From Crocinitomicaceae bacterium (lineage in GTDB: Bacteria > Bacteroidota > Bacteroidia > Flavobacteriales_D > Crocinitomicaceae), in assembly GCA_024643545.1 (NCBI GenBank), contig JAHEMR010000004.1, forward strand, positions 186,001 through 250,000: 64,000 nt of DNA. Direction: 5' to 3'. The position numbers were made by a program, and so were the translations under genes. The notes below the pieces were generated by a model. That model was given only the letters and a program-made list of their open reading frames with translations. It ran no database searches and was not told the origin of the DNA. Shown here in pieces: positions 1 to 64,000 of this stretch. Positions within the stretch are counted from its first letter, which is position 1. Each line of letters starts with the position of its first letter.

Positions 1-870
1 GATGGAGCATTTTTGGATGAAGCCTTTGAAGTACTGCGAGCTTCACGTCCAACCGCTGTGAACTTATTCTGGGCTTTGGACCGCATGCGTGCGGCATTAG
101 ATGAATCAGATAATTTTCTAAAAACTGCGTGGGAAGAAGCCGGACGGATTGTGGACGAAGACATCGAAACATGTCGCATGATAGGCGTTCACGGACTTCC
201 CATCATCGAGGAACTTTCACAAGCTAAAGATGGTGACACGGTAAATATATTAACCCACTGTAATGCCGGAATGCTCGGTTGCATCGAATGGGGAACGATT
301 ACCTCAACGATTTATCAAGCGAAAGCAAAAGGAATTAAGGTTCATGTTTGGGTGGATGAAACACGTCCACGCAATCAAGGTTCGAACTTAACAGCATACG
401 AATTAACGAAGCATGGGATTGATCATACCTTGATTGTTGATAACACCGGTGGGCACCTCATGCAACACGGAATGGTCGATATGGTCATCGTTGGAACAGA
501 TCGCACTACCCGAAATGGCGACGTTGCTAACAAGATTGGGACTTATTTAAAAGCTTTGGCTGCAAACGACAATCACATTCCATTTTATGTGGCCTTGCCT
601 TCAACTACGTTAGACATGAACATTCGCGACGGATTGACCGAGATTCCGATTGAGGAACGCGATCAAAACGAAGTGAAATACATACAAGGCAAACGTAGTG
701 ACGGTAAAATTGACTCCGTGTTGATTTGTCCGGAAACAACAAATGCTGCCAATTACGGTTTTGATGTAACGCCAGCTAGATTAGTGACTGCACTGATCAC
801 AGAACGTGGGATTTGTCCAGCAAATGAAGCAGGCATTTTATCACTTTTCCCTGAATACAAAGAAGCATGA
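1..870 (+). CDS. mtnA: S-methyl-5-thioribose-1-phosphate isomerase (5' end outside window)
   Basis: This enzyme of the methionine salvage pathway isomerises 5-methylthioribose 1-phosphate to methylthioribulose 1-phosphate in the cytoplasm. The frame is open from base 1, so the ORF-track TTG start is an artefact and roughly 60-80 N-terminal residues lie outside the window (family length is usually about 340-370). Visible family motifs are NILTHCNAG, GTDRTTRNGDVANKIGTY (active-site Asp region) and IPIEERD near the C-terminus. An eIF2B-alpha-like regulatory subunit is the main alternative, but these motifs favour MtnA. The stop overlaps the next start by 4 nt (ATGA), suggesting translational coupling to the hydrolase downstream. 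Confidence 0.93.
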   Translation, partial: DGAFLDEAFEVLRASRPTAVNLFWALDRMRAALDESDNFLKTAWEEAGRIVDEDIETCRMIGVHGLPIIEELSQAKDGDTVNILTHCNAGMLGCIEWGTITSTIYQAKAKGIKVHVWVDETRPRNQGSNLTAYELTKHGIDHTLIVDNTGGHLMQHGMVDMVIVGTDRTTRNGDVANKIGTYLKALAANDNHIPFYVALPSTTLDMNIRDGLTEIPIEERDQNEVKYIQGKRSDGKIDSVLICPETTNAANYGFDVTPARLVTALITERGICPANEAGILSLFPEYKEA

Positions 871-2240
871 AAATAATAATCGTTCTTTTCGCATTAGTTT
901 CGAATGTGGCTTTTGGACAATTAGAAGGAATCTGGCATAGTTCCTTTAAAGTTGCAGGTAAATCCTTGTTAATGGATTTGGATATTAAAGGAATTGGGCG
1001 TGATGGATCCGTAACCGTTTCCATTCCTGATCAGCCAAAAATGAAACCAGAGGAAATGAGCGAATACGCCATTTTCAAAGACAGTTTGTCTTTTCGTTGG
1101 ACGCGCATTGGATTAAGTTTTACAGGTAAATTAACGAACGACAGCCTAAAAGGAAACATGAGTCAAAGTGGCTTAACTTGGCCCGTAACGTTTACCCAAT
1201 CTACACAGACCGCCATAGCAGCCGGACGTCCACAAGATCCAATAGGACCATTTACTTATTCAGAAAGTGAACTTGAAATAAAGAACAAAAAAATAAAAAT
1301 TGCAGGAACATTTACCTATCCAACTGATCAGAAGGAAGCATTTCCCATTTTAATTCTTGTTTCCGGTTCAGGAGCACAAGACCGTAATTGCGAGATCATG
1401 GGACACAAACCATTTTGGGTCTTGGCTGATTATTTAAGCAAAAATGGTGTCGGTGTTTTTCGCTACGATGACCGTGGAGTTTCGAAAAGTTCCGGGAATT
1501 TTGAAACAGCGAGTGAAAGTGATTTCGCTGCGGATGTACTTGCTATTTTGACGTATTTTCAGAAAAAATATCCTGGACATCCTCTTGGAATATATGGACA
1601 TTCTGAAGGCGGAATGATTGGTTTACGCGCAGCCGTAAAATTCCCCGAATTGACATTTTTAATCGAATCTGCATCAGTAGGAACGAATGGAAAAGACGTG
1701 CTGATTCATCAACAATACGATATTCCATTAGCAAATGGACTCAGTAAAGAAATTGCAACTTGGAATCAGCGCATGTTTATCGAAGCGGCAAAAATTGTTA
1801 TGACATCGGAAGCAAAATCATTTGTTCCCAACTATTCCAACTGGCTTACTTCGGTTTGGTCAGAACTTCCAGACTCAGTAAAAGAAACGAAAACGGAAAA
1901 AGAAATGGCAGAAGAAATGAGTTCGTTCATCAATACGGAATGGGCAAGGGAATTTTTAAAGTATGATGCTGCCGACTATTTGAAGAATGTCCAAATTCCC
2001 ATATTAGTGCTCAATGGTAAAAAAGACATTCAAGTTAGTTGGGAGGAAAACCAACTTGGATTCAAGCAAAAAATGAGTCCAAAAACGCTAGCCTCCTCGA
2101 AATTCATTGCTTACGAAGACCTCAATCACCTTTTACAACCTTGTGTTAAATGTGATATTATGGAATACGCCACGATTGAGACGAGTTTGAGTCCGATCGT
2201 TATGAAAGATATTTTAAATTGGCTTAAAACAAGTAAATAA
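867..2240 (+). CDS. Secreted alpha/beta hydrolase
   Basis: The protein begins with a signal peptide (about 17 residues, ending ...VAFGQ), so it is probably periplasmic. An N-terminal domain of about 120 residues precedes an alpha/beta hydrolase fold. The nucleophile elbow is GHSEGG (Ser near residue 247). A candidate acid follows in NGKKDIQV and a candidate His in DLNHLLQP close to the C-terminus. This layout matches Bacteroidetes 'alpha/beta fold hydrolase' proteins related to dipeptidyl-peptidase-like esterases; the substrate is not predictable. It overlaps mtnA by 4 nt upstream and the Rossmann gene by 1 nt downstream, so the three form one transcription unit. Confidence 0.85.
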   Translation: MKIIIVLFALVSNVAFGQLEGIWHSSFKVAGKSLLMDLDIKGIGRDGSVTVSIPDQPKMKPEEMSEYAIFKDSLSFRWTRIGLSFTGKLTNDSLKGNMSQSGLTWPVTFTQSTQTAIAAGRPQDPIGPFTYSESELEIKNKKIKIAGTFTYPTDQKEAFPILILVSGSGAQDRNCEIMGHKPFWVLADYLSKNGVGVFRYDDRGVSKSSGNFETASESDFAADVLAILTYFQKKYPGHPLGIYGHSEGGMIGLRAAVKFPELTFLIESASVGTNGKDVLIHQQYDIPLANGLSKEIATWNQRMFIEAAKIVMTSEAKSFVPNYSNWLTSVWSELPDSVKETKTEKEMAEEMSSFINTEWAREFLKYDAADYLKNVQIPILVLNGKKDIQVSWEENQLGFKQKMSPKTLASSKFIAYEDLNHLLQPCVKCDIMEYATIETSLSPIVMKDILNWLKTSK

Positions 2241-2890
2241 TGGCAAAATCAGTCGTGCTCGTTGGCGCAACAGGATTAATTGGAAATGCGTTATTGCACG
2301 AGTTAATCCAAGAAATTAAGGTAAGTGAAATTCGAATTTTTGTACGCCGAAAAATCGATGGACTACCAGAGAAGGTGAAGCAAATCATTACAGATTTTCA
2401 AGACCTATCATTGATTAAAGATCAAGTTAAAGGCGATGTGATTTACTGTTGTGTCGGAACAACACGCAAAAAAACTCCAGATCTAACAGATTATCGAAAC
2501 ATTGATTTCGGCATCAATATTGGCATGGCTAAACTTGCGAAAGAAAACGGCATTTCAACCGTACATTTGATTAGTGCGATGGGTGCATCAACAACAGCTC
2601 GCATCTTTTATTCGAAATTGAAAGGTGAAATCGAAGAAGCTTTAAAAGCATTGCAATTTCCCAATTGTTACATTTATCGTCCGGCTATCCTAATTGGGAA
2701 TAGAAACGAATCGCGACCAATGGAGTACCTCTCACAAAAGCTTTGTCCATTTATTGATTTATTTATGCGTGGCAATTTAAAGGATTACCATAGTATATCA
2801 GCAAGTAAGATTGCTCAATCAATGCGAAAAAATCTTGGGAACGAGAAAAACGGTCAACACGAACTTCGCTACGCTCAAATAATTGGTTAG
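2240..2890 (+). CDS. NAD(P)-binding Rossmann protein (TIP30/HTATIP2-like oxidoreductase)
   Basis: This 216-residue protein is an atypical short-chain dehydrogenase/epimerase. The N-terminal nucleotide-binding motif is VGATGLIGNALL (GxxGxxG), and the NAD(P)-dependent family core continues through CCVGTT and HLISAMGAS. A YSKLKGE segment supplies the Tyr-x3-Lys pair typical of SDR enzymes, and YRPAILIG follows. The size and these motifs resemble the TIP30/HTATIP2 group of NAD(P)H-binding proteins. The real substrate is unknown. The start codon shares one base with the preceding stop (TAATG). An intrinsic terminator follows 12 nt after the stop. Confidence 0.8.
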   Translation: MAKSVVLVGATGLIGNALLHELIQEIKVSEIRIFVRRKIDGLPEKVKQIITDFQDLSLIKDQVKGDVIYCCVGTTRKKTPDLTDYRNIDFGINIGMAKLAKENGISTVHLISAMGASTTARIFYSKLKGEIEEALKALQFPNCYIYRPAILIGNRNESRPMEYLSQKLCPFIDLFMRGNLKDYHSISASKIAQSMRKNLGNEKNGQHELRYAQIIG

Positions 2891-2902
2891 TGAATTGAAA
2901 AA

Positions 2903-2930
2903 TAAAAGCCACTCGAAAAAGTGGCTTTTA
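2903..2930. terminator. Bidirectional intrinsic terminator
   Basis: A perfect 11-bp inverted repeat (TAAAAGCCACT / AGTGGCTTTTA) has a 6-nt loop. It closes the mtnA-hydrolase-Rossmann unit on the plus strand. On the minus strand the stem is followed by TTTTATTTTT, a better U-tract, so it may also end the small minus-strand transcript proposed just to the right. Confidence 0.8.
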
Positions 2931-2962
2931 CCTACTGAATATAAGAGGAATGAAATTGTTTA

Positions 2963-3031
2963 CTAAACCCATGCTCTGATTGTTCCTCTTGATCTTGAAT
3001 TTTCTACCGTCGATTGATTGGTAAGTTTCAT
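2963..3031 (-). CDS. Candidate 22-residue small ORF in a possible small transcript
   Basis: No family was recognised. An ATG-initiated 23-codon ORF (peptide starting MKLTNQST and ending SRGTIRAWV, stop TAG) lies on the minus strand in the 258-nt gap between convergent genes. A near-consensus -7 box (CACCTTTG, one mismatch) sits about 37 nt upstream of the start. An 8-bp inverted repeat (AAGAGGAA/TTCCTCTT, 2943-2990) covers its end, and the terminator at 2903-2930 follows with a good U-tract on this strand. The arrangement resembles a short leader-peptide or small-RNA gene. Coding status is unproven; it is too short for any codon-use argument. Confidence 0.3.
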   Translation of the reverse strand: MKLTNQSTVENSRSRGTIRAWV

Positions 3032-3117
3032 TCAGTATCACTATTTGCTATGTTCCGTTGAACAATACAAAGGTGCAATAGAAAATACCCCCATCATATG
3101 AGTCAAGTCAAGTAAGA

Positions 3118-3135
3118 AACTGATTGATATCAGTT
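3118..3135 (-). terminator. Weak terminator-like hairpin
   Basis: A 7-bp inverted repeat AACTGAT/ATCAGTT with a 4-nt loop lies 13 nt past the stop of the DUF2233 gene. On the minus strand it is followed by TTCTTACTT, which is only moderately U-rich. It could terminate that gene. Confidence 0.4.
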
Positions 3136-3148
3136 AGTTTAACGATTA

Positions 3149-4045
3149 CTAGTGCTGTTTTGTACGCTTTTTAACACCGACCACATTCGGTAAGCTCCAA
3201 AAATGTTTATTTTCGTCACTTTCCCATGTTTCAGAAACCCAACTACCTACTTTTTGAATGTGGTGTTCATTCACATCGATGAACAAACTGGTTTCTGGCC
3301 CACCTTCTAAATAAATCGCGTTTCGAATACCATAAGGCATTTTTAACATAAATTCGATCATTTGATTGTGCGTGTAAGGAGAGCGGCAAAAAATGACGTA
3401 AAACATGTTATCCATTCCCTCAGCGGCAATGATCATGCTACAGGATTGAATTTTTTTCTTCCAAAACATTGGTTTTCCGTTACAATCAATCATTCTTAGT
3501 CCTTGGGCATAGGAATTAAATTCATGCTTTATTTGATCGAAATTTTCGCAAGTTAAATCCAATACTTCAATATTCTCACGATGTGCTGCATTAGGACGCA
3601 TAGCCAACATTAAATTAAAATCCTCAATAATTTTTGGATTATTCACATGTTTTCCAGCTTTCAAAAACGCGCGACTCAATAAAGGATTTTCTTGGCTGTA
3701 CATTCCTGAATTAAAGACAACGTTCAATTTGTGTTTTTTCGCCCATCGATCGACACTTTTTGGAATGCTATCATAATTTGTCGCACTAAAGACATCAAAT
3801 TCAAATAAATCTCTGTCCATGCGTACCAAAGATATTTTCGAGTCGCCAATTTTAGATTTCACAGGTGCGTTGATTTCACGGTATTGCAGGCCTTTAGTAA
3901 GTGTCACCCAATTTGAATAATCAATTGGTTTCTCTTTTTCCTTCATTCGTTCTTTATTGGTGGAGCAAGCAAACAAGATACTTATCGTCCAAATTATCAA
4001 GAATGAAATCAAGAGTTTATGTTGATGAGTGGGGTTTTTGAACAT
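3149..4045 (-). CDS. Phosphodiester glycosidase (DUF2233/NAGPA) family lipoprotein
   Basis: The N-terminus has a hydrophobic signal and a lipobox (LFAC, Cys at residue 27), so this is a predicted lipoprotein. The remainder matches the DUF2233/NAGPA fold: GLQYREI, VVFNSGMY near residue 115, MIIAAEGMDNMFYVIFC, and YLEGGPETSLFI toward the C-terminus. Known members (NAGPA, YigE-type) hydrolyse sugar phosphodiesters, but the substrate here cannot be inferred. It is transcribed alone, divergent from the TPR/PD40 gene, with 182 nt between the starts (taking the later start of that gene). That gap contains no clear consensus -7 box. Confidence 0.8.
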   Translation of the reverse strand: MFKNPTHQHKLLISFLIIWTISILFACSTNKERMKEKEKPIDYSNWVTLTKGLQYREINAPVKSKIGDSKISLVRMDRDLFEFDVFSATNYDSIPKSVDRWAKKHKLNVVFNSGMYSQENPLLSRAFLKAGKHVNNPKIIEDFNLMLAMRPNAAHRENIEVLDLTCENFDQIKHEFNSYAQGLRMIDCNGKPMFWKKKIQSCSMIIAAEGMDNMFYVIFCRSPYTHNQMIEFMLKMPYGIRNAIYLEGGPETSLFIDVNEHHIQKVGSWVSETWESDENKHFWSLPNVVGVKKRTKQH

Positions 4046-4227
4046 CAGATTATTTTATGAAACTTAAATTTACTTGAAAAGAAATAATGGAAGGCTAAGT
4101 TTTACAAAAATTTAAGCATGAGTGATTAGTTGAATTTAGAGTTTTTAACAATCAAGCGCTGAGAACAAGCGTAAAAAACGATCTGAGAAAGCACGAGAAT
4201 ATGTTATTTTGTGTAAAATACTTTGCT

Positions 4228-5595
4228 ATGAAAACACTTGTCCTCGCGGTTATTACGACCTTAACATCGATTTCGTTTGCACAAACGGACGTGAAATTAA
4301 AAGATCAAATTAAAGGTACCCGAATTTTAGAAAATGGTATTGAATTATACAACATTGGACTTTCAAGTGATGCGTATATGAACTTTAAACAATCCAACGT
4401 TATAAGTCCAGGTTCCGCAAAAAATTTATATTACCTCGCGAGTGTAGAATTTGACTTTAAAAGTTTTCATGAAGCAGAAACACATGTGACGGAAGCATTA
4501 AAACTGAATGACAAAAAATTAGCGGGCGATTTAGAATTACTTGCTGGTCAAATTCATCACAATTTGAATCACCTTGATTCTGCTATTGCTCATTATTCCA
4601 ATTGCGCGAAAATTATTGGGGAGAAATTGGCCAAAGAATATAACATCCCTGCACTCATTGAACAATGCAACTTCGCTAAAAAAGAACAAGGAAATGGAAC
4701 CATTTCTTTACGTGTTCCTTTCAAGGAATTCAATACAAACTTCGATGAATATGCTCCAATTTTAACTCAAAATGGACAAGTACTTTATTTCACCGCAAAA
4801 AACCCTGATTCAAAAGGGGATAATATGAATCCAGAAGATCAAAGTTATTTCGAAGACTTTTACTTTTCTTATTGGAACGATACGACAAAAACCTATAAAA
4901 TCATTTATTCGGAAGATCAAGATTGGAATACGGAAGGATTTGATGCCTTAAATTGTGTTCTCTCAGATGGACTTCACGCATATGGGACATTAAATACATC
5001 TGCCTCAAAAGAAAAAACCACTGAAAGTTCAGAGATATTCGAATTAACGGCTGAAAAACCATTTGTTTGGGATGATCAAAAGGTCGTAAAAATACCTGGG
5101 GTGAATACAAGTTTCTTTGACGGTTCTGCCTGTATGTCCGATACGTTTATGTTAGATGAATATACGTCCGTACGTGAACTTTATTTCGTTTCCGATCGTC
5201 GTGCAGAAAAAAGTTTAACTGATTTATTCGTTGCAACCGAAACCAATGGGATTTGGGGTGAAAGCGTTCAAGCCTTACCTGAATTCATCAATACCACTGG
5301 ACGCGAAACAACACCATTTATAACCGAAGATGGAAAATTATTATTCTTTAGTTCGGATGCATTGCCTGGCATGGGAGGATACGATGTCTATTTTTGCAAA
5401 CGAAATGGCAATCAATGGTCAAATCCCATCAATTTAGGTGCTGCGTTTAACACCGTAAACGACGACACACATTTTCAATATTACCCTGCACTTGGTAAAG
5501 CGGTCATGGCTGGCATCAGTGAACTAGATGGCCTTTTTAATTACAACATTTTCCAAATGGATTTAAATGGAAAGTCATTTCCTTTTATGAAATAA
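4228..5595 (+). CDS. Secreted TPR plus PD40 beta-propeller protein
   Basis: The ATG at 4228 is chosen over 4201 because it begins directly with a signal peptide (MKTLVLAVITTLTSISFAQ), whereas the upstream nine codons contain promoter-like T-rich sequence. Residues about 30-130 form TPR-like helical repeats (IELYNIGLSSDAYMNF, LYYLASVEFD). From about residue 150 onward there are WD40-like PD40 blades: LYFTAKNPDSKGD, LYFVSDR and LLFFSSDALPGMGGYDVYF. This pairing resembles the N-terminal part of PorE-type proteins of Bacteroidetes, which usually continue into an OmpA domain; none is present here. It is probably periplasmic and structural or peptidoglycan-associated. No enzymatic role is visible. 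Confidence 0.8.
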   Translation: MKTLVLAVITTLTSISFAQTDVKLKDQIKGTRILENGIELYNIGLSSDAYMNFKQSNVISPGSAKNLYYLASVEFDFKSFHEAETHVTEALKLNDKKLAGDLELLAGQIHHNLNHLDSAIAHYSNCAKIIGEKLAKEYNIPALIEQCNFAKKEQGNGTISLRVPFKEFNTNFDEYAPILTQNGQVLYFTAKNPDSKGDNMNPEDQSYFEDFYFSYWNDTTKTYKIIYSEDQDWNTEGFDALNCVLSDGLHAYGTLNTSASKEKTTESSEIFELTAEKPFVWDDQKVVKIPGVNTSFFDGSACMSDTFMLDEYTSVRELYFVSDRRAEKSLTDLFVATETNGIWGESVQALPEFINTTGRETTPFITEDGKLLFFSSDALPGMGGYDVYFCKRNGNQWSNPINLGAAFNTVNDDTHFQYYPALGKAVMAGISELDGLFNYNIFQMDLNGKSFPFMK

Positions 5596-5656
5596 TGAAC
5601 CTTATGGAATCTAACGTGTACGTTCATCTATACATACACGAACAAAACTTCGAATT

Positions 5657-7669
5657 ATGAAAAGAATCATTGCAAGTCTCATTGTAGGTTTTAACCTCTT
5701 CCATGCCACAGCCCAAAAGGAAATCTCTTCTGTTGCTCCTATTAAAAAAGTCACCGTGTTCTTTACGGGAGCTCAAGTGCAACACGAAGCGAAGATTGAT
5801 TTGCAAGCTGGCAGACAAGACATCGTATTCCAAAAACTGACTGACTTCATCGATCCAAATACCGTTCAGGTGAAAGCGCAGGGTGATGTGACTATACTTT
5901 CCGTTCGTACGCGCAAAAATTTTGAAGACTTGAAAATCAGTAATGAGGAGATTCACGCGTTGAACGCAAAAAAAGATGTATTATACAGAAAAGATCAAGC
6001 ATTACGCGATGAATATGTCATTCTAGAAATGGATAAAAATCTGTTGCTAAAAAACCGCGATTTGAAAGGACAAGATCAAGGATTGAAAACAACTGAATTA
6101 AAGGAGGCGTATTTGTTCATGCACACGAAACTGACAGAAGTCATTACGCGTGAGACCGCCATTTACGCCGAATTGGAGGACCTTCAAAAAAAAATGAATC
6201 AAATCGAACAGGAAATAATCAGTCAACGATCAAAACCAGTAATTAATTATTCCGAAGTCGTGGTCGAGGTGGATGTCAATAAATCTTGTACCGCTGGATT
6301 CCAATTCAATTACATTAGCCCGAATGCTACATGGAAAGCGTATTATGACATGCGTAGCGACGGAATTGGAAAACCCGTTCGTTTAGAAGCAAAGGCCAAT
6401 GTGAGTCAAACCACTGGCATAGAATGGAAAGATGTAGATCTAGTTCTTTCTACGAATGATCCATATGAAAATGCACAAGAACCTACCTTACAACCTTGGA
6501 CTATTTACTACAATAACTATCCACAACAAAAAACGCAATCAACGCGAAATCTCCCACAAGTCCAGTATGACGGAGAGAAATTACGAGGTGAAGTAATTGA
6601 TGCATCTACTGGTGAAGCGTTGCCGTTTGCACGTGTACAATTTGCCAATAATCCAAACATTGCCGCCGTAACGAATTTCGACGGGAAGTTTGAGTTGACG
6701 ATTCCAAAAGGAGAAAACTATGTGAATGCGATTTTCGTGGGATACAATACGGCGCAACTTCAGATAACCTCTACTTATTTGAAATTTTTCCTTGAACCAC
6801 AAGAAGTGGTTTTAAAAGAAGTCATGGTATTAGGGTTGGAATCTACTGAAGCGAATGATTATTACATCGATGGCATAAACGAAACTTCTGCTTCTGGGGT
6901 AACTATCACGAGAGAAGACATTGCACGCATGCCTGCTAGATCTGCGGATATGCTGCAATCTTTACCAGGGGTGCAAACTGGGAGAAAACGCAAAATGGAT
7001 TTCAAAAATGAAACAGCTGCTTGGAATGGAAACGCTGTAGCAACGACCATCACGAAAAAAGATTTACGTGTGGAATATACCATTCAATCAAAAATGTCAA
7101 TTCCATCAGATGGCATGGATCACCGAGTAAGTATTGCGACACATGAATTACCCGCGTCCTATGAATACCATGTGATTCCGAAAATTGACCCTAGTGTCTA
7201 TTTGTCTGCGCAAGTTGTAGGTTGGGAAAAATTAAATTTATTAAGTGGTGAATCAAACATTTACTTTGATGGCACCTTTATGGGTAAATCGTTTTTAGAT
7301 GTCAACTCTACGAAGGATACCCTTTCGTTCTCCTTTGGAAAAGATAGCAAAGTGAGTGTGGAACGAACTAGATTGAAAGAAAAATCAAAAATTAAAACGA
7401 TCGGTTCGCGTCAGAAATTTGATGTGACGTGGGAAATTAAAATAAAAAACAATGGGGGAGCAATGATTCCAATTCTCATCAAAGACCAATTTCCAGTTTC
7501 GAACCAAGAAGATATCAAGGTAAAACGAGGCGAAATTGTTGATGGAAAAGTAGATGAGGAAACGGGGATTATCACTTGGAGTTTCTTAAAAGGAATTTCC
7601 GGTTCTCAGGTAATCACCTTCGACTATAGCGTAGATTCCCAATACGGGATTCAGCTTTACTTAGAATAA
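5657..7669 (+). CDS. DUF4140/DUF4139 (MuiA-like) protein with inserted carboxypeptidase-regulatory and plug-like segment
   Basis: A signal peptide (cleavage after ...HATAQ) is followed by a DUF4140 N-terminal domain (about residues 27-95), a long coiled coil (about 95-190) and the DUF4139 beta domain, which starts near VEVDVNKSC and ends with FDYSVDSQYGIQLYLE. The DUF4139 domain is interrupted at about residues 308-445. The inserted part first shows a CarboxypepD_reg-like repeat (GEVIDASTGEALPFARV, TNFDGKFEL). It then shows a TonB-plug-like stretch (DYYIDGI, ITREDIARMP, MLQSLPGVQ). MuiA-type proteins have been linked to mucoidy in other bacteria, but no function is established here. A terminator follows 21 nt after the stop. 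Confidence 0.85.
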   Translation: MKRIIASLIVGFNLFHATAQKEISSVAPIKKVTVFFTGAQVQHEAKIDLQAGRQDIVFQKLTDFIDPNTVQVKAQGDVTILSVRTRKNFEDLKISNEEIHALNAKKDVLYRKDQALRDEYVILEMDKNLLLKNRDLKGQDQGLKTTELKEAYLFMHTKLTEVITRETAIYAELEDLQKKMNQIEQEIISQRSKPVINYSEVVVEVDVNKSCTAGFQFNYISPNATWKAYYDMRSDGIGKPVRLEAKANVSQTTGIEWKDVDLVLSTNDPYENAQEPTLQPWTIYYNNYPQQKTQSTRNLPQVQYDGEKLRGEVIDASTGEALPFARVQFANNPNIAAVTNFDGKFELTIPKGENYVNAIFVGYNTAQLQITSTYLKFFLEPQEVVLKEVMVLGLESTEANDYYIDGINETSASGVTITREDIARMPARSADMLQSLPGVQTGRKRKMDFKNETAAWNGNAVATTITKKDLRVEYTIQSKMSIPSDGMDHRVSIATHELPASYEYHVIPKIDPSVYLSAQVVGWEKLNLLSGESNIYFDGTFMGKSFLDVNSTKDTLSFSFGKDSKVSVERTRLKEKSKIKTIGSRQKFDVTWEIKIKNNGGAMIPILIKDQFPVSNQEDIKVKRGEIVDGKVDEETGIITWSFLKGISGSQVITFDYSVDSQYGIQLYLE

Positions 7670-7690
7670 ATTTTATCAAGTACCTTGAGG

Positions 7691-7724
7691 AGCCACCAAT
7701 GTTTTGTAACTTGGTGGCTTCTTT
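7691..7724 (+). terminator. Intrinsic terminator abutting the truA start
   Basis: A perfect 9-bp inverted repeat AGCCACCAA/TTGGTGGCT with an 11-nt loop is followed by TCTTT. The U-tract runs directly into the truA ATG at 7725, so the hairpin occupies the whole truA leader. Confidence 0.7.
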
Positions 7725-8474
7725 ATGCAACGTTATTTTATCCAAATCGCTTACCGAGGAACTGCTTACCATGGTTGGCAGTCACAACCGAATGCACCAA
7801 GCGTTCAGGAAACGATTGAACGGTGTTTTTCAAAGTTATTTGCCAACAATCCGATTCCTATTGTTGGCTGCGGTCGGACAGATGCAGGTGTCCATGCGAA
7901 ATCGTATTATTTCCATGTTGAGCTTCCGCAAAATTGGGATGTAGATCAATTGTGCTTCAAATTGAATCGAATGCTTCCACCTGATATCAGTGCGTATCAA
8001 GCATTTGAAGTACCTTCTGAACTGCATGCTCGTTTCGATGCAATCAAACGTACATATCGTTATTTTATTCACCAGCAGAAAGATCCCTTTCAACAAGAAA
8101 TGAGTTGGTATTTCCCACAACGTTTGGATTTTTCCGCGATGAATTTGGCGGCTCAGCGTTTAATTGGAACAAAAGACTTTGGTTCATTTTCAAAATTACA
8201 TACGGATGTAAAAACGAACATCTGTACTGTTTTTCATGCAGAATGGATCGAATCCAATGGACAATGGTTCTTTGAGATTTCAGCAAATCGTTTCTTGCGC
8301 AATATGGTGCGCGCTATAGTTGGAACCTTAATCGAAGTTGGGTTAGGAAAACTGAATGTTGAGGATATCGAAACCATCATCGAAGCAAAAGATCGTGGTG
8401 AAGCGGCGGTTTCCGTTCCAGCCCATGGACTTTTCCTTTGGGAAATAGCGTATCCATTTTTAACAGAAAAATAA
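7725..8474 (+). CDS. truA: tRNA pseudouridine(38-40) synthase
   Basis: TruA converts uridines 38-40 of the tRNA anticodon arm to pseudouridine. The family signature GCGRTDAGVHA carries the catalytic Asp (near residue 50). Other matches are the N-terminal YRGTAYHGWQSQP and FLRNMVRAIVGTLIEVG near the C-terminus. The length of 249 residues is normal. The start is fixed by homology (MQRYFIQIAYRGT). The alternative-frame ORF at 7699 is a shadow. There is no room for a normal leader because the upstream terminator hairpin ends at the ATG. The gene must be expressed from a promoter within the hairpin region or by read-through. Confidence 0.95.
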   Translation: MQRYFIQIAYRGTAYHGWQSQPNAPSVQETIERCFSKLFANNPIPIVGCGRTDAGVHAKSYYFHVELPQNWDVDQLCFKLNRMLPPDISAYQAFEVPSELHARFDAIKRTYRYFIHQQKDPFQQEMSWYFPQRLDFSAMNLAAQRLIGTKDFGSFSKLHTDVKTNICTVFHAEWIESNGQWFFEISANRFLRNMVRAIVGTLIEVGLGKLNVEDIETIIEAKDRGEAAVSVPAHGLFLWEIAYPFLTEK

Positions 8475-8481
8475 GCACGAC

Positions 8482-8505
8482 AAAAAAGGCGACATTTCTG
8501 CCACC
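8482..8505 (-). terminator. Intrinsic terminator (minus strand)
   Basis: Read on the minus strand, GGTGGC-AGAAAT-GTCGCC forms a 6-bp stem including two G-U pairs, followed by TTTTTT. It lies 25 nt past the stop of the plug-only protein gene. Its loop sequence AGAAAT is the same as in the terminator at 9301-9328. Confidence 0.65.
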
Positions 8506-8529
8506 TCCCCTATTTTCTAGTTCTTGAAA

Positions 8530-9237
8530 TTATTGATTTGACATATACGCCCGGTATAAATCAAAGTAGCTTTTCGTTTCCACTACAATGGCTCCTCCCA
8601 AAGTATCTCCATATTTTGCTGGAAGACCTCCTGTGTAAACCATCATTCTATTAATGGAACAACTTGGAACACTAAAAACTTCGTTGCTTTTGATTCCGTC
8701 CAAGACATAGATCATATCTCCTTTTCGGGCACCGCGAAACATCAATTGTCCATCGTCATCCACCTTAATTTCAGAAGACATTGAAGTGGCAAGTGTTTTA
8801 ATATCGAACTTATTCGCATTGTGTATCAAATCCTTTGATGTTAATTCCTTCACGGGTAATTCACCATAAATTAAACGAATGCGTGTTCCAACAGGAACTG
8901 CTTTCATTGTTTGAACGGCGTTTGTGTTCATTAAAATCGTTCCAAGATTACAATAGGCTTCAATCGGAACATCTACTGGAATTCCTTTCAAAGAATCGGC
9001 TTTGTAGACGATGTACATCGTATATTTTCCTACCGGTACACTAGAGATTCGAAAACGACCGTCGGCATCAGTCATGGCATAATACACTTTGTCCTGATCT
9101 TCTACCACTGCTCGAGCATTGGGTAATGGTTTGTCGTCATTGAAATTCATCACTTTACCGATGATGTCACCTGTTACAGATTGAGCAATTGTGTTTCCTG
9201 CTAAAATAAGCATCCACACCGCGAACCATTTTTTCAT
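8530..9237 (-). CDS. Secreted carboxypeptidase-regulatory plus TonB-plug protein without a barrel
   Basis: The 235-residue protein has a signal peptide (...AGNTIAQ) and a CarboxypepD_reg-like domain (about residues 24-105: GDIIGKVMNFNDDKPLPNA, DADGRFRISSVPVGKYTM). A TonB-receptor plug-like domain follows (about 135-225). The plug hallmarks FRGARKGDMIYVLDGI and YTGGLPAKYGDTLGGAIVV are clear. In TonB receptors these two domains precede a barrel of 500 or more residues; here the protein stops after the plug. It is either a stand-alone module or a degraded receptor, but the reading frame is intact and a terminator follows. The function is unknown. Confidence 0.75.
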   Translation of the reverse strand: MKKWFAVWMLILAGNTIAQSVTGDIIGKVMNFNDDKPLPNARAVVEDQDKVYYAMTDADGRFRISSVPVGKYTMYIVYKADSLKGIPVDVPIEAYCNLGTILMNTNAVQTMKAVPVGTRIRLIYGELPVKELTSKDLIHNANKFDIKTLATSMSSEIKVDDDGQLMFRGARKGDMIYVLDGIKSNEVFSVPSCSINRMMVYTGGLPAKYGDTLGGAIVVETKSYFDLYRAYMSNQ

Positions 9238-9300
9238 AGCTTTTGTTTTTTTTGGATTTCTTAAAGGATGTGGACTTTAAATAAATTCCATAAAAAGGCT

Positions 9301-9328
9301 AAAAAAAAGCCCACATTTCTGTGAGCTT
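9301..9328 (-). terminator. Intrinsic terminator of fabD
   Basis: On the minus strand AAGCTCAC-AGAAAT-GTGGGCTT forms an 8-bp stem with one G-U pair, followed by an uninterrupted run of T. It lies about 18 nt past the fabD stop. Confidence 0.8.
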
Positions 9329-9346
9329 CCTATAAGTTGATGTTGT

Positions 9347-10234
9347 TTACGCACCAATTGTCGCACTACTTGTTGTTAATTCCCGGTTTACTTTTTTGAA
9401 AAGTCCTTGCAATACCTTGCCTGGACCAACTTCGATTACTTCACTACAACCATCTGTAAGCATGTTGTTCATGATTTGCGTCCATTTCACTGCACCCGTT
9501 AATTGCAAGACCAAGTTTTTCTTAATTTCTGACGGATCAGAAACAGCCTGAGCATTGACATTTTGATAAACGGGACATGTAGGTTGTGAAAAATGAGTTC
9601 CTTCGATTGCTGCTGCTAGTTCCTCACGAGCAGGCTCCATTAATGGTGAATGGAAAGCTCCACCCACTTGTAGTATCATTGCTCTTTTGGCGCCAGCTTC
9701 CGTTAATTTAGCACAAGCCTCTTCTACCGCTGGAATCGCGCCAGAAATCACCAATTGTCCGGGACAATTATAGTTTGCTGGAACAACGACACCTTCGATT
9801 TCTGAACATATTTTTTCCACGACTTCATCTTCTAGTCCTAAAATAGCAGCCATTGTTGAAGGTTGCATCTCACATGCTTTTTGCATTGCAAGAGCGCGTT
9901 GTGAAACCAAACGAAGTCCATCTTCAAAACTCAATGTTTTGTTAGCAACTAAAGCCGAAAACTCACCTAAAGAATGTCCAGCGACCATTGTAGGTTGAAA
10001 CGATTCACCTAAACAGGCTGCTAAAATTGTTGAATGCAAGAAAATTGCAGGTTGCGTCACTTTCGTTTGTTTCAACTCCTCTTCACTCCCTTCGAACATG
10101 ATTTTTTGGATATCGAATCCAAGAATTTCATTTGCTTTTTCGAACATCGATTTGGCTAAATCCGAATGTTCATATAAATCTTTACCCATTCCGGTGAACT
10201 GTGCACCTTGTCCAGGAAATACATATGCTTTCAT
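9347..10234 (-). CDS. fabD: Malonyl-CoA:ACP transacylase
   Basis: FabD transfers malonyl from CoA to acyl carrier protein, the entry step of fatty-acid elongation. The N-terminal FPGQGAQFTGMGKDLY and the active-site GHSLGEFSA (Ser near residue 91) are diagnostic. The catalytic His is expected in GGAFHSPLM (near 200), and VYQNVNA and EVGPGKVLQGL complete the family pattern. The length of 295 is standard. It begins 42 nt after the MORN-repeat gene on the same strand and may be co-transcribed with it. A near-consensus -7 box (TAATTTTA) overlaps the end of that gene and could give fabD its own start. Confidence 0.95.
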   Translation of the reverse strand: MKAYVFPGQGAQFTGMGKDLYEHSDLAKSMFEKANEILGFDIQKIMFEGSEEELKQTKVTQPAIFLHSTILAACLGESFQPTMVAGHSLGEFSALVANKTLSFEDGLRLVSQRALAMQKACEMQPSTMAAILGLEDEVVEKICSEIEGVVVPANYNCPGQLVISGAIPAVEEACAKLTEAGAKRAMILQVGGAFHSPLMEPAREELAAAIEGTHFSQPTCPVYQNVNAQAVSDPSEIKKNLVLQLTGAVKWTQIMNNMLTDGCSEVIEVGPGKVLQGLFKKVNRELTTSSATIGA

Positions 10235-10276
10235 AACGATTAATTTGGTGGTAAAATTAATGATTCCATTGGAATC

Positions 10277-11116
10277 TTATAGTTGTCCATCGGAATGATA
10301 GCGACCCAATTTAAAAATTCTCACTTTTTGAAGAATTCCATCGGCGTCATAGTCGTATACTTTTCCGTCCCACAACTGTCCATTTTTAAATTCTCCTTCC
10401 ATCCAAATTTCATCATTTTCATTATAGACTTTATTATATCCATTCGTTACAAATTTCAAACCTTTCATTCTTGGATTTGCGATTTTAGGTGGATAGACTA
10501 CTGTTTGTGTTGCTGAAGCGTTTGTGGCTGTCTTTGGAGGATTTGAAAAAACCTTCACATTGGAAATTGCGCCTGTTGCTGTCACATCCATTGATTCAAT
10601 GAGATTTCCTTGTTTATTGTAGCGATTTACCTTGCCCAGAAGGATGCCATTTTTCACAGAGTATTCCAACGCAATTTTTCCGTTTTCATGAAAATACTGA
10701 ACTTTCCCCGTTTCTTGTCCATCGTTGTTATAAATAGCTTTATAAGCAATTTGCCCATTTTCAAAATAACGGACAAGGTTTCCTTTGTATCCATTTTTCC
10801 CAAAACTACCTTGTTCCATTATTTGACCATTGGGGTAAAAACGAGAAAAAGATCCTTCGGGTCGATTATTTGAATAATTCCCCTTCAGTTTTGGGGTTTT
10901 CCCATCTTTGTGGTATTTGGTCCAAATTCCCTCTTTTCTTCCGTCAACATACATCCCCTCTTCTACCTTACCAGTTTTCGCTATTCCCGAACCAGGTTTA
11001 TCGGCTCCGGTATACACCCATTTTCCCGTTCGTTTTCCGTGCACATCCTTTTTATTCTGCGCTTGAACGAAAGAAGCACTGAATACAATACAAAAAATGA
11101 AGGTTAGCTTGAGCAT
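10277..11116 (-). CDS. Secreted MORN-repeat (YwqK-like) protein
   Basis: A signal peptide (...FVQAQ) is followed by about eight MORN_2-type repeats such as GYKGNLVRYFENGQIAYKA and GKVQYFHENGKIALEY. Repeats of this kind are often labelled 'toxin-antitoxin system YwqK antitoxin', but there is no toxin partner here and the signal peptide argues against that role. It probably forms a periplasmic or outer-membrane-associated beta solenoid. The function is unknown. Upstream lies a near-consensus -7 box (TACTTTTA on the minus strand). Confidence 0.8.
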   Translation of the reverse strand: MLKLTFIFCIVFSASFVQAQNKKDVHGKRTGKWVYTGADKPGSGIAKTGKVEEGMYVDGRKEGIWTKYHKDGKTPKLKGNYSNNRPEGSFSRFYPNGQIMEQGSFGKNGYKGNLVRYFENGQIAYKAIYNNDGQETGKVQYFHENGKIALEYSVKNGILLGKVNRYNKQGNLIESMDVTATGAISNVKVFSNPPKTATNASATQTVVYPPKIANPRMKGLKFVTNGYNKVYNENDEIWMEGEFKNGQLWDGKVYDYDADGILQKVRIFKLGRYHSDGQL

Positions 11117-11206
11117 AGTTGAATTCTGTCGTAAAAGTATGAAAAGCAGGCTGAAATCTGTGAATAACTACTGAAAAATTACCGGAAAAGGAAGGGAAGA
11201 AAAAAG

Positions 11207-11214
11207 TAATTTTG
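11207..11214 (+). promoter_or_regulatory. -7 box TAATTTTG of the flavin reductase-like gene
   Basis: This is a perfect match to the Bacteroidetes -7 consensus TAnnTTTG, 8 nt before the ATG at 11223. It implies a very short mRNA leader. Confidence 0.6.
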
Positions 11215-11222
11215 AGGCAACT

Positions 11223-12116
11223 ATGTTGACATTTAATCCACAAGAAATATCGGTTCAGCGGCTTCATCAGTTGCTACTTGGCTCCATTGGTCCAAGGCCC
11301 ATTGCATTTGCATCAACAATGAACGCTGCCGGACAAGCAAATCTGGCTCCGTTTAGTTTTTTCAATGTATTCAGTGCCAATCCTCCGATTTTAATTTTCT
11401 CTCCTGCTCGTTCAGGAAGAACAAACGAAACGAAGGATACCTACAAAAATGTGAAAGAACTTCCTGAAGTAGTGATCAACGTGGTTAATTTTGACATTGT
11501 TCATCAAATGAGTCTGGCTAGTTCACCTTATTCACCGGAGATTAGTGAATTTGAAAAAGCCGGTTTAACGGCAGTTCCATCAGAAACCATTAAACCATTT
11601 CGTGTTGCGGAGGCACCCGTTCAATTTGAATGTCGTGTAAACGAAGTAAAAGAACTAGGATTTGAAGGCGGAGCTGGAAACCTAATCATTTGCGAGGTTT
11701 TACGCATGCACGTTCGAGGAGACCTTATTGATGAAAAGGGATTAATTGACCAGCATAAAATTGATTTGGTTTCTCGTATGGGAGGAGATTGGTATGTTCG
11801 AGCGAACGAAAATTCGATGTTTGAAATAAAAAAACCAATCACGACCTGTGGTATTGGCTTTGACGCACTTCCTGAAGATGTTAGTTCTAGCAGAATATTA
11901 AGCGGGAATGACCTTGGGCAATTAGCGGGAATAGAAGCCTTACCAAATGAAACAGATGTAAATGAATATAAGCTGATTGAATTAAGCGAATTATTTGTAT
12001 CTTTAGAAAACGACGCAGTCGAACTCGAAGCACAGCTTCATCAAAAAGCCAAAGTACTTTTAAGTGAAAACAAATTAGAAGAAGCTTGGCTTACTTTATT
12101 AGCATTTAACAATTAA
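11223..12116 (+). CDS. Flavin reductase-like FMN-binding protein (DIM6/NTAB family)
   Basis: The N-terminal 200 residues form an FMN-binding split barrel of the flavin reductase-like family: LGSIGPRPIAFAST, NLAPFSFFNVFSANPPILIFSPAR and AGNLIICEVLRMHV. These proteins bind FMN and typically reduce flavins or act as oxidoreductases; the partner is unknown. The last 90 residues carry no recognised domain. A DUF3127 gene follows after 11 nt, indicating an operon. The -7 box at 11207 lies unusually close to the start. Confidence 0.82.
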   Translation: MLTFNPQEISVQRLHQLLLGSIGPRPIAFASTMNAAGQANLAPFSFFNVFSANPPILIFSPARSGRTNETKDTYKNVKELPEVVINVVNFDIVHQMSLASSPYSPEISEFEKAGLTAVPSETIKPFRVAEAPVQFECRVNEVKELGFEGGAGNLIICEVLRMHVRGDLIDEKGLIDQHKIDLVSRMGGDWYVRANENSMFEIKKPITTCGIGFDALPEDVSSSRILSGNDLGQLAGIEALPNETDVNEYKLIELSELFVSLENDAVELEAQLHQKAKVLLSENKLEEAWLTLLAFNN

Positions 12117-12127
12117 ATTATAATTCA

Positions 12128-12523
12128 ATGTTTAAATTCACCGGAACCATCAAGGTTATCCAACCAACACAACAAGTCACAGAGAAATTTGCTAAAAGAG
12201 AATTTGTTGTGACCGATACAACTTCTATGTATCCTCAAGACATCATGTTTCAAGCAACACAGGACAAATGTAGCATGTTAGACAGCTACAATGTGAACGA
12301 CCAAGTGGAGGTTTCCTTTAACCTACGTGGCCGTGAATGGACAAGTCCTCAAGGTGAAGTTAAATACTTTAACACAATTGAAGCATGGAGAATTGAGCGT
12401 CCAGGTCAAGGTGCAGGAATGCCAGCTGGAGGCCCTTCCGCTATGTCCTTAGGGAATGCGCCTTCTTCAACACCAAGTAGTCCAATTACAGCTGCTGAAG
12501 ATGATGACGACTTACCTTTCTAA
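12128..12523 (+). CDS. DUF3127 protein with SSB-like acidic C-terminal tail
   Basis: The first 95 residues match DUF3127, a small beta-rich family frequent in Bacteroidetes: MFKFTGTIKVI, REFVVTD and EVSFNLRGREWTSPQGEVKYFN. After a Gly/Pro/Ser-rich linker, the protein ends in EDDDDLPF. This is nearly identical to the acidic tip of single-stranded-DNA-binding proteins (DDDIPF), which docks partners such as RecO, RecQ and PriA. The layout (OB-like beta domain, flexible linker, acidic tip) mirrors SSB, but no DNA-binding evidence is visible. It is coupled to the flavin reductase-like gene and followed by a strong terminator. Confidence 0.85.
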   Translation: MFKFTGTIKVIQPTQQVTEKFAKREFVVTDTTSMYPQDIMFQATQDKCSMLDSYNVNDQVEVSFNLRGREWTSPQGEVKYFNTIEAWRIERPGQGAGMPAGGPSAMSLGNAPSSTPSSPITAAEDDDDLPF

Positions 12524-12536
12524 AAAATAAAAGCAT

Positions 12537-12574
12537 AAAAAAAGCCCCTGACGATAGTGTTAGGGGCTTTTTTT
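12537..12574. terminator. Bidirectional intrinsic terminator
   Basis: AAAAGCCCCTGA / TTAGGGGCTTTTTTT forms a stem with one G-U pair, flanked by A and T runs on both sides. It serves both convergent units: DUF3127 on plus and the ZIP transporter on minus. Confidence 0.9.
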
Positions 12575-12596
12575 ATGAGCTTGTTTCTCATAAGTG

Positions 12597-13322
12597 TTAA
12601 TACATGATCATCGCTAATCCACATCCAACAACAATACTCGTTAATTTCATCAGGTTGAATTTATGGTTCTCTGTGGTTTCGAAAATAATGGTTGTGGAAA
12701 TATGAAGAAACATCCCGACAACAACTGCTAAAATCACATGAACATCAAGACCTAATTCCGCAGGTGAAACATTGAATCCAAGAAGTACACCTAAAGGTGT
12801 CATTACCGCGAATAAAATAAGGACGAGCCAAGATTGCAATTGACTTAACTTCGTATTAATTAATAACGTCATCAATGCAATCGCTACAGGGACTTGGTGA
12901 AATATAATTCCCCAAAAAAGAGAACCATGTGCATGTTCATGTGTGTTTACAATCCCCATATACTCATTTCCCAACGGAATTCCTTCAATGATGGAGTGAA
13001 CAGATAAGGAAATAAATAATACCCATGGTAATGGCTGACCTTTGTGGACATGCACATGCCCATGTTCGATACCACCTGAGAAATATTCTAAAATCAATTG
13101 AACTAAAAATCCAAGGAGAATGAAAATTCCCATTTTCGCTTGTCCATCCGCATAGATATCGGGAATCAGGTGTTGGAAAATAATTGCTAATAGAAATCCA
13201 CCACTAAAGGCTAGGGCCAATTTAATAAATTGACTTTTGTTTGTGGCATTCAAATAAGTAACAACCATTCCACCCAAGATTACCGAGGCAATGAGTCCAA
13301 CAAAAACAAGAGATATATTCAT
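12597..13322 (-). CDS. ZIP family metal transporter
   Basis: This 241-residue integral membrane protein has about eight transmembrane segments. ZIP signatures are in HSIIEGIPLG (metal-binding His/Glu in TM4) and HQVPVAIALM (TM5). A His-rich loop (HGHVHVHKG) sits near residue 90 and a second His cluster (NTHEHAHG) near 130. ZIP proteins import zinc, iron or other divalent ions to the cytoplasm; the specific metal cannot be told. Its ATG shares one base with the stop of the methyltransferase gene, so translation is probably coupled. Confidence 0.87.
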   Translation of the reverse strand: MNISLVFVGLIASVILGGMVVTYLNATNKSQFIKLALAFSGGFLLAIIFQHLIPDIYADGQAKMGIFILLGFLVQLILEYFSGGIEHGHVHVHKGQPLPWVLFISLSVHSIIEGIPLGNEYMGIVNTHEHAHGSLFWGIIFHQVPVAIALMTLLINTKLSQLQSWLVLILFAVMTPLGVLLGFNVSPAELGLDVHVILAVVVGMFLHISTTIIFETTENHKFNLMKLTSIVVGCGLAMIMY

Positions 13323-14053
13323 TATTTTAACTGTGCTAAAAGGATTAATCGATCTGAATTTTCTTCATGAAATGGTGCTAAATCGTAAGAACCAAAAGTA
13401 TTTACAATTTCAAACTTATCCTCTAACAACATTTGGAAATCGGATAATTTGAGGGCTTGTACACGTTCCATAAAATGGCTTTCATGTCCATTGTCAATCA
13501 CATCAATTTGCTTGTAGATGTGTTTCCCATCGTAGTTTCGAGAGATTTTAAAGCTTATTCCATCAAGTAATTTCAACTCCGAAGGAACCAAGTTTCGAAT
13601 CACTTTAGATGCATTCATAAAGTCAATTAAAACCTTTGCACCTGGCTTCAGCATTTGAGCAATAGAGGTACAAACACGTTTATTTTCCGATTCGTGATCA
13701 AAGTAACCAAAGCTCGTAAACAAATTAAAAACGACATCAAATTGCTCGTTTTCTAAAACCTCTCGCATGTCGTGCGTTTGAAAACGTAAGCGTTCGTTAG
13801 CCCAATTTTGAGCATGAGAGATGCTATTCGGAGATAAATCAACCCCAAGTACATGGTGTCCAAATTCACTGAGAAATTTTGCGTGACGCCCCTTTCCACA
13901 AGCTAAGTCTAATAACTTGGATTCAACGGGAAGGTCTAAGAAATCCATCAGGTTTTTAATAAACCGTTCCGCCTCTTGTTCATCGCGATTTTGATAGAGT
14001 AAATGATAATAACTCGTATCAAACCAATCTGCAAACCATTCCTTTTTTGACAT
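13322..14053 (-). CDS. Class I SAM-dependent methyltransferase
   Basis: The SAM-binding motif I is LLDLACGKGRHAKFL (about residues 45-60), with the acidic loop in VLGVDLSPNSI. Motif IV is represented by FDVVFNLFTSFGYF. The fold is that of small-molecule methyltransferases; the substrate is unknown. The ORF-track start at 14059 is a TTG that is the end of a perfect -7 box, so the ATG at 14053 (MSKKEWF) is chosen. It heads a two-gene unit with the ZIP transporter and is divergent from the AAA ATPase gene. Confidence 0.85.
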   Translation of the reverse strand: MSKKEWFADWFDTSYYHLLYQNRDEQEAERFIKNLMDFLDLPVESKLLDLACGKGRHAKFLSEFGHHVLGVDLSPNSISHAQNWANERLRFQTHDMREVLENEQFDVVFNLFTSFGYFDHESENKRVCTSIAQMLKPGAKVLIDFMNASKVIRNLVPSELKLLDGISFKISRNYDGKHIYKQIDVIDNGHESHFMERVQALKLSDFQMLLEDKFEIVNTFGSYDLAPFHEENSDRLILLAQLK

Positions 14054-14056
14054 CCT

Positions 14057-14064
14057 CAAAATTA
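14057..14064 (-). promoter_or_regulatory. -7 box TAATTTTG of the methyltransferase-ZIP unit
   Basis: This is a perfect TAnnTTTG on the minus strand, only 3 nt before the chosen ATG. If used, the transcript is essentially leaderless. Confidence 0.5.
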
Positions 14065-14129
14065 CTACTTTGTTTTCTAAAAAGATAGAAGAGGATTTGA
14101 ATGTTTGTAATACCCAACAGAAATTTTTG

Positions 14130-14137
14130 TATTTTTG
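14130..14137 (+). promoter_or_regulatory. Promoter of the AAA ATPase-coaE unit
   Basis: The perfect -7 box TATTTTTG is preceded by a TTG (14105-14107) at a spacing of 22 nt. This fits the Bacteroidetes TTG-N17-23-TAnnTTTG promoter. The ATG lies 15 nt downstream. Confidence 0.65.
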
Positions 14138-14152
14138 ACATTATTTTCTGTT

Positions 14153-15445
14153 ATGCCTGAATTTTTTGCGTTAATTGAAAAATACAATTTTTGGAACAGC
14201 CCAATAAAAACAGGTTGTTTAAGAGAAAAGTATTTAAGTCAACTCCTGCTTTTCAAGGATTCCCGATTGGTGAAAGTACTGGTTGGGCAACGACGCGCAG
14301 GAAAAAGTTTTGTGTTAAGACAGTACATCGACTACCTCATCAAAAACGGTGTGCCAGCACAAAATACCCTGTACATCAATAAAGAGTTTACAGACTTCGA
14401 TTGCATTGAAACTTACCAAGATTTAATCAAGGTAATTCGTGAATATGAATCCCACTTTCAAATTGAAGGAAGACTCTATGTTTTCATAGATGAAATTCAA
14501 TACATCACCGATTGGGAAAGAGCCGTTAATTCGTTGTCTCAAGATTTCACGATAGATATCGATCTTTTCATCACCGGTTCAAATTCGGAAATGTTATCCA
14601 GCGAACTATCCAGCTTACTTTCTGGCAGGTATGTTCAATTTCATATTTTACCCTTTTCATTTGAGGAATACTGTTCCTTTCATAAAAAGGAAAAAAACAG
14701 AAAAAACTACTTAAAATTTCTTCACGAAGGGGCTTTGCCTGAATTATTTCACCTGCCTAATGATGAGAGTAAGTTCCACTACCTGTCCTCATTAAAGGAT
14801 ACCATCATTTTGCGTGATATAGTTCAACGTTTTTCTATCAAGGATACTACTTTGTTACTCGATATCTTCAGTTACCTCACGAATAATGTGTCAAATTTAT
14901 TTTCAGTAAATAATGTGGTGAATTACTTCGAAAGTAAAAAGCGAAAAACGAATTATGAAACAGTAGCCAATTACATACATTACTTGAATCAAACGTTTAT
15001 CATACATCGATGTGAGCGTTACGATATCAAAGGAAAAGAACTACTTGGAGGAAATGTTAAATACTATTTGAACGATTTATCATTTCGAACCTATTTATTT
15101 GGGAACAATGCACTGAGTTATGGAAACCTACTGGAAAACAGCGTATTTTTAGAACTCGTACATTTTGGTTTTGGCGCACAAGTTGGTGCACTCAGAAACA
15201 AAGAGATCGATTTTGTCGCCTCTCGAAATGGCGTAACGCTATTTGTTCAAGTTGCCTTTACATTGGCTGATGAAAAAACATTTAACCGAGAATTTGATAA
15301 TTTAATGTCCTTAAAAAACAATCATCCAAAACTTATTGTGACAATGGATGAGTTACCGATAAAAGAAAAAGAAGGCATTTACTTTGTGCCTGTTTGGGAA
15401 TTAACTGACTTTTTGGAAAGTTTGACTACATTCACTATTCAATAA
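14153..15445 (+). CDS. ATP-binding protein of the AAA_14/DUF4143 family
   Basis: The Walker A motif is VGQRRAGKS (about residues 45-53), Walker B-like YVFIDEIQYI is near 110, and FITGSNSEML follows. The C-terminal third matches DUF4143, including the nuclease-like core FELVHFGFGAQVGAL and KEIDFVAS (E...D...) and VQVAFTL. These proteins are widespread, often scattered by transfer, and have no settled function. The 14135 TTG start is rejected because it lies in the -7 box; ATG 14153 is used. It is 11 nt upstream of coaE, whose expression may depend on it. Confidence 0.85.
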   Translation: MPEFFALIEKYNFWNSPIKTGCLREKYLSQLLLFKDSRLVKVLVGQRRAGKSFVLRQYIDYLIKNGVPAQNTLYINKEFTDFDCIETYQDLIKVIREYESHFQIEGRLYVFIDEIQYITDWERAVNSLSQDFTIDIDLFITGSNSEMLSSELSSLLSGRYVQFHILPFSFEEYCSFHKKEKNRKNYLKFLHEGALPELFHLPNDESKFHYLSSLKDTIILRDIVQRFSIKDTTLLLDIFSYLTNNVSNLFSVNNVVNYFESKKRKTNYETVANYIHYLNQTFIIHRCERYDIKGKELLGGNVKYYLNDLSFRTYLFGNNALSYGNLLENSVFLELVHFGFGAQVGALRNKEIDFVASRNGVTLFVQVAFTLADEKTFNREFDNLMSLKNNHPKLIVTMDELPIKEKEGIYFVPVWELTDFLESLTTFTIQ

Positions 15446-15456
15446 AGACTTCTTTC

Positions 15457-16035
15457 ATGAAAAAAATTGGATTAACGGGAGGAATTGGTTCAGGCAAAAC
15501 AACAGTTGCTCACATATTAGAAGCAATGTCCTATCCTGTCTATTATTCCGACTTGCGTTCGAAGGAATTATGTGATGGTGATCCCAGAATTCAATCCCAA
15601 CTCATTTCACTTTTTGGTCCAAAAGCATACGAAGACGGAAAATTAAATCGCACATTTTTAAGTGAACGCATCTTCTCGAATCCTGAGTTTAGACTCAAGG
15701 TCAATGAAATCATTCATCCAATCGTTCGGAAGGACTTTGAATACTGGGCTTCTGCGCAAAAAAGTGAATTGATTTTTAATGAGGCCGCTATTTTATTCGA
15801 AACAGGTGCATACAAACAATTTGATGCCGTTATATTGGTTTGCGCACCTCTTTCTCAACGCATTGAACGCGTTATGTTACGCGATCTATGTGAAAAAACG
15901 AGTGTAGAACAACGCATTCAAAGTCAATGGACAGATGAAAAAAAGCGCAGTTTGACGAATTACTGTATTGAGAATAATGGTATCCAACCTATTTTAATTC
16001 AAATAGAAGAGCTACTCATGAAGCTGGATTCTTAG
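15457..16035 (+). CDS. coaE: Dephospho-CoA kinase
   Basis: CoaE phosphorylates dephospho-CoA in the last step of coenzyme A synthesis. The N-terminal P-loop MKKIGLTGGIGSGKTTVA is diagnostic. The CoA-domain and lid features DLRSKELCD, EIIHPIVRKDF and NEAAILFETGA follow, and the length of 192 is typical. It is likely co-transcribed with the AAA ATPase gene. Its stop overlaps the stop of the convergent DUF2141 gene by 4 nt, so there is no space for a terminator between them. Confidence 0.95.
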   Translation: MKKIGLTGGIGSGKTTVAHILEAMSYPVYYSDLRSKELCDGDPRIQSQLISLFGPKAYEDGKLNRTFLSERIFSNPEFRLKVNEIIHPIVRKDFEYWASAQKSELIFNEAAILFETGAYKQFDAVILVCAPLSQRIERVMLRDLCEKTSVEQRIQSQWTDEKKRSLTNYCIENNGIQPILIQIEELLMKLDS

Positions 16036-16469
16036 TAGACCATTTTAATGGCAACTACTTTGTCTTTATCCAATTTTACCGCACATTCTTCGAAACTAGG
16101 TGCAGACAATTTTGGTCGCTTGTTATTGGAAAACGCATAGGCTTCCGTTGGAATTCCAAAGAAATTCTTATCACATATTTTATTACTGTTGTCATCATGG
16201 TAAACAACAATCGCGTATTTTCCAGGTTCTAGATCCGTAAAGTCAAACTTCACTTCTGGCGATTTTGCATCTACCCGAGCAAGTCGATGTGTTTTGCCAG
16301 CCTGAGTAAAAACAGCTGGGTTTTTATACACGGCAAATTCGATCAAACCCTTGTTAGATTGGATGGAATTCACTTTCACGGTTAAATTATAGGTGTCATT
16401 CGTTTTTTTATCACTCAATGGAAAAAAGGCATAGATTAAGGTGAAAACACCGATAAAAAGCTTGGTCAT
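16032..16469 (-). CDS. Secreted DUF2141 protein
   Basis: This 145-residue protein has a hydrophobic N-terminal signal (TKLFIGVFTLIYAFF) and one DUF2141 domain. The family pattern is clear: LTVKVNSIQSNKGLIEFAVY, FTDLEPGKYAIVVYHDDN and KNFFGIPTEAYAFSNN. The domain is a beta sandwich related to transthyretin-like folds, found in secreted Bacteroidetes and proteobacterial proteins of unknown role. It is the last gene of the pruA-outer membrane protein-DUF2141 unit, 9 nt after its neighbour. Confidence 0.85.
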   Translation of the reverse strand: MTKLFIGVFTLIYAFFPLSDKKTNDTYNLTVKVNSIQSNKGLIEFAVYKNPAVFTQAGKTHRLARVDAKSPEVKFDFTDLEPGKYAIVVYHDDNSNKICDKNFFGIPTEAYAFSNNKRPKLSAPSFEECAVKLDKDKVVAIKMVY

Positions 16470-16478
16470 GATGAAAAA

Positions 16479-17201
16479 TTAATTGATTTTCAAGTAAATC
16501 CCCAATGTCATTTGCTTATTATTCAAGGAGAAAACGGAATTGCCAACGTTTTTCATCCATTCCTTCCATGCTCCAAATTCAAAACCGTTACTTAGGTCAC
16601 GTTGACCTTCATAGTATGAGAGCTTACAACCAAAACGTTTCGTGAAATTAAATGAAGCATATGCGAAATAACCGTAATCCAATTTAGCATTAGTGTTCGG
16701 TCCAACTACAGAGCCTAGGTCTGTGCTGTTTGACGCAAAAGCCGCGATAGACGAATAGTTCGTTGTTAAACTACCTGCCACGCGGTAACGGCATTCGATT
16801 CCTCCACCAACATGAAATTTCCAGGCATTCAACTGAAGTCCGACGGGCAATGAAATCATATCCGCTGTTGTCCATTTATCACTTGTGAAGGTAGCTTGCA
16901 AACTCCCATCGGGATTGTACGCGTTTTGAGAAGTCACATACCTGCCGTTTGTTTTCACGTATCCCAAACCAGAAAACACCGTAGCAAATTTCAAAACCGT
17001 ATAACTTAATTCTACTCCCCCACTTGCGGCAAACTTCCAATAAACCTTTGGATCAAGTTCATTTTGTTGAATTAAGTTAGATACCGCTGAAACATCTTGT
17101 TTATTTAATCCTGTCTCGGCGTGGAGAGTCCATTTCCACTGGGCATTTAACTGAACGACAACCAATAATAAAGCTGGGAAAAGTAGTAAAAGTCGATTCA
17201 T
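16479..17201 (-). CDS. Predicted outer-membrane beta-barrel protein
   Basis: A signal peptide (...VVQLNAQ) precedes an outer-membrane-type beta pattern. Alternating aromatic/hydrophobic strands include SGGVELSYTVLKF, KFHVGGGIECRYRVAG and YFAYASFNFTKRFGCKLSYYEG, ending with KQMTLGIYLKIN. Size and pattern fit PorT/OMP_b-brl-like small barrels. No ligand can be assigned. The start is only 1 nt from the pruA stop, so translation is coupled to pruA, though a metabolic link to proline is not evident. Confidence 0.7.
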   Translation of the reverse strand: MNRLLLLFPALLLVVVQLNAQWKWTLHAETGLNKQDVSAVSNLIQQNELDPKVYWKFAASGGVELSYTVLKFATVFSGLGYVKTNGRYVTSQNAYNPDGSLQATFTSDKWTTADMISLPVGLQLNAWKFHVGGGIECRYRVAGSLTTNYSSIAAFASNSTDLGSVVGPNTNAKLDYGYFAYASFNFTKRFGCKLSYYEGQRDLSNGFEFGAWKEWMKNVGNSVFSLNNKQMTLGIYLKIN

Positions 17202-17202
17202 C

Positions 17203-18831
17203 TTATCCTAAAAAAGGGTATTTGTAATCCGTAGGCGGAACGAACGTTTCCTTGATTGTTCTGGCAGAAGTCCAACGCAATAAATTCATCGCTGCACCTG
17301 CTTTATCATTTGTTCCAGAACCACGTGCACCTCCGAATGGTTGTTGTCCAACAACTGCTCCAGTAGGTTTATCGTTGATGTAGAAATTTCCTGCTGCATT
17401 CACCAATTTCTTTGTTGCCAATTGAATCGCATAACGATCATTTGACATAATCGAACCCGTCAATGCGTATTCAGAAGTTTCATCTAACAGCTCCAATGTT
17501 TCCTCAAACTGATGTTCATCATACACAAAAACCGTTAAAACTGGCCCAAAGATTTCCTCGCACATGGTACGGAATTTTGGATTCGATGTTACCACTGTTG
17601 TTGGCTCAATAAAATATCCTTTAGATTTATCGTAAGATCCACCAGTGATGATTTCCGCGTCGTTTTGTCCTTTGCAATAATCAATGAAGCCAGCGATTTT
17701 ATCGAACGCACGTTCGTCGATTACAGCATTCACAAAATTACTCGTTTCAGCTGGCGTGCCGATTTTAAAAGAGTTCACTTGTTCAACAAAAATGCGTTTC
17801 ACTTCTGGCCATAGGTTTGATGGAACATAAGCTCGGGAAGCAGCAGAACATTTTTGACCTTGGAATTCAAATGCACCACGAGACATTGCTGTTGCAACCT
17901 CTGCTGCATTTGCTGAACGATGAACCATGATGAAGTCCTTTCCTCCTGTTTCTCCAACAATGCGGGGATACGTTCGGAATTTATCAAGGTTCAATCCAAT
18001 TTCTTTCCATAAATGTCTGAAAACACCTGTTGAACCTGTAAAATGAAGGCCTGCAAAATCTTTATGTTTAAAAACAATATCACCTGCTACCGGACCATCA
18101 ACGGTGATCATATTAATCACTCCATCCGGAACACCTGCAGCTTTGAATAATTCCATAATTACCTGTGCTGAGTAAACTTGTGAATCAGCTGGCTTCCAAA
18201 CAACCACATTTCCCATCATTGCGGGAGCCGCACAGAGGTTTGCCGCGATAGAAGTGAAATTAAACGGTGTAATCGCAAATACGAATCCTTCAAGTGGACG
18301 GTATTCCAAACGATTCCACATTCCAGGTAATGATTCTGGTTGCTCTTTGTAAATCTGTGTCATATATTGCACATTGAATCGGAAGAAATCAATGAGCTCA
18401 CATGCTGCATCAATTTCTGCTTGCATCACATTTTTCGATTGCGCCAACATTGTGGCTGCATTCATGCGGTTGCGAAATGGACCAGCCAATAAATCAGCTG
18501 CTTTCAAGAAAATCGCAGCTCTTTCCTCCCATGGAAGTTCTGACCAAGCTTGTTTAGCAGCTAAAGCAGATTCAATGGCTTTTGTCACATGACTTTCATC
18601 ACCCACGTTAAAATGACCAAGAACATGTTGGTGATTGTGAGGTGGATTCATGGCTTTTTTCGTGTTCGTACGAACTTCTTCACCGCCAATATACATAGGA
18701 ACATCAATTGGAGCTTGAGACTCCATGTCTTTGTAAGTCTGAATTAACGAATTTGTTTCCGCCGTTCCAGGAGCATATGCTTTTACTGGTTCATTGATTG
18801 GTGTAGGTGTTTTAAAAAAAGCGTTTGCCAT
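17203..18831 (-). CDS. pruA: L-glutamate gamma-semialdehyde (1-pyrroline-5-carboxylate) dehydrogenase
   Basis: This enzyme oxidises glutamate semialdehyde/P5C to glutamate with NAD+, the second step of proline breakdown. The aldehyde dehydrogenase signatures are GETGGKDFIMVH (general base Glu), QGQKCSAASRAY (catalytic Cys) and PFNFTSIAANL. The 542-residue length and N-terminal GTAETNSLIQTYKDM match the group-1 P5C dehydrogenases found in Bacteroidetes and eukaryotes, not the fused PutA type. A perfect -7 box lies upstream and a 14-bp palindrome sits at the expected -33 region. Confidence 0.95.
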   Translation of the reverse strand: MANAFFKTPTPINEPVKAYAPGTAETNSLIQTYKDMESQAPIDVPMYIGGEEVRTNTKKAMNPPHNHQHVLGHFNVGDESHVTKAIESALAAKQAWSELPWEERAAIFLKAADLLAGPFRNRMNAATMLAQSKNVMQAEIDAACELIDFFRFNVQYMTQIYKEQPESLPGMWNRLEYRPLEGFVFAITPFNFTSIAANLCAAPAMMGNVVVWKPADSQVYSAQVIMELFKAAGVPDGVINMITVDGPVAGDIVFKHKDFAGLHFTGSTGVFRHLWKEIGLNLDKFRTYPRIVGETGGKDFIMVHRSANAAEVATAMSRGAFEFQGQKCSAASRAYVPSNLWPEVKRIFVEQVNSFKIGTPAETSNFVNAVIDERAFDKIAGFIDYCKGQNDAEIITGGSYDKSKGYFIEPTTVVTSNPKFRTMCEEIFGPVLTVFVYDEHQFEETLELLDETSEYALTGSIMSNDRYAIQLATKKLVNAAGNFYINDKPTGAVVGQQPFGGARGSGTNDKAGAAMNLLRWTSARTIKETFVPPTDYKYPFLG

Positions 18832-18849
18832 GATTCATGAATTTTTTAA

Positions 18850-18857
18850 CAAAGATA
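18850..18857 (-). promoter_or_regulatory. -7 box TATCTTTG of the pruA operon
   Basis: This is a perfect minus-strand TAnnTTTG, 18 nt before the pruA ATG. No TTG occurs at the usual -33 spacing; a palindrome occupies that place. Confidence 0.6.
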
Positions 18858-18878
18858 ATAGAATACTCTTTCAGGAAA

Positions 18879-18892
18879 GTATCCTTGGATAC
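18879..18892. promoter_or_regulatory. Candidate operator palindrome between pruA and recF
   Basis: GTATCC-TT-GGATAC is a perfect 6+6 inverted repeat with a 2-bp centre. It lies 21 nt upstream of the pruA -7 box, overlapping the expected -33 element. A regulator binding site is inferred; none is known for it. Confidence 0.35.
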
Positions 18893-18984
18893 AGAAGGAA
18901 TAAAAACAAGTCCGAATAAATAGATCCTTACGCAAAAAAGCAATAGAACACAGGTTGAAAAAGGCTCAATCGCGAAATTAATAC

Positions 18985-18992
18985 TACCTTTG
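18985..18992 (+). promoter_or_regulatory. -7 box TACCTTTG of recF
   Basis: This is a perfect TAnnTTTG, 6 nt before the recF ATG at 18999. It explains why the ORF-track start (TTG at 18990) is wrong. Confidence 0.6.
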
Positions 18993-18998
18993 ACACAC

Positions 18999-20102
18999 AT
19001 GTATCTAGCCAATTTACACCTGATCAATTTCAAAAATTACGAAGATGTAGAAATCGACCTTTGTCCTGGTATTAATGGATTAGTCGGGCAAAACGGAAGC
19101 GGGAAAACAAACATTTTAGATGCTGTTTATTACTTGAGTATGTGCAAGTCGTATTTAAATGCGATTGACCGTCAAAACATTCGTTTTGATCAGGGATTTT
19201 TTTCAATTCAAGGTAGGTGGAACATTGATGACCAAATGCATAATGTTCATTGCGCGCTAAAAAACGGAGGGAAGAAAACGGTTAAATTCAATAAAAAGGA
19301 ATACGAAAAACTCGCTGATCACATCGGGAAATTCCCGGTTGTATTTATTTCACCCTATGATGGTGATTTGATCGCAGATGGTTCTGAGATGCGCCGTAAA
19401 TGGATGGACGGTATATTGTCCCAGTTAGATAAAGTTTATTTAGAAGAAGTTCAACGATACCATAAGATTTTAGAGCAGCGAAATGCCTTGCTAAAAAACA
19501 TGTTTGAGCACCGACTTTTCGATGTCGATTCCATCGAAGTTTGGAATGAACAACTCATTCCTTGCGGGAAATACATTCATGAGAAACGAAAAGCATTTTT
19601 AACTGAATTTATACCCGTTTTCAAACGATTCTACACAGAAATCGGACTCGATTCTGAAGATGTTGAACTTGAATATCGATCACAACTGAATGAGCTGTCT
19701 TTTGAAGAGTTACTGAAAGTATATGCCAAAAAAGATGCAGCGACTCATTACTCGAATGCAGGTATTCACAAAGACGATTTGATTTTCAGTATCAAAAAGC
19801 ATCCAGTCAAGAAATTTGGATCTCAAGGACAGCAGAAGTCCTTTGTCATTGCCTTGAGATTAGCACAATATGATTGGATGAAACAACACAAAGGATTAAA
19901 CCCTGTCCTTTTACTTGACGATATTTTTGACAAACTTGACAATGAACGTGTTCAGCGGTTAATTGACTTAGTAACAGCTGATTATTTTGGACAAGTAATT
20001 GTTACTGATTCGGATCCAGAGCGCATGAGGCAATTGTTTGATTCCATTCAAACGGAAAAACGACTTTTTCAAGTATGTGACCAACAATTATCCCTCATTT
20101 AA
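18999..20102 (+). CDS. recF: DNA replication/repair protein RecF
   Basis: RecF is an SMC-like ATPase that helps RecO and RecR load RecA at gapped DNA. The N-terminal LINFKNYEDVEIDL and Walker A GQNGSGKTN, the signature GSQGQQKSF and Walker B VLLLDDIFDKLD are all present in the proper order, and the length of 367 is typical. ATG 18999 is chosen because the upstream TTG belongs to the promoter -7 box. It is followed 15 nt later by a DUF721 gene, a common Bacteroidetes pairing. Confidence 0.95.
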   Translation: MYLANLHLINFKNYEDVEIDLCPGINGLVGQNGSGKTNILDAVYYLSMCKSYLNAIDRQNIRFDQGFFSIQGRWNIDDQMHNVHCALKNGGKKTVKFNKKEYEKLADHIGKFPVVFISPYDGDLIADGSEMRRKWMDGILSQLDKVYLEEVQRYHKILEQRNALLKNMFEHRLFDVDSIEVWNEQLIPCGKYIHEKRKAFLTEFIPVFKRFYTEIGLDSEDVELEYRSQLNELSFEELLKVYAKKDAATHYSNAGIHKDDLIFSIKKHPVKKFGSQGQQKSFVIALRLAQYDWMKQHKGLNPVLLLDDIFDKLDNERVQRLIDLVTADYFGQVIVTDSDPERMRQLFDSIQTEKRLFQVCDQQLSLI

Positions 20103-20117
20103 TCCTAACTTTAATCC

Positions 20118-20423
20118 ATGCGTGAAGACAACAGACGAAGTTCGGAAGAGGAACCATTAAAGGATCTTATTGATAAATTCCTGAAAGCATACTCTTTGGA
20201 GGGAAAAATGAAGGAATATGACATTATTGCCGCTTGGCCGGAGTTAATGGGTCCCGCTGTAGCGCATCGCACCAAGGAAATCCATATCAAACATCAAACC
20301 TTGTATTTAAAAATAGACTCGTCCGTGATGCGTGAAGAATTACTAAACGGCAAGCAAATCATCATTGAGCGCGTCAACAAAGAAGCAAAATGCCAATTAA
20401 TAAATGATATTTGGTTTTCCTAA
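20118..20423 (+). CDS. DUF721 (DciA-like) protein
   Basis: This 101-residue protein has the DUF721/DciA pattern: DIIAAWPELMGPAVAHRTKEI followed by LYLKIDSSVMREELLNGK. DciA in other bacteria helps operate the replicative helicase; whether this short Bacteroidetes homologue does so is unproven. The location directly after recF supports a DNA replication or repair role. The stop abuts the stop of the convergent esterase gene with no gap. Confidence 0.8.
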   Translation: MREDNRRSSEEEPLKDLIDKFLKAYSLEGKMKEYDIIAAWPELMGPAVAHRTKEIHIKHQTLYLKIDSSVMREELLNGKQIIIERVNKEAKCQLINDIWFS

Positions 20424-21116
20424 TTACTTAAGATCTTCCTTGCTGAATTGAAATAACCAATTGTAAAGTTCATCTGTTCGGAAAGCCTTTTCCAGATCAC
20501 CGTGACTCGCTCCTGGATGAACGGTATATTTCAAATTTGTTCCACCGTTGCACGCTTTGATCGATTTCACCATTTTCTCAGACTCACTGATTGGAACCGC
20601 CGTATCCATATTCCCATGTTGAATCCAAACTGGAATCGTGGAAAGGTTGCATCCATTTTGCGGATTACCTCCACCACACAATGCTACTGCTGCAGTAACA
20701 ACGCCAGGATATTTACCCGCGAAATTTAAGGTTCCATAACCACCCAGACTCATTCCTGTAACGTAAACTCGGTTTGTATCAGTGTCAAATTGTTTTTGAA
20801 CGAAACGAAGTACGGATAAAATTTTATCAGGTTCCCAAGATTTTCCAGTCGCAACTTGTGGGGCAATTACGATTGCAGGGATTTTTCGTCCTTTTTCAAT
20901 TTCATGAATAACGCCATAACGCTTAACTAAATCGAGGTTATTTCCTGACAGACTTCTTCCATGAAGGAAAATCAACACAGGTGGATTGTTTTTTAGAATA
21001 CTATCTGCGGGCAAATGCAACAAAAATGGATAATCAGCTTGATTGTGTATGGCTTTTAATTGAGCAGATGCCTGAACTGATAATAATGCGATGCAGAAGA
21101 GAAGGATATTTTTCAT
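20424..21116 (-). CDS. Secreted esterase of the dienelactone hydrolase/prolyl oligopeptidase type
   Basis: The ATG at 21116 (MKNILLFCIALLSVQASAQ, a signal peptide) is chosen over the ORF-track start because a perfect -7 box sits just before it. The alpha/beta hydrolase features are FLHGRSLSG (oxyanion region), the nucleophile elbow GMSLGGYG, an Asp in QHGNMDTAVP and a catalytic His in HPGASHGDLEKAF. The size (230 residues) fits LpqC/poly(3-hydroxybutyrate) depolymerase-like carbohydrate or phenolic esterases. The substrate is unknown. Confidence 0.82.
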   Translation of the reverse strand: MKNILLFCIALLSVQASAQLKAIHNQADYPFLLHLPADSILKNNPPVLIFLHGRSLSGNNLDLVKRYGVIHEIEKGRKIPAIVIAPQVATGKSWEPDKILSVLRFVQKQFDTDTNRVYVTGMSLGGYGTLNFAGKYPGVVTAAVALCGGGNPQNGCNLSTIPVWIQHGNMDTAVPISESEKMVKSIKACNGGTNLKYTVHPGASHGDLEKAFRTDELYNWLFQFSKEDLK

Positions 21117-21119
21117 ACC

Positions 21120-21127
21120 CAAATTTA
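21120..21127 (-). promoter_or_regulatory. Promoter of the secreted esterase gene
   Basis: The perfect -7 box TAAATTTG lies 3 nt before the ATG. TTG triplets occur 17 and 20 nt upstream of it on the same strand, fitting the Bacteroidetes promoter spacing. Confidence 0.6.
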
Positions 21128-21201
21128 AAGCAACGAGATTTAACCAACAACTTGACTTTTCAACAGGCGAAATCAAAGTTATTCACATCAAATGAACTGA
21201 T

Positions 21202-21843
21202 TTAATTATCGAATTTTGATGTTTTCACCAAAGGTACACTCCAACCTAGTGCAACACCAAGGCCATAATTAAACTCAAGGTATCCTGCTTTTCGAGTTTC
21301 AACAAATGCTTTTGCAAAAAAGCGGTCAGCAAACCAATAGGAACAGCGCACTCCCGCAGATGCAGAATACAAAAGGTAATTCTTTCCAGCATCCGAATCT
21401 GCAGGGACATAATCAAATCCAAGTACATTTACGTAAGGAGAAATATCCCACCGATAACCCACCGGTATGTGGTAACTTATTCCATCGGGGATAGCCATAA
21501 TCATTAAGCCAAATAAGATGGATGTTCCAATTCCTTTTGGTGTCCAAGAATTGTTAATTGCCCAACCCATAAAGGCAGGTCCACCTATTAATCCCATAGA
21601 GCCATGCAACTGAACAATGCTGTCCATGCGTGCTTGAACCTCCAGATTCCAATTTAATGTCCATTTTGGACGAAATTGATATTCGCTTGTCCAACCATAA
21701 TTGATGTACGAGGTGTTCCCTGTTAAACCCATTGAAATCTTTGGATAATGCTGCCATTTTGAAGCTTCCATTTGGGCAGCACTCTGATTCGATGAACCAA
21801 AAGCAACAAACAAAGTCAAAAAAAATAAGCGAAAGTAACGCAT
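21202..21843 (-). CDS. Predicted outer-membrane protein
   Basis: A signal peptide (...SSNQSAAQ) precedes about eight amphipathic strands typical of small outer-membrane barrels: KISMGLTGNTSYINYGW, KWTLNWNLEVQARM and FNYGLGVALGWSVP. It is not assignable to a named family from sequence. The gene starts 2 nt after the DUF3078 stop on the same strand, so the two are co-transcribed and probably coupled. Confidence 0.65.
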   Translation of the reverse strand: MRYFRLFFLTLFVAFGSSNQSAAQMEASKWQHYPKISMGLTGNTSYINYGWTSEYQFRPKWTLNWNLEVQARMDSIVQLHGSMGLIGGPAFMGWAINNSWTPKGIGTSILFGLMIMAIPDGISYHIPVGYRWDISPYVNVLGFDYVPADSDAGKNYLLYSASAGVRCSYWFADRFFAKAFVETRKAGYLEFNYGLGVALGWSVPLVKTSKFDN

Positions 21844-21845
21844 GA

Positions 21846-22745
21846 TTAATTATTTTCTAATTTGTACGATATCCCAATTCCAAGTACGGATTTAAATTGT
21901 GTCCTCGGACCAAATCCCCCGTAAATATCTCGGATTTTTATATCATCGTCGTAGATTAAATTCCACTGAGCAGTGGCGGAAAACAATGAATTTACGCGAA
22001 AAACGAAGAGTAATTCTGCATTTACATCAATGTTTTGCGGATTATGTAAATAATTACTAAACAACTCTAATTTAGATTTCATTTCAATGTTCTTCGCTAG
22101 ATTGCGATTCCATTTCATTTTTAAAAATGCTCCATATTCCTGTCGGTATCTCGCACCTTTTTCCACACCAAACGCTCCAGCAGCGGAAAGGGAATCATCC
22201 AAAACAAAAGTTGACTTAAACGCAATGGAAGAAAAGAAAATAGAAAATTGATCTCCTTTACGCAAATCTGTCCCTAGTGCTAAATTCAAATAACCTGGAG
22301 CCATAAAAGTCGACACCACCACAGAATCGTTCGGATAGGAAAAACCATTCACCATCTGTGTTTTAAATCCCGCAGCGATGGTCAAAAAGAAGTCCTTCGA
22401 TAAGAGCATTCCGAAAGTACTTGCTAAATCAAGTCGGTCATCTGTTTTTTGAAGTCCAACACCCGAAATGTTATCCAAATATTTAATCCCACCTAAGGCT
22501 AAACTTGCGTCATTGGTCCATTTAATATTGTTTTTTGTGTAATATGCACTGGCACCAATTGAACCAATCATGGAGATATTATTTCGACCACCGGCATTCC
22601 AATTAACAAACGATGATTGTGTTCCGTTCAAAGAATAGAGTGATTTTAATTTCCAAGACTTCAAAGAATCAGCTTTTTCCTGAGCAAAAATCACTGTTCC
22701 TGCAAACAGGAAAAAAGAAAGAAAGTATGTATTTTTGGGTCGCAT
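21846..22745 (-). CDS. DUF3078 outer-membrane protein
   Basis: A signal peptide is followed by the DUF3078 pattern, abundant in Bacteroidetes: WKLKSLYSLNGTQSSFVNWNAGGRNNIS, KYLDNISGVGLQKTDDRLDL, and ALGTDLRKGDQFSIFFSSIAFK (quoted in parts). Members are predicted outer-membrane beta proteins with no proven role. The gene heads a two-gene unit with the next outer-membrane protein and is divergent from the DUF3089 gene, the starts being only 22 nt apart. Its perfect -7 box overlaps the start of that neighbour. Confidence 0.85.
   Translation of the reverse strand: MRPKNTYFLSFFLFAGTVIFAQEKADSLKSWKLKSLYSLNGTQSSFVNWNAGGRNNISMIGSIGASAYYTKNNIKWTNDASLALGGIKYLDNISGVGLQKTDDRLDLASTFGMLLSKDFFLTIAAGFKTQMVNGFSYPNDSVVVSTFMAPGYLNLALGTDLRKGDQFSIFFSSIAFKSTFVLDDSLSAAGAFGVEKGARYRQEYGAFLKMKWNRNLAKNIEMKSKLELFSNYLHNPQNIDVNAELLFVFRVNSLFSATAQWNLIYDDDIKIRDIYGGFGPRTQFKSVLGIGISYKLENN
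22730..22737 (+). promoter_or_regulatory. -7 box TATTTTTG of the DUF3089 gene
   Basis: This perfect TAnnTTTG lies inside the 5' coding end of the divergent DUF3078 gene, 30 nt before the DUF3089 ATG. Confidence 0.5.
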
Positions 22746-22759
22746 TGTCTAATCAAGCA

Positions 22760-22767
22760 CAAAATTA
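22760..22767 (-). promoter_or_regulatory. -7 box TAATTTTG of the DUF3078 unit
   Basis: This perfect minus-strand TAnnTTTG ends one base before the DUF3089 start codon and lies 14 nt from the DUF3078 ATG. Confidence 0.5.
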
Positions 22768-23745
22768 ATGGACAAATTCATGTTTACACTTCTTTTGGTG
22801 TTGAATATTTCAACAAGCCATTGTTTTTCACAGGCTATCGACTATTCTCAATACCAGAATTGGGCTGTTTTACCAGGTGCTTATCCAAACGGATTACAGT
22901 CAAAAGTGAGCGACAGTTCATTATGGAAAGATGTTGATGTGTTTTATGTTTACCCAACCTTGATGTTGGATAAAAAAGACAAACGATGGAATGTTGAGTT
23001 AAGTGATCAAGATCAACAACAAAAAGTTTTGGAATCTGCCGTGAAATACCAAGCGAGTGCATGGGCAGAAGCAGGAAAAATGTACGTTCCATTTTACCGT
23101 CAAGCGCACATACGTTCTTATTACCAATTGGAAGAAGGTGGACGCGAAGCCTTGTTATTTGCCTATGAAGATGTCAAAAATGCCTTTCAATATTACTTAG
23201 AACATTACAACCACGGTCGACCAATTATTCTAGCGGGACACAGTCAAGGAAGCACACATTTACGAATGATCTTACGCGATTTCTTCGACAATAAGCCGCT
23301 TCAAAAACAATTAGTTGCTGCGTATATCCCAGGAATTGGCATGGAAAAAACTGAATTTTCGACAATTCCATTAATGAATAACCCTAAGCAGACTGGTGGA
23401 TTCGTAACGTGGAATACGTTCAAAAAGAACATAGACGAAGATACATACATCCGCTGGTATAAAGGAAAAGCAGTAGTGAACCCTGTGACTTGGTGTACCC
23501 AGGGCAGTGCATCGAAAGAACAACATCAAGGGTTTTTATACTCCAATGACCAAACATTTTGTCACTGTTTTGAAACACATGTCATCGACGGCGCTTTGTG
23601 GATTTCACGTCCTTGCTCCTACCTTGGACTCGTTTCATGGACGATGAAAAATTTACATGTTGGCGACGTAAATTTGTTTTGGAAAGACATCAACGAAAAT
23701 GCAAAATTGAGGGCACGAACTTATTTATCTGAAAAAGGTTCATAA
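22768..23745 (+). CDS. Secreted DUF3089 alpha/beta hydrolase
   Basis: A signal peptide (through ...STSHCFSQ) is followed by the DUF3089 family pattern: VFYVYPTLML, YVPFYRQAHI, FQYYLEHYNHGRPIILAGHSQGS (quoted in parts) and AYIPGIGM. The nucleophile elbow is GHSQG near residue 160. The family is lipase/esterase-like with unassigned substrates. An alternative start at the fourth codon is possible. It is monocistronic and followed by the gcvP promoter region. Confidence 0.85.
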   Translation: MDKFMFTLLLVLNISTSHCFSQAIDYSQYQNWAVLPGAYPNGLQSKVSDSSLWKDVDVFYVYPTLMLDKKDKRWNVELSDQDQQQKVLESAVKYQASAWAEAGKMYVPFYRQAHIRSYYQLEEGGREALLFAYEDVKNAFQYYLEHYNHGRPIILAGHSQGSTHLRMILRDFFDNKPLQKQLVAAYIPGIGMEKTEFSTIPLMNNPKQTGGFVTWNTFKKNIDEDTYIRWYKGKAVVNPVTWCTQGSASKEQHQGFLYSNDQTFCHCFETHVIDGALWISRPCSYLGLVSWTMKNLHVGDVNLFWKDINENAKLRARTYLSEKGS

Positions 23746-23805
23746 GTCCATTTTTCGGTTCAAAACTTACACCAGAATTTCATTGATGATTCTTTTTTTG
23801 CTTTG

Positions 23806-23813
23806 TATATTTG
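23806..23813 (+). promoter_or_regulatory. Promoter of gcvP
   Basis: The perfect -7 box TATATTTG has a TTG at 23783-23785, 20 nt upstream, within the consensus spacing. The leader to ATG 23835 is about 20 nt. Confidence 0.7.
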
Positions 23814-23834
23814 TGCACTCAAAAAAGAACATTC

Positions 23835-26663
23835 ATGACACCATTTTCTAGAAGACACATCGGACCGAGTGAAGCAGAGAAAAAAGCCATGTTGGCTGCC
23901 ATCGGCGTTGACTCCATTTCCACTTTGATTGACCGTACAATTCCTGCCCAAATTCGATTGGATGGTGAGTTAGCTATCGCGGATGCGATGACGGAACAAG
24001 AATACTTGCAACACGTTTCAGAATTGGCTGGAAAAAACCAAGTTTTTAAGTCATTCATTGGTTTAGGCTACCATGAAACAATTGTTCCAAGTGTTATTCT
24101 ACGAAATGTCTTAGAGAATCCAGGATGGTATACCGCTTACACTCCTTATCAGGCAGAGATTTCACAAGGACGTTTAGAAGCGTTGTTGAATTTCCAAACG
24201 ATGGTTTTGGACTTAACTGGAATGGAAATTGCCAATGCATCGTTATTGGATGAAGGAACAGCTGCTTCTGAAGCAATGATTATGTTCTACAACTCTCGTT
24301 CAAGGGCAGAAGTTCAAGCTGGAAAAAATAAATTTTTCGTCGCAGAAGACGCATTGCCTCAAAGTATTGACGTCATGCTTGGTCGTGCCATTAATTTAGG
24401 TATTGAATTAGAAATTGGAAACATTGATTCATTTGAAGGATCATCCGAATATTTTGGTGCATTTATTCAAAATCCATGCGCACACGGTCATGTTCGCGAT
24501 TTGACAGCGAAAATTGCGCAATTAAAAGTACACGGAATTCAAGTTGCAGTTGCAGCAGATATACTTTCATTAATGGTGTTGAAATCACCAGGAAGCATGG
24601 GAGCGGATGTAGTTTTGGGTTCTTCGCAACGATTTGGTGTTCCAATGGGTTATGGTGGTCCTCACGCTGCATTCTTTGCTGCGAAAGAAGATTACAAACG
24701 CAATATTCCAGGAAGAATTATTGGTGTATCGAAAGACGCCGATGACAATTTCGCCCTTCGTATGGCGCTTCAAACAAGAGAACAACACATCAAACGCGAT
24801 AAAGCGACTTCCAATATTTGCACAGCACAAGCATTATTGTCAGTAATGGCTAGTATGTACGCTGTTTACCACGGTCCAGACGGAATCCGCGCTATTGCGA
24901 ATCATGTACATGACTTAGCAACGAAAACAGCAGCAGGATTAACTGCAAAAGGAATCACTTTAGGAACAGATTCTTACTTCGACACCCTATGGATTAAAGG
25001 TGTTGATTGCACAAGTGTTCGAGCGAAAGCCGAAGCACAAAAACTAAACTTCCGTTACATCTCTGACTCAGAATTGAGCATCAGTTTTGGCGAGCCTCAT
25101 ACAATAGAAGATGTTCAAGCTATTTTAGCTTGTTTCGATGCTCAAATAACAGAAGGGACATCGAAACTTTCATCCGATTTGAAAAGAAACGATGCTATTT
25201 TAAGTCATCCGGTATTTAACAGTCATCATTCTGAATCTCAAATGATGCGTTACTTGAAACGTTTGGAAAACAAAGACCTTTCATTGGTTCACAGTATGAT
25301 TCCTCTTGGTTCTTGTACCATGAAGTTGAATGCTGCGACAGAATTAATGCCGATTACCAATCCGCAATTCGCGAATTTACACCCATTTGCTCCGGTTGAA
25401 CAAGCTGCAGGATACCATGAAATGTTTAAACAGTTGTCTTTAGATTTATCTGAAAGCACTGGATTTGCAGGTGTTTCCCTTCAACCAAACTCTGGTGCAC
25501 AAGGAGAATACGCTGGACTAATGGTCATCAAAGCCTTCCATGAATCAAATGGTGACACCCAGCGTAAGAAAATGATCATTCCTTCATCCGCACACGGAAC
25601 AAATCCTGCTTCCGCAGTGATGGCTGGATTTGAGGTAGTTGTGACTGGTTGCGATGAAAATGGAAACATTGACATTGAGGAATTACGCCGCGTTGCGATT
25701 GACTTGAAAGATGTCTTAGCTGGAATCATGGTAACGTATCCATCTACACATGGTGTGTACGAAGAAGGAATTCGTGAAATCACTTCGATTATCCACGAAA
25801 ACGGTGGGCAAGTTTACATGGATGGTGCGAATATGAATGCACAAGTTGGATTAACAAATCCAGGGAATATCGGTGCAGACGTTTGTCACTTGAACTTACA
25901 CAAAACATTCGCCATTCCGCATGGTGGTGGTGGACCTGGTATGGGTCCAATCGGAGTTGCTGCTCACTTACTTCCATTCTTACCAGGAAGTCCGGTCGTA
26001 AAAACAGGTGGCGAAAAAGCAATCCATGCAATTTCTGCTGCTCCATTCGGTAGTGCCTTGATATTATTAATTTCTTACGCTTACATCAAGATGTTAGGCG
26101 CAAAAGGACTTCGTGAATCTACAGAAATTGCGATTTTAAATGCAAATTACATCGCCGCAGGATTGAAAGGTCACTACGACATCCTTTACACCGGTAAAAA
26201 CGGAACAGTTGCACACGAAATGATTCTTGATTGCCGTGATTTTAAACGCACTTCAGAAGTCGAAGTAGCTGACATGGCAAAACGCTTGATTGATTTCAAC
26301 TTCCATGCACCAACGGTTTCTTTCCCAGTTGCAGGAACTTTGATGATTGAACCAACAGAATCTGAAGATAAAGAAGAATTAGATCGCTTTATCATCGCGA
26401 TGATTAAAATCCGTGAGGAAATTCGTCAAATCGAAAATGGTGAAGCAGATAAGGTAAATAACCTATTGAAAAATGCGCCACATACAGCGGATTGTATCAT
26501 CAATAAAGAATGGAATTATCCGTACACACCTCAAGAAGCGGCTTATCCAGTAGCTTATTTGAAAGATTGGAAATATTGGGTTCCAGTTCGACGTGTTGAT
26601 AATGCGTTCGGTGACCGAAATTTGGTGTGCTCTTGTCCAAGTATCGAGAGTTACCAGTCATAA
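23835..26663 (+). CDS. gcvP: Glycine dehydrogenase (aminomethyl-transferring), P protein
   Basis: The P protein of the glycine cleavage system decarboxylates glycine with PLP and passes the aminomethyl group to the H protein. The N-terminal FSRRHIGPSEAEK, the PLP-lysine motif HLNLHKTFAIPHGGGGPG (near residue 690), SMIPLGSCTMKLNA and the C-terminal DRNLVCSCPS are all present. The full-length single-chain form (942 residues) is used, not the split gcvPA/PB type. ATG 23835 is chosen, since the ORF-track TTG start lies in the promoter. No other gcv genes are nearby. A strong terminator follows. Confidence 0.97.
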   Translation: MTPFSRRHIGPSEAEKKAMLAAIGVDSISTLIDRTIPAQIRLDGELAIADAMTEQEYLQHVSELAGKNQVFKSFIGLGYHETIVPSVILRNVLENPGWYTAYTPYQAEISQGRLEALLNFQTMVLDLTGMEIANASLLDEGTAASEAMIMFYNSRSRAEVQAGKNKFFVAEDALPQSIDVMLGRAINLGIELEIGNIDSFEGSSEYFGAFIQNPCAHGHVRDLTAKIAQLKVHGIQVAVAADILSLMVLKSPGSMGADVVLGSSQRFGVPMGYGGPHAAFFAAKEDYKRNIPGRIIGVSKDADDNFALRMALQTREQHIKRDKATSNICTAQALLSVMASMYAVYHGPDGIRAIANHVHDLATKTAAGLTAKGITLGTDSYFDTLWIKGVDCTSVRAKAEAQKLNFRYISDSELSISFGEPHTIEDVQAILACFDAQITEGTSKLSSDLKRNDAILSHPVFNSHHSESQMMRYLKRLENKDLSLVHSMIPLGSCTMKLNAATELMPITNPQFANLHPFAPVEQAAGYHEMFKQLSLDLSESTGFAGVSLQPNSGAQGEYAGLMVIKAFHESNGDTQRKKMIIPSSAHGTNPASAVMAGFEVVVTGCDENGNIDIEELRRVAIDLKDVLAGIMVTYPSTHGVYEEGIREITSIIHENGGQVYMDGANMNAQVGLTNPGNIGADVCHLNLHKTFAIPHGGGGPGMGPIGVAAHLLPFLPGSPVVKTGGEKAIHAISAAPFGSALILLISYAYIKMLGAKGLRESTEIAILNANYIAAGLKGHYDILYTGKNGTVAHEMILDCRDFKRTSEVEVADMAKRLIDFNFHAPTVSFPVAGTLMIEPTESEDKEELDRFIIAMIKIREEIRQIENGEADKVNNLLKNAPHTADCIINKEWNYPYTPQEAAYPVAYLKDWKYWVPVRRVDNAFGDRNLVCSCPSIESYQS

Positions 26664-26669
26664 ATCAGT

Positions 26670-26699
26670 AAAAAGTCCCTTTTCGAAGGGACTTTTTTA
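26670..26699 (+). terminator. Intrinsic terminator of gcvP
   Basis: AAAAAGTCCCTT-TTCG-AAGGGACTTTTTT is a perfect stem with a UUCG tetraloop and a long U-tract. It could act in both directions. Confidence 0.9.
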
Positions 26700-26735
26700 T
26701 TTTTAACGTAGTTTCGTACGTAAATACCAACGAAG

Positions 26736-27452
26736 ATGAAATTAGATATCCTAGCTTTTGCTGCCCATCCCGATGATGTAGAATTGTCTGCGTCTGGCAC
26801 CTTATTGCATTATGCATCACAAGGGAAGAAAATCGGAATCATTGATTTAACAGAAGGTGAATTGGGGACACGTGGATCAGTTGCTGATCGCTACGCTGAG
26901 TCTGCTGCTGCTGGAAAACTCATGGGATTAGCTGTTCGTAAGAACTTGAATATGGGCGATGGATTCTTCGAAATCAATGAAGAAAACAAGCGCAAAATCA
27001 TAGAACAAATTCGAATCCATCAACCAGAAATCGTTTTGGCGAATTGCTTGAGTGATCGACATCCTGACCATGGGCGTGGAGGAAAATTAGTTTCCGATGC
27101 TTGTTTTTTAGCAGGATTAAGGAAAATTGAAACGGTTGTTGAGGGAGTCGCATTGGCACCTCATCGTCCGAGATTAGTTTTGCATTACATCCAAGATCAT
27201 TATACACATCCCGATATCGTTATGGATGTAAGTCCATTTATGGACCAAAAAATTGAAGTCATTAAAGCATTTCGTTCACAATTTTTCGATCCAACTTCTA
27301 CAGAACCAACAACGCCAATCTCTGGTGAAGAATTCTTTCAATTCATTAAAGGTAGAATGATGCAATATGGACGTCCAATCGGAGTTGATTATGCTGAAGG
27401 ATTCACGGTTACACGCATACTTGGAGTAAAAGACATTTTTGAATTGGTTTGA
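26736..27452 (+). CDS. bshB1: Bacillithiol biosynthesis deacetylase
   Basis: BshB1 is a zinc-dependent LmbE-like deacetylase that converts GlcNAc-malate to GlcN-malate in bacillithiol synthesis. The metal-binding motif AHPDDVEL is at the N-terminus, and the second metal/His motif SDRHPDHGRGGKLV is near residue 108. GELGTRGSVADRYAES is typical of BshB1. The length of 238 is standard. BshA and BshC are not in the window. An octamer-repeat array begins 18 nt after the stop. Confidence 0.92.
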   Translation: MKLDILAFAAHPDDVELSASGTLLHYASQGKKIGIIDLTEGELGTRGSVADRYAESAAAGKLMGLAVRKNLNMGDGFFEINEENKRKIIEQIRIHQPEIVLANCLSDRHPDHGRGGKLVSDACFLAGLRKIETVVEGVALAPHRPRLVLHYIQDHYTHPDIVMDVSPFMDQKIEVIKAFRSQFFDPTSTEPTTPISGEEFFQFIKGRMMQYGRPIGVDYAEGFTVTRILGVKDIFELV

Positions 27453-27470
27453 TTTCTTGTGCTTATAAAT

Positions 27471-27534
27471 TAATGTGCTAATGTGCGAATTAACTAATGT
27501 GCTAATGTGCGAATTAACTAGTGTGCGAATTCGC
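27471..27534. repeat. Octamer-repeat array downstream of bshB1
   Basis: Eight consecutive 8-bp units in register: TAATGTGC, TAATGTGC and GAATTAAC (a 24-bp block) repeated twice, then TAGTGTGC and GAATTCGC. It is part of the array family described at 32837-33036. Two GC-rich short motifs follow (27536-27549 and 27587-27600). Confidence 0.9.
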
Positions 27535-27535
27535 T

Positions 27536-27549
27536 TCCACCTCGGCGGA
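27536..27549. repeat. GC-rich imperfect palindrome (TCC...GGA)
   Basis: TCCACCTCGGCGGA resembles TCCGGCACGGCGGA at 33503-33516 and, in reverse, GCGCCAAGGTGGGG at 33041-33054. All three lie beside octamer arrays and stand out as GC-rich islands in AT-rich spacers. Confidence 0.5.
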
Positions 27550-27628
27550 GAATTAAAGTGCTTTAGATCATCGTTCTTGTTTTCTTTCGCCGGAACGGAA
27601 AATTATTCATAGGCTAAAACAATATCAT

Positions 27629-27636
27629 TAACTTTG
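27629..27636 (+). promoter_or_regulatory. -7 box TAACTTTG of the HYC_CC_PP-receptor operon
   Basis: This is a perfect TAnnTTTG, only 4 nt before the GTG start at 27641. Confidence 0.55.
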
Positions 27637-27640
27637 TATT

Positions 27641-28054
27641 GTGAAAACACTGATTCTTATTTTTTTAAGTGCCCTATTGTTTTTAGGAAACGTTGGGGTT
27701 CCTGTTTTCACGCATGCCTGTGAGGAGGATGGTGTATTCACCTCTTTCTTTGTCAATCAACAAAATCATTGCCAAGAAAAAAAGTCTGACTTACCCCCTT
27801 GTTGCCAAAAAGAAAAAAAGAAGGATTGTTGTCACGATGAGAAAACCGTATTGCAATTAGACGAAAAATACGTGGTTACACATGGCTTATCCATTCCTTC
27901 ATTTCATATTCTTTACACAGAGAATCAACATTCCCCATGTTATAGCGTAATTCCTCATTCAGAAGTTGCATCTATTCAAACTTGGGACGATCCTCCACCT
28001 ATTCTGAAATACGGCAAGGAATTGCTGATTTATCATTGCACATTTCAGATTTAA
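27641..28054 (+). CDS. HYC_CC_PP family Cys-rich secreted protein
   Basis: This 137-residue protein starts with GTG and has a signal peptide (MKTLILIFLSALLFLGNVGVP). It carries the Cys/His pattern of the HYC_CC_PP family: THACEED, NHCQEKK, PPCCQKEKKKDCCHDE and a DDPPP motif. The clustered CC pairs and His suggest metal binding, but the family function is not established. It precedes a TonB receptor and an HMA protein with a CxxC metal site in one apparent operon, which points to a metal-handling role, possibly copper. The conclusion about the metal is inference. Confidence 0.75.
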   Translation: MKTLILIFLSALLFLGNVGVPVFTHACEEDGVFTSFFVNQQNHCQEKKSDLPPCCQKEKKKDCCHDEKTVLQLDEKYVVTHGLSIPSFHILYTENQHSPCYSVIPHSEVASIQTWDDPPPILKYGKELLIYHCTFQI

Positions 28055-28127
28055 ATAATTAAACATTTATACAAGACTTCGCTTGAAAATTCAAGTGTTT
28101 ATTCAGTATTCATGATTTAATTTTCCT

Positions 28128-30323
28128 ATGAAATTTTACTTATTAATGATGATCCTTTTCGGGATTTCATCCATTTCAACAGCACAAATAAAGGGTGTTG
28201 TATTGCGGCAAGACTCTACAAAAAATACACCCATTGAAAATGCCAAAATTCGTCTTTCTCATTCGAATCAAGGGGTGTTTTCCAATAAGGAAGGTCAATT
28301 TGAAATCGTACTTCCTAAACAACTTCCAGATACGCTCATCATTAGTGCGATGGGCTACCTGTCGGACTCAATAATCGTGACAAAAAATGATCGCTTCATA
28401 GCCCTTACCATCTTATTGTTTCCTATTTCAACTAAAACAGAGATTGTATATCAAATGAGGAAAAATTCCCATCAAATATCCAAAATGAAAACACTCCACG
28501 TGGAAGAAATTGGTTCAGGTGAATTAAGGAAAGCTGCTTGTTGCAACTTATCAGAGTCTTTTGAAACGAATGCATCTGTAGATGTGAATATTACGGATGC
28601 CGTTTCTGGTGCGAAGAAAATACAAATGATGGGACTTGATGGTGTGTATACGCAAATCCAGATGGAAAATATTCCTTATTTGCGAGGACTCGAAAGCTCC
28701 TTTGGGCTTCAATCCATACCGGGAACGTGGATTGAATCCATTCAAATCACTAAAGGCACGGGAAACGTGGTGAATGGATACGAATCCATGGCAGGATTGG
28801 TGAATTTAGAAATAAAGAAACCGAATGAGATGGAGAAATTCTACTTCAATGCTTACCAAAATCGTTTTGGTCGATCTGAAATCAATGTCAATGGTGGTAG
28901 AAAAATCAATCAAAAATGGAGTACAGGAATTTTAGGACATGCTTCCTCTATGTTTGGAAACATCGATCACAATATGGATGGATTCCGTGATATTCCAATG
29001 GGAGATAATCTCGCTATCATGAATCGCTGGGCTTTTCAAGGAAAGAAAATGGAAGCACAATTTGGTGTGAATGCTTATCAAGACAGAAAATTAGGTGGGC
29101 AAAACACGTATTTCCGAGATAGTCCAGTTGGATATGGTGTGAGTATGAACGCGCGTCACGTAGACCTATACGCAAAAACAGGATTCTTCAGCAAAAAGCC
29201 ACTTAGGTCCTTCGGTGTTGTGTACAACCTAAAATTCCAAGAAATGAGCGGTATATTCGGAAATCGTGCATTCGAAGGAAAAGAAAAACGAGCCTATGTG
29301 AATGCGATTTACGATGACATTCTTGGAACAAGCGACCATAAGATCAAGTTGGGGGCAAGTTTTGTCGGATTGATGATTGAACAAAAAGCCGATCAACTAC
29401 AACAGGTTCGAACGGAAATAGTTCCTGGGATTTTTGGGGAATATAGTTACACGGGCTCTCGTTTAAGCGCAGTTTTGGGAGCGCGCTATGACCAACACCT
29501 CACTTATGGCGGGCAATTCTCGCCAAGGATTCATGCGAAATATGCACTTACACAACGAACTGATTTACGCGTAACAGCCGGAAAAGGATGGCGCGTTCCG
29601 AATTTCATGATCGATAATGTTTCCTTGTTAGCAAATTCGAAAACTTGGATGTCACCAACTGAAATCAAACCGGAAATTTCATGGAATGCAGGCGCATCCT
29701 TGGTGAAAGATTTTACACTTTTCGAAAAAACTGGAAACCTAAGCCTAGACTTCTATCATACTCTTTTCCAAAATCAATTGATTGTCGACCGAGATGCCGC
29801 ATTGGATGCAATTGTCTTTCAAAACCTAACAAACTCATCCTACTCTAATAGTTTTCAAGTGGAATGGTCTTATGCACCAATGAAGAATTTCGACCTTCGT
29901 TTAGCTTACAAACATTTAGATGTGAAGGCATTATATGATGGCGTGATGCGTCAACAAGTCATGATTCCAAAGAACAGAGGATTCATTAATGTAGCTTACC
30001 GAACGCGAAATAAACGCTGGGAATTTGATGCTACTTGTACGGTTTACGGATCATCGCGTCTACCTGTTATTCTTCAATCGTCGGGTATTGTACAGCATGA
30101 TGAGCAAAGTCCAATTTATCCGATGGTGAACGCACAAATCACACATGTTTACAAAAAATGGAATTTTTACGTTGGTGGTGAAAATTTAGCGAACTTTAAA
30201 CAAGCGAATCCGATTATTGATGCGCTGAATCCTTTTGGTTCTCAATTCGATGCAAACCGAGTTTGGGGTCCGATTATGGGATGGAATGTGTATGCGGGTG
30301 TTCGTTATGCGATTAAGGGGTAA
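28128..30323 (+). CDS. TonB-dependent receptor with carboxypeptidase-like N-terminal domain
   Basis: A signal peptide (...SISTAQ) is followed by a CarboxypepD_reg-like domain (about 20-95: FSNKEGQFEIVLP, LIISAMGYL) and a plug (about 120-230: ELRKAACCNLSESFETN, IQITKGTGNVVNGYESMAG). The long barrel ends in GWNVYAGVRYAI. The AACCNLSESFETN stretch is characteristic of a Bacteroidetes receptor group found with metal-related genes. It presumably imports a metal complex or small ligand across the outer membrane using TonB energy. Its stop codon TAA is also the first three bases of an octamer-repeat array. Confidence 0.88.
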   Translation: MKFYLLMMILFGISSISTAQIKGVVLRQDSTKNTPIENAKIRLSHSNQGVFSNKEGQFEIVLPKQLPDTLIISAMGYLSDSIIVTKNDRFIALTILLFPISTKTEIVYQMRKNSHQISKMKTLHVEEIGSGELRKAACCNLSESFETNASVDVNITDAVSGAKKIQMMGLDGVYTQIQMENIPYLRGLESSFGLQSIPGTWIESIQITKGTGNVVNGYESMAGLVNLEIKKPNEMEKFYFNAYQNRFGRSEINVNGGRKINQKWSTGILGHASSMFGNIDHNMDGFRDIPMGDNLAIMNRWAFQGKKMEAQFGVNAYQDRKLGGQNTYFRDSPVGYGVSMNARHVDLYAKTGFFSKKPLRSFGVVYNLKFQEMSGIFGNRAFEGKEKRAYVNAIYDDILGTSDHKIKLGASFVGLMIEQKADQLQQVRTEIVPGIFGEYSYTGSRLSAVLGARYDQHLTYGGQFSPRIHAKYALTQRTDLRVTAGKGWRVPNFMIDNVSLLANSKTWMSPTEIKPEISWNAGASLVKDFTLFEKTGNLSLDFYHTLFQNQLIVDRDAALDAIVFQNLTNSSYSNSFQVEWSYAPMKNFDLRLAYKHLDVKALYDGVMRQQVMIPKNRGFINVAYRTRNKRWEFDATCTVYGSSRLPVILQSSGIVQHDEQSPIYPMVNAQITHVYKKWNFYVGGENLANFKQANPIIDALNPFGSQFDANRVWGPIMGWNVYAGVRYAIKG

Positions 30324-30376
30324 TGTGCTAGTGTACTAGTTTGTTAATGGATCAATATGCAAATGTGCTAGTCTAA
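30321..30376. repeat. Octamer-repeat array starting at the receptor stop codon
   Basis: Seven 8-bp units in register (TAATGTGC, TAGTGTAC, TAGTTTGT, TAATGGAT, CAATATGC, AAATGTGC, TAGTCTAA). The stop codon TAA of the receptor gene is the beginning of unit 1. Confidence 0.85.
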
Positions 30377-30402
30377 ATGAATATTTTTTAAATTTATGTA
30401 TT

Positions 30403-30732
30403 ATGAAAACAATAACCTTAAGTCTATTTTTCGTGCTTATGAGCACCGTGAGTTTTGGACAAAAAACGATAACAAGTCAAATTCAAACAAGTGCACAATG
30501 TGGCGATTGTAAGGAGCGTATTGAAGGGAAGTTGAATTATACGAAAGGAATAAAATTCGCAGAACTCGATGACCAAACGAAAATTGTGAGCGTAAAATTT
30601 GACCCGAAAAAAATCGATCTATTTACAATTAAACAAACCATCGCGAAAATTGGGTATGATGCAGATGAAGTGAAAGCAGCGAAAGAAGACGTGGAGAAAT
30701 TACCGAAGTGTTGCCAGCCGAATGGACATTGA
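30403..30732 (+). CDS. Secreted heavy-metal-associated (HMA) domain protein
   Basis: A signal peptide (...TVSFGQ) precedes a single HMA ferredoxin-like domain with the metal-binding CxxC in SAQCGDCKERIEGKL. The typical VSVKFDPKKIDLFTIKQTIAKIGYDAD core follows (quoted in part). The C-terminus adds KCCQPNGH, a possible second metal site. The protein is exported, unlike cytoplasmic CopZ chaperones, so it may carry metal in the periplasm between the receptor upstream and inner-membrane exporters or importers. The metal is unproven. The octamer units resume right after its stop. Confidence 0.85.
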   Translation: MKTITLSLFFVLMSTVSFGQKTITSQIQTSAQCGDCKERIEGKLNYTKGIKFAELDDQTKIVSVKFDPKKIDLFTIKQTIAKIGYDADEVKAAKEDVEKLPKCCQPNGH

Positions 30733-30792
30733 TAATGTGCTAATGATTTAGTAAACTAATTGTACAACGTGTTCATGTTCATGTTCATGTTT
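30733..30792. repeat. Octamer units followed by a TTCATG hexamer tandem
   Basis: Directly after the HMA stop there are about four to five 8-bp units (TAATGTGC, TAATGATT, TAGTAAAC, TAATTGTA). At 30772-30792 a TTCATG-type hexanucleotide repeats about three and a half times. The rest of the 205-nt spacer to the purF-like gene holds degenerate array-like words and a promoter. Confidence 0.75.
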
Positions 30793-30909
30793 TTTCAATA
30801 TTCCAATTTCTTTTCTCTATTGAAATCACTTTGACCTTAACGTGCACTACAACATTGGCAAATTAGCACTTTAGGTGATTGGTACATGAGCACATTACTA
30901 CATTATACC

Positions 30910-30917
30910 TATCTTTG
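30910..30917 (+). promoter_or_regulatory. -7 box TATCTTTG of the purF-like gene
   Basis: This is a perfect TAnnTTTG with about 20 nt of leader before ATG 30938. Confidence 0.6.
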
Positions 30918-30937
30918 TGGCAAATATCTAAAAGACC

Positions 30938-32839
30938 ATGAGTGATCCGATAAAACATGAGTGTGGAATAGCTCTTTTAAGGCTGAAAAAACCTTTGGAA
31001 TATTACCTAGAAAAGTACGGTACAGCACTGTATGGCATCAACAAGATGCACCTCCTCATGGAAAAACAACATAATCGTGGTCAAGATGGAGCTGGAATTG
31101 CGAACATTAAATTCGATATGGAACCAGGGAATCGTTATATATCGAGAACGCGTTCCATCAAAAAGAATCCAACCCAAGATATTTTTGATCAAATAAATGC
31201 GAAGTTTCAACAAATTCAACAAGAGAATCCTGCCAATTTAAAAGATGTAGATTACTTGAAGAAAAACGTTGGATTTACGGGTGAATTGTTCCTTGGTCAC
31301 TTGAGATATGGAACTTTCGGAAGAAATTCAATTGAAAGTTGTCATCCATTTTTGCGTCAAAATAACTGGATTACACGAAACCTCGTAGTCGCTGGAAACT
31401 TTAATTTGACCAACGTCGATGAGTTGTTTCAAACACTGATTAATCTTGGACAACATCCAAAAGAAAAAAGTGATACGGTAACAGTTCTAGAGAAAATTGG
31501 TCATTTCCTTGATGTAGAAAATGATGACTTATATGCTCATTATAAATCACTTGGCTATTCTAAAGATCAAATTTACGCGCGTATTGCCAAAGAGGTGAAT
31601 TTGGTTAAAATCTTAAAAAAAGCATCTGAAGTTTGGGATGGCGGATATGCTATGGCAGGCTTACTAGGACATGGTGATGCTTTTGTATTAAGAGATCCAA
31701 ACGGAATTCGTCCAGCATTTTGGTACGAGGATGATGAAATTTGTGTTGTTGCTTCGGAACGACCTGTAATTCAAACAGCCTTCAACTTAACCAGTGATCA
31801 AATTCATGAACTTCAACCCGGTCATGCACTGATTGTGCGTAAAAGCGGAGAAGTGAAAGAAGAGATGATTAATGCACCACGTGAAATTAAAAAATGCTCG
31901 TTTGAACGCATTTATTTCTCTCGCGGATCCGATACCGATATCTACAAAGAACGCAAGGCATTAGGACGATTAATCGTTGATCAAGTGCTAAAAACTGTCG
32001 ATTACGATTTTGATAATAGTGTGTTTTCTTTTATTCCTAATACCGCAGAAGTTTCCTTTTATGGATTGATCAAAGGATTGGAAGAAAATTTGAATCAACA
32101 AAAAATTCAGCAAATACAAGCGCTTGACTCTACAGCTGATTCTGAAAAAATAGAAGAGATTATCAATAGAAGAGCGCGTATTGAAAAAATCGCCATTAAA
32201 GATGCCAAGTTACGTACTTTCATCACTCAAGATGACTCACGAGACGATCTTGTTGCGCATGTATATGACATCACATACGGCAGTGTACGTCCAGGAACGG
32301 ATAACCTCATCGTAATTGACGATAGCATCGTACGTGGGACAACCTTAAAGCAAAGTATTTTACGCATTTTAGATCGTTTATCTCCGAAAAAAATCGTTGT
32401 TGTATCTTCTGCACCTCAAATCCGATACCCAGATTGTTATGGAATTGATATGGCGAAAATGGGCGATTTTATTGCGTTCGAAGCAGCCATTCAATTATTG
32501 CGTGACCGCAAAATGGACCGTGTGATCAAAGAAGTATACGAAAAATGCCTTGAGCAAGTAAACCTTCCGAAAGAACAAGTTCGAAATTTCGTAAAAGAAA
32601 TCTATGCACCTTTTAGCAACGAAGAGATTTCTGCAAAAATTGCTGAATTGTTGACACCTCCTACGATTCAGGCAAAAGTGGAAATCGTTTTTCAAACCGT
32701 AGAAAACCTTCACATTGCTTGTCCAGATCACCTTGGAGATTGGTACTTCACTGGAGATTATCCAACACCTGGCGGAAATAAAGTGGTAAACAAAGCTTTC
32801 ATCAATTGGATGGAAAAGAGGAATGAGCGAGCTTATTAG
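30938..32839 (+). CDS. purF: Amidophosphoribosyltransferase, long Bacteroidetes form
   Basis: PurF makes phosphoribosylamine from PRPP and glutamine, the first step of purine synthesis. The Ntn-type glutaminase nucleophile is expected at Cys9 (HECGIALL) after removal of a short propeptide. EKQHNRGQDGAGIAN, FLGHLRYGTFG and a C-terminal PRPP-binding VIDDSIVRGTTLKQSIL support the family. At 633 residues it is about 130 longer than typical PurF. The segment corresponding to the usual VPDSG motif reads FIPNTAEVSFYG, so this is the divergent long paralogue seen in Bacteroidetes, and enzyme activity is inferred. The stop codon TAG begins the longest octamer array. Confidence 0.85.
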   Translation: MSDPIKHECGIALLRLKKPLEYYLEKYGTALYGINKMHLLMEKQHNRGQDGAGIANIKFDMEPGNRYISRTRSIKKNPTQDIFDQINAKFQQIQQENPANLKDVDYLKKNVGFTGELFLGHLRYGTFGRNSIESCHPFLRQNNWITRNLVVAGNFNLTNVDELFQTLINLGQHPKEKSDTVTVLEKIGHFLDVENDDLYAHYKSLGYSKDQIYARIAKEVNLVKILKKASEVWDGGYAMAGLLGHGDAFVLRDPNGIRPAFWYEDDEICVVASERPVIQTAFNLTSDQIHELQPGHALIVRKSGEVKEEMINAPREIKKCSFERIYFSRGSDTDIYKERKALGRLIVDQVLKTVDYDFDNSVFSFIPNTAEVSFYGLIKGLEENLNQQKIQQIQALDSTADSEKIEEIINRRARIEKIAIKDAKLRTFITQDDSRDDLVAHVYDITYGSVRPGTDNLIVIDDSIVRGTTLKQSILRILDRLSPKKIVVVSSAPQIRYPDCYGIDMAKMGDFIAFEAAIQLLRDRKMDRVIKEVYEKCLEQVNLPKEQVRNFVKEIYAPFSNEEISAKIAELLTPPTIQAKVEIVFQTVENLHIACPDHLGDWYFTGDYPTPGGNKVVNKAFINWMEKRNERAY

Positions 32840-33036
32840 TTTGCTAATGTGCTAGTTATCTATTGTGCTAATGTGCTAGTTATCTAATGTGCTAATGTGC
32901 TAGTTATCTAATGTGCTAGTTTGCTAATGTTCTAATGTGCTAGTGTGCTAGTTATCTAATCGGCTAGTTTGCTAGTTATCTAATGTGCTAGTTTGCTAAT
33001 GTGCTAATGTGCTAGTTTGCTAATGGTTCAATGATC
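32837..33036. repeat. Longest octamer-repeat array (25 units in perfect register)
   Basis: From the TAG stop codon of the purF-like gene, 25 consecutive 8-bp units follow without a single register slip. The commonest are TAATGTGC, TAGTTATC and TAGTTTGC, with variants such as TATTGTGC, TAATGTTC, TAGTGTGC and TAATCGGC. Almost every unit starts with TA and ends with C. Parts show a 24-bp higher-order block (TAATGTGC, TAATGTGC, TAGTTATC). There are no spacers of the CRISPR kind. Confidence 0.95.
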
Positions 33037-33040
33037 TTTT

Positions 33041-33054
33041 GCGCCAAGGTGGGG
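33041..33054. repeat. GC-rich motif at the array end
   Basis: GCGCCAAGGTGGGG, which in reverse complement resembles the TCCACC..GGCG motif at 27536-27549, lies directly after the 25-unit array and before the broken S23/IVP gene. Confidence 0.4.
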
Positions 33055-33113
33055 ATTTTAATGTTTCTTTGACGCGAGCAGAATAAATTTCAACTTCTTG
33101 CGTTCATTGTTTC

Positions 33114-33468
33114 ATGACTGATTCCAAGAACCCATTATTAAACAAATCATTTGACTTTGCGCTGTTAATTGTGTCGTTTTGTCAAGAGTTACAATCCCAA
33201 AGGAGTTTCAATTGCACATCAACTGTTAAAATCCGGAACGTCCGTTGGTGCAAATATTCGTGAAGCTCAGCACGCAGAATCTAGAGCGGATTTCATTCAT
33301 AAACTGAAAATTGCCTCCAAAGAATGCGAAGAAACGACCTATTGGCTTGAAATCTGTCAAGCAAGTTATTCCATGAATTGTGATGTACTCATTAACGAAT
33401 CGCAACAAATCGGCAAACTACTCAGTCGCATCATCTCAACAGCCAAACGGAATAAATCCCTAAACTAA
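33114..33468 (+). pseudogene. Frameshifted four-helix-bundle (S23/IVP) protein gene
   Basis: The ORF-track entry starting at 33169 is only the second part. An ATG at 33114 opens a frame reading LNKSFDFALLIVSFCQELQSQ, the usual helix-1 region of 23S rRNA-intervening-sequence (S23) four-helix-bundle proteins. The rest (IAHQLLKSGTSVGANIREA, ECEETTYWLEIC) is one frame over. The switch falls at CCCAAA (33196-33201), and removal of one C or A would join them into a normal ~117-residue protein. It is either a pseudogene, a slippage site or a sequencing error. It lies between octamer arrays of opposite orientation. Confidence 0.75.
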
Positions 33469-33479
33469 CCAGACTCCAA

Positions 33480-33590
33480 CTAGACCATTAGCAAATTAGC
33501 ACTCCGGCACGGCGGAAAGTCATTAGCACATTACACCATTAGCAAATTGGACGATTTGCACATTAGGTCATTAATACATTATCCCTATTT
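33480..33590. repeat. Octamer-type array in inverted orientation with GC-rich palindrome
   Basis: Read on the minus strand this contains units such as TAATGTAT, TAATGACC, TAATGTGC, CAATTTGC, TAATGGTG and TAATTTGC. The GC-rich palindrome TCCGGCACGGCGGA (33503-33516) is embedded between two of them. The orientation is opposite to the array at 32837-33036, so the S23/IVP remnant is bracketed by inverted arrays. Confidence 0.8.
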
Positions 33591-33602
33591 TTACAAAAAA
33601 AA

Positions 33603-33610
33603 TAAATTTG
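33603..33610 (+). promoter_or_regulatory. Possible -7 box TAAATTTG overlapping the waaA start
   Basis: This is a perfect TAnnTTTG whose last three bases are the TTG taken as start codon. A near match, TATTTTTA, lies about 15 nt further upstream and would leave room for a leader. Confidence 0.35.
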
Positions 33611-34807
33611 TCACTGATCTACTCCTTTTTTATTCAATGCTATGGCGTTTTGATTCATGTAGTTTCATGGTTCAATCCAAAGGCGAAGTCTTGGGTGGTG
33701 GGACGACAACAATGGGATGAAAAATTACGGACACAAATCCCGAAGAATCGAAAGGTGATATGGTTTCATTGTGCGTCGCTTGGGGAGTTCGACCAAGGAT
33801 TGCCATTGATGAAGTCCCTGAAGGAAGTGGATCCAAATTTATTTTTATTGGTGAGTTTCTTCTCTCCTTCTGGAATGGAACATTACCAAAAACGCGAGGC
33901 GATCGTTGATGCAGCTTGCTACCTCCCTTTGGATACACTTCAAAACGCTCGAACTTTTGTCCAAATCGTACAACCCGAAAAAGCCATATTTGTAAAGTAT
34001 GAATTCTGGCCGAATTTCCTACGAGCTTTAGATGAAATGACTATTGAAACGGTTGCTGTATCAGCTATTTTTCGTCCGACACAACTTTATTTTCGTTGGT
34101 ACGGTGCCTTTTTTAGAAGAGCATTGAAACGGATCCATCATTTTGATGTGCAAAACGAAGAAAGTGCTGAACTTTTGAAATCTATTGGCATTCAACAAAG
34201 CACTGTTTCCGGTGACATGCGTTACAAGCGAGTGGTTCAAGCAAAGGAAATGGCCATGGAGCATTCGAATGAACTTTTGGCGACCTTTACTACTGGAACG
34301 ACTACACTCATCATTGGAAGTTCATGGCAAAAAGAAGAAGGTATTGTTCGTGAGGCTCTCTCGGAGCTTGGAGCAACTAAACTGATCATAGCGCCACACG
34401 ATGTAAGTGAGCAACATATTTCATCCATTCAGACACAATTCCCAAATGCTTTGCGCTACACCCAGTTAACTTTTCCAAATGACGAAAGGAAACTATTCGA
34501 TTCACAAATTCTCATCATCGATTGCATTGGTCAATTAAGTTTGGCTTACCGCTACGCAACAATTGCTTTCATTGGTGGTGGCTTTACGGGAAATCTTCAT
34601 AATATTCTTGAACCTGCCGTTTACGGACTTCCGCTCCTGTTTGGTCCGAAACATCGAAAATTCCCAGAAGCAAAATTATTTCTTCAAAAAGGCTTTGCCT
34701 TAGAAGTAACAAATCCAAAAGATTTCTCTCAAGCCTTTAATGCATTACTTTCGAAGGTTACATCGCTTCGTCCGGAAATGGAAAAGTTTGTGCAAGCACA
34801 AGCGTGA
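33608..34807 (+). CDS. waaA: 3-deoxy-D-manno-octulosonic acid (Kdo) transferase
   Basis: WaaA/KdtA attaches Kdo to lipid A on the cytoplasmic side of the inner membrane. FNPKAKSWVVGRQQW, the catalytic-Glu motif CASLGEFDQG, VSFFSPSGMEHY, AIFVKYEFWPNFL, SGDMRYKRV and GGGFTGNLHNILEP all match the family, and the length is normal. No in-frame ATG exists near the start; the TTG at 33608 gives MSLIYSFF and fits the expected N-terminal length. However, this TTG also forms the end of a -7-like box, so the true start is uncertain. The octamer array follows right after the stop. Confidence 0.92.
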   Translation: MSLIYSFFIQCYGVLIHVVSWFNPKAKSWVVGRQQWDEKLRTQIPKNRKVIWFHCASLGEFDQGLPLMKSLKEVDPNLFLLVSFFSPSGMEHYQKREAIVDAACYLPLDTLQNARTFVQIVQPEKAIFVKYEFWPNFLRALDEMTIETVAVSAIFRPTQLYFRWYGAFFRRALKRIHHFDVQNEESAELLKSIGIQQSTVSGDMRYKRVVQAKEMAMEHSNELLATFTTGTTTLIIGSSWQKEEGIVREALSELGATKLIIAPHDVSEQHISSIQTQFPNALRYTQLTFPNDERKLFDSQILIIDCIGQLSLAYRYATIAFIGGGFTGNLHNILEPAVYGLPLLFGPKHRKFPEAKLFLQKGFALEVTNPKDFSQAFNALLSKVTSLRPEMEKFVQAQA

Positions 34808-34927
34808 TTGGTTACTAAAGTGCTAATGGACTAATGTGCTAATGTGCTCGTTTTCTCGTTTACAAGTTATTATATCCTTTGACGAAAGGTCAATAGCAAA
34901 CTTGCACATTGATTAATGAGCAAGTTA
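34808..34927. repeat. Octamer-repeat arrays between waaA and the convergent outer-membrane gene
   Basis: After the waaA stop, eight units in register run to 34871 (TTGGTTAC, TAAAGTGC, TAATGGAC, TAATGTGC twice, TCGTTTTC, TCGTTTAC, AAGTTATT). From the other side, the TAA stop of the minus-strand gene at 34925 opens minus-strand units TAACTTGC, TCATTAAT, CAATGTGC and AAGTTTGC. No conventional terminator was found between these convergent genes. Confidence 0.85.
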
Positions 34928-35686
34928 ATTATAATAATAATCCTTCGGCTTCTTCGAGTAAAAAGGGATGTACCAACCAACGCGTATTCCTGTCTGAAGA
35001 TCGAGGCGCATGGCAGTGGACACGGGAATGTCCGGTTGGTCGTAGTTGATGGTTCGACGATTATACGTCAGACCTTGTTGGCAGTAAATTCCTGCATAAA
35101 AATTGAGCGGTCCACCATTATTAAGGAAAGAATAACCTATGAATTGGTGAAAATTAATGCCGGTAGTCATTCGGTCATAACCACGTTTATAGGTTAATTC
35201 GATTTGTGGAACCACTTGATCGTTGGTTTCAATGCGTAAATGATGCAACAAGTATCCTGCTCCTGCGTGAACAAGGATTCCTGAATTGGCATTTTTCTTA
35301 CCCGTTGGAAATAAACGTCCAATGCTGAAGTTTGCGTTGAAGCCACGTGGATAAACAAGAACTGTTGCCTTCGTGCCATTAACATCTGTAATATTTCCCT
35401 TGTCATCTAATAGGTGATCGAAGATTCCACTCATTTTCACTTGATTTCCAAAAATAAAATTGGCATCTACACCAAAATACCATTGGCTTTGTAATTTATA
35501 TCCGGCGGAAAATCCCAGGTTATTCAAGTATCCGTAGCGTGCCAATAAATCTCCTCCAGGTAGGTTTCCTCCCCAATGTATTCCAACTAAAGGAGTACTG
35601 ATGGATTCATTTTTTACTTCACCTTGCGCGTTTGCGAAAAAACGAAGCGAAAACATAAGCAAAAAAAGAAATGATCGAAGTTCCAT
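34925..35686 (-). CDS. Predicted outer-membrane protein at the end of the wza-wzc unit
   Basis: A signal peptide (...RFFANAQ) is followed by a beta-barrel-like pattern: SAGYKLQSQWYFGVDANFIFG, HAGAGYLLHHLRIE and NFYAGIYCQQGLTYN. This resembles Bacteroidetes porin-like or PorT-like barrels, but the ligand is unknown. It begins 6 nt after the wzc-like stop, so it is probably co-expressed with the capsule export genes and could be an outer-membrane component of that system. That role is inference from position. Its stop codon merges with an octamer array. Confidence 0.65.
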   Translation of the reverse strand: MELRSFLFLLMFSLRFFANAQGEVKNESISTPLVGIHWGGNLPGGDLLARYGYLNNLGFSAGYKLQSQWYFGVDANFIFGNQVKMSGIFDHLLDDKGNITDVNGTKATVLVYPRGFNANFSIGRLFPTGKKNANSGILVHAGAGYLLHHLRIETNDQVVPQIELTYKRGYDRMTTGINFHQFIGYSFLNNGGPLNFYAGIYCQQGLTYNRRTINYDQPDIPVSTAMRLDLQTGIRVGWYIPFYSKKPKDYYYN

Positions 35687-35692
35687 GAGTGT

Positions 35693-38185
35693 TTATTTCT
35701 TTTTCAGAAAAATGCGCAAAAAGGGAAAATATCGCTCGATGCGATTTCTCCATTTACGCTTATTTTTAGATGGTTTATCAAAATACTCATTTCCGCTAGA
35801 TCCATAACCGTAGCCATAGCCATATCCGTAGCCGTAACCATATCCGTAGCCATAGCCAGCTCCATAACCATAGCCATAACCATAACCTTTCCCAGTAAGA
35901 TCTGTAGCGTTCACTAAAACGGCCATGTTAGGCATTTTCTTTTCGTGATAAAGACTTGCTGGTATACTTAACATTCTACGGTCTAAGTGTTCAGCTCTTG
36001 CAACATAAACGACAATATCTGAATATTTATGAACATGTAAAGAATCTGCAACCAAAGCTACCGGGGCAGTGTCTAGGATAACATAATCATACTGAGATTT
36101 TGCAATTTCAATTAACTCTGCCAAACGTGGTCTTAGTAATAATTCAGATGGATTCGGAGGGATATCACCGGAAATAATGTAATCTAAATTCTGATTTCCT
36201 TGATCATGAATGACGATATCATCAAACGTTAAATCTTCTTTTACGATATAATTTGTTACCCCGACAGTTTTAACAACATCCACATATCGCGCAATTTTCG
36301 GAGCACGCAAATCCAAGCCTATCACAACAACTTTCTTATCACTATGCGAAAGCGTATGCCCAATATTGATGGAAATAAATGTCTTACCCTCACCTGCAAT
36401 AGAAGAGGTTACCATAATAACTTTCGAGCCCTTTTTATCATTATCTAATAAAAAAGTTAAGTTTGTTCGAATCATTCGGAATGCTTCAGCAATATGTGTT
36501 CGCGCATTTTTTGTAGCCACAATCGTTCGTCCACTTTCATCCCCTTTAGGAACCTCTCCAATTGCTGGGATTTTAAATTTGATTAAATCGTGAAGGCCAT
36601 GAACTTTACTGTCCAATAAATATTTTAGGTAAATGATACCAAATGGCACTAAAAGTCCAATTACAACTGCAAAAATGTAGTATTTCTTACGGTTTGGCTC
36701 TGTAGGTAAACCATTGCTACTTGCCTCATAGATGATTTTTGTATTTCCAATAGAGGAAGCTGTCTTTATTTCATTTTCCTCACGTTTTTGCAACAAGAAA
36801 ATATACAATGTTTCTTTGATTTCTTGTTGTCGTTCTATATTCCTAAACTCACGTTCGTAACCAGGAACTGAAGCAATTTTATCTTTATAACGGTTATCGA
36901 CTACATTTAATGAATTCAAGGTAATTTTCAAACGAGATTTATTCGATTTCAACCCTTCATCAATGGAATGGCGTAAACCAATTAGTTGATCATCAATTTT
37001 TTGAACGGTTGGATTTTTAATACTAGAATTCTTCATTAAGCGTTGACGATCCAACAAGAGTTTATTGTACTGAGTAGTCATCGCCACGATAGAACCGTCT
37101 TCAAAGCCGAGATTCGATGGCAATAATTCCGTATAATCTTGGTGCTTCTGAAGGTATTCTTGCAGGTAATCATTCAAACTTAATTGTACAGAAGTCTGAA
37201 TAATACTCTCCTCTGTGGCACTTTGTTTGGCAACAAATTCCCCACCTTGAGTTGCTACATCAACAATATTGTGTTTTGTTTTAAATGCTTCTACGTCCTT
37301 TTCTACAGCTGATAATTCTTCAGTAATGTAGGCCATTCTGTCATTTATAAAAGCACTTGTATTTCGGGCGATTTCATTTTTATCATAAATGCTTTGAGCT
37401 TCATGCTCTGTAATGAGGGCAGAGATAATGTCATTATTTTTCTCAATTACCGGCCCGTCGTATGAAATAGAAATTAAATCTGAAAACTTATCAACGCGTT
37501 CTAAGATAATATCAGCACCCAATTTTGATGTGGCATCTTTGATTGGCTCTAGATAGACGATGTATTCATTTCCTATTGTTGATGCATTAAAATTGGTGTT
37601 TTTGACAAATGATATTAGTCCAATTTTAGTCGCTATCGGAGTGTTAAATGTATGTGAACCTAAATATGTGCTTTCATCAATGTGAAGTTCAAATCGCATT
37701 GACGAAATTACTTTTAATTGAAAACTAGCACTTTTGTCAAAAAGTAAGCTGTCATTTCTAACAGACTCTAATGTGAAAGGTGTGTTTTTGTATAACTCTG
37801 ATTTTTTAATGCCAGCATTTTGTCCAACCAATAAATACCTGCGATTTAAATTAAGTTTTCTAACAACACTATTCAGAATTGCCGGTGTTTTAAATAATGC
37901 GATTTCATTCTCTAATTTCGTGCTTTTTTCAGTTAATCCAAGGTCTTGAAATGCTGAAAGTCCTTTTAATACATCGTCTTCTTGATTCTGTATTAAAATG
38001 GTTGCTGTTGATTTATAAATTGGTGTAGAATACCTCAATAAAGTGTAGGCAACAAAAACAGAAATGAATACTCCCACAACGAACCACAACCAATAATGTA
38101 GGTAACGATCTATAAGTTCCCGTACATTTATCTTTGGCTCAGGAGCGTCTTGTTGATCCTGCTTTTGGTTATAATCCTCTTGCAT
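35693..38185 (-). CDS. Wzc-like polysaccharide co-polymerase / tyrosine autokinase
   Basis: This inner-membrane protein controls polysaccharide chain length and export. An N-terminal Wzz segment has a TM near residues 32-52 and a second TM lies near 500 (YIFAVVIGLLVPFGIIYL). Between them is a long periplasmic coiled coil. The C-terminal BY-kinase domain has Walker A SIAGEGKTFISIN, Walker A' VVVIGLDLRAP and Walker B YDYVILDTAPV. The Tyr cluster is extreme: nine Tyr-Gly pairs, an Ala-Gly, then four more Tyr-Gly pairs. After it comes a basic tail (KNKRKWRNR). Its ATG shares a base with the wza-like stop. Confidence 0.92.
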   Translation of the reverse strand: MQEDYNQKQDQQDAPEPKINVRELIDRYLHYWLWFVVGVFISVFVAYTLLRYSTPIYKSTATILIQNQEDDVLKGLSAFQDLGLTEKSTKLENEIALFKTPAILNSVVRKLNLNRRYLLVGQNAGIKKSELYKNTPFTLESVRNDSLLFDKSASFQLKVISSMRFELHIDESTYLGSHTFNTPIATKIGLISFVKNTNFNASTIGNEYIVYLEPIKDATSKLGADIILERVDKFSDLISISYDGPVIEKNNDIISALITEHEAQSIYDKNEIARNTSAFINDRMAYITEELSAVEKDVEAFKTKHNIVDVATQGGEFVAKQSATEESIIQTSVQLSLNDYLQEYLQKHQDYTELLPSNLGFEDGSIVAMTTQYNKLLLDRQRLMKNSSIKNPTVQKIDDQLIGLRHSIDEGLKSNKSRLKITLNSLNVVDNRYKDKIASVPGYEREFRNIERQQEIKETLYIFLLQKREENEIKTASSIGNTKIIYEASSNGLPTEPNRKKYYIFAVVIGLLVPFGIIYLKYLLDSKVHGLHDLIKFKIPAIGEVPKGDESGRTIVATKNARTHIAEAFRMIRTNLTFLLDNDKKGSKVIMVTSSIAGEGKTFISINIGHTLSHSDKKVVVIGLDLRAPKIARYVDVVKTVGVTNYIVKEDLTFDDIVIHDQGNQNLDYIISGDIPPNPSELLLRPRLAELIEIAKSQYDYVILDTAPVALVADSLHVHKYSDIVVYVARAEHLDRRMLSIPASLYHEKKMPNMAVLVNATDLTGKGYGYGYGYGAGYGYGYGYGYGYGYGYGYGSSGNEYFDKPSKNKRKWRNRIERYFPFLRIFLKKK
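35804..35887. repeat. Hexanucleotide tract encoding the Tyr-Gly tail
   Basis: An 84-bp in-frame tract of degenerate 6-bp units (Tyr codon plus Gly codon) encodes 13 Tyr, interrupted once by an Ala codon. Tyr and Gly codons alternate between synonyms, so it is not a perfect microsatellite, but unit gain or loss would keep the frame. Confidence 0.9.
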
Positions 38186-38979
38186 TATTTTGTAAGGGTA
38201 ATGAGTGTGAACATAGATAGGAAAATAGATACTAACGTTGTCCCTAGCTGCGTATAAGTCTGAAAGTTCGTTCCTTGGAAATTTGCTGTGAAATTTGGCT
38301 CAACGTATATGACATCATTTTGACAAATGTAAAATGCTGGAGAGTTATAGATACTTTTATTAGTTAAATCGAGGCGATATTCGATGCGTTGGCCATTAAT
38401 TTCACGAAGAACCAAAACATTATTACGTAGTCCTGTAATTTGTAAATCTCCCGCCTTTCCAATAGCTTCCAATATAGTCATTCGTTCTGTAGTAACCAGG
38501 TGAATTCCTGGGGATTTTACTTGCCCTAAAACCGTGAATTTAAAATTCTTAATCTCAATATTCACTACCGGATTAGCAACATATTGTGCCAGTTGCTCCT
38601 GTAAATACTTCACTGCTTCCAAACGTGTCTTTCCGGCCAAATGCACGAATCCTAGCACAGGGAAATTTATATTACCATTAATATCAATTAGATACGAAAT
38701 TCCATTTAGCAATTGTAAATTCTGACCATTACTATTTGCACTGCTCGTAGAATAAAATTGAAAAGGTGCTAAAGCCTCTTGATCGGCGCCTCCGACTAAA
38801 ATACTTAATTGATCGTCAACACGCAAAATGGGTGAATACGTATTTTTCACTGCTTGGATTGTGTCGGTGCTTGGGTTATGAACATACACCAATCGTTCGC
38901 GCACCTTACAAGAAGTGAAGCAAGCGATTATTAAAAAAATACCTGCAAACAACTTTGCGCGTATGATGATTTTTTTCAT
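38185..38979 (-). CDS. Wza-like polysaccharide export lipoprotein
   Basis: The protein has a lipoprotein signal with lipobox FTSC (Cys near residue 24). A Poly_export domain follows (SPILRVDDQLSILVGG, INFPVLGFVHLAGKTRLEAVKYLQE in parts), then an SLBB domain (FTVLGQVKSPGIHLV, TILEAIGKAGDLQITG). The C-terminal hydrophobic helix (TTLVSIFLSMFTLITL) corresponds to the outer-membrane-spanning helix of Wza. It would form the outer-membrane channel for the polysaccharide working with the Wzc-like kinase immediately downstream. A TAATCCGGATTA palindrome lies upstream. Confidence 0.9.
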   Translation of the reverse strand: MKKIIIRAKLFAGIFLIIACFTSCKVRERLVYVHNPSTDTIQAVKNTYSPILRVDDQLSILVGGADQEALAPFQFYSTSSANSNGQNLQLLNGISYLIDINGNINFPVLGFVHLAGKTRLEAVKYLQEQLAQYVANPVVNIEIKNFKFTVLGQVKSPGIHLVTTERMTILEAIGKAGDLQITGLRNNVLVLREINGQRIEYRLDLTNKSIYNSPAFYICQNDVIYVEPNFTANFQGTNFQTYTQLGTTLVSIFLSMFTLITLTK

Positions 38980-39025
38980 TGATTAAGATGATGAGGTAAA
39001 GTTAAGAAATACTTAGTGAATGAAC

Positions 39026-39037
39026 TAATCCGGATTA
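39026..39037. promoter_or_regulatory. Candidate operator TAATCCGGATTA upstream of the wza-like gene
   Basis: This perfect 12-bp palindrome lies about 20 nt upstream of a near-consensus -7 box (TAACTTTA, minus strand), at the place of the -33 element. It shares the TAATC/GATTA half-sites with the palindrome at 41711-41722. Confidence 0.35.
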
Positions 39038-39066
39038 AGTAGGATTTCCATATTGTATATGACCGA

Positions 39067-40143
39067 TTAAACACCGTTATTCGGCAATTTCATTCTCAGC
39101 TTGTGTAGGGTTACGGCTAAAATCAGACTGATAAAAATCAAGACTAAAATGGATAATTTATGATTGCAGGATTCTGTAACAAATCCCATTATTAAAAGAA
39201 TAAATGCATTTAAGGAGACAATAATTAATGCCGTTTTTCGATGCGTAAGTTTAAAATAATCCAAAATAACATGGTGGATATGTGTTCGATCTGGAGTAAA
39301 TGGATTTCGACCATTTTGTATACGAATAACAAATACGCGAATTGAATCGAATACTGGCATATAAAGTGCAGAAATTATCAATAAAGGTAAATTCGAAATG
39401 TACTTCATATTTATATTCACATGGTAATCTTTCGAAAGAATATTAATAACGATTGCGGCTATGAGAAAACCAATAAATAAACTTCCAGTGTCTCCTAAGA
39501 AAATTCTCTTATCCTTCGAGACGTTGTACCTCAAAAAGGCGACAAAGGCGCCAACCATTGAAAGACAAACAGCCATCATCATGTAATCCTCTAGTGTAAA
39601 GTAGGTAATGGCAAAAAAAGTAAAGAATAAAGCCCCTAAAGAAGATGCTAATCCATCGATTCCATCAATGAGATTAAAAGCATTGATGTAAAACACAACC
39701 ACCAAGAATGACAAAGGAATGCAAACCCAAAAAGCAATTTCATGTATGCCTAAAAAACCATGAAGATTGGTAATTTGAAAATCGGGAGACAAGAATAACA
39801 TCGTTGTTGCGATTACTTGCATCAAGATTTTATTCCATGGACTAGTCCCAGTCATATCATCCTTGAGTCCGGTAAAAAAGATCACCAAGCATGAAGGAAT
39901 TAAAAACACTGCCCGAGAAGTCACGAAGAATTGTTCAGAGAGGCTTAAACTTATAATTAAAATGATAAAAAAGGTCACTCCCCCAAAACTTGGTACATGT
40001 TGGGAATGCGAACTGCGTCCTGATAATTTCTCGTAAAGTTTCTTCAATTTGACCACTTGAATAATAACCGGAGTTACAAAGTACATGACCATGAAACTGG
40101 AAACAAAAAAGAAAGCTAATAAAAAAAGTAAATAGATGTTCAT
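39067..40143 (-). CDS. WecA/MraY-family UDP-sugar:undecaprenyl-phosphate sugar-1-phosphate transferase
   Basis: This integral membrane enzyme (about 10-11 TM segments) starts glycan assembly by transferring a sugar phosphate, usually GlcNAc-1-P, to undecaprenyl phosphate. The family motifs are SSHSQHVPSFGG, FTGLKDDMTGTSP, NLIDGIDGLASS, LGDTGSLFIGF and the WecA-type RTHIHHVILD. The HIHH motif favours a WecA/TagO-like over an MraY role. It lies between the regulator-like kelch gene and the wza-like gene and probably initiates synthesis of the polymer encoded by this locus. A perfect -7 box lies in an inverted repeat upstream. Confidence 0.9.
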   Translation of the reverse strand: MNIYLLFLLAFFFVSSFMVMYFVTPVIIQVVKLKKLYEKLSGRSSHSQHVPSFGGVTFFIILIISLSLSEQFFVTSRAVFLIPSCLVIFFTGLKDDMTGTSPWNKILMQVIATTMLFLSPDFQITNLHGFLGIHEIAFWVCIPLSFLVVVFYINAFNLIDGIDGLASSLGALFFTFFAITYFTLEDYMMMAVCLSMVGAFVAFLRYNVSKDKRIFLGDTGSLFIGFLIAAIVINILSKDYHVNINMKYISNLPLLIISALYMPVFDSIRVFVIRIQNGRNPFTPDRTHIHHVILDYFKLTHRKTALIIVSLNAFILLIMGFVTESCNHKLSILVLIFISLILAVTLHKLRMKLPNNGV

Positions 40144-40157
40144 TCTTTATGAAAACG

Positions 40158-40195
40158 CTAATTGGTTACAAAAGTAGCTTCCAAAAACCAATCAG
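40158..40195. promoter_or_regulatory. wecA-like promoter within an inverted repeat
   Basis: The minus-strand -7 box TACTTTTG (40169-40176) lies between the arms of a 10-bp inverted repeat (CTAATTGGTT / AACCAATCAG, one mismatch). A regulator binding both arms, or an RNA hairpin, would directly affect initiation. Confidence 0.4.
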
Positions 40196-40254
40196 TTCAT
40201 TTTTTTTAATAATCTGTTAAAATTAAATAAAAATAATAGTGTTCTAAAAATTGA

Positions 40255-41616
40255 CTATTCCGAAGGCTGCTCTAGTTCAATATCCTCATTCCAATGTATG
40301 ATTTTCATTCGTTTATCACCACTATGTTTGGTTTCAACCAAAATTTCTTCAATTGGTTTACGGGTAAAAAGTGCAATTTTTATTCGGACATTTTTCACAA
40401 AAGTCTCTCTTCTTTTTTTCAAAGTTTCATAGGAGAGTCCTGCTTCATTAAAGTATTCATTTAAAGCAGACAATTCCATTTCACCATGATTGTGAATGGT
40501 ACATATTATATCCCATTCGACACTGGTGAAGTCCGCTTTTCTCAATTTTTTTTGTCCCCGGTTTAAAAAAGTTAATTTATGCATGCGGCGAATGTAGAAC
40601 AACATGATAAACAGGAGGAAGTTGAAAATTAACGAAATCCAAAGATAATCTTCCTTCGGAAATAATTTTAAAATAGACATTTTTTGAAAAATTGGATATG
40701 TGCCTACTTTATATTCCTTAAATGATTTAAAATTTCTCACTTCTACTTTGAGATCATTATGATTATTCGAGTTCGAAAGGACATACATCAAGTACTTATT
40801 ATCCCTAGATGTGGTGATTTTATGCATGTTCAAGAACAAAGGATTTTCATACGAACTCCAAGAATTATTTTGAATATCCAACTCAATTAATCGATTGTTT
40901 ACGAGTAAAACTTCATTCGATAAGTTTACATTGAGTTTCATGATGCTCAACTTATTGTAGAGCAATTCATTAATCTCTCCAAGTTGTTCCCAGCGTTTTG
41001 TGCGGCAATCATATTTCCAACAATCGCGTAAAAAACGGTCTTTAAGGTGATCGCGGTACATTCCACCTAACACGTAAAAAACATGTTCATCCACTAAAAA
41101 TAAAGGTGCCGATCGTTGAGATGGCTTTACATCGCTCTTAACATTTACTTCGAACCATTCTTTTGCAGTAGGCACATACCTTGTAAAAACATCTTTTACT
41201 TGGAAGAACCCATATCCTCCAAACATGAATACGCTGCCGTTCCATGAAAACATAGGTGCTCCATATTGATTTCTATGCGGGAAACTTTGATCGATTCGTT
41301 TCAGAGTGTCGCGGTATAATTCATATACATTACCACAGCTTTCATGGACAAAATAATACCGATTTTTGGCCATGGACAATACCTTGGTCATTTGCATAAC
41401 TTCCTTAAAAGGTTGTTTTTCGTTATACACATATGTATGCCTAATCCATCTATTAGTACCCGGTTTTTGTGTCCAATAATGTGTTGAATCATCGAGTACG
41501 AAGAACTCGTTATTAAACTTATTGAAATTCATTTGGGCATGTTCACTAACTTTCAACTGACCAAACGTGAGTTGATTTAACGCTAATGCTAAACATAAAA
41601 TGAGCGTTTTTTGCAT
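40255..41616 (-). CDS. Kelch-like periplasmic sensor with TM and cytoplasmic winged-helix domain
   Basis: The ATG at 41616 (MQKTLILCLALALNQLTFGQ) is chosen because it begins a signal peptide. Residues about 30-315 show kelch/beta-propeller-like repeats (VFMFGGYGFF, VFYVLGGMYRD, KYDCRTKRWEQLGE). One TM helix (about 325-343, LWISLIFNFLLFIMLFY) is followed by a basic cytoplasmic region. That region resembles a winged helix: FTSVEWDIICTIHNHGEM, SYETLKKRRETFVKNVR and a beta-hairpin wing. The topology suggests a one-component membrane regulator reading a periplasmic signal. Its place within the polysaccharide locus suggests local control. No named family was recognised. Confidence 0.65.
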   Translation of the reverse strand: MQKTLILCLALALNQLTFGQLKVSEHAQMNFNKFNNEFFVLDDSTHYWTQKPGTNRWIRHTYVYNEKQPFKEVMQMTKVLSMAKNRYYFVHESCGNVYELYRDTLKRIDQSFPHRNQYGAPMFSWNGSVFMFGGYGFFQVKDVFTRYVPTAKEWFEVNVKSDVKPSQRSAPLFLVDEHVFYVLGGMYRDHLKDRFLRDCWKYDCRTKRWEQLGEINELLYNKLSIMKLNVNLSNEVLLVNNRLIELDIQNNSWSSYENPLFLNMHKITTSRDNKYLMYVLSNSNNHNDLKVEVRNFKSFKEYKVGTYPIFQKMSILKLFPKEDYLWISLIFNFLLFIMLFYIRRMHKLTFLNRGQKKLRKADFTSVEWDIICTIHNHGEMELSALNEYFNEAGLSYETLKKRRETFVKNVRIKIALFTRKPIEEILVETKHSGDKRMKIIHWNEDIELEQPSE

Positions 41617-41710
41617 CTTATTTTGTTGAGATAATTTCCTATGATGAATCGTTTTAACTTTCATTTTTTACATTAAAAATTTGGTTTTTTTGTTCGTAAT
41701 TCAAAGAATA

Positions 41711-41722
41711 CTAATCGATTAG
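41711..41722. promoter_or_regulatory. Palindrome CTAATCGATTAG between pgi and the kelch regulator gene
   Basis: A perfect 12-bp palindrome lies about 95 nt upstream of the kelch gene start and just past the pgi stop. It may be an operator. It shares half-sites with the one upstream of wza. Confidence 0.3.
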
Positions 41723-41739
41723 CATTTCATTACTAAAAC

Positions 41740-43377
41740 TTAATGAATGAATTTTTTCAATAAAAATGTAGTGGATGAATCATGCTCAGCTACCAATTGT
41801 TTTTCAATCTCTTGTAGGATACTTGTAGCCAACTGTTTCCCAAGTTCTACACCCCATTGATCGTAACTGAATATGTTCCAAATCACACCCTGAACAAATA
41901 ATTTATGTTCGTACATGGCTACTAACGCACCCAAACTTGCAGGCGTTAATTTTTCGATGAGCAAGGTGTTCGTTGGCTTATTCCCTGAAAAAACTTTGAA
42001 AGGAACTAAAAAAGCGGCTTTTTCGCCTGTTATCTTGAGAACGTCTAATTCACTCTTAACTTTTACCGGTGATTTACCCATTAACAAAGCCTCTGTCTGT
42101 GCAAAGAAATTAGACATTAATTTATCGTGTTGATCTTTGTTTCCATACAAAGATTGCTTGAACCCGATGAAATCAGTTGGGATTAACTTGGTTCCCTGAT
42201 GAATCAATTGAAAAAAGGCATGTTGTGAATTTGTTCCAGGTTCTCCCCAGATAATGGTACCCGTTTGATAATTAACTGGCTTTCCATCTCTTCCAACTTG
42301 TTTTCCATTACTTTCCATAATGCCTTGCTGAAGGTAGGGCGCCAATTTTTGTAAGTATTGGGAATAAGGAATGATTGCTTCACTTTCAGCACCATAAAAA
42401 TTGTTATACCAAATACTCAATAAGGCTAAAATAACCGGAATGTTCTGGTCAAACGATTCTTGTTTGAAATGTTGGTCCATATTGTTTGCACCTTGTAATA
42501 CCGCTTCAAAGTTTGGATATCCAACAGCTAAACTAATGGAAAGTCCAACCGAACTCCAAAGCGAAAATCGTCCTCCTACCCAATCCCACATCGGGAAGAT
42601 GTTTTCAGGAGAAATCCCAAATTCTTGAACCTTATTTACATTCGTCGATACTGCCACGAAATGTTTCGCTACATCCTCGCTCGTTGCTGTTTGTAAAAAC
42701 CAAGTACGAATCGCCTCCGCATTTGTCAAGGTTTCTTGTGTGGTAAAAGTCTTCGAGACAATCACAAACAGAGTGGTTTCGGGATTTAACTTTTTGATGA
42801 CTTCTTGAACGTGATCCCCGTCAACATTGGACACAAAATGCACGTTCAAGTGATTCTTGTAAAACTGTAAGGCTTCTACGACCATTGCTGGACCCAAGTC
42901 GGAACCGCCAATACCAATGTTTACGACATCCGTTATTGACTTTCCAGTATAGCCTTTGTTTTGTCCCGAAATGATGCTTTCAGAAAAGGATTTCATTTTG
43001 GCTTGAACCTCTTTAATTTCTGGAATGATGTTTTCACCATCGATAAGAATTGCGTTTTGATCCTCCGAACGCAATGCCGTATGTAATACCGCTCTGTTTT
43101 CTGTTTGATTGATTAAATCGCCTTCGAAATACTTTTTGATTGCGTCAGCCAAATCGACTTCCTCTGCCAAAGAAAGCAACAAATTCATCGTTTCATCAGT
43201 CACTCTGTTTTTGGAATAATCTACTAAGAAATCGTTCCATTCGATGTGCATTTTTTCAGTTCGTAAGGGATCAGCAGCAAACAAATCGTGCATCTGCACG
43301 TCATTCATTTGTTCAAAATGCGCTTGTAATTTTTGCCAAGCGGCTGTTTGTGTGGGGTTAATTGATTGTAAAGCCAT
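41740..43377 (-). CDS. pgi: Glucose-6-phosphate isomerase
   Basis: Pgi interconverts glucose 6-phosphate and fructose 6-phosphate in glycolysis, and it links to sugar nucleotide supply. [16 protein letters not shown], the Pgi signatures [16 protein letters not shown] and [16 protein letters not shown], and [12 protein letters not shown] at the C-terminus are diagnostic. The start at ATG 43377 ([11 protein letters not shown]) is preferred over the ORF-track start eight codons upstream. Its position inside a polysaccharide locus may be coincidental or may supply fructose 6-phosphate for GDP-mannose/fucose and amino sugars. Confidence 0.95.
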
Positions 43378-43469
43378 TATTATGTAGTTGATTGTGCACA
43401 AGCAAGGTGCATTTTTGTATTGTATTAAGTATTTTTATTCACTCAAGAATACTGAGAAGCGCATAAAAT

Positions 43470-44210
43470 TTAAATGAACTGTTTTAGTTTACTGCTCATC
43501 TTTCGCATTAGTATCCAAAAAGGAAAAGCCATCCTGTTTTTACGTAAAGCTCGTATATCCTCCCTAGATTTTTTATATAAGTTTTGCCATTTGGAGCTTG
43601 CGCCTCCGATTCTCATGTGTGTTATTACAAGGGGTATATAAGTGAACTTGTATGCTTCCTTTGAAAAACAGCGCAATAAAAAATCGTAATCCGCTGCAAT
43701 TTTAAATGAGGTATCGAACCGTCCAAGTTGGGTGTAAACGTCTTTTTTGATAAAGCATGTTGGATGTGGTGGCATCCATCCTTTACGCAACAAGTATTTA
43801 GTAAATTCCTGGCTTTTCCAATAACGAATTACACGTCCACTTTCAGAAGAAATGTACTTCAAATCTCCGTAGATTCCATCTGAATGTGTCGCTACTAATT
43901 GTTGTTTTATTTGCGCCAAGATTTCTTGATCAGCGAAGTAATCATCTGAATGCAGAAATCCAATGATTGAACCAGATGCTCGTTCAACTCCTTTGTTTAA
44001 CGCGTCATATATGCCTTTATCTTTCTCAGATTTCCAATGTACACGTTCGTCCTCAATGGAGCTCAACCATTCTTTCGTTCCATCGGTCGAGGCGCCATCC
44101 ACAACAATCCATTCCCAGTCTATGAAACTTTGACTCGATAGTGACTCCCATGCCTGCTTTATGGTCGGCAATGAGTTATAGGCTGCTGTGATAATGGAAA
44201 AGGTAGTCAT
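43470..44210 (-). CDS. Family 2 glycosyltransferase
   Basis: The GT-A fold features are FSIITAAYNSLPTIKQAWES, the nucleotide-binding WIVVDGASTDGTKEWL, the DxD-like HSDDYF and a C-terminal DYDFLLRC. This family uses nucleotide sugars in the cytoplasm; the donor and acceptor are unknown. The ATG overlaps the carbamoyltransferase stop by 4 nt, so the two are translationally coupled and probably act on the same glycan. Confidence 0.9.
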   Translation of the reverse strand: MTTFSIITAAYNSLPTIKQAWESLSSQSFIDWEWIVVDGASTDGTKEWLSSIEDERVHWKSEKDKGIYDALNKGVERASGSIIGFLHSDDYFADQEILAQIKQQLVATHSDGIYGDLKYISSESGRVIRYWKSQEFTKYLLRKGWMPPHPTCFIKKDVYTQLGRFDTSFKIAADYDFLLRCFSKEAYKFTYIPLVITHMRIGGASSKWQNLYKKSREDIRALRKNRMAFPFWILMRKMSSKLKQFI

Positions 44211-45982
44211 TCTTGTATTTCCGTATTAACTTGAGATTTATTTGTTAAATCCCTGGATTCTACAACGATGTTCTCCATCACTAACATGTCCATATTGGTC
44301 CGAAGAAAACAATTTATGGCTTCAATTGGTGCATTTACAATTGGTTCATTTTCATTGAATGATGTGTTCAATAGAATCGGAACACCGGTTTCCTTGAAAA
44401 AGACACTAATTAGTTCATGATAACGTTTGGAATTTGCTTTATCCACGGTTTGCAATCTTCCTGATCCATCGGCGTGGGTGACGGCTGGAATTTCGGCTTG
44501 TTTTTCCTTTCGAATGGGGAGAACTTTTTCCATAAACGGAACAGGTTCATCCAATTCAAACCAATTTTTAACCTCTTCTTTGAGAATACTTGGTGCAAAT
44601 GGACGAAAACTTTCCCTGCGTTTGATTTTTAAATTTAATATTTCTTTGGCATCCTCACGTCTCGGATCAGCGATAATTGAACGTCCACCAAGGGCTCTTG
44701 GTCCAAACTCTGCTCGACCATTGAACCAACCAACTACTCCCCCATTTGTTAAGCATTTTACAATTTCTGGATAAAGCTCGGCGTCTTCCATTTCACGATA
44801 AGATAAATTCAAACGATCGCATTCCGACTTTATGAATTCATTGCTGAATTTACTTCCGGTATTTGCGTTGAAAACCGGTTCGCACCTTGTCTGATTTGCA
44901 AGCATGTGCTCAACCCAATAAGCACTTCCCATGGAAATTCCAGCGTCATGTCCTGCGCTCGGTATATACACTTCTTTAAATGGCGTGTTTCTTGTTATTT
45001 TTCCATTAGCCACACTATTTTGAGCAACTCCACCGGCAATACACACTTTGGTTAATCCTGTTATTTTGTGCAAATACGTTAAAACATGGAAAATAATTTC
45101 TTCCGTATACCTTTGCACGGATGCCGCTAAATCTTTGTGATACCGTGTTAATTCTTCATCTTTAACACGAACCTTTCCAAATCTAGCTTCCATTTTTTCA
45201 TTGAATAGCGAATGAACCAACGGCATGAAATCCTCCGAATAATATACATATCCTTTATGCGGTGATTGAAAATAAGACAAATTCAAACGAAACAACCCGT
45301 CTGGAATAAGTTGAACTACATCGCGAAGTAAATCCACATATTTTGGTTCACCGTATGGAGCAAGGCCCATCACCTTGTATTCATCACCGTAATATGGGAA
45401 ACCTAACAATTGGGTCATTGCCGTGTAAAAAACGCCAACGGAATGAGGGAAGTCAATGTCTTCCAAGACCTCAATATTCGTTCCTTTTCCGCGTGCCAAC
45501 ATCGTCGTCGTAAAATCTCCTGCTCCGTCGATGGATAAAATCGCAGCTTCTTCAAAGGGTGATGGATAAAACGCCGATGCCAAGTGACTTCGGTGGTGCT
45601 CCACGTTTTTAATTTTAGCTTCTAGATCTGTTAAGGATAATGTAGCGTCTACTTTTTGCAATTCGGCCGCAATGCTCCCTATTTTTTTTGCGTTAGACAA
45701 GCGATTCACGGCGTATTTTAAAACGTGGATCGGTGACTGCATGATAAATGCAAGTTTCTTTTTGAACTTCGCCTTCGGGTCGCGTCCAATGCAGATGTAA
45801 TTGACATCTTTCAGTGATACACCGGCTTCCTTTAAGCAAAACTCAATCGCTTGAACAGGAAAACCTGCCCAGTGTTTTGTGCGTGTAAATCGTTCTTCCT
45901 CTGTCGCGGCAATTAATTTACCGTTGACTAAAATGGCTGCTGAGGCATCAGCGTGGTAGGCGTTTATTCCCAGTATGATCAT
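44207..45982 (-). CDS. NodU/CmcH-family carbamoyltransferase
   Basis: These enzymes transfer a carbamoyl group from carbamoyl phosphate, via carbamoyl-AMP, to hydroxyls of sugars or antibiotics. The N-terminal Kae1-like domain shows ILGINAYHADASAAILV, NVEHHRSHLASAFYPSPF and ILSIDGAGDFTT. The C-terminal domain shows GWFNGRAEFGPRALGGRSI and LNTSFNENEPIVNAP. The length of 591 is typical. In this locus it probably carbamoylates a sugar of the surface polysaccharide. An octamer array lies 2 nt upstream of its ATG in the opposite orientation, leaving no obvious ribosome-binding site. Confidence 0.9.
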   Translation of the reverse strand: MIILGINAYHADASAAILVNGKLIAATEEERFTRTKHWAGFPVQAIEFCLKEAGVSLKDVNYICIGRDPKAKFKKKLAFIMQSPIHVLKYAVNRLSNAKKIGSIAAELQKVDATLSLTDLEAKIKNVEHHRSHLASAFYPSPFEEAAILSIDGAGDFTTTMLARGKGTNIEVLEDIDFPHSVGVFYTAMTQLLGFPYYGDEYKVMGLAPYGEPKYVDLLRDVVQLIPDGLFRLNLSYFQSPHKGYVYYSEDFMPLVHSLFNEKMEARFGKVRVKDEELTRYHKDLAASVQRYTEEIIFHVLTYLHKITGLTKVCIAGGVAQNSVANGKITRNTPFKEVYIPSAGHDAGISMGSAYWVEHMLANQTRCEPVFNANTGSKFSNEFIKSECDRLNLSYREMEDAELYPEIVKCLTNGGVVGWFNGRAEFGPRALGGRSIIADPRREDAKEILNLKIKRRESFRPFAPSILKEEVKNWFELDEPVPFMEKVLPIRKEKQAEIPAVTHADGSGRLQTVDKANSKRYHELISVFFKETGVPILLNTSFNENEPIVNAPIEAINCFLRTNMDMLVMENIVVESRDLTNKSQVNTEIQE

Positions 45983-45984
45983 GT

Positions 45985-46064
45985 TAATGTGCTAATTATT
46001 CAATGTGCTAATTATTCAATGTGCTAATGTGCTAATGATTCAATGTGCTAATGTGCTAATGGTT
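45985..46064. repeat. Octamer-repeat array inside the polysaccharide locus
   Basis: Ten 8-bp units in register (TAATGTGC, TAATTATT, CAATGTGC, TAATTATT, CAATGTGC, TAATGTGC, TAATGATT, CAATGTGC, TAATGTGC, TAATGGTT). It fills most of the gap between two minus-strand genes and touches the start side of the carbamoyltransferase gene. Confidence 0.9.
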
Positions 46065-46105
46065 TGAAATTTGGTATAAAGATCTCAAACTGATTCATCG
46101 TCGAA

Positions 46106-47263
46106 CTATAATATACTGATAAACATTTTATTATATTCCTGAAGTAAATCTTCTTGGGTTTCAAATATTCTTTTTTGTGCAAAAACATATGCTCCTTTAC
46201 TCCAGTTTTGGTATTCTTCGTTGTTCATGGAGACAAGCGCTTGAATGACCTTTGAAAGTTCGTTGTGATCGACATCCCAACCTGCTTGAAAATTCGTTAA
46301 GGACCTCCAAGGAGTGTGCTTTGAAATGATTACAGGACGAGCCTTAGTGAAACTTTCAACGATGGCATGTCCGTAGTTTTCGCCCTCACTCGGTAGCAAT
46401 AAGGCATGGGCCGCTTCAAGCTTTGCTGGAACTTCTTCTGACTTACAAACTCCTTGATAACGAACGACAATGTTTTTTGGTAACTGTTTAATAAGCTGCT
46501 CGCATTGATTCCAATACTCGAAATCATAACACGTTCCATATAAATCGAGTTCGACGGTTTCTTGCAAATCCTTTAATGCTTTTAGTCCATGCATGGTGCC
46601 TTTCTCTGGTGCGATGCGTCCAATGGAAACGAGTTTAACACTCCCCTGCTTTTTTGTGATTTCTTTTATAGTATTTTTTTCCTGTCGTGCAACATTGGCT
46701 AAAACGGAAATCTTAACGCGTTTACCAATAACATTCTTAATATCCATTGCTTCTTCTTCAGATGTCGCGTGAAAAAGTACGTTTGAATAGGCATTGATCC
46801 ATCGCATAAAACTCAAAAAAAGTAACTTCTTAAATGATTTTACTGCTAATGCATGCGGACTCAACATTCCTCTTGCGGCAACGATTGTTTTTAAACCCAA
46901 ATCATTACCAATTCCAACGGGCCATTGTGAAAATTTACGTGAATAAATTCCATTAACGTAAAGCACCTTTACTTGGATATCTTGAATTACAGCTTTCAAT
47001 TTTCCTTTGGATAACTGATCTTCAGAAAAATAATATACCCATACATTTTCACCTTGCTTCAACCACTGATTAGGTGTAATTCCAAGGTATAATTCATTGC
47101 TGCAATAATCCGTATTGCGAGTCAAAATGTAAAAGTCTATTTCAGGTAAGGCAGCCACCAAATTGGATACTGAACTTACTGGGCCTCCGGAATTCGTTCC
47201 TGGCAAGTACCAGTCGATGGTAATGGCGATTTTTGATGCTAATTGATTTTGTAGGCTTGGCAT
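46106..47263 (-). CDS. Family 4 glycosyltransferase
   Basis: The GT-B fold is visible from AITIDWYLPGTNSGGPVSSV at the N-terminus and the GT4 donor-binding region: VSIGRIAPEKGTMHGL, LLLPSEGENYGHAIVES. The glutamate of the EX7E-type motif lies in EGENYGHAIVE. It probably adds a hexose or deoxyhexose in assembling the repeat unit, but specificity is not predictable. It starts 1 nt after the next gene's stop in the same operon. Confidence 0.88.
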   Translation of the reverse strand: MPSLQNQLASKIAITIDWYLPGTNSGGPVSSVSNLVAALPEIDFYILTRNTDYCSNELYLGITPNQWLKQGENVWVYYFSEDQLSKGKLKAVIQDIQVKVLYVNGIYSRKFSQWPVGIGNDLGLKTIVAARGMLSPHALAVKSFKKLLFLSFMRWINAYSNVLFHATSEEEAMDIKNVIGKRVKISVLANVARQEKNTIKEITKKQGSVKLVSIGRIAPEKGTMHGLKALKDLQETVELDLYGTCYDFEYWNQCEQLIKQLPKNIVVRYQGVCKSEEVPAKLEAAHALLLPSEGENYGHAIVESFTKARPVIISKHTPWRSLTNFQAGWDVDHNELSKVIQALVSMNNEEYQNWSKGAYVFAQKRIFETQEDLLQEYNKMFISIL

Positions 47264-47264
47264 T

Positions 47265-48284
47265 CTAATTTAGGAGCGATTGGTATATCTCGAAGTATTT
47301 ATCTGAAATGGTTTTTGGATCAAATCTTTTGACATTTTCAAATCCTTCTTGGATGAGTTTTTCACGAAATTCGTTATCGGAAATGAGTTTTTGAAGTCCT
47401 TCACGCATGGATTGAACACTCATGGGGTCTACCAAAAGTGCTCCATCCCCAGCCACTTCCGGCATCGAAGAGCAATTGCTCGTAATGACCGCTCTCCCAA
47501 TTGCTTGGGCTTCGATTATCGGCATTCCAAATCCCTCGAGCGTTGAACATAACATTAACACATCAGCTTGACGGTATTTTTGAATCAATTCTTCAAAGGA
47601 AAGACTGGAAGCAAGTTCAAAGGATTGACCTTCCAATAACTTCATTTCTTCCTCATTGAGTTTTGCAATTATGGATAAATGAACGTTCAATCCTTTCGTC
47701 GCCTCCAAAACGCGCGTTAAATTTTTATTCGGCGCCGAACCAAGGAGTAAGATCGTTGGGCATTCGACATTAAATGCTTTTTCATGGAGAGTAAATCGTG
47801 AATCAATAACCGTTGGTATCACATGAATTTTTCCTTTCCAAGTTGGAAAAAAACGCAAGACATCGTTCTTAGTTGCTTCGCTTACTGTTGTCACGGCATC
47901 CGCTTTTCGCATGGGTCCAGTAAGCCAAAAAAACTTAAAGATTGAATGCTTCATTCCCCTTGATTCGTGTAAAAAGCCAACATCGTGAATGGTTAAGACT
48001 TTTCTCTTCATACGTGGCACGCCCCAAATCAAAAAATGGGTATCCCCTGTGATATGGTAAACGTCTGCACTTGGTGATTTTCGAACTGCAAAAATACTGC
48101 GCAATCGTTTCAAAAATCCTTTTGAAAAATAAGGAGCATTCCACTGTTTTACCAATGCTTTTTTAGCCAAATTGTCGCCAATCGTATGAAAGTAGTTTTC
48201 GATCGAAAAATTACCGTAAGGTCTTGGTTTTCTATTAAGGAAGGTGACTTTCAAAGCGCTATTTTGCCCTGTTTTATTATTCAT
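47265..48284 (-). CDS. Family 4 glycosyltransferase
   Basis: The N-terminal domain contains SIENYFHTIGDNL and TIHDVGFLHESRG, the latter typical of mannosyl- or rhamnosyltransferase-like GT4 enzymes. The C-terminal donor domain has ILLLGSAPNKNLTRVLEA and LMLCSTLEGFGMPIIEAQAIG, carrying the E-x7-E motif, and SSMPEVAGDGALLVDP. The acceptor is unknown. It overlaps the asnB-like gene by 8 nt. Confidence 0.9.
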   Translation of the reverse strand: MNNKTGQNSALKVTFLNRKPRPYGNFSIENYFHTIGDNLAKKALVKQWNAPYFSKGFLKRLRSIFAVRKSPSADVYHITGDTHFLIWGVPRMKRKVLTIHDVGFLHESRGMKHSIFKFFWLTGPMRKADAVTTVSEATKNDVLRFFPTWKGKIHVIPTVIDSRFTLHEKAFNVECPTILLLGSAPNKNLTRVLEATKGLNVHLSIIAKLNEEEMKLLEGQSFELASSLSFEELIQKYRQADVLMLCSTLEGFGMPIIEAQAIGRAVITSNCSSMPEVAGDGALLVDPMSVQSMREGLQKLISDNEFREKLIQEGFENVKRFDPKTISDKYFEIYQSLLN

Positions 48285-50073
48285 ACATCACATTGAGTCC
48301 ATTTCTGTCCATCCAATCTTCCAATGCGACGATTGACCACCATCGACTCCAAGAGATTTCTCCTTTCCCTGAAAGAAATTGATTCCATTCTGGTAAAAGA
48401 CTTGGGCCTTCCATTCGCTTTGTAAAATTGACTATTCTCGTCTCGCAAAATCCACGCAGTTCATTTTTCATCCACTGTTCCCAAGGAAGTGTGAATCCTT
48501 TTTTCTGTCGATCATATACAGCTCTTGGAAGTTCCGTTTCAAAGGCAGAAATCAACAAATCCTTTGGACGTGAACCCAATTTCATTTTATCCGGAATCGC
48601 CAATGCGAAATCTACTAAATCTCCATCCATAAATGGAGCACGCAGTTCGAGTCCAACAGCCATGCTATACTGGTCACTATCACGCAGCAATACCGGTTGC
48701 ATATAATATTCCCATTCTTGCAGGGAAAACAGTGCTTGTGAAAACGCACCTTTTTCCTTCGGAGGGAGAAGTGTTGGTTTATTTAAATGAAAATACTCTT
48801 CGATGCTACATTGGTCGAAAAGTATGCGTTGATAAGCATAGGCATTTCCTCCATATTTGGCTACGGCAGCTGCTATTTCCAACCCTTTTCGTTTTTCGAA
48901 AGAAAGGAATGATTGAAGCCTTGATCCGAGGCCAATCCAACTGCGTTTTTTCCAATCTGACATTTTTCTAAAGTAAGGATAACCTAAAAACCATTCGTCC
49001 CCTCCTATTCCTGATAAAGCCATTTTGAATCCTGCTGCTTGGGTATATTTAGACACGACATATGTATTTAATCCATCACCACTTGGGTGGTCTGTCGCTG
49101 CAAGTCCTTCGGACAATAGGTCAAGGAAATCATTCGGTTTCAGGTGAATTTCGTGGTGATTTGTCTGATACCTTTTAGCCACCTCTGATGCGATGTGATG
49201 TTCACTAAAATCAGATTCATCAAAAGAAACGGTGAAGGTGTTAAGGTCCGCACCCAGTTGTTGTCCTGCTATAGCTGTAATAATACTTGAATCAACTCCT
49301 CCAGAAAGGAATGAAGCAAAGGGGACATCGCTTACCAAACGCTTTTCTACGGCAGCTGTGACTTTATCCTTCACTTGTTTTAAGACATCTGTTCTGGATG
49401 TCATTTGTCCCGAATATGGATTCGCACGAACGAAATTTCCTTGTTCCAATATTTTTCCTTCTTTCAAGAGGGAATAACTACCCGGCTTAAATTCCTGGAT
49501 GCCTTCTACAAGGGTTCCACCTGGTATGGTTTGCCAAAACAACCAATTACTAATTTGTTTGGTACTTACTTGATTTAAACTAGGAAACATTTGCATTAGC
49601 ACACGAACTTCACTTGCAAAACCGAAGTACTTATCTGTTTGATGGAAATACAGTGGTTTTTTTCCAAAACGATCGCGTGCAAGCAATAGGGTTTGATCTT
49701 GTCTGTCATAAAATGCAAAAGCAAACATTCCTTCAAGATCGGACAATGCTTGATTTCCTTTTTGAATTAACAAAGCCATTAATACTTCCGTATCGCTGTT
49801 TGTTTTCCAAGGATAAGACAAGGTATTTTTTAACTGTTGAAAATTATAGATTTCCCCATTGAAAACGATCACATATCGTCCTGTGTGATCCTGAAATGGC
49901 TGATTTGATCTTTCATTCGTATCGATAATACTCAAACGGCTATGGTACAAGTCAATCCCCTGCTCACCCCAATGTGCTTGTGCATCCGGTCCACGGTGAG
50001 CCAACTGTGCCAAAATACTTGCATTCGCGAAGTTTTTTTGTTGGGTTGAATTATATCCTGCTATTCCGCACAT
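48277..50073 (-). CDS. asnB: Asparagine synthase (glutamine-hydrolysing) family protein
   Basis: The Ntn glutaminase domain has Cys2 as nucleophile (MCGIAGYNS) and GEIYNFQQL. The synthetase domain contains the PP-loop FLSGGVDSSIITA and LSGIGGDEWFLGYP. At 598 residues it has AsnB-type length. In polysaccharide loci such paralogues often amidate a uronic acid or another carboxylate of the glycan instead of making asparagine. Which applies here is unclear. It overlaps the following glycosyltransferase by 8 nt and is preceded by 75 nt of repetitive AT/CG words after the wzy-like stop. Confidence 0.85.
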   Translation of the reverse strand: MCGIAGYNSTQQKNFANASILAQLAHRGPDAQAHWGEQGIDLYHSRLSIIDTNERSNQPFQDHTGRYVIVFNGEIYNFQQLKNTLSYPWKTNSDTEVLMALLIQKGNQALSDLEGMFAFAFYDRQDQTLLLARDRFGKKPLYFHQTDKYFGFASEVRVLMQMFPSLNQVSTKQISNWLFWQTIPGGTLVEGIQEFKPGSYSLLKEGKILEQGNFVRANPYSGQMTSRTDVLKQVKDKVTAAVEKRLVSDVPFASFLSGGVDSSIITAIAGQQLGADLNTFTVSFDESDFSEHHIASEVAKRYQTNHHEIHLKPNDFLDLLSEGLAATDHPSGDGLNTYVVSKYTQAAGFKMALSGIGGDEWFLGYPYFRKMSDWKKRSWIGLGSRLQSFLSFEKRKGLEIAAAVAKYGGNAYAYQRILFDQCSIEEYFHLNKPTLLPPKEKGAFSQALFSLQEWEYYMQPVLLRDSDQYSMAVGLELRAPFMDGDLVDFALAIPDKMKLGSRPKDLLISAFETELPRAVYDRQKKGFTLPWEQWMKNELRGFCETRIVNFTKRMEGPSLLPEWNQFLSGKGEISWSRWWSIVALEDWMDRNGLNVMYE

Positions 50074-50148
50074 GTTTTTTTCGTTGTTCGATTTTCGTTA
50101 TCCGATCTCAGTTTTCCGATGTTTGTTCGGTTATCGGACATCCAAACC
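50074..50148. repeat. Short repetitive spacer between wzy-like and asnB-like genes
   Basis: Minus-strand reading shows repeated words (CCGATAAC, ATCGGAAAAC, ATCGGATAACG, CGAAAATCG, CGAACAACG). This is a different word set from the octamer arrays. No promoter box was seen. Confidence 0.4.
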
Positions 50149-51507
50149 CTATTTCATCAAATTCAAATGGTTCAATTTCCGTTGATTTTCGGCAGAATCC
50201 AAAGTAAAACGTTTCCGTGTTAAATAAACCAAGAAACCGTATAGTAAAATTCCCTTAAAAAGGTGATTGATGGTTGTTTGCAACTCACAATCCGGTCGTA
50301 CCGCATAGTTCAATAATGGCAGTAATAGTAAAACGTAGAAGGGTGAAACTTTTGTCCATCGTTCTACAAGTTTGAAAGTAAGGGAAAATATCAATCCTAA
50401 TACGAATGCGAAGATATAAACGCCCGTTGCTCCGTAGGCTACATAACCATCAGCAAAAATACCGAGGCCCATTGAGGTACCCCCATTAATGCTATGTCCT
50501 GAAAATTCATTAAATATTTCTTTGTCCCCAGACTTAATTTTGTTCGGCGCTAAAATTCTCGGTAGTAATGCAGCTTCTAGGTATTTGTTAACATTGGTCA
50601 TCCCTTGAAAATTCTTTCCTCGATCCATATTATCAACCGTACTTGCAAAAATCCACGCTTGATTTCCACGATTCAGCGTAGTTAATAGATTTGCGTCGCC
50701 TAAAAGATTTTCAGAACTTACATTTTCAGAACCTACTTCATAAACTGTTTCCAAACTTGCTTCCTTGGAACCTTGCCAGACTTCTTCGCGGTATTTGTAC
50801 TTAACGGCTTGAATAACAAGTAATAATAAAATCGCAACACCCCCACCCAATAAAATTTGTGTAATACTGGGTTTGTTCACATAAACATAATAAAGCCCAA
50901 AGAAGATAACCCACATAATAGCATCGTGATAAGCTCCAAAAATAAAGCCTAGTGCAAGCTCAAAAAGAAGAATTGAAACTGGCCAGATAATGTACCTTTT
51001 CAAATTAATACCCATAAGTGCAAACGCACCAACAAATCGAATTAGACCAAATAAATAAATGATGAATGCGATTTCGCCACTTACAAATAATGATGCGATT
51101 TTCAATAACAATCCAATCAAAGTGATTTTCTTTAGAAAACCCTCATTTACAATGGACAATTTATGAATATCATTGAATTTTATCTTGAAACAAGTTGTTC
51201 GAATACTATACATACCAACAAGAAAAAAAAGAAAACCAGGAATACTCAATGAGAAATAAAGATCGGGTTTAATTTTCATTGGATAAGATACCAACGTTTG
51301 ATCTAAACTATAGGTAATTGCTGGAGATATTAAATAATTAATTGCATATAGAAACAAAGCGAATTCTCTAAAAACAAAAATTTCTCTGGATTTCAAGATC
51401 AATCTCAAAAATAAATATAGAATCAACGCTTCGGAAATTGCCACATTTCCCTGAACACCAAAAAGGTATGATATAAATGCAATGAAAATGGATAATGCTA
51501 AAATCAT
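50149..51507 (-). CDS. Wzy-like O-antigen/capsule polymerase
   Basis: This polytopic membrane protein has about 10-12 TM helices, beginning ILALSIFIAFISYLFGVQG. It has a large soluble loop near residues 230-330 (EEVWQGSKEASLETVYEV, NRGNQAWIFASTVDNMDRG) and a terminal GGTSMGLGIFADGYVAYGATG segment, typical of O-antigen polymerases (Wzy/oligosaccharide repeat unit polymerase). Sequence conservation in this class is low, so the call rests on topology and the locus. It overlaps the next gene by 4 nt. Confidence 0.75.
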   Translation of the reverse strand: MILALSIFIAFISYLFGVQGNVAISEALILYLFLRLILKSREIFVFREFALFLYAINYLISPAITYSLDQTLVSYPMKIKPDLYFSLSIPGFLFFLVGMYSIRTTCFKIKFNDIHKLSIVNEGFLKKITLIGLLLKIASLFVSGEIAFIIYLFGLIRFVGAFALMGINLKRYIIWPVSILLFELALGFIFGAYHDAIMWVIFFGLYYVYVNKPSITQILLGGGVAILLLLVIQAVKYKYREEVWQGSKEASLETVYEVGSENVSSENLLGDANLLTTLNRGNQAWIFASTVDNMDRGKNFQGMTNVNKYLEAALLPRILAPNKIKSGDKEIFNEFSGHSINGGTSMGLGIFADGYVAYGATGVYIFAFVLGLIFSLTFKLVERWTKVSPFYVLLLLPLLNYAVRPDCELQTTINHLFKGILLYGFLVYLTRKRFTLDSAENQRKLNHLNLMK

Positions 51508-52517
51508 TTTAAGTCCATTTTTTTTAGTAATTCCCTCATTATTGCAGCATAAGAAAATCCACCTGATTTTGTTTGATTCATTCCATTTAATGACCTTTTT
51601 TGTAATTCAGTCATATTACTTAACGCACGTTTAACAACGCCTAAGATATCTTTTTTATTCTGATAAAAAAGAACGGAATCTTCACTAAAAAAAGACCTTG
51701 TTTCCTGATTTTCCTCAGTCAATAAAGCAGTTCCACACGCAGGAATCTCAAATGTTCTAGTGGTATGTTTTTCTGGTATCCATTTAGATAATAATCCTAA
51801 TCCGATTTTCGATTCACCAATTAATTTTGAATAGTTCAATCCAGAAATATGATGTCCAAAATAAAACAAGTTTCCGTTTCCTTTATTTCTCGATGCAAAA
51901 CGCCTCCATTTAATACCTGCCAGGGCAACTGACACGCCTGAATTGATGAGTTCTTGGATGATTTCTGAACGTTCCCTTTCAAAATGTCCAATAAAACATA
52001 CGTCATATAATTTAGCCTGAAAATCAACCAAAGGTTTATGAATGTTTTCATCATAACCTTGGGTGCAATAAATGACTTCTTTGGCTCCCTTCTCTTTATA
52101 AATGTCCAACTCAAATGACTTTGTTGTTACACAGAAATCATACAAGCCTAACCCCGCCTCAAACAAATTTGATTGGTGAAATAAAAATGCTGGATCAGGA
52201 GTAAAATGAACCAAGGTTTTTGCTCTTTGACGTAAGTAATCTAATGTCCCGGGAGAAATAAACACTCCTTTATCAATCCAAATAAGGTCATAGTTTTTTT
52301 CTTGCTTAACTTTTTGAAGAATACTCTGATTAATTTTTTTGATAAGAGGTCCAACTTTATAACGCCATCCAATTGATCGAAACGGTTTCCAAACTGATGC
52401 TATTAATGGAGTGATATTCACAAGATCAATTTGCTGATTCAAAATTTCAGACATTATTTCATACCTCATTCTAGAGGTCGACCCTTCTTCACATTGGCCA
52501 ATGTACAGTGTTTTCAT
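51504..52517 (-). CDS. CgeB-like glycosyltransferase
   Basis: The N-terminus KTLYIGQCEEGSTSRMRYEIM, the middle TLVHFTPDPAFLFHQS and VCFIGHFERERSEII, and the C-terminal region KHTTRTFEIPACGTALLTE with EETRSFF match the CgeB/GT1-like 'spore maturation' type glycosyltransferases often found in O-antigen loci. The sugar specificity is unknown. ATGA-type 4-nt overlaps join it to both neighbours. Confidence 0.82.
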   Translation of the reverse strand: MKTLYIGQCEEGSTSRMRYEIMSEILNQQIDLVNITPLIASVWKPFRSIGWRYKVGPLIKKINQSILQKVKQEKNYDLIWIDKGVFISPGTLDYLRQRAKTLVHFTPDPAFLFHQSNLFEAGLGLYDFCVTTKSFELDIYKEKGAKEVIYCTQGYDENIHKPLVDFQAKLYDVCFIGHFERERSEIIQELINSGVSVALAGIKWRRFASRNKGNGNLFYFGHHISGLNYSKLIGESKIGLGLLSKWIPEKHTTRTFEIPACGTALLTEENQETRSFFSEDSVLFYQNKKDILGVVKRALSNMTELQKRSLNGMNQTKSGGFSYAAIMRELLKKMDLK

Positions 52518-53488
52518 TTCAATAAGGCATCTACTTTTAAAACGTATTTATTTATTGAGAAAAATTGCTGTGCCCTTAATCGCGCCTTCAAAAGTAATTC
52601 AGGTGAGAAATTCAAATATTGAATATAATCCATCAATTTTACATAGTCATTTGAATCAACCAAATATGGATATTCCACTATATTGCCAATTTCTCCTATT
52701 CCTCCATGATTAAAACCAATGATCGGCACACCAAAATCGAGGGCTTCAAAGAAAATCCTACCTAGAGGTTCCATTTCATTCAGATGTAACAACAAATCAA
52801 CACTTTGATAAATTTCTGTTTTGTTTTGAATAAAGCCATGAAAAATTATTCGAGAATCGGATTCAAGTTTATTTTTAATCACTTGAGGGAGATTGGAATC
52901 CATGTGGCCAAATAAATGAAAACGTACATCTGGATTACCCAGTTTTAATAATTCAATGAGGTGATGAATGCCCTTTGAGTTTGTCACCCTTCCAACAATA
53001 CCTACATTTACTTTTGATGTTTTATTTAATTGAAATACTTCCAGACGCTCAAAATGGAAGCCATCGTGAATGACTTCGCACCATTTATTTAAGTTTTTTG
53101 CTAAAAAATTAGAAACTACAATGAGCTTCATGTTCGAAGAAACATGGTAATGATTCAATCTCTGACAATCTTCCAGTATTCGAACGTGTATAATAAATGA
53201 AGACTTTTTAAAAATGCGTGCAAGTAAATTAAGGTATCTAAAATGTCCAGCTTCATTGCAATAAATTATCGCCGGTTTTTTTAATAGAATAAAAAATACT
53301 TGTAAGTATAAGTACACGACCTTTTTGAACCCAATTGATCTAACTTTTCTTTGAGTTAATTTTTCTTGAAATAAACTTACTTTCGGCACAAAAAAATAGT
53401 CAAAATCAAGTTCACTATTAATGATATAGTCGAAAAGCACATTTTCGCTACCGTAGAGATTTCCTGATGGACTTATTAAAATCCTCAA
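52514..53488 (-). CDS. Family 4 glycosyltransferase
   Basis: This GT-B enzyme has an N-terminal ILISPSGNLYGSENVLFDYI and a donor domain with VGIVGRVTNSKGIHHLIELL, FHGFIQNKTEIYQSVDLLLHLNEMEPLGRIFFEA (quoted in parts) and GVPIIGFNHGGIGEIG. It has 324 residues, slightly short for GT4. The donor is not predictable. It overlaps both neighbours by 4 nt. Confidence 0.87.
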   Translation of the reverse strand: MRILISPSGNLYGSENVLFDYIINSELDFDYFFVPKVSLFQEKLTQRKVRSIGFKKVVYLYLQVFFILLKKPAIIYCNEAGHFRYLNLLARIFKKSSFIIHVRILEDCQRLNHYHVSSNMKLIVVSNFLAKNLNKWCEVIHDGFHFERLEVFQLNKTSKVNVGIVGRVTNSKGIHHLIELLKLGNPDVRFHLFGHMDSNLPQVIKNKLESDSRIIFHGFIQNKTEIYQSVDLLLHLNEMEPLGRIFFEALDFGVPIIGFNHGGIGEIGNIVEYPYLVDSNDYVKLMDYIQYLNFSPELLLKARLRAQQFFSINKYVLKVDALLK

Positions 53489-54465
53489 TTTTTAAATTTA
53501 ATGTTTGAAGCGATTTTTTTGAATGGAATCTCTACATAATTATTTATCAAATAACTGATCCAAATAACAACCGAGGATATCAAAATAAACGAAGAAAATC
53601 TAAATACATAATTATCAGAAATTTTCAGGCACACATTTATGAGTAAAAAACCAATTATAGTATGGAATAAATACAATGAATATGAAATCTTACCTAAAAA
53701 TCTAAGTGAATTTAATTTTAGTTCTTTATTAATATTCAAAACCATCGTCACCAATGTTCCCACAATAAAAGTTGTTATATCTAGCGTGTAAAAAATCATA
53801 GTTAATACAATTCCTAATGAAATAACATAGTCTCGTATTGTAAGAACTTTATGATCGAATTGTGCTTTCATGATACCCAATAAGAAAATAGGAAACCATT
53901 TAAATAATTCGACTTCAGGTAATTGATTACTTAATATAATGCAAGTGATTAAAAAGCAAATATTCGCGTAAACGCTGTACTTTTTTGAAAATAAAGGAAA
54001 TAAAATAGCAAGTAAAAAATAAAATTGAAATTCAATAGCTAAGGTCCAATAGACGATGCTCAACCAATTGAAATGAGTAAAAGGAATCACATATCCTAAG
54101 TGAGAAATTATTTGATTGACAGTAAGTGTAATTTCATTTCCATTTCCATGCTCAAACAAACTGAACTTAATGAATGCAATAAAAATTATCAGCACTAAGG
54201 ATAGAATATATGGTGGTTCAATTCGAATGATTCTTTTCAGGATAAATGCTGGCATATTTTTCAAACGATATTCCGATTTAAAAAGTGAATCAAAGAGAAT
54301 AAATCCCGAAATAATGAAAAAAACTTGAACACCAAGTTTGCCATAATCAAAAACGTCCATTAAAAATTCAGACTTCAGGTAATTATTGGAAACACAAACG
54401 AAATGGAAAAGCATGACTGATAACGCGGAAAAGCCTCTTAATTCAGTGATCATCCTATTTTCCAT
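53485..54465 (-). CDS. Acyltransferase-3 family membrane protein (O-acetyltransferase)
   Basis: This protein of about ten TM helices has the OafA/YrhL-type signature ELRGFSALSVMLFHFVC, whose Arg and His are catalytic in the family. VQVFFIISGFILFDS and ILKRIIRIEPPYILSL follow. It probably O-acetylates a sugar of the surface glycan using acetyl-CoA. An internal start at 54453 (MITELRG) is equally possible. It overlaps neighbours by 4 and 11 nt. Confidence 0.88.
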   Translation of the reverse strand: MENRMITELRGFSALSVMLFHFVCVSNNYLKSEFLMDVFDYGKLGVQVFFIISGFILFDSLFKSEYRLKNMPAFILKRIIRIEPPYILSLVLIIFIAFIKFSLFEHGNGNEITLTVNQIISHLGYVIPFTHFNWLSIVYWTLAIEFQFYFLLAILFPLFSKKYSVYANICFLITCIILSNQLPEVELFKWFPIFLLGIMKAQFDHKVLTIRDYVISLGIVLTMIFYTLDITTFIVGTLVTMVLNINKELKLNSLRFLGKISYSLYLFHTIIGFLLINVCLKISDNYVFRFSSFILISSVVIWISYLINNYVEIPFKKIASNIKFKN

Positions 54466-55594
54466 TGCATAGTCTTAAGGATTTCATCAATTCGCTTGTA
54501 GCGTTTTCTGCCGTGTAATCATGTGAGAAATTCATTGAATCATTGAAAACAGGCAAGTGATTTTTCTCTGAAATCTCAATATTATTAAAATCAATGCATA
54601 CGACTTTGGTATTTTCTAATGATTGAAATTCATAACATCCGATCATTTCCTTCGGGAACCAAACGTCTAAGCCAACTCTGAGGTATTCAAAAAGCTTATT
54701 AGGTTGAGCGTAAATTTGATTTTGGGTTTTACATTTATACAGGATCAATCCAATTTTATTAGATTGGAGCAAATGCGGCAAATCGCTATTCTTGACCTCT
54801 CCTAACAAGGTAATATTTGTGTAGTTGTTCCTATGAATAAAGTCTAAAAAATACTGAGGAATTCGATTTGAAACAATTTCAAGTGTAGCTTCCGGTCTTG
54901 AACCAATATATATGCACATTTCTTTTACGTAGGTGTCCTCAAAATTAATTGGACCTACATATATAAATCGGAGGCAATTTTTTCCTGTTGGCACTTGAAT
55001 TGTTTCACTTTTTACCTTGTTCCAGTCAGACATTGGATAATTTGGCATCACCCTCAAAATTTGATCGTTTTTTATATTACAATCGTTTGCAAAAAATGCT
55101 AATCTCTCCTTATTGGTGTGTGAAATCCATTTAAAACTATCGTACATTTTTTTTTCTACGGAATGTGAAAGGCGCTCTATGAACATTCCTGTTGCATATT
55201 CATCCTTTGTTGTGTACTCATGGTAATGGACAAAAAGTTCTTTCTGTTTAAAAATCCATTTGTACATTAAACATGGTAAAGCAGAAATACTTTCGAAGTA
55301 TATAATTTTTTTTGGCCTTTTAAGAAGAAGAAATGTAAAACATTTAATGTAAAATAATAGGTATCCAGCGAAAAGTCGCACAAATCTATTTTGATAACCG
55401 ATAAACGTATCAGACCAATGAATCTCAGAATTTTCGATTGAGAAATCGCGACCACTTTTAGATGAAACAGTACTAAAAACCGAAAGTTTTACATTTTCTT
55501 TCTTTGCAAATATTTTAAGTAAATTTTGAATGGGTGGATACCCATCCAAAGGCCTAAAATGTATGATTACGATATGATTTTTTTGTTCAATCAA
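54455..55594 (-). CDS. Glycosyltransferase (GT-B type)
   Basis: The N-terminus HIVIIHFRPLDGYPPIQNLL, the middle ELFVHYHEYTTKDEYATG and the C-terminal FEYLRVGLDVWFPKEMIGCYE resemble GT4-like enzymes of polysaccharide loci, but the family match is weak. The start is a TTG; no ATG is in frame nearby. The 161-nt gap upstream is the largest inside the middle of the locus and may hold a promoter, although no perfect TAnnTTTG was seen. Confidence 0.7.
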   Translation of the reverse strand: MIEQKNHIVIIHFRPLDGYPPIQNLLKIFAKKENVKLSVFSTVSSKSGRDFSIENSEIHWSDTFIGYQNRFVRLFAGYLLFYIKCFTFLLLKRPKKIIYFESISALPCLMYKWIFKQKELFVHYHEYTTKDEYATGMFIERLSHSVEKKMYDSFKWISHTNKERLAFFANDCNIKNDQILRVMPNYPMSDWNKVKSETIQVPTGKNCLRFIYVGPINFEDTYVKEMCIYIGSRPEATLEIVSNRIPQYFLDFIHRNNYTNITLLGEVKNSDLPHLLQSNKIGLILYKCKTQNQIYAQPNKLFEYLRVGLDVWFPKEMIGCYEFQSLENTKVVCIDFNNIEISEKNHLPVFNDSMNFSHDYTAENATSELMKSLRLCNGK

Positions 55595-55755
55595 TTTTAG
55601 ACAATGAAGTGCGAAAAAAAATAATGAAAACTCACTTTTTGATTTTATTTATTTTTCATTTACCTTAACGAAGTGTCCGTAATTAGATGATATATCACAC
55701 CTAATCATAAGCGTTAATTCGTCATTTGGATTTGTGTTTTTTCTTTGTAAATAAT

Positions 55756-56892
55756 TTAATTGCATCCGACGTCCAACAGTATTTTTTTGCAATTCAAGGA
55801 ATAGGTATGCTCTTCAGCAAATTCCTTTCTGTTTTTTTTTAATTCAGCATTATTTAAATTGGTAAGATTCGAAAATAAAAGGGTCTCATCCATCTTTTCA
55901 TTAATGGTCATTTCTAAAAGATCCTTTCTTCCTGAATAGTAGGAAAAATAGGTTGAATAAATAACCTTCCCAGTAGACAAGAACTCAAGAATCTTATGAC
56001 TATTCGAGCCACTACTTTGACCATTAATAGGATCGTAACAAATTAGAAAGGCGTCCATTTGATGAAGCTCAAAAGCTAAATCTTTTTTTGTTAATACTCC
56101 ATGAAAAACAGTGTTACTTAGGTTTTTGATTTTTTCTAAATAACCGTGATTTTCCAAATTTCTTGAAGAACCGATATTACTTAATTCTTCCAAATGCGAG
56201 CCGTAAAAATGAAATGTAATAGTGGGATTCATTTTTATTATTCGAAATAATTTTGGGTAATCGATATCATTAAAAAGGAAATTACCAGAAAGACCAACAT
56301 TAATTCCTTCGTATTTTTTTGATAGGTTTTCAGGAATATTAAGAAACTCTTCACTCAAACCATGGTTGATTAATAGTTGAGGAATACTTGGCAAAACACT
56401 TTTAAATAAGTCTAAAATATGCTGAGATACACTTACTATGAGATTTGCATTCTTTGCGGAAAGAAAATTTTGCTTCCCTTTTGGTTCATCTGCTGAAAAA
56501 AATATTTTTCTACAATTTAATCCATTTAAAGGGAAGTTATTTGATAAATCAAAACTTAAAATGATATCTGGCGTACCTGTTTTTCGTAAAACAAACCATC
56601 TTTGGATATATACTAATCGATTAAACAGCCAGGGAAGATGAAATTTTATATATGATGAAAAAAAGAATGTATGCGAAAGAACCCATAGATTTTCGTGTGC
56701 TGTTTTTTCAATTGAAAGATTAAACCAAGAACCTATTTTCATTTCCTTTGGCGGATTAATGAAGAAAACTTTATACCCTAACTTTGAGAGTTCTACTGCA
56801 TAGTGATGCTTGGAAATAAACATCTTTCCCCATGTTTGAGGTGAAACAATTATAGCGGTTTTAATTCTATCTTTTTTAAAATTTATAGACAC
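55756..56892 (-). CDS. Glycosyltransferase (GT-B type)
   Basis: This starts with GTG. The N-terminal domain shows TAIIVSPQTWGKMFISKHHYAVELSKLGYKVFFI (quoted in part as AVELSKLGYKVFFINPP) and KNANLIVSVSQHILD. The C-terminal domain shows VGLSGNFLFNDIDYP, VFHGVLTKKDLAFELHQMDAFLICYD and SNSHKILEFLSTGKVI. The pattern is that of GT1/GT4-like enzymes. The start lies inside the amidotransferase gene (17-nt overlap), indicating coupling. Confidence 0.78.
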   Translation of the reverse strand: MSINFKKDRIKTAIIVSPQTWGKMFISKHHYAVELSKLGYKVFFINPPKEMKIGSWFNLSIEKTAHENLWVLSHTFFFSSYIKFHLPWLFNRLVYIQRWFVLRKTGTPDIILSFDLSNNFPLNGLNCRKIFFSADEPKGKQNFLSAKNANLIVSVSQHILDLFKSVLPSIPQLLINHGLSEEFLNIPENLSKKYEGINVGLSGNFLFNDIDYPKLFRIIKMNPTITFHFYGSHLEELSNIGSSRNLENHGYLEKIKNLSNTVFHGVLTKKDLAFELHQMDAFLICYDPINGQSSGSNSHKILEFLSTGKVIYSTYFSYYSGRKDLLEMTINEKMDETLLFSNLTNLNNAELKKNRKEFAEEHTYSLNCKKILLDVGCN

Positions 56893-57997
56893 TGTAATAA
56901 AGTTTTAACTCATCCATCAATTTAAGACTCGAACCAAATGTTTCATGCGAGTTATAAGCAGCTTTTATGTAGTCATTAAATGACTCTTTTGTAAAGTTTA
57001 ATTTTTTCAAAACGAAATCACTATCTTTTCTGAATAACTCAGCTGGATAAATTGGTTGATCAAGCTCAATCATCGCCTGCTTTTTGTTCATTTGACCTGA
57101 AAAAATCAAATTAGATAAATGTGCCTTTCTCTTATCCACCCTGAACTTTGATGGTAAAATATATCCTTGATAAAATCGAGTAAATACCGATTCATAATGT
57201 TTACCACCATAGTCAACCCAATTGAGCTCTCTTTGTATTATTTCCTTTACCGCATTCTTATTGTAAGTAAGTAAATTCAGTGGTTTCCAAACTTCAAACT
57301 TTTTAGTTCGTGCATAAATCCTGCGCAGAATCGGATGAATTAATGGATATTTTTTTAGTTTTAATTTTCCGAATTTCTTTTGAATGGAAAGTAAATTGCT
57401 TGAACTTTTAAATGTCCAAGCCTTTGGTAAGGTGTATTCAGTTACCACATTATCTCCACTCCAAATATGCTTTATGTTCTTTTCAGTTGCTATTCTATTC
57501 ACAACATTAGCGATTGCAATATCCGTCGCGGCCTCTATATCAATGACATTGGCTTTAAAATATGCCAATTGAATATCCTTAAATTCTGTCCAATCGATTA
57601 CATACGTGAAGAGATCAAATCCTAATTTCTGGATGATATTTTGAATGTTTTTGACAGCCAACTCAGAGTTCCAACCGTTATCGAAATGCACGCAAAGCAT
57701 GCGTAAACCTGCTTCTTTAGCCAAGTAAGCTAAATAAGTAGAGTCTACCCCACCACTTACCCCTAAAATACAATCATATTTTTTGCCTTTACCGTCGGCT
57801 TTTATTTGATTGATTATTTCTTGGTATCTGGTAATACCAGCTTCTCCTTTTATTAGGAGTTCTTTTTCTGCCTGTAAATACTCATAATAGTAATTACAAA
57901 TTCCTTGTTCATCAAATGTTATATCTGGGTCTGCTATATTGTCCATAACAGATAAGCTACATTGTCGGTAATTTTGATCGTCTTTACTGAGTACCAT
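56876..57997 (-). CDS. N-acetyl sugar amidotransferase (WbpG-like)
   Basis: WbpG-type enzymes, together with HisH and HisF-like partners, convert an N-acetyl group of a diacetamido sugar to an acetamidino group. The PP-loop ILGVSGGVDSTYLAYL is near residue 78, with LCVHFDNGWNSELA and ANVIDIEAATDIAI after it. The N-terminal region DPDITFDEQGICNY keeps the family pattern, but the expected CxxC pairs read CSLS and CNYY, so two of four zinc-type Cys are missing. The gene is immediately adjacent to its two partners, with a 1-nt overlap upstream. Confidence 0.92.
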   Translation of the reverse strand: MVLSKDDQNYRQCSLSVMDNIADPDITFDEQGICNYYYEYLQAEKELLIKGEAGITRYQEIINQIKADGKGKKYDCILGVSGGVDSTYLAYLAKEAGLRMLCVHFDNGWNSELAVKNIQNIIQKLGFDLFTYVIDWTEFKDIQLAYFKANVIDIEAATDIAIANVVNRIATEKNIKHIWSGDNVVTEYTLPKAWTFKSSSNLLSIQKKFGKLKLKKYPLIHPILRRIYARTKKFEVWKPLNLLTYNKNAVKEIIQRELNWVDYGGKHYESVFTRFYQGYILPSKFRVDKRKAHLSNLIFSGQMNKKQAMIELDQPIYPAELFRKDSDFVLKKLNFTKESFNDYIKAAYNSHETFGSSLKLMDELKLYYSVYKF

Positions 57998-58746
57998 TAC
58001 GAATAAAAAAAATTACTAGGATAAGAAATCAAAACCGCATTGTGTGGCCTTTGATAGATAAAAATACTGCCTGCAGCCATCCCTGATGCCCCATTATTAG
58101 CAGCTTCTAAAAAGTCATCATTTTGACTAGCTCCTCCGGAAATAATCAATGGGATATTTACTTCCTTAACCATTTCTTTAAGAAAAACTTGATTGTAACC
58201 TGTGTAGGTGCCTTCTCGATTAATATCATTCAAAATGAGCTCACCAGCACCCATACTTTCGTAAAGTCTAGCCAATTCAGTGATGCTTTTGCTTGATTTG
58301 ATGCTGCCATTTTTGAAATAGGCATTTGTTTTCCCGAAAATGTTTTTCTTAAAATCAATACATACTGAAACGGACTGAGCACCATATATTTCTCCAATCT
58401 GTTTGATAAGCGTAATATTTTCATTTAAAACGGTATTCAAAACTATCTTTTCAATTCCTAAATGAAATATTTTTTGAGCAATCTCTATATTTCTAACACC
58501 TCCGCCATATGCTACAGGCATAAAGGCTTCAGAAACAATTTCTTCAATTAATTGGTAATCTGGTTCCATATTTTGATTTGAGCAGTCAATATCTAAAATC
58601 ATGAGCTCATCGACTTGCTTCTCATTGAAAATACGAACCGCGTTTATTGGATCACCTACATAACTCGGGTTTTTAAACTGCTTGGTCTTATACAAAGCAC
58701 CTTTGTGTAGCAATAAGACCGGAATGATGCGTGGTTGGAGAGGCAT
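57997..58746 (-). CDS. HisF2/AglZ-like acetamidino-modification protein
   Basis: This paralogue of the HisF cyclase forms the ammonia-using half of the WbpG pathway. It has the (beta-alpha)8 barrel pattern RIIPVLLLHKGALYKTKQF, VAYGGGVRNIEIAQKIF, SVCIDFKKNIF and LIISGGASQNDDF. The catalytic Asp of true HisF in IIPCLD is replaced (IIPVLL), the hallmark of this specialised group, so it is not a histidine biosynthesis enzyme. It shares one base with the HisH-like stop (TAATG). Confidence 0.9.
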   Translation of the reverse strand: MPLQPRIIPVLLLHKGALYKTKQFKNPSYVGDPINAVRIFNEKQVDELMILDIDCSNQNMEPDYQLIEEIVSEAFMPVAYGGGVRNIEIAQKIFHLGIEKIVLNTVLNENITLIKQIGEIYGAQSVSVCIDFKKNIFGKTNAYFKNGSIKSSKSITELARLYESMGAGELILNDINREGTYTGYNQVFLKEMVKEVNIPLIISGGASQNDDFLEAANNGASGMAAGSIFIYQRPHNAVLISYPSNFFYS

Positions 58747-59354
58747 TAGATTGTTACGAAATTTTTAAGGAGTTCCATTCCAAACTGATGACTCTTTTCT
58801 GGGTGAAATTGGAGTCCAAAGATGTTTTCATGTTGAATTCCGGAAACAAAGTCATGTCCATAATTTGTTATTCCAAGAACATCTTCATACTTATTGCAAC
58901 TAACGTAATAGGAATGAACAAAATAATATCGTGGCTTGTCCGAGATACCTTGAAGTAATTTGGACGGATGTTTCCAGGAAACTTCATTCCAACCCATATG
59001 AGGGATTTTTAATGTAGCGTCTGGTAGATCAAATTTCTTTGTTTGCGCATCAACTAATCCTAAACCATTTACATTTCCTTCCTCACTAAAATTTGTAAGT
59101 AGTTGCATACCTAAGCAAATTCCAAGTATTGGTTTTTGTTTTATTATTGCATGCTCTTTAATAATAGTAGCAATTCCCGAATTTTCTAATTGCTGCATGC
59201 CATGAGAGAAATGACCTACACCAGGTAATATCAAACGATCCGCAGATTTTAAAACACTTAAATCATCGGTGATAATTGAATCATGTCCTAAAAAAGAAAG
59301 CATGTTCTTAATCGATTTAGGATTTCCTAGATTGTAATTTATGATGGATGTCAA
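58746..59354 (-). CDS. hisH: HisH-like glutamine amidotransferase subunit
   Basis: This class I glutaminase supplies ammonia to HisF2. The catalytic Cys is in GICLGMQLL and the His/Glu pair in LQFHPEKSHQFG near the C-terminus. It starts with TTG, which overlaps the preceding stop as TTGA. Homology (MTSIINYNLGN versus the usual MxxIIDYGxGN) supports this start. No other his genes are near, so it belongs to the acetamidino pathway and not histidine synthesis. Confidence 0.9.
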   Translation of the reverse strand: MTSIINYNLGNPKSIKNMLSFLGHDSIITDDLSVLKSADRLILPGVGHFSHGMQQLENSGIATIIKEHAIIKQKPILGICLGMQLLTNFSEEGNVNGLGLVDAQTKKFDLPDATLKIPHMGWNEVSWKHPSKLLQGISDKPRYYFVHSYYVSCNKYEDVLGITNYGHDFVSGIQHENIFGLQFHPEKSHQFGMELLKNFVTI

Positions 59355-59998
59355 ATTTTTAAGTATTTTTTGCGGTATAATTCAAATCGATTTGACTCCA
59401 AATAACCATTGAATTTGGGCTCCAATTCATATCGATTACATTTAGATTGGTCTAAATCTTTGATTTTAATTGCGGGTAAACCACCTATGATACAATGACC
59501 ATCTGGGAAGGATTTTGTAACTACTGCGCCAGCTCCAACAATAGTAAAATCTCCTAATGTAACACCAGGCATTATTTTACAACCAGCTCCTAGCCAACAA
59601 TACTTGCCAATTTTAACCTTAGCCTCAATATGCTTTCTAGAATCATATACATCATGATTTGCACTCACTATTACCACGTTCGGTGCAATTTGTGTATAAT
59701 CTCCTATTTCAATTCCTCCTATTCCTTGTATATAGCATCCACCCATAATTCCAGGATATGCATCTACCCCAACAAGGATATTCTCTGGACAAACAATCCT
59801 ACTTGTATAATGCACTGGCCAATAAGCGTTTCTATTACCTCCGATGTTTAATACTTTTTGAATAAACCAAAAATCAAAATTTATTGAACATTGATAATTC
59901 CTTGTTTGATATATGAATTTAAAAAAAGGCAAGTATTTAACTAAGAACATTTTCGCGCTCCATATTGGATTTAAAAGTATGAATTTCAATTTTTTCAT
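59351..59998 (-). CDS. Hexapeptide-repeat acyltransferase (LbH family)
   Basis: Left-handed beta-helix repeats are clear: GIGGIEIGDYTQIAPNVVIVS, VKIGKYCWLGAGCKIMPGVTLGDFTIVGAGAVV (quoted in parts). A catalytic His is likely in SANHDVYDS. The protein resembles WcaF/serine-acetyltransferase-like enzymes that acetylate sugars. The N-terminal 60 residues are an unassigned basic/aromatic extension. It is 4 nt downstream of the wzt-like gene and overlaps the hisH-like start. Confidence 0.87.
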   Translation of the reverse strand: MKKLKFILLNPIWSAKMFLVKYLPFFKFIYQTRNYQCSINFDFWFIQKVLNIGGNRNAYWPVHYTSRIVCPENILVGVDAYPGIMGGCYIQGIGGIEIGDYTQIAPNVVIVSANHDVYDSRKHIEAKVKIGKYCWLGAGCKIMPGVTLGDFTIVGAGAVVTKSFPDGHCIIGGLPAIKIKDLDQSKCNRYELEPKFNGYLESNRFELYRKKYLKI

Positions 59999-60002
59999 TG
60001 AG

Positions 60003-61283
60003 TTACTTCCATTTTACCTTATCGAAAATTAGGTGTCCGTTTGGACGATCATTCCAATTAGTACTAGTCACTATACTTGTAATTTCAAATAATGGGACAT
60101 CCATTAAAAAATCATATGATAAGGATACACTATCTTGGGTAATGGCAATTTGACCGAAATAATTTCCGGAACTCAAATTATTATTTTCAATTGTGAATTG
60201 AATGTTGTTATTGCCGGGAAAAATCGGCTTCTGGAAATTTTGATCATTACTATTTAAAGTAGAAATTATTTCACCGTTAGAATTAAAAATAATTATCAGA
60301 ACCTCAATACTTGATCTCGAAATTTTAGAAAATAGATCTAATCCAATAGTCACATCCTCACCACTTTTCAATTTAATAATATCAGAGGAATTTCCGTTTA
60401 TCGATAATTTTCTGATTTCAATATTAAAATCCACATTTTTTCTTCGATAATATTTTAATTCATCCCTTTTTCGATCGAGTCTAATTGCGTTTAATTGATA
60501 TTGTTTAACAGCATCAATCGTAGATATTAAATTTTGATGATTTCTTCCTGATTCTAGAATCAATGATTTATTCGTTAATTGAAGAATACTACCCATATTA
60601 TGACTCACAAACAACACAGTTCTTCCCTCACCTTTGCTAACCTCACCCATCTTGCCTAAACACTTCTTCTGAAATTCGGCGTCTCCAACAGCCAAGACTT
60701 CATCCACAATGAGTATTTCACTTTCCAGGTGAGCAGCTACTGCAAAAGCCAACCGCACATACATGCCTGATGAATAGCGCTTTACTGGCGTGTCAATGTA
60801 GCGTTCCACGCCAGAAAAGTCAATGATTTCATCTAGCTTGCGGTCAATTTCTCGTTTTCGCATGCCCAAAATGGCTCCATTTAAGTAGATGTTTTCACGG
60901 CCTGTAAGTTCAGGATGAAAACCAGTACCTACCTCTAATAAGCTGGCTACGCGACCTTTGATGTTTATTCTACCTGTTGTTGGCGTAGTAACTCTCGATA
61001 AAATTTTTAGTAAGGTACTTTTTCCTGCACCATTTCGTCCAATGATTCCAACGGCATCACCTTGATTTATTTCGAAGTTGATATCACGTAAACTATAGAC
61101 AATATCGCTTTCTCCACGGTTCGCACGATCATTCGTTTCACCAATTTTAAGGAATGGATCTTCTTGTTTTAATATCTTAGTCTTGAACCAACGTTCCATA
61201 TCACGGGACATAGTTCCTGTGCCAATCTCTCCGAGACGGTAGATTTTGGAGAGGTTTTCGACTTTGATGGCTGTGTTGCTCAT
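60003..61283 (-). CDS. Wzt-like polysaccharide ABC transporter ATP-binding protein
   Basis: The nucleotide-binding domain has Walker A GIIGRNGAGKST, signature YSSGMYVRLAFA and Walker B ILIVDEVLAVGD, followed by an H-loop in VLFVSHNM. Residues about 265-426 form a separate beta-rich Wzt_C-like domain, which in O9a/O8-type systems recognises a terminal sugar modification of the finished chain. The N-terminus IKVENLSKIYRLGEIGTGT is typical of the TagH/Wzt group. It partners the permease upstream. Confidence 0.93.
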   Translation of the reverse strand: MSNTAIKVENLSKIYRLGEIGTGTMSRDMERWFKTKILKQEDPFLKIGETNDRANRGESDIVYSLRDINFEINQGDAVGIIGRNGAGKSTLLKILSRVTTPTTGRINIKGRVASLLEVGTGFHPELTGRENIYLNGAILGMRKREIDRKLDEIIDFSGVERYIDTPVKRYSSGMYVRLAFAVAAHLESEILIVDEVLAVGDAEFQKKCLGKMGEVSKGEGRTVLFVSHNMGSILQLTNKSLILESGRNHQNLISTIDAVKQYQLNAIRLDRKRDELKYYRRKNVDFNIEIRKLSINGNSSDIIKLKSGEDVTIGLDLFSKISRSSIEVLIIIFNSNGEIISTLNSNDQNFQKPIFPGNNNIQFTIENNNLSSGNYFGQIAITQDSVSLSYDFLMDVPLFEITSIVTSTNWNDRPNGHLIFDKVKWK

Positions 61284-61335
61284 TTGTTTGTTTGCTAATG
61301 ACCCAATTTGCTAATTGGGGCAAGTTCTCGAAATA
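61284..61335. repeat. Octamer-type units and hairpin between wzm-like and wzt-like genes
   Basis: The 52-nt spacer has about four units of the octamer family (TTGTTTGC, TAATGACC, CAATTTGC, TAATTGGG). A 7-bp inverted repeat CCCAATT/AATTGGG (61302-61319) forms a small hairpin just upstream of the wzt-like start. Confidence 0.55.
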
Positions 61336-62160
61336 CTAAACTGTATCTACGAACGTTTTCTCAGTTTTATTAAATATTACCACACCAATGATAACTGAAA
61401 CGATGGTTATAATCACTGAATAACCAAGTGTATTCATCGTTAATTCCCCCTCCCCTAAGAACCCATAACGAAAGGCCTCAATGATTCCTGTCATTGGATT
61501 CAGTTCGATGAGCCATTTATATTGTTCAGGAGCTGCGCTGAGAGGATAAATAACGGTGGTTGCATACATCATCAGCTGAACCCCAAAGGTGATTAAAAAA
61601 GCTAAGTCACGGTATTTTGTTGTCATTGCCGTAATGATAAGTCCAAGACCAAGGCCAAGTAATGCCATCAATAACACTAAAACTGGAAAAAGTAATATGT
61701 ATACGTTCATATGAAAATCCGCTCCAGTTAATCCGTAATAGGCAATCATCATAAAAAACAAGATCATTTGAACTGCGAAACGTACAAGGTTACTCACCAC
61801 AATACTCAGGGGCATAATTAAACGTGGGAAGTAAACTTTTCCGAAAATATTGGCATTGTCCCGAAATACCGTTGATGTTTTAGTTAAACAATCTGCAAAA
61901 TAATTCCATGCTGTAATACCAGCCATGTAAAACAGAGGTTGTGGAAGTCCGTCCGTACTCAGACCAGCCAAATTACCAAAAATAAACGTGAAGATAATGG
62001 TGGTAAACAATGGTTGAATAAAAAACCAAAGTGGACCTAAAATGGTTTGTTTGTAAAAGGATACAAAATCTCTTTTCACCAAAAGCCAAAGTAAATCACG
62101 GTAACGCCAAACGTCTTTTAAGTGCAGTTCAAATAGGGAGTTTTGAGGCTCGATTACCAA
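61336..62160 (-). CDS. Wzm-like polysaccharide ABC transporter permease
   Basis: This ABC-2 type permease has about six TM helices, with LKDVWRYRDLLWLLVKRDFVSFYKQTILGPLWF (quoted in parts), NPMTGIIEAFRYGFLG and a terminal IITIVSVIIGVVIFNK. It exports finished polysaccharide or lipid-linked glycan with the Wzt-like ATPase. The TTG at 62160 is the only standard start codon in reach. The open frame continues upstream into REWDL, which relatives usually have before VIEP, so the true start may be a rare codon further upstream. Confidence 0.92.
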   Translation of the reverse strand: MVIEPQNSLFELHLKDVWRYRDLLWLLVKRDFVSFYKQTILGPLWFFIQPLFTTIIFTFIFGNLAGLSTDGLPQPLFYMAGITAWNYFADCLTKTSTVFRDNANIFGKVYFPRLIMPLSIVVSNLVRFAVQMILFFMMIAYYGLTGADFHMNVYILLFPVLVLLMALLGLGLGLIITAMTTKYRDLAFLITFGVQLMMYATTVIYPLSAAPEQYKWLIELNPMTGIIEAFRYGFLGEGELTMNTLGYSVIITIVSVIIGVVIFNKTEKTFVDTV

Positions 62161-62279
62161 ATCCCATTCACGTGATACTGTTGTTTCGTCCTTTGTTTTT
62201 ATATTTCTAATTATTATTTGATGTAAAATTTGTTTGAATTATTTTATTCTAACTTTGATAGTATAGGGATGAATATAAA

Positions 62280-63131
62280 TTATCTTTGAATTCGATTTTT
62301 TGCTCTAAATCTGAAAAATACAATCACCAACACAAGCAAGTAAGCTGCTTCCAAAGACCAAAATAACATAGGAAACGTACTTAAGCGGTACATACGTAAG
62401 CAAATGGTATCTGCGTATTTCTTTCCGTTAAAAAATTTACTTAAAAAATAATACGGTTTTACAATTCCACCCCATTTATCCCAATTTGTGTAACGAACAT
62501 CGTCGAATTTATAGCGTTTGTTAAACTCTTCGGGCATTTGATTTTTATAGTTATCATAATGCTTCGCTACTTCTTTTACTGAAGCCCAATCACCATTCTT
62601 TTCGCGGATAATCAACTTGAAAAGAGGATCAACAAAGACCCATTTCTGGAGGGTTTTAGAATAATATTCAATGATAATATGCCCGCCATAACCATATCCA
62701 AGGGTTTTCAATTGCCCGATGCGCACATCTAGCCCCTGCAATTGCAATGTTCTCGCCAAAACTTTGGAATAGCCACCACATGCTCCTGAACCATACATTA
62801 AGTCTATATCCACCGACTGAAAAACTGTTTGCTTCCAACTGTGTATTTCTTCGTCGCGAAAAAGTTCGTGCCTGCTTTGCATGATGTCATTGATGGAAAC
62901 CATTGCCTCTTTGACGATACTTGTATCACTTTTGTTTTCGGCATGCATACGGGTCGTATGTCCAATATTTCGATAAAGGTTATTTTCGTGCTGCCATTCA
63001 ATGAGGATGTAAACTAACAAGACGAAAAAGAACATATGGGCTAACTTCAGCCTTGGAGTTGATATACAGGCTTTTAGAAAAGCCCAGAGCTGCATTCGTT
63101 GTTCAATAAGGATTTTTCGGAGAGAATTCAT
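62280..63131 (-). CDS. Membrane-anchored transglutaminase-like protein
   Basis: A TM helix near residues 30-46 (HMFFFVLLVYILIEW) and another at the C-terminus (MLFWSLEAAYLLVLVIVFF) flank a soluble domain. That domain contains a transglutaminase-like triad: Cys in GSGACGGYSKVLART, His in GYGGHIIIEYY, Asp in WVFVDPLF. The family includes cysteine proteases and peptidoglycan or protein cross-linking enzymes; the target is unknown. It lies between fcl and the ABC exporter in the polysaccharide locus. A perfect -7 box is present 4 nt before the ATG. Confidence 0.75.
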   Translation of the reverse strand: MNSLRKILIEQRMQLWAFLKACISTPRLKLAHMFFFVLLVYILIEWQHENNLYRNIGHTTRMHAENKSDTSIVKEAMVSINDIMQSRHELFRDEEIHSWKQTVFQSVDIDLMYGSGACGGYSKVLARTLQLQGLDVRIGQLKTLGYGYGGHIIIEYYSKTLQKWVFVDPLFKLIIREKNGDWASVKEVAKHYDNYKNQMPEEFNKRYKFDDVRYTNWDKWGGIVKPYYFLSKFFNGKKYADTICLRMYRLSTFPMLFWSLEAAYLLVLVIVFFRFRAKNRIQR

Positions 63132-63135
63132 GCGG

Positions 63136-63143
63136 CAAAATTA
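63136..63143 (-). promoter_or_regulatory. -7 box TAATTTTG of the transglutaminase-like gene
   Basis: This is a perfect minus-strand TAnnTTTG, 4 nt before the ATG at 63131. Two CTAATTGGTT words (63166-63188) lie further upstream; the same word borders the wecA-like promoter. Confidence 0.55.
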
Positions 63144-63274
63144 CTTTTTTTAGACGTTTTGCCCTTCTAATTGGTTGCTAATTGGTTTCATTTTTTATTG
63201 GTTATATTTTGAATTGGGTGATGAATTATGTCTTATTGAATGTAAATTGGAAGAAACATAAGCGAATGCGATCT

Positions 63275-64000
63275 TTAACTTAATTGTTGCACGTACCAAT
63301 CATAAGTTTGTTTAATTCCTTCCTCTAAATCTATTGTGGCTTTCCAACCCAAGTTATTCATCTTGGATACATCCATCCATTTGCGAGGTGTTCCATCTGG
63401 CTTTGAATCATCCCAAACAATTATACCCTTGTGATTAGTCACCGTTTGTATCATTTTCGCAAGATCTTTTATCGTAATGTCTGAACCAGTCCCAACATTA
63501 TAAAGATTCTCTGGCAACTTATTTTGCACTGCAAAAATTACAGCTTGTGCAAGGTCGTCTACGTGTAAAAACTCACGCATGGGACTTCCGGAACCCCATA
63601 GCGTAACAGGAGCATGATGGTTGTCCTTTGCCTCGTGAAACTTACGAATCATCGCAGGCAATACATGTGAACTCATTAAATCAAAATTATCATTTGGACC
63701 ATATAGGTTCGTTGGCATCAGGGAAACGAAATCCTTGTTAAATTCTTTTCGAATAGCTTCACATGCCTTCACGCCAGAGATTTTAGCAATCGCATACCAT
63801 TCGTTTGTAGGCTCCAGTGACGCCGTAAGTAAATATTCTTCCTTCAAAGGTTGAGGTGCATTTTTAGGGTAAATACACGAACTACCTAAAAAGATGAATT
63901 TCTGAACATCATGGCGATGAGCAGCATCAATCAAATTGTTTTGAATCTGCATGTTTTCCATCAGGAAAGCATATGGATACGTGTCGTTTGCTAAGATCCC
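63275..64000 (-). CDS. fcl: GDP-L-fucose synthase (5' end outside window)
   Basis: Fcl converts GDP-4-keto-6-deoxymannose to GDP-L-fucose by epimerisation and reduction. The frame is open to the window end, so the ATG at 63961 is internal; the residues before it (ILANDTYPYAF) are family-typical. Visible motifs are KFIFLGSSCIYPKNAPQPLKEE, the SDR Tyr-x3-Lys in EWYAIAKISG, MPTNLYGPNDNFD, and REFLHVDDLAQAV. It probably supplies fucose for the polysaccharide of this locus; GMD, the previous enzyme, may lie just outside the window. Confidence 0.95.
   Translation of the reverse strand, partial: GILANDTYPYAFLMENMQIQNNLIDAAHRHDVQKFIFLGSSCIYPKNAPQPLKEEYLLTASLEPTNEWYAIAKISGVKACEAIRKEFNKDFVSLMPTNLYGPNDNFDLMSSHVLPAMIRKFHEAKDNHHAPVTLWGSGSPMREFLHVDDLAQAVIFAVQNKLPENLYNVGTGSDITIKDLAKMIQTVTNHKGIIVWDDSKPDGTPRKWMDVSKMNNLGWKATIDLEEGIKQTYDWYVQQLS

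Follow-up and report, generated by a model that had tools for sequence, protein, structure and literature searches.

Octamer arrays in a Crocinitomicaceae genome as the probable arms of a small mobile element built around an IVP gene

What are the arrays of 8-bp units that fill several intergenic spacers of a Crocinitomicaceae genome, and with what, if anything, do they travel? The window examined here is the whole analysed stretch of 64,000 nucleotides (C14:186001-250000) from a genome of 2.75 Mb in 38 contigs. At 32837-33036 on the plus strand, exactly 25 contiguous octamers (TAATGTGC, TAGTTATC, TAGTTTGC and variants) stand in register, and the first of them takes in the stop codon of a GATase/purF-like gene lying upstream. 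The initial annotation had described this run from the purF-like stop codon, and it is confirmed: Tandem Repeats Finder gives 0% indels, with higher-order periods of 24 bp (87% matches) and 72 bp (91% matches). The window contains 23 copies of the word TAATGTGC, where 2.1 would be expected, and none of 100 shuffles reached that count. A CRISPR array requires direct repeats with unique spacers and was rejected, because the octamers are contiguous and have no spacers. Since 23 of the 25 units begin with TAA or TAG, a selected purpose of providing a stop codon in every frame also suggested itself; it was not adopted, as the inverted arms described below lack any such signal in the other orientation, and 5-, 10- and 11-bp periods are as rare as those of 6 and 9 bp.

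About 80 bp past this array begins a gene (33114-33468, plus strand) for a TIGR02436/PF05635 four-helix-bundle protein, the "23S rRNA intervening sequence protein" (IVP). The predicted protein scores above the curated cut-off of TIGR02436 (80 bits versus 24) and above that of PF05635 (63.9 bits versus 33.8; E 3.2e-17), and its nearest solved structure is PDB 2rld (E 2e-20); XCC0516 of Xanthomonas campestris ATCC 33913 is another IVP of solved structure. Its reading frame is not intact: there is a frameshift near the N-terminus, whereas the orthologue at the orthologous place in the relative G015 reads through. The gene is followed at 33480-33590, on the minus strand, by octamers inverted with respect to the left arm (GCACATTA words); the initial annotation had listed this array as a related one, and it proves to have the opposite orientation and to be broken by a GC-rich palindrome at 33503-33516. 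The segment 32837-33590 is a TAATGTGC element made up of an array, a broken IVP gene and a second array in inverted orientation. With this gene and an inverted counterpart beyond it, the array at 32837-33036 is to be read as one arm of an element. As RNA, the element is predicted to form a single long hairpin whose loop holds the gene (-198 kcal/mol, z -3.96). PF05635 has one other match in this genome (G000), an array-less copy on C6.

IVP genes occur in the intervening sequences (IVS) of bacterial 23S rRNA, as in Leptospira and Coxiella, which carry an S23/IVP ORF and complementary termini that form a long stem, and whose sporadic distribution suggests horizontal spread; the proteins themselves are reported to lack a known function (PMC4990558). 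The window element has the same protein family and likewise encloses the IVP ORF between complementary termini. It differs in lying outside 16S/23S rRNA and between protein genes: an Rfam search of the window found no rRNA and no match to any Rfam family, and the element sits between GATase and kdtA. It differs further in that its stems are tandem arrays, those of such elements having 7- or 8-bp units, and in that IVP-less derivatives occur, whereas tandem arms are not part of the rRNA IVS described in PMC4990558. The rRNA IVS are cut out by RNase III, a possibility considered below for the present element. A homologous four-helix-bundle family is found in Avd of diversity-generating retroelements (PMC10053308), but no reverse transcriptase was found in the window genome and the window ORF falls below the threshold of the Avd model.

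The other arrays of the window that had been listed initially all exist, with some changes of layout. The one given as 34808-34927 is not a single array but a plus half (34808-34870), downstream of kdtA, followed by a decayed minus half (34888-34927); this inverted pair has no IVP gene and is well preserved in G015. A second IVP-less pair is formed by the plus half at 30733-30765 and a previously missed minus half at about 30851-30905, which ends just 5' of a TAnnTTTG-like promoter. The plus-strand array at 27471-27534 has lost its minus partner here, though G015 and G002 retain it at the orthologous position, and that at 30321-30376 (plus strand) begins at the stop codon of a TonB-receptor gene, is longer in G015 and is absent in G002. 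Two further plus-strand arrays are a single one of 16/24-bp blocks at 45985-46064 and one at 61284-61335, inserted between wzm and wzt. Most arrays of the window genome have no adjoining IVP gene. GC-rich palindromes (TCCGCCGCGGCGGA) are nested in octamer arrays in the window (27536-27549 and 33503-33516) and in spacers of G015 (L260) and G002 (L240, L241, L266); G002 also has TCCCGA..TCGGGA palindromes, and the nested palindromes there are part of higher-order repeats of ~60 bp. An 18-bp tandem repeat (CCATATCCGTAGCCATAG) at 35795-35884 lies in a coding region and is unrelated to the octamers.

At the scale of the genome, for which our statements come from pattern searches and sampled stretches, the words are clustered: of the 34 places where GCTAATGTGCTAAT matches with one mismatch or none, 21 fall in a ~50-kb region overlapping the window. 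An excess of 8-bp periodicity in spacers, which had been proposed as a check, is present but modest (autocorrelation of 0.292 at lag 8, versus 0.277 at lag 7 and 0.283 at lag 9, in a 439-kb sample partly chosen for arrays).

We consider it probable that the octamer arrays are the arms, or the surviving arms, of a small IVS-like mobile element, whose movement we infer. Such an element would consist of an array, an IVP gene and an inverted array, and gene-less inverted pairs and single arrays may be non-autonomous copies or relics, as their layout and one decayed allele (L362) suggest. The units would multiply in blocks of 8 or 24 bp through slippage or unequal exchange. Growth by block slippage had been put forward in the initial annotation and fits the 24/72-bp periods and the differences in unit number between relatives; what that account had missed is the frameshifted IVP gene and its inverted partner. 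The match between arms might be maintained by arm-to-arm copying through the hairpin, either by quasipalindrome template switching or by gene conversion. The IVP protein may recognise its own arms and aid the movement of the element, and the transcript would be expected to fold as a long hairpin, like the rRNA intervening sequences.

To see whether the arrangement could be due to chance, IVP genes were gathered irrespective of arrays from two sources, the best-scoring 80 named loci of a genome collection and a set of 60 relatives. They amounted to 161 distinct genes for which both flanks were available, or 322 flanks of at most 350 bp, in which an array score of at least 14, a threshold of our own choice, was counted. 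Arrays were present in 120 of the 322 flanks (37%), with a period of 7 or 8 bp in 117 of the 120, as compared with none of 40 flanks of ParE toxin genes in the same 60-genome set, a small control of 20 loci (Fisher p 4e-8), and 89 of 2336 windows (4%) elsewhere in the loci (Fisher p 3e-63). The left and right periods agree, with 33 pairs of 7/7, 13 of 8/8 and 3 mixed (p 5e-9). In 47 of 161 loci the left arm scores at least 34 against the reverse complement of its own right arm; with GC-matched other loci in place of the partner, the same inverted match was obtained in 7 of 966 (p 2e-35). Arm polarity is common across phyla, G exceeding C before the gene at 49 of 61 arms and C exceeding G after it at 43 of 56. 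Loci with clear arms come from at least 10 phyla overall, including Bacteroidota, Pseudomonadota, Bacillota, Planctomycetota, Verrucomicrobiota, Acidobacteriota, Nitrospirota, Chloroflexota, Cyanobacteriota and Balneolota, and from one archaeon. The "strict octamer grammar" that had been proposed for the window is a single instance of a broader rule, by which arrays at IVP genes have units of 7 or 8 bp.

The association has exceptions. A clear array or clear inverted arms accompany 44 of 78 named IVP genes, and neither was seen at the remaining 34 (about 44%). At some loci the arms are in direct orientation, with an own direct alignment of at least 34 in 20 of 161 (L150 and L351 are instances). 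In one Thiodictyon genome (L335) the IVP gene lies between inverted arrays with a period of 6 bp rather than 7 or 8 bp. A second, apparently conserved IVP copy of the present genus is without arrays (L029, L084, L245, L247), so that some IVPs are not array-borne.

These figures bear on whether the arrays could be neutral satellites, produced by slippage in any spacer that tolerates them, with the IVP gene present by coincidence. The clear 24/72-bp blocks and the differences in unit number between species are what slippage would give, and in many genomes heptanucleotides outnumber other long repeats, for which a reason in the polymerase footprint has been proposed (Mrazek 2007, as reported in PMC4679880). 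Slippage leaves unexplained, however, why arrays are located at IVP genes, why left and right arms match in word and period with a fixed polarity, and why gene and arms are jointly absent at the empty sites discussed below, and we regard this explanation as unlikely.

If the arrays belong to an element, they should also follow its gene. The IVPs with TAATGTGC arrays (the window copy in G000 and those of G002 and G015) are mutually closest, at 78-95% identity; several of their next relatives have period-8 arrays of different words, and other IVPs in the G002 and G015 genomes have 7-bp arrays, such as those of TAGTGAC and CACTGAG. When array period is placed on the IVP tree, 15 changes are needed, versus a mean of 21.4 and a minimum of 16 in shuffles (n=200); this fit is in part simple co-inheritance, as an element predicts. 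Among 37 genomes of the genus, TAATGTGC-type arrays occur in 4, all 4 of which have IVP genes, whereas IVP genes occur in 11 of the 37 (p 0.005). The arrays track the gene lineage and not the genome.

Orthologous junctions were also compared. The wzm-wzt spacer, which holds 52 bp of octamers in the window, is 3 bp long (TAG-TAC-ATG) in the relative G022. Array-less relatives have GATase and kdtA in a tail-to-tail arrangement and nearly abutting. In the window and in G015 this junction is occupied by the IVP element, and kdtA lies the other way round, flanked by arrays that are oppositely oriented. The TAATGTGC IVP of G002 is at another place, upstream of wzm. The comparison of array length among relatives that had been proposed at the outset bears out a difference in unit number: one orthologous site has 25 octamers in the window, about 9 in G015 and about 3-4 in G002. 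In these comparisons the arrays are extra DNA lodged at gene boundaries. The kdtA inversion (33600-34930 in the window, and in G015) is seen relative to other members of the genus (L266/L241, L278-L283), and its position suggests that it may have arisen by recombination between the inverted arrays.

Similar contrasts are found between named cyanobacterial plasmids. Picosynechococcus PCC 7002 reads cas10-TAA-12 bp-ATG-cmr3, and PCC 7003 has a complete element at that junction. At TraM|hyp, Nostoc C057 plasmids are empty, Nostoc C052 and N. edaphicum are filled, and Nostoc ATCC 53789 has arms without an IVP gene; at nrdB|nrdA, Calothrix NIES-4105 is empty and N. edaphicum filled. Dolichospermum UHCC 0315A lacks the Anabaena 90 element at cas6|cas4, but has another palindromic insert there. 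Gene and both arms are present or absent together between related plasmids, the element being gained or lost as a unit. Neither a target-site duplication nor a fixed target was seen at the compared sites, and part of the earlier spacer has been exchanged there; spacer replacement or deletion could therefore account for some of the contrast between empty and filled sites. The elements at cas6|cas4 and cas10|cmr3 lie inside CRISPR-cas operons of cyanobacterial plasmids (L352, L354, L351) and are absent there in close relatives; in Anabaena 90 an arm seemingly runs into the 5' end of cas4.

The same comparisons weigh on a regulatory reading, in which the arrays would be multivalent RNA or DNA sites through which a host regulator or the IVP protein controls neighbouring genes. 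Arrays do sit just past stop codons and just ahead of TAnnTTTG-like promoters, and repeat-binding proteins have been proposed for the TAACTGA repeats by MacGregor (PMC4679880). Against this, the neighbouring genes are unrelated, sister species lack arrays at the corresponding positions, and no Rfam family is matched; such a function therefore strikes us as very improbable, and we retain the mobile element as the preferred reading.

How such an element would move admits of two narrower versions. In the first, it would act as an RNA-level intervening sequence, its hairpin excised by RNase III so that the insertion is silent, with RNA-borne movement. The occurrence of the same protein family within complementary termini, as in the rRNA IVS cut by RNase III (PMC4990558), is in line with this version, as are the long predicted hairpin of the window element and the insertions between operon genes (cas6|cas4, cas10|cmr3, nrdB|nrdA). 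The expected G.U asymmetry is absent, however: mismatches of the G.U type between arms are not in excess over those of the A.C type (91 versus 78, p 0.36). Nor do sense and antisense duplex energies of the array arms differ significantly (26 versus 23 loci, p 0.26); a difference over whole flanks (111 versus 50) was discounted, since it disappears when only array arms are considered. With neither a G.U excess nor a sense/antisense difference, an RNA-level role is not favoured over a DNA-level one, and homogenisation at the DNA level accounts for the matching arms no less well than RNA pairing. PF00078 (RVT_1) has no match in the four TAATGTGC genomes (G000, G002, G015 and G032, the last only 66% complete), and, since none was found, a resident reverse transcriptase would be unnecessary; as an obligatory partner it was rejected for the TAATGTGC lineage. 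With no rRNA in the window either, we hold the RNA-level version to be possible but doubtful.

In the second version, a Y1 (HUH) transposase encoded elsewhere would move the hairpin arms as single-stranded DNA, with the element as its passenger, much as in REPIN/RAYT systems. REP/REPIN-RAYT sequences are likewise dispersed intergenic inverted repeats in which non-coding copies outnumber gene-bearing ones, but the IVP is a four-helix bundle with no HUH motif, and the arms here are tandem arrays, not single palindromes. In the genus (G000-G036), Y1_Tnp accompanies IVP in 9 of 11 genomes, versus 4 of 26 genomes without it (p 2e-4), and hairpin ends with no target-site duplication would suit such a transposase. 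Genome size and mobile-element load confound this correlation, however, and RVT_1 correlates too (p 0.006); the sole Y1_Tnp match in G000 is weak, contains a stop and lies unlinked on another contig, and the sites show no fixed target motif. We therefore think it rather unlikely that the element, which we continue to regard as mobile, is a Y1 passenger.

Heptanucleotide repeats of cyanobacteria, the STRRs, were reportedly described by Mazel in 1990. Tandem heptamers have been recorded in cyanobacteria, Beggiatoaceae, Xanthomonas and a few Bacteroidetes, among them TAACTGA repeats (MacGregor 2015; PMC4679880) and GGGNATC repeats (Rehm 2015; PMC4692102). Like the window arrays they are contiguous short tandem words with variants, mostly intergenic and, across distant phyla, sporadic, and cyanobacterial IVP arms bear such words (GGGAACAG, TAGGGAG). 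They differ in unit length, that of the window being 8 bp, although 7-bp units adjoin other IVP genes of the same genus. A known repeat family of another unit length, which the initial annotation had allowed for, is thus on record, but without a link to IVP: in their available text the two reports mention neither an IVP gene nor inverted pairs on either side of a gene, and describe no empty or filled sites (PMC4679880, PMC4692102), and the 2015 TAACTGA paper finds no transfer mechanism evident (PMC4679880). IVP genes have been seen in cas loci (PMC3936711). We found no publication linking tandem arrays to IVP in a literature that included few subscription papers or preprints, and priority is not claimed; as far as we found, the picture of an array-IVP element is apparently undescribed, the 7-bp arrays themselves being known.

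Taking the phyla together, we lean towards the view that many bacterial and archaeal intergenic arrays of 7-8 bp, including cyanobacterial STRRs, TAACTGA and similar heptamers, and the octamers of Bacteroidota, derive, as arms or relics, from a single widespread class of mobile elements that have an IVP gene and no other, and in which the IVP lineage sets the period and the word. The link between arrays and IVP would give the long-reported arrays a carrier and the IVP protein a likely role. IVP genes in cas operons may be read as insertions, related plasmids being without them at the same place. Each IVP lineage, with a word and a period of its own, would offer a testable system.
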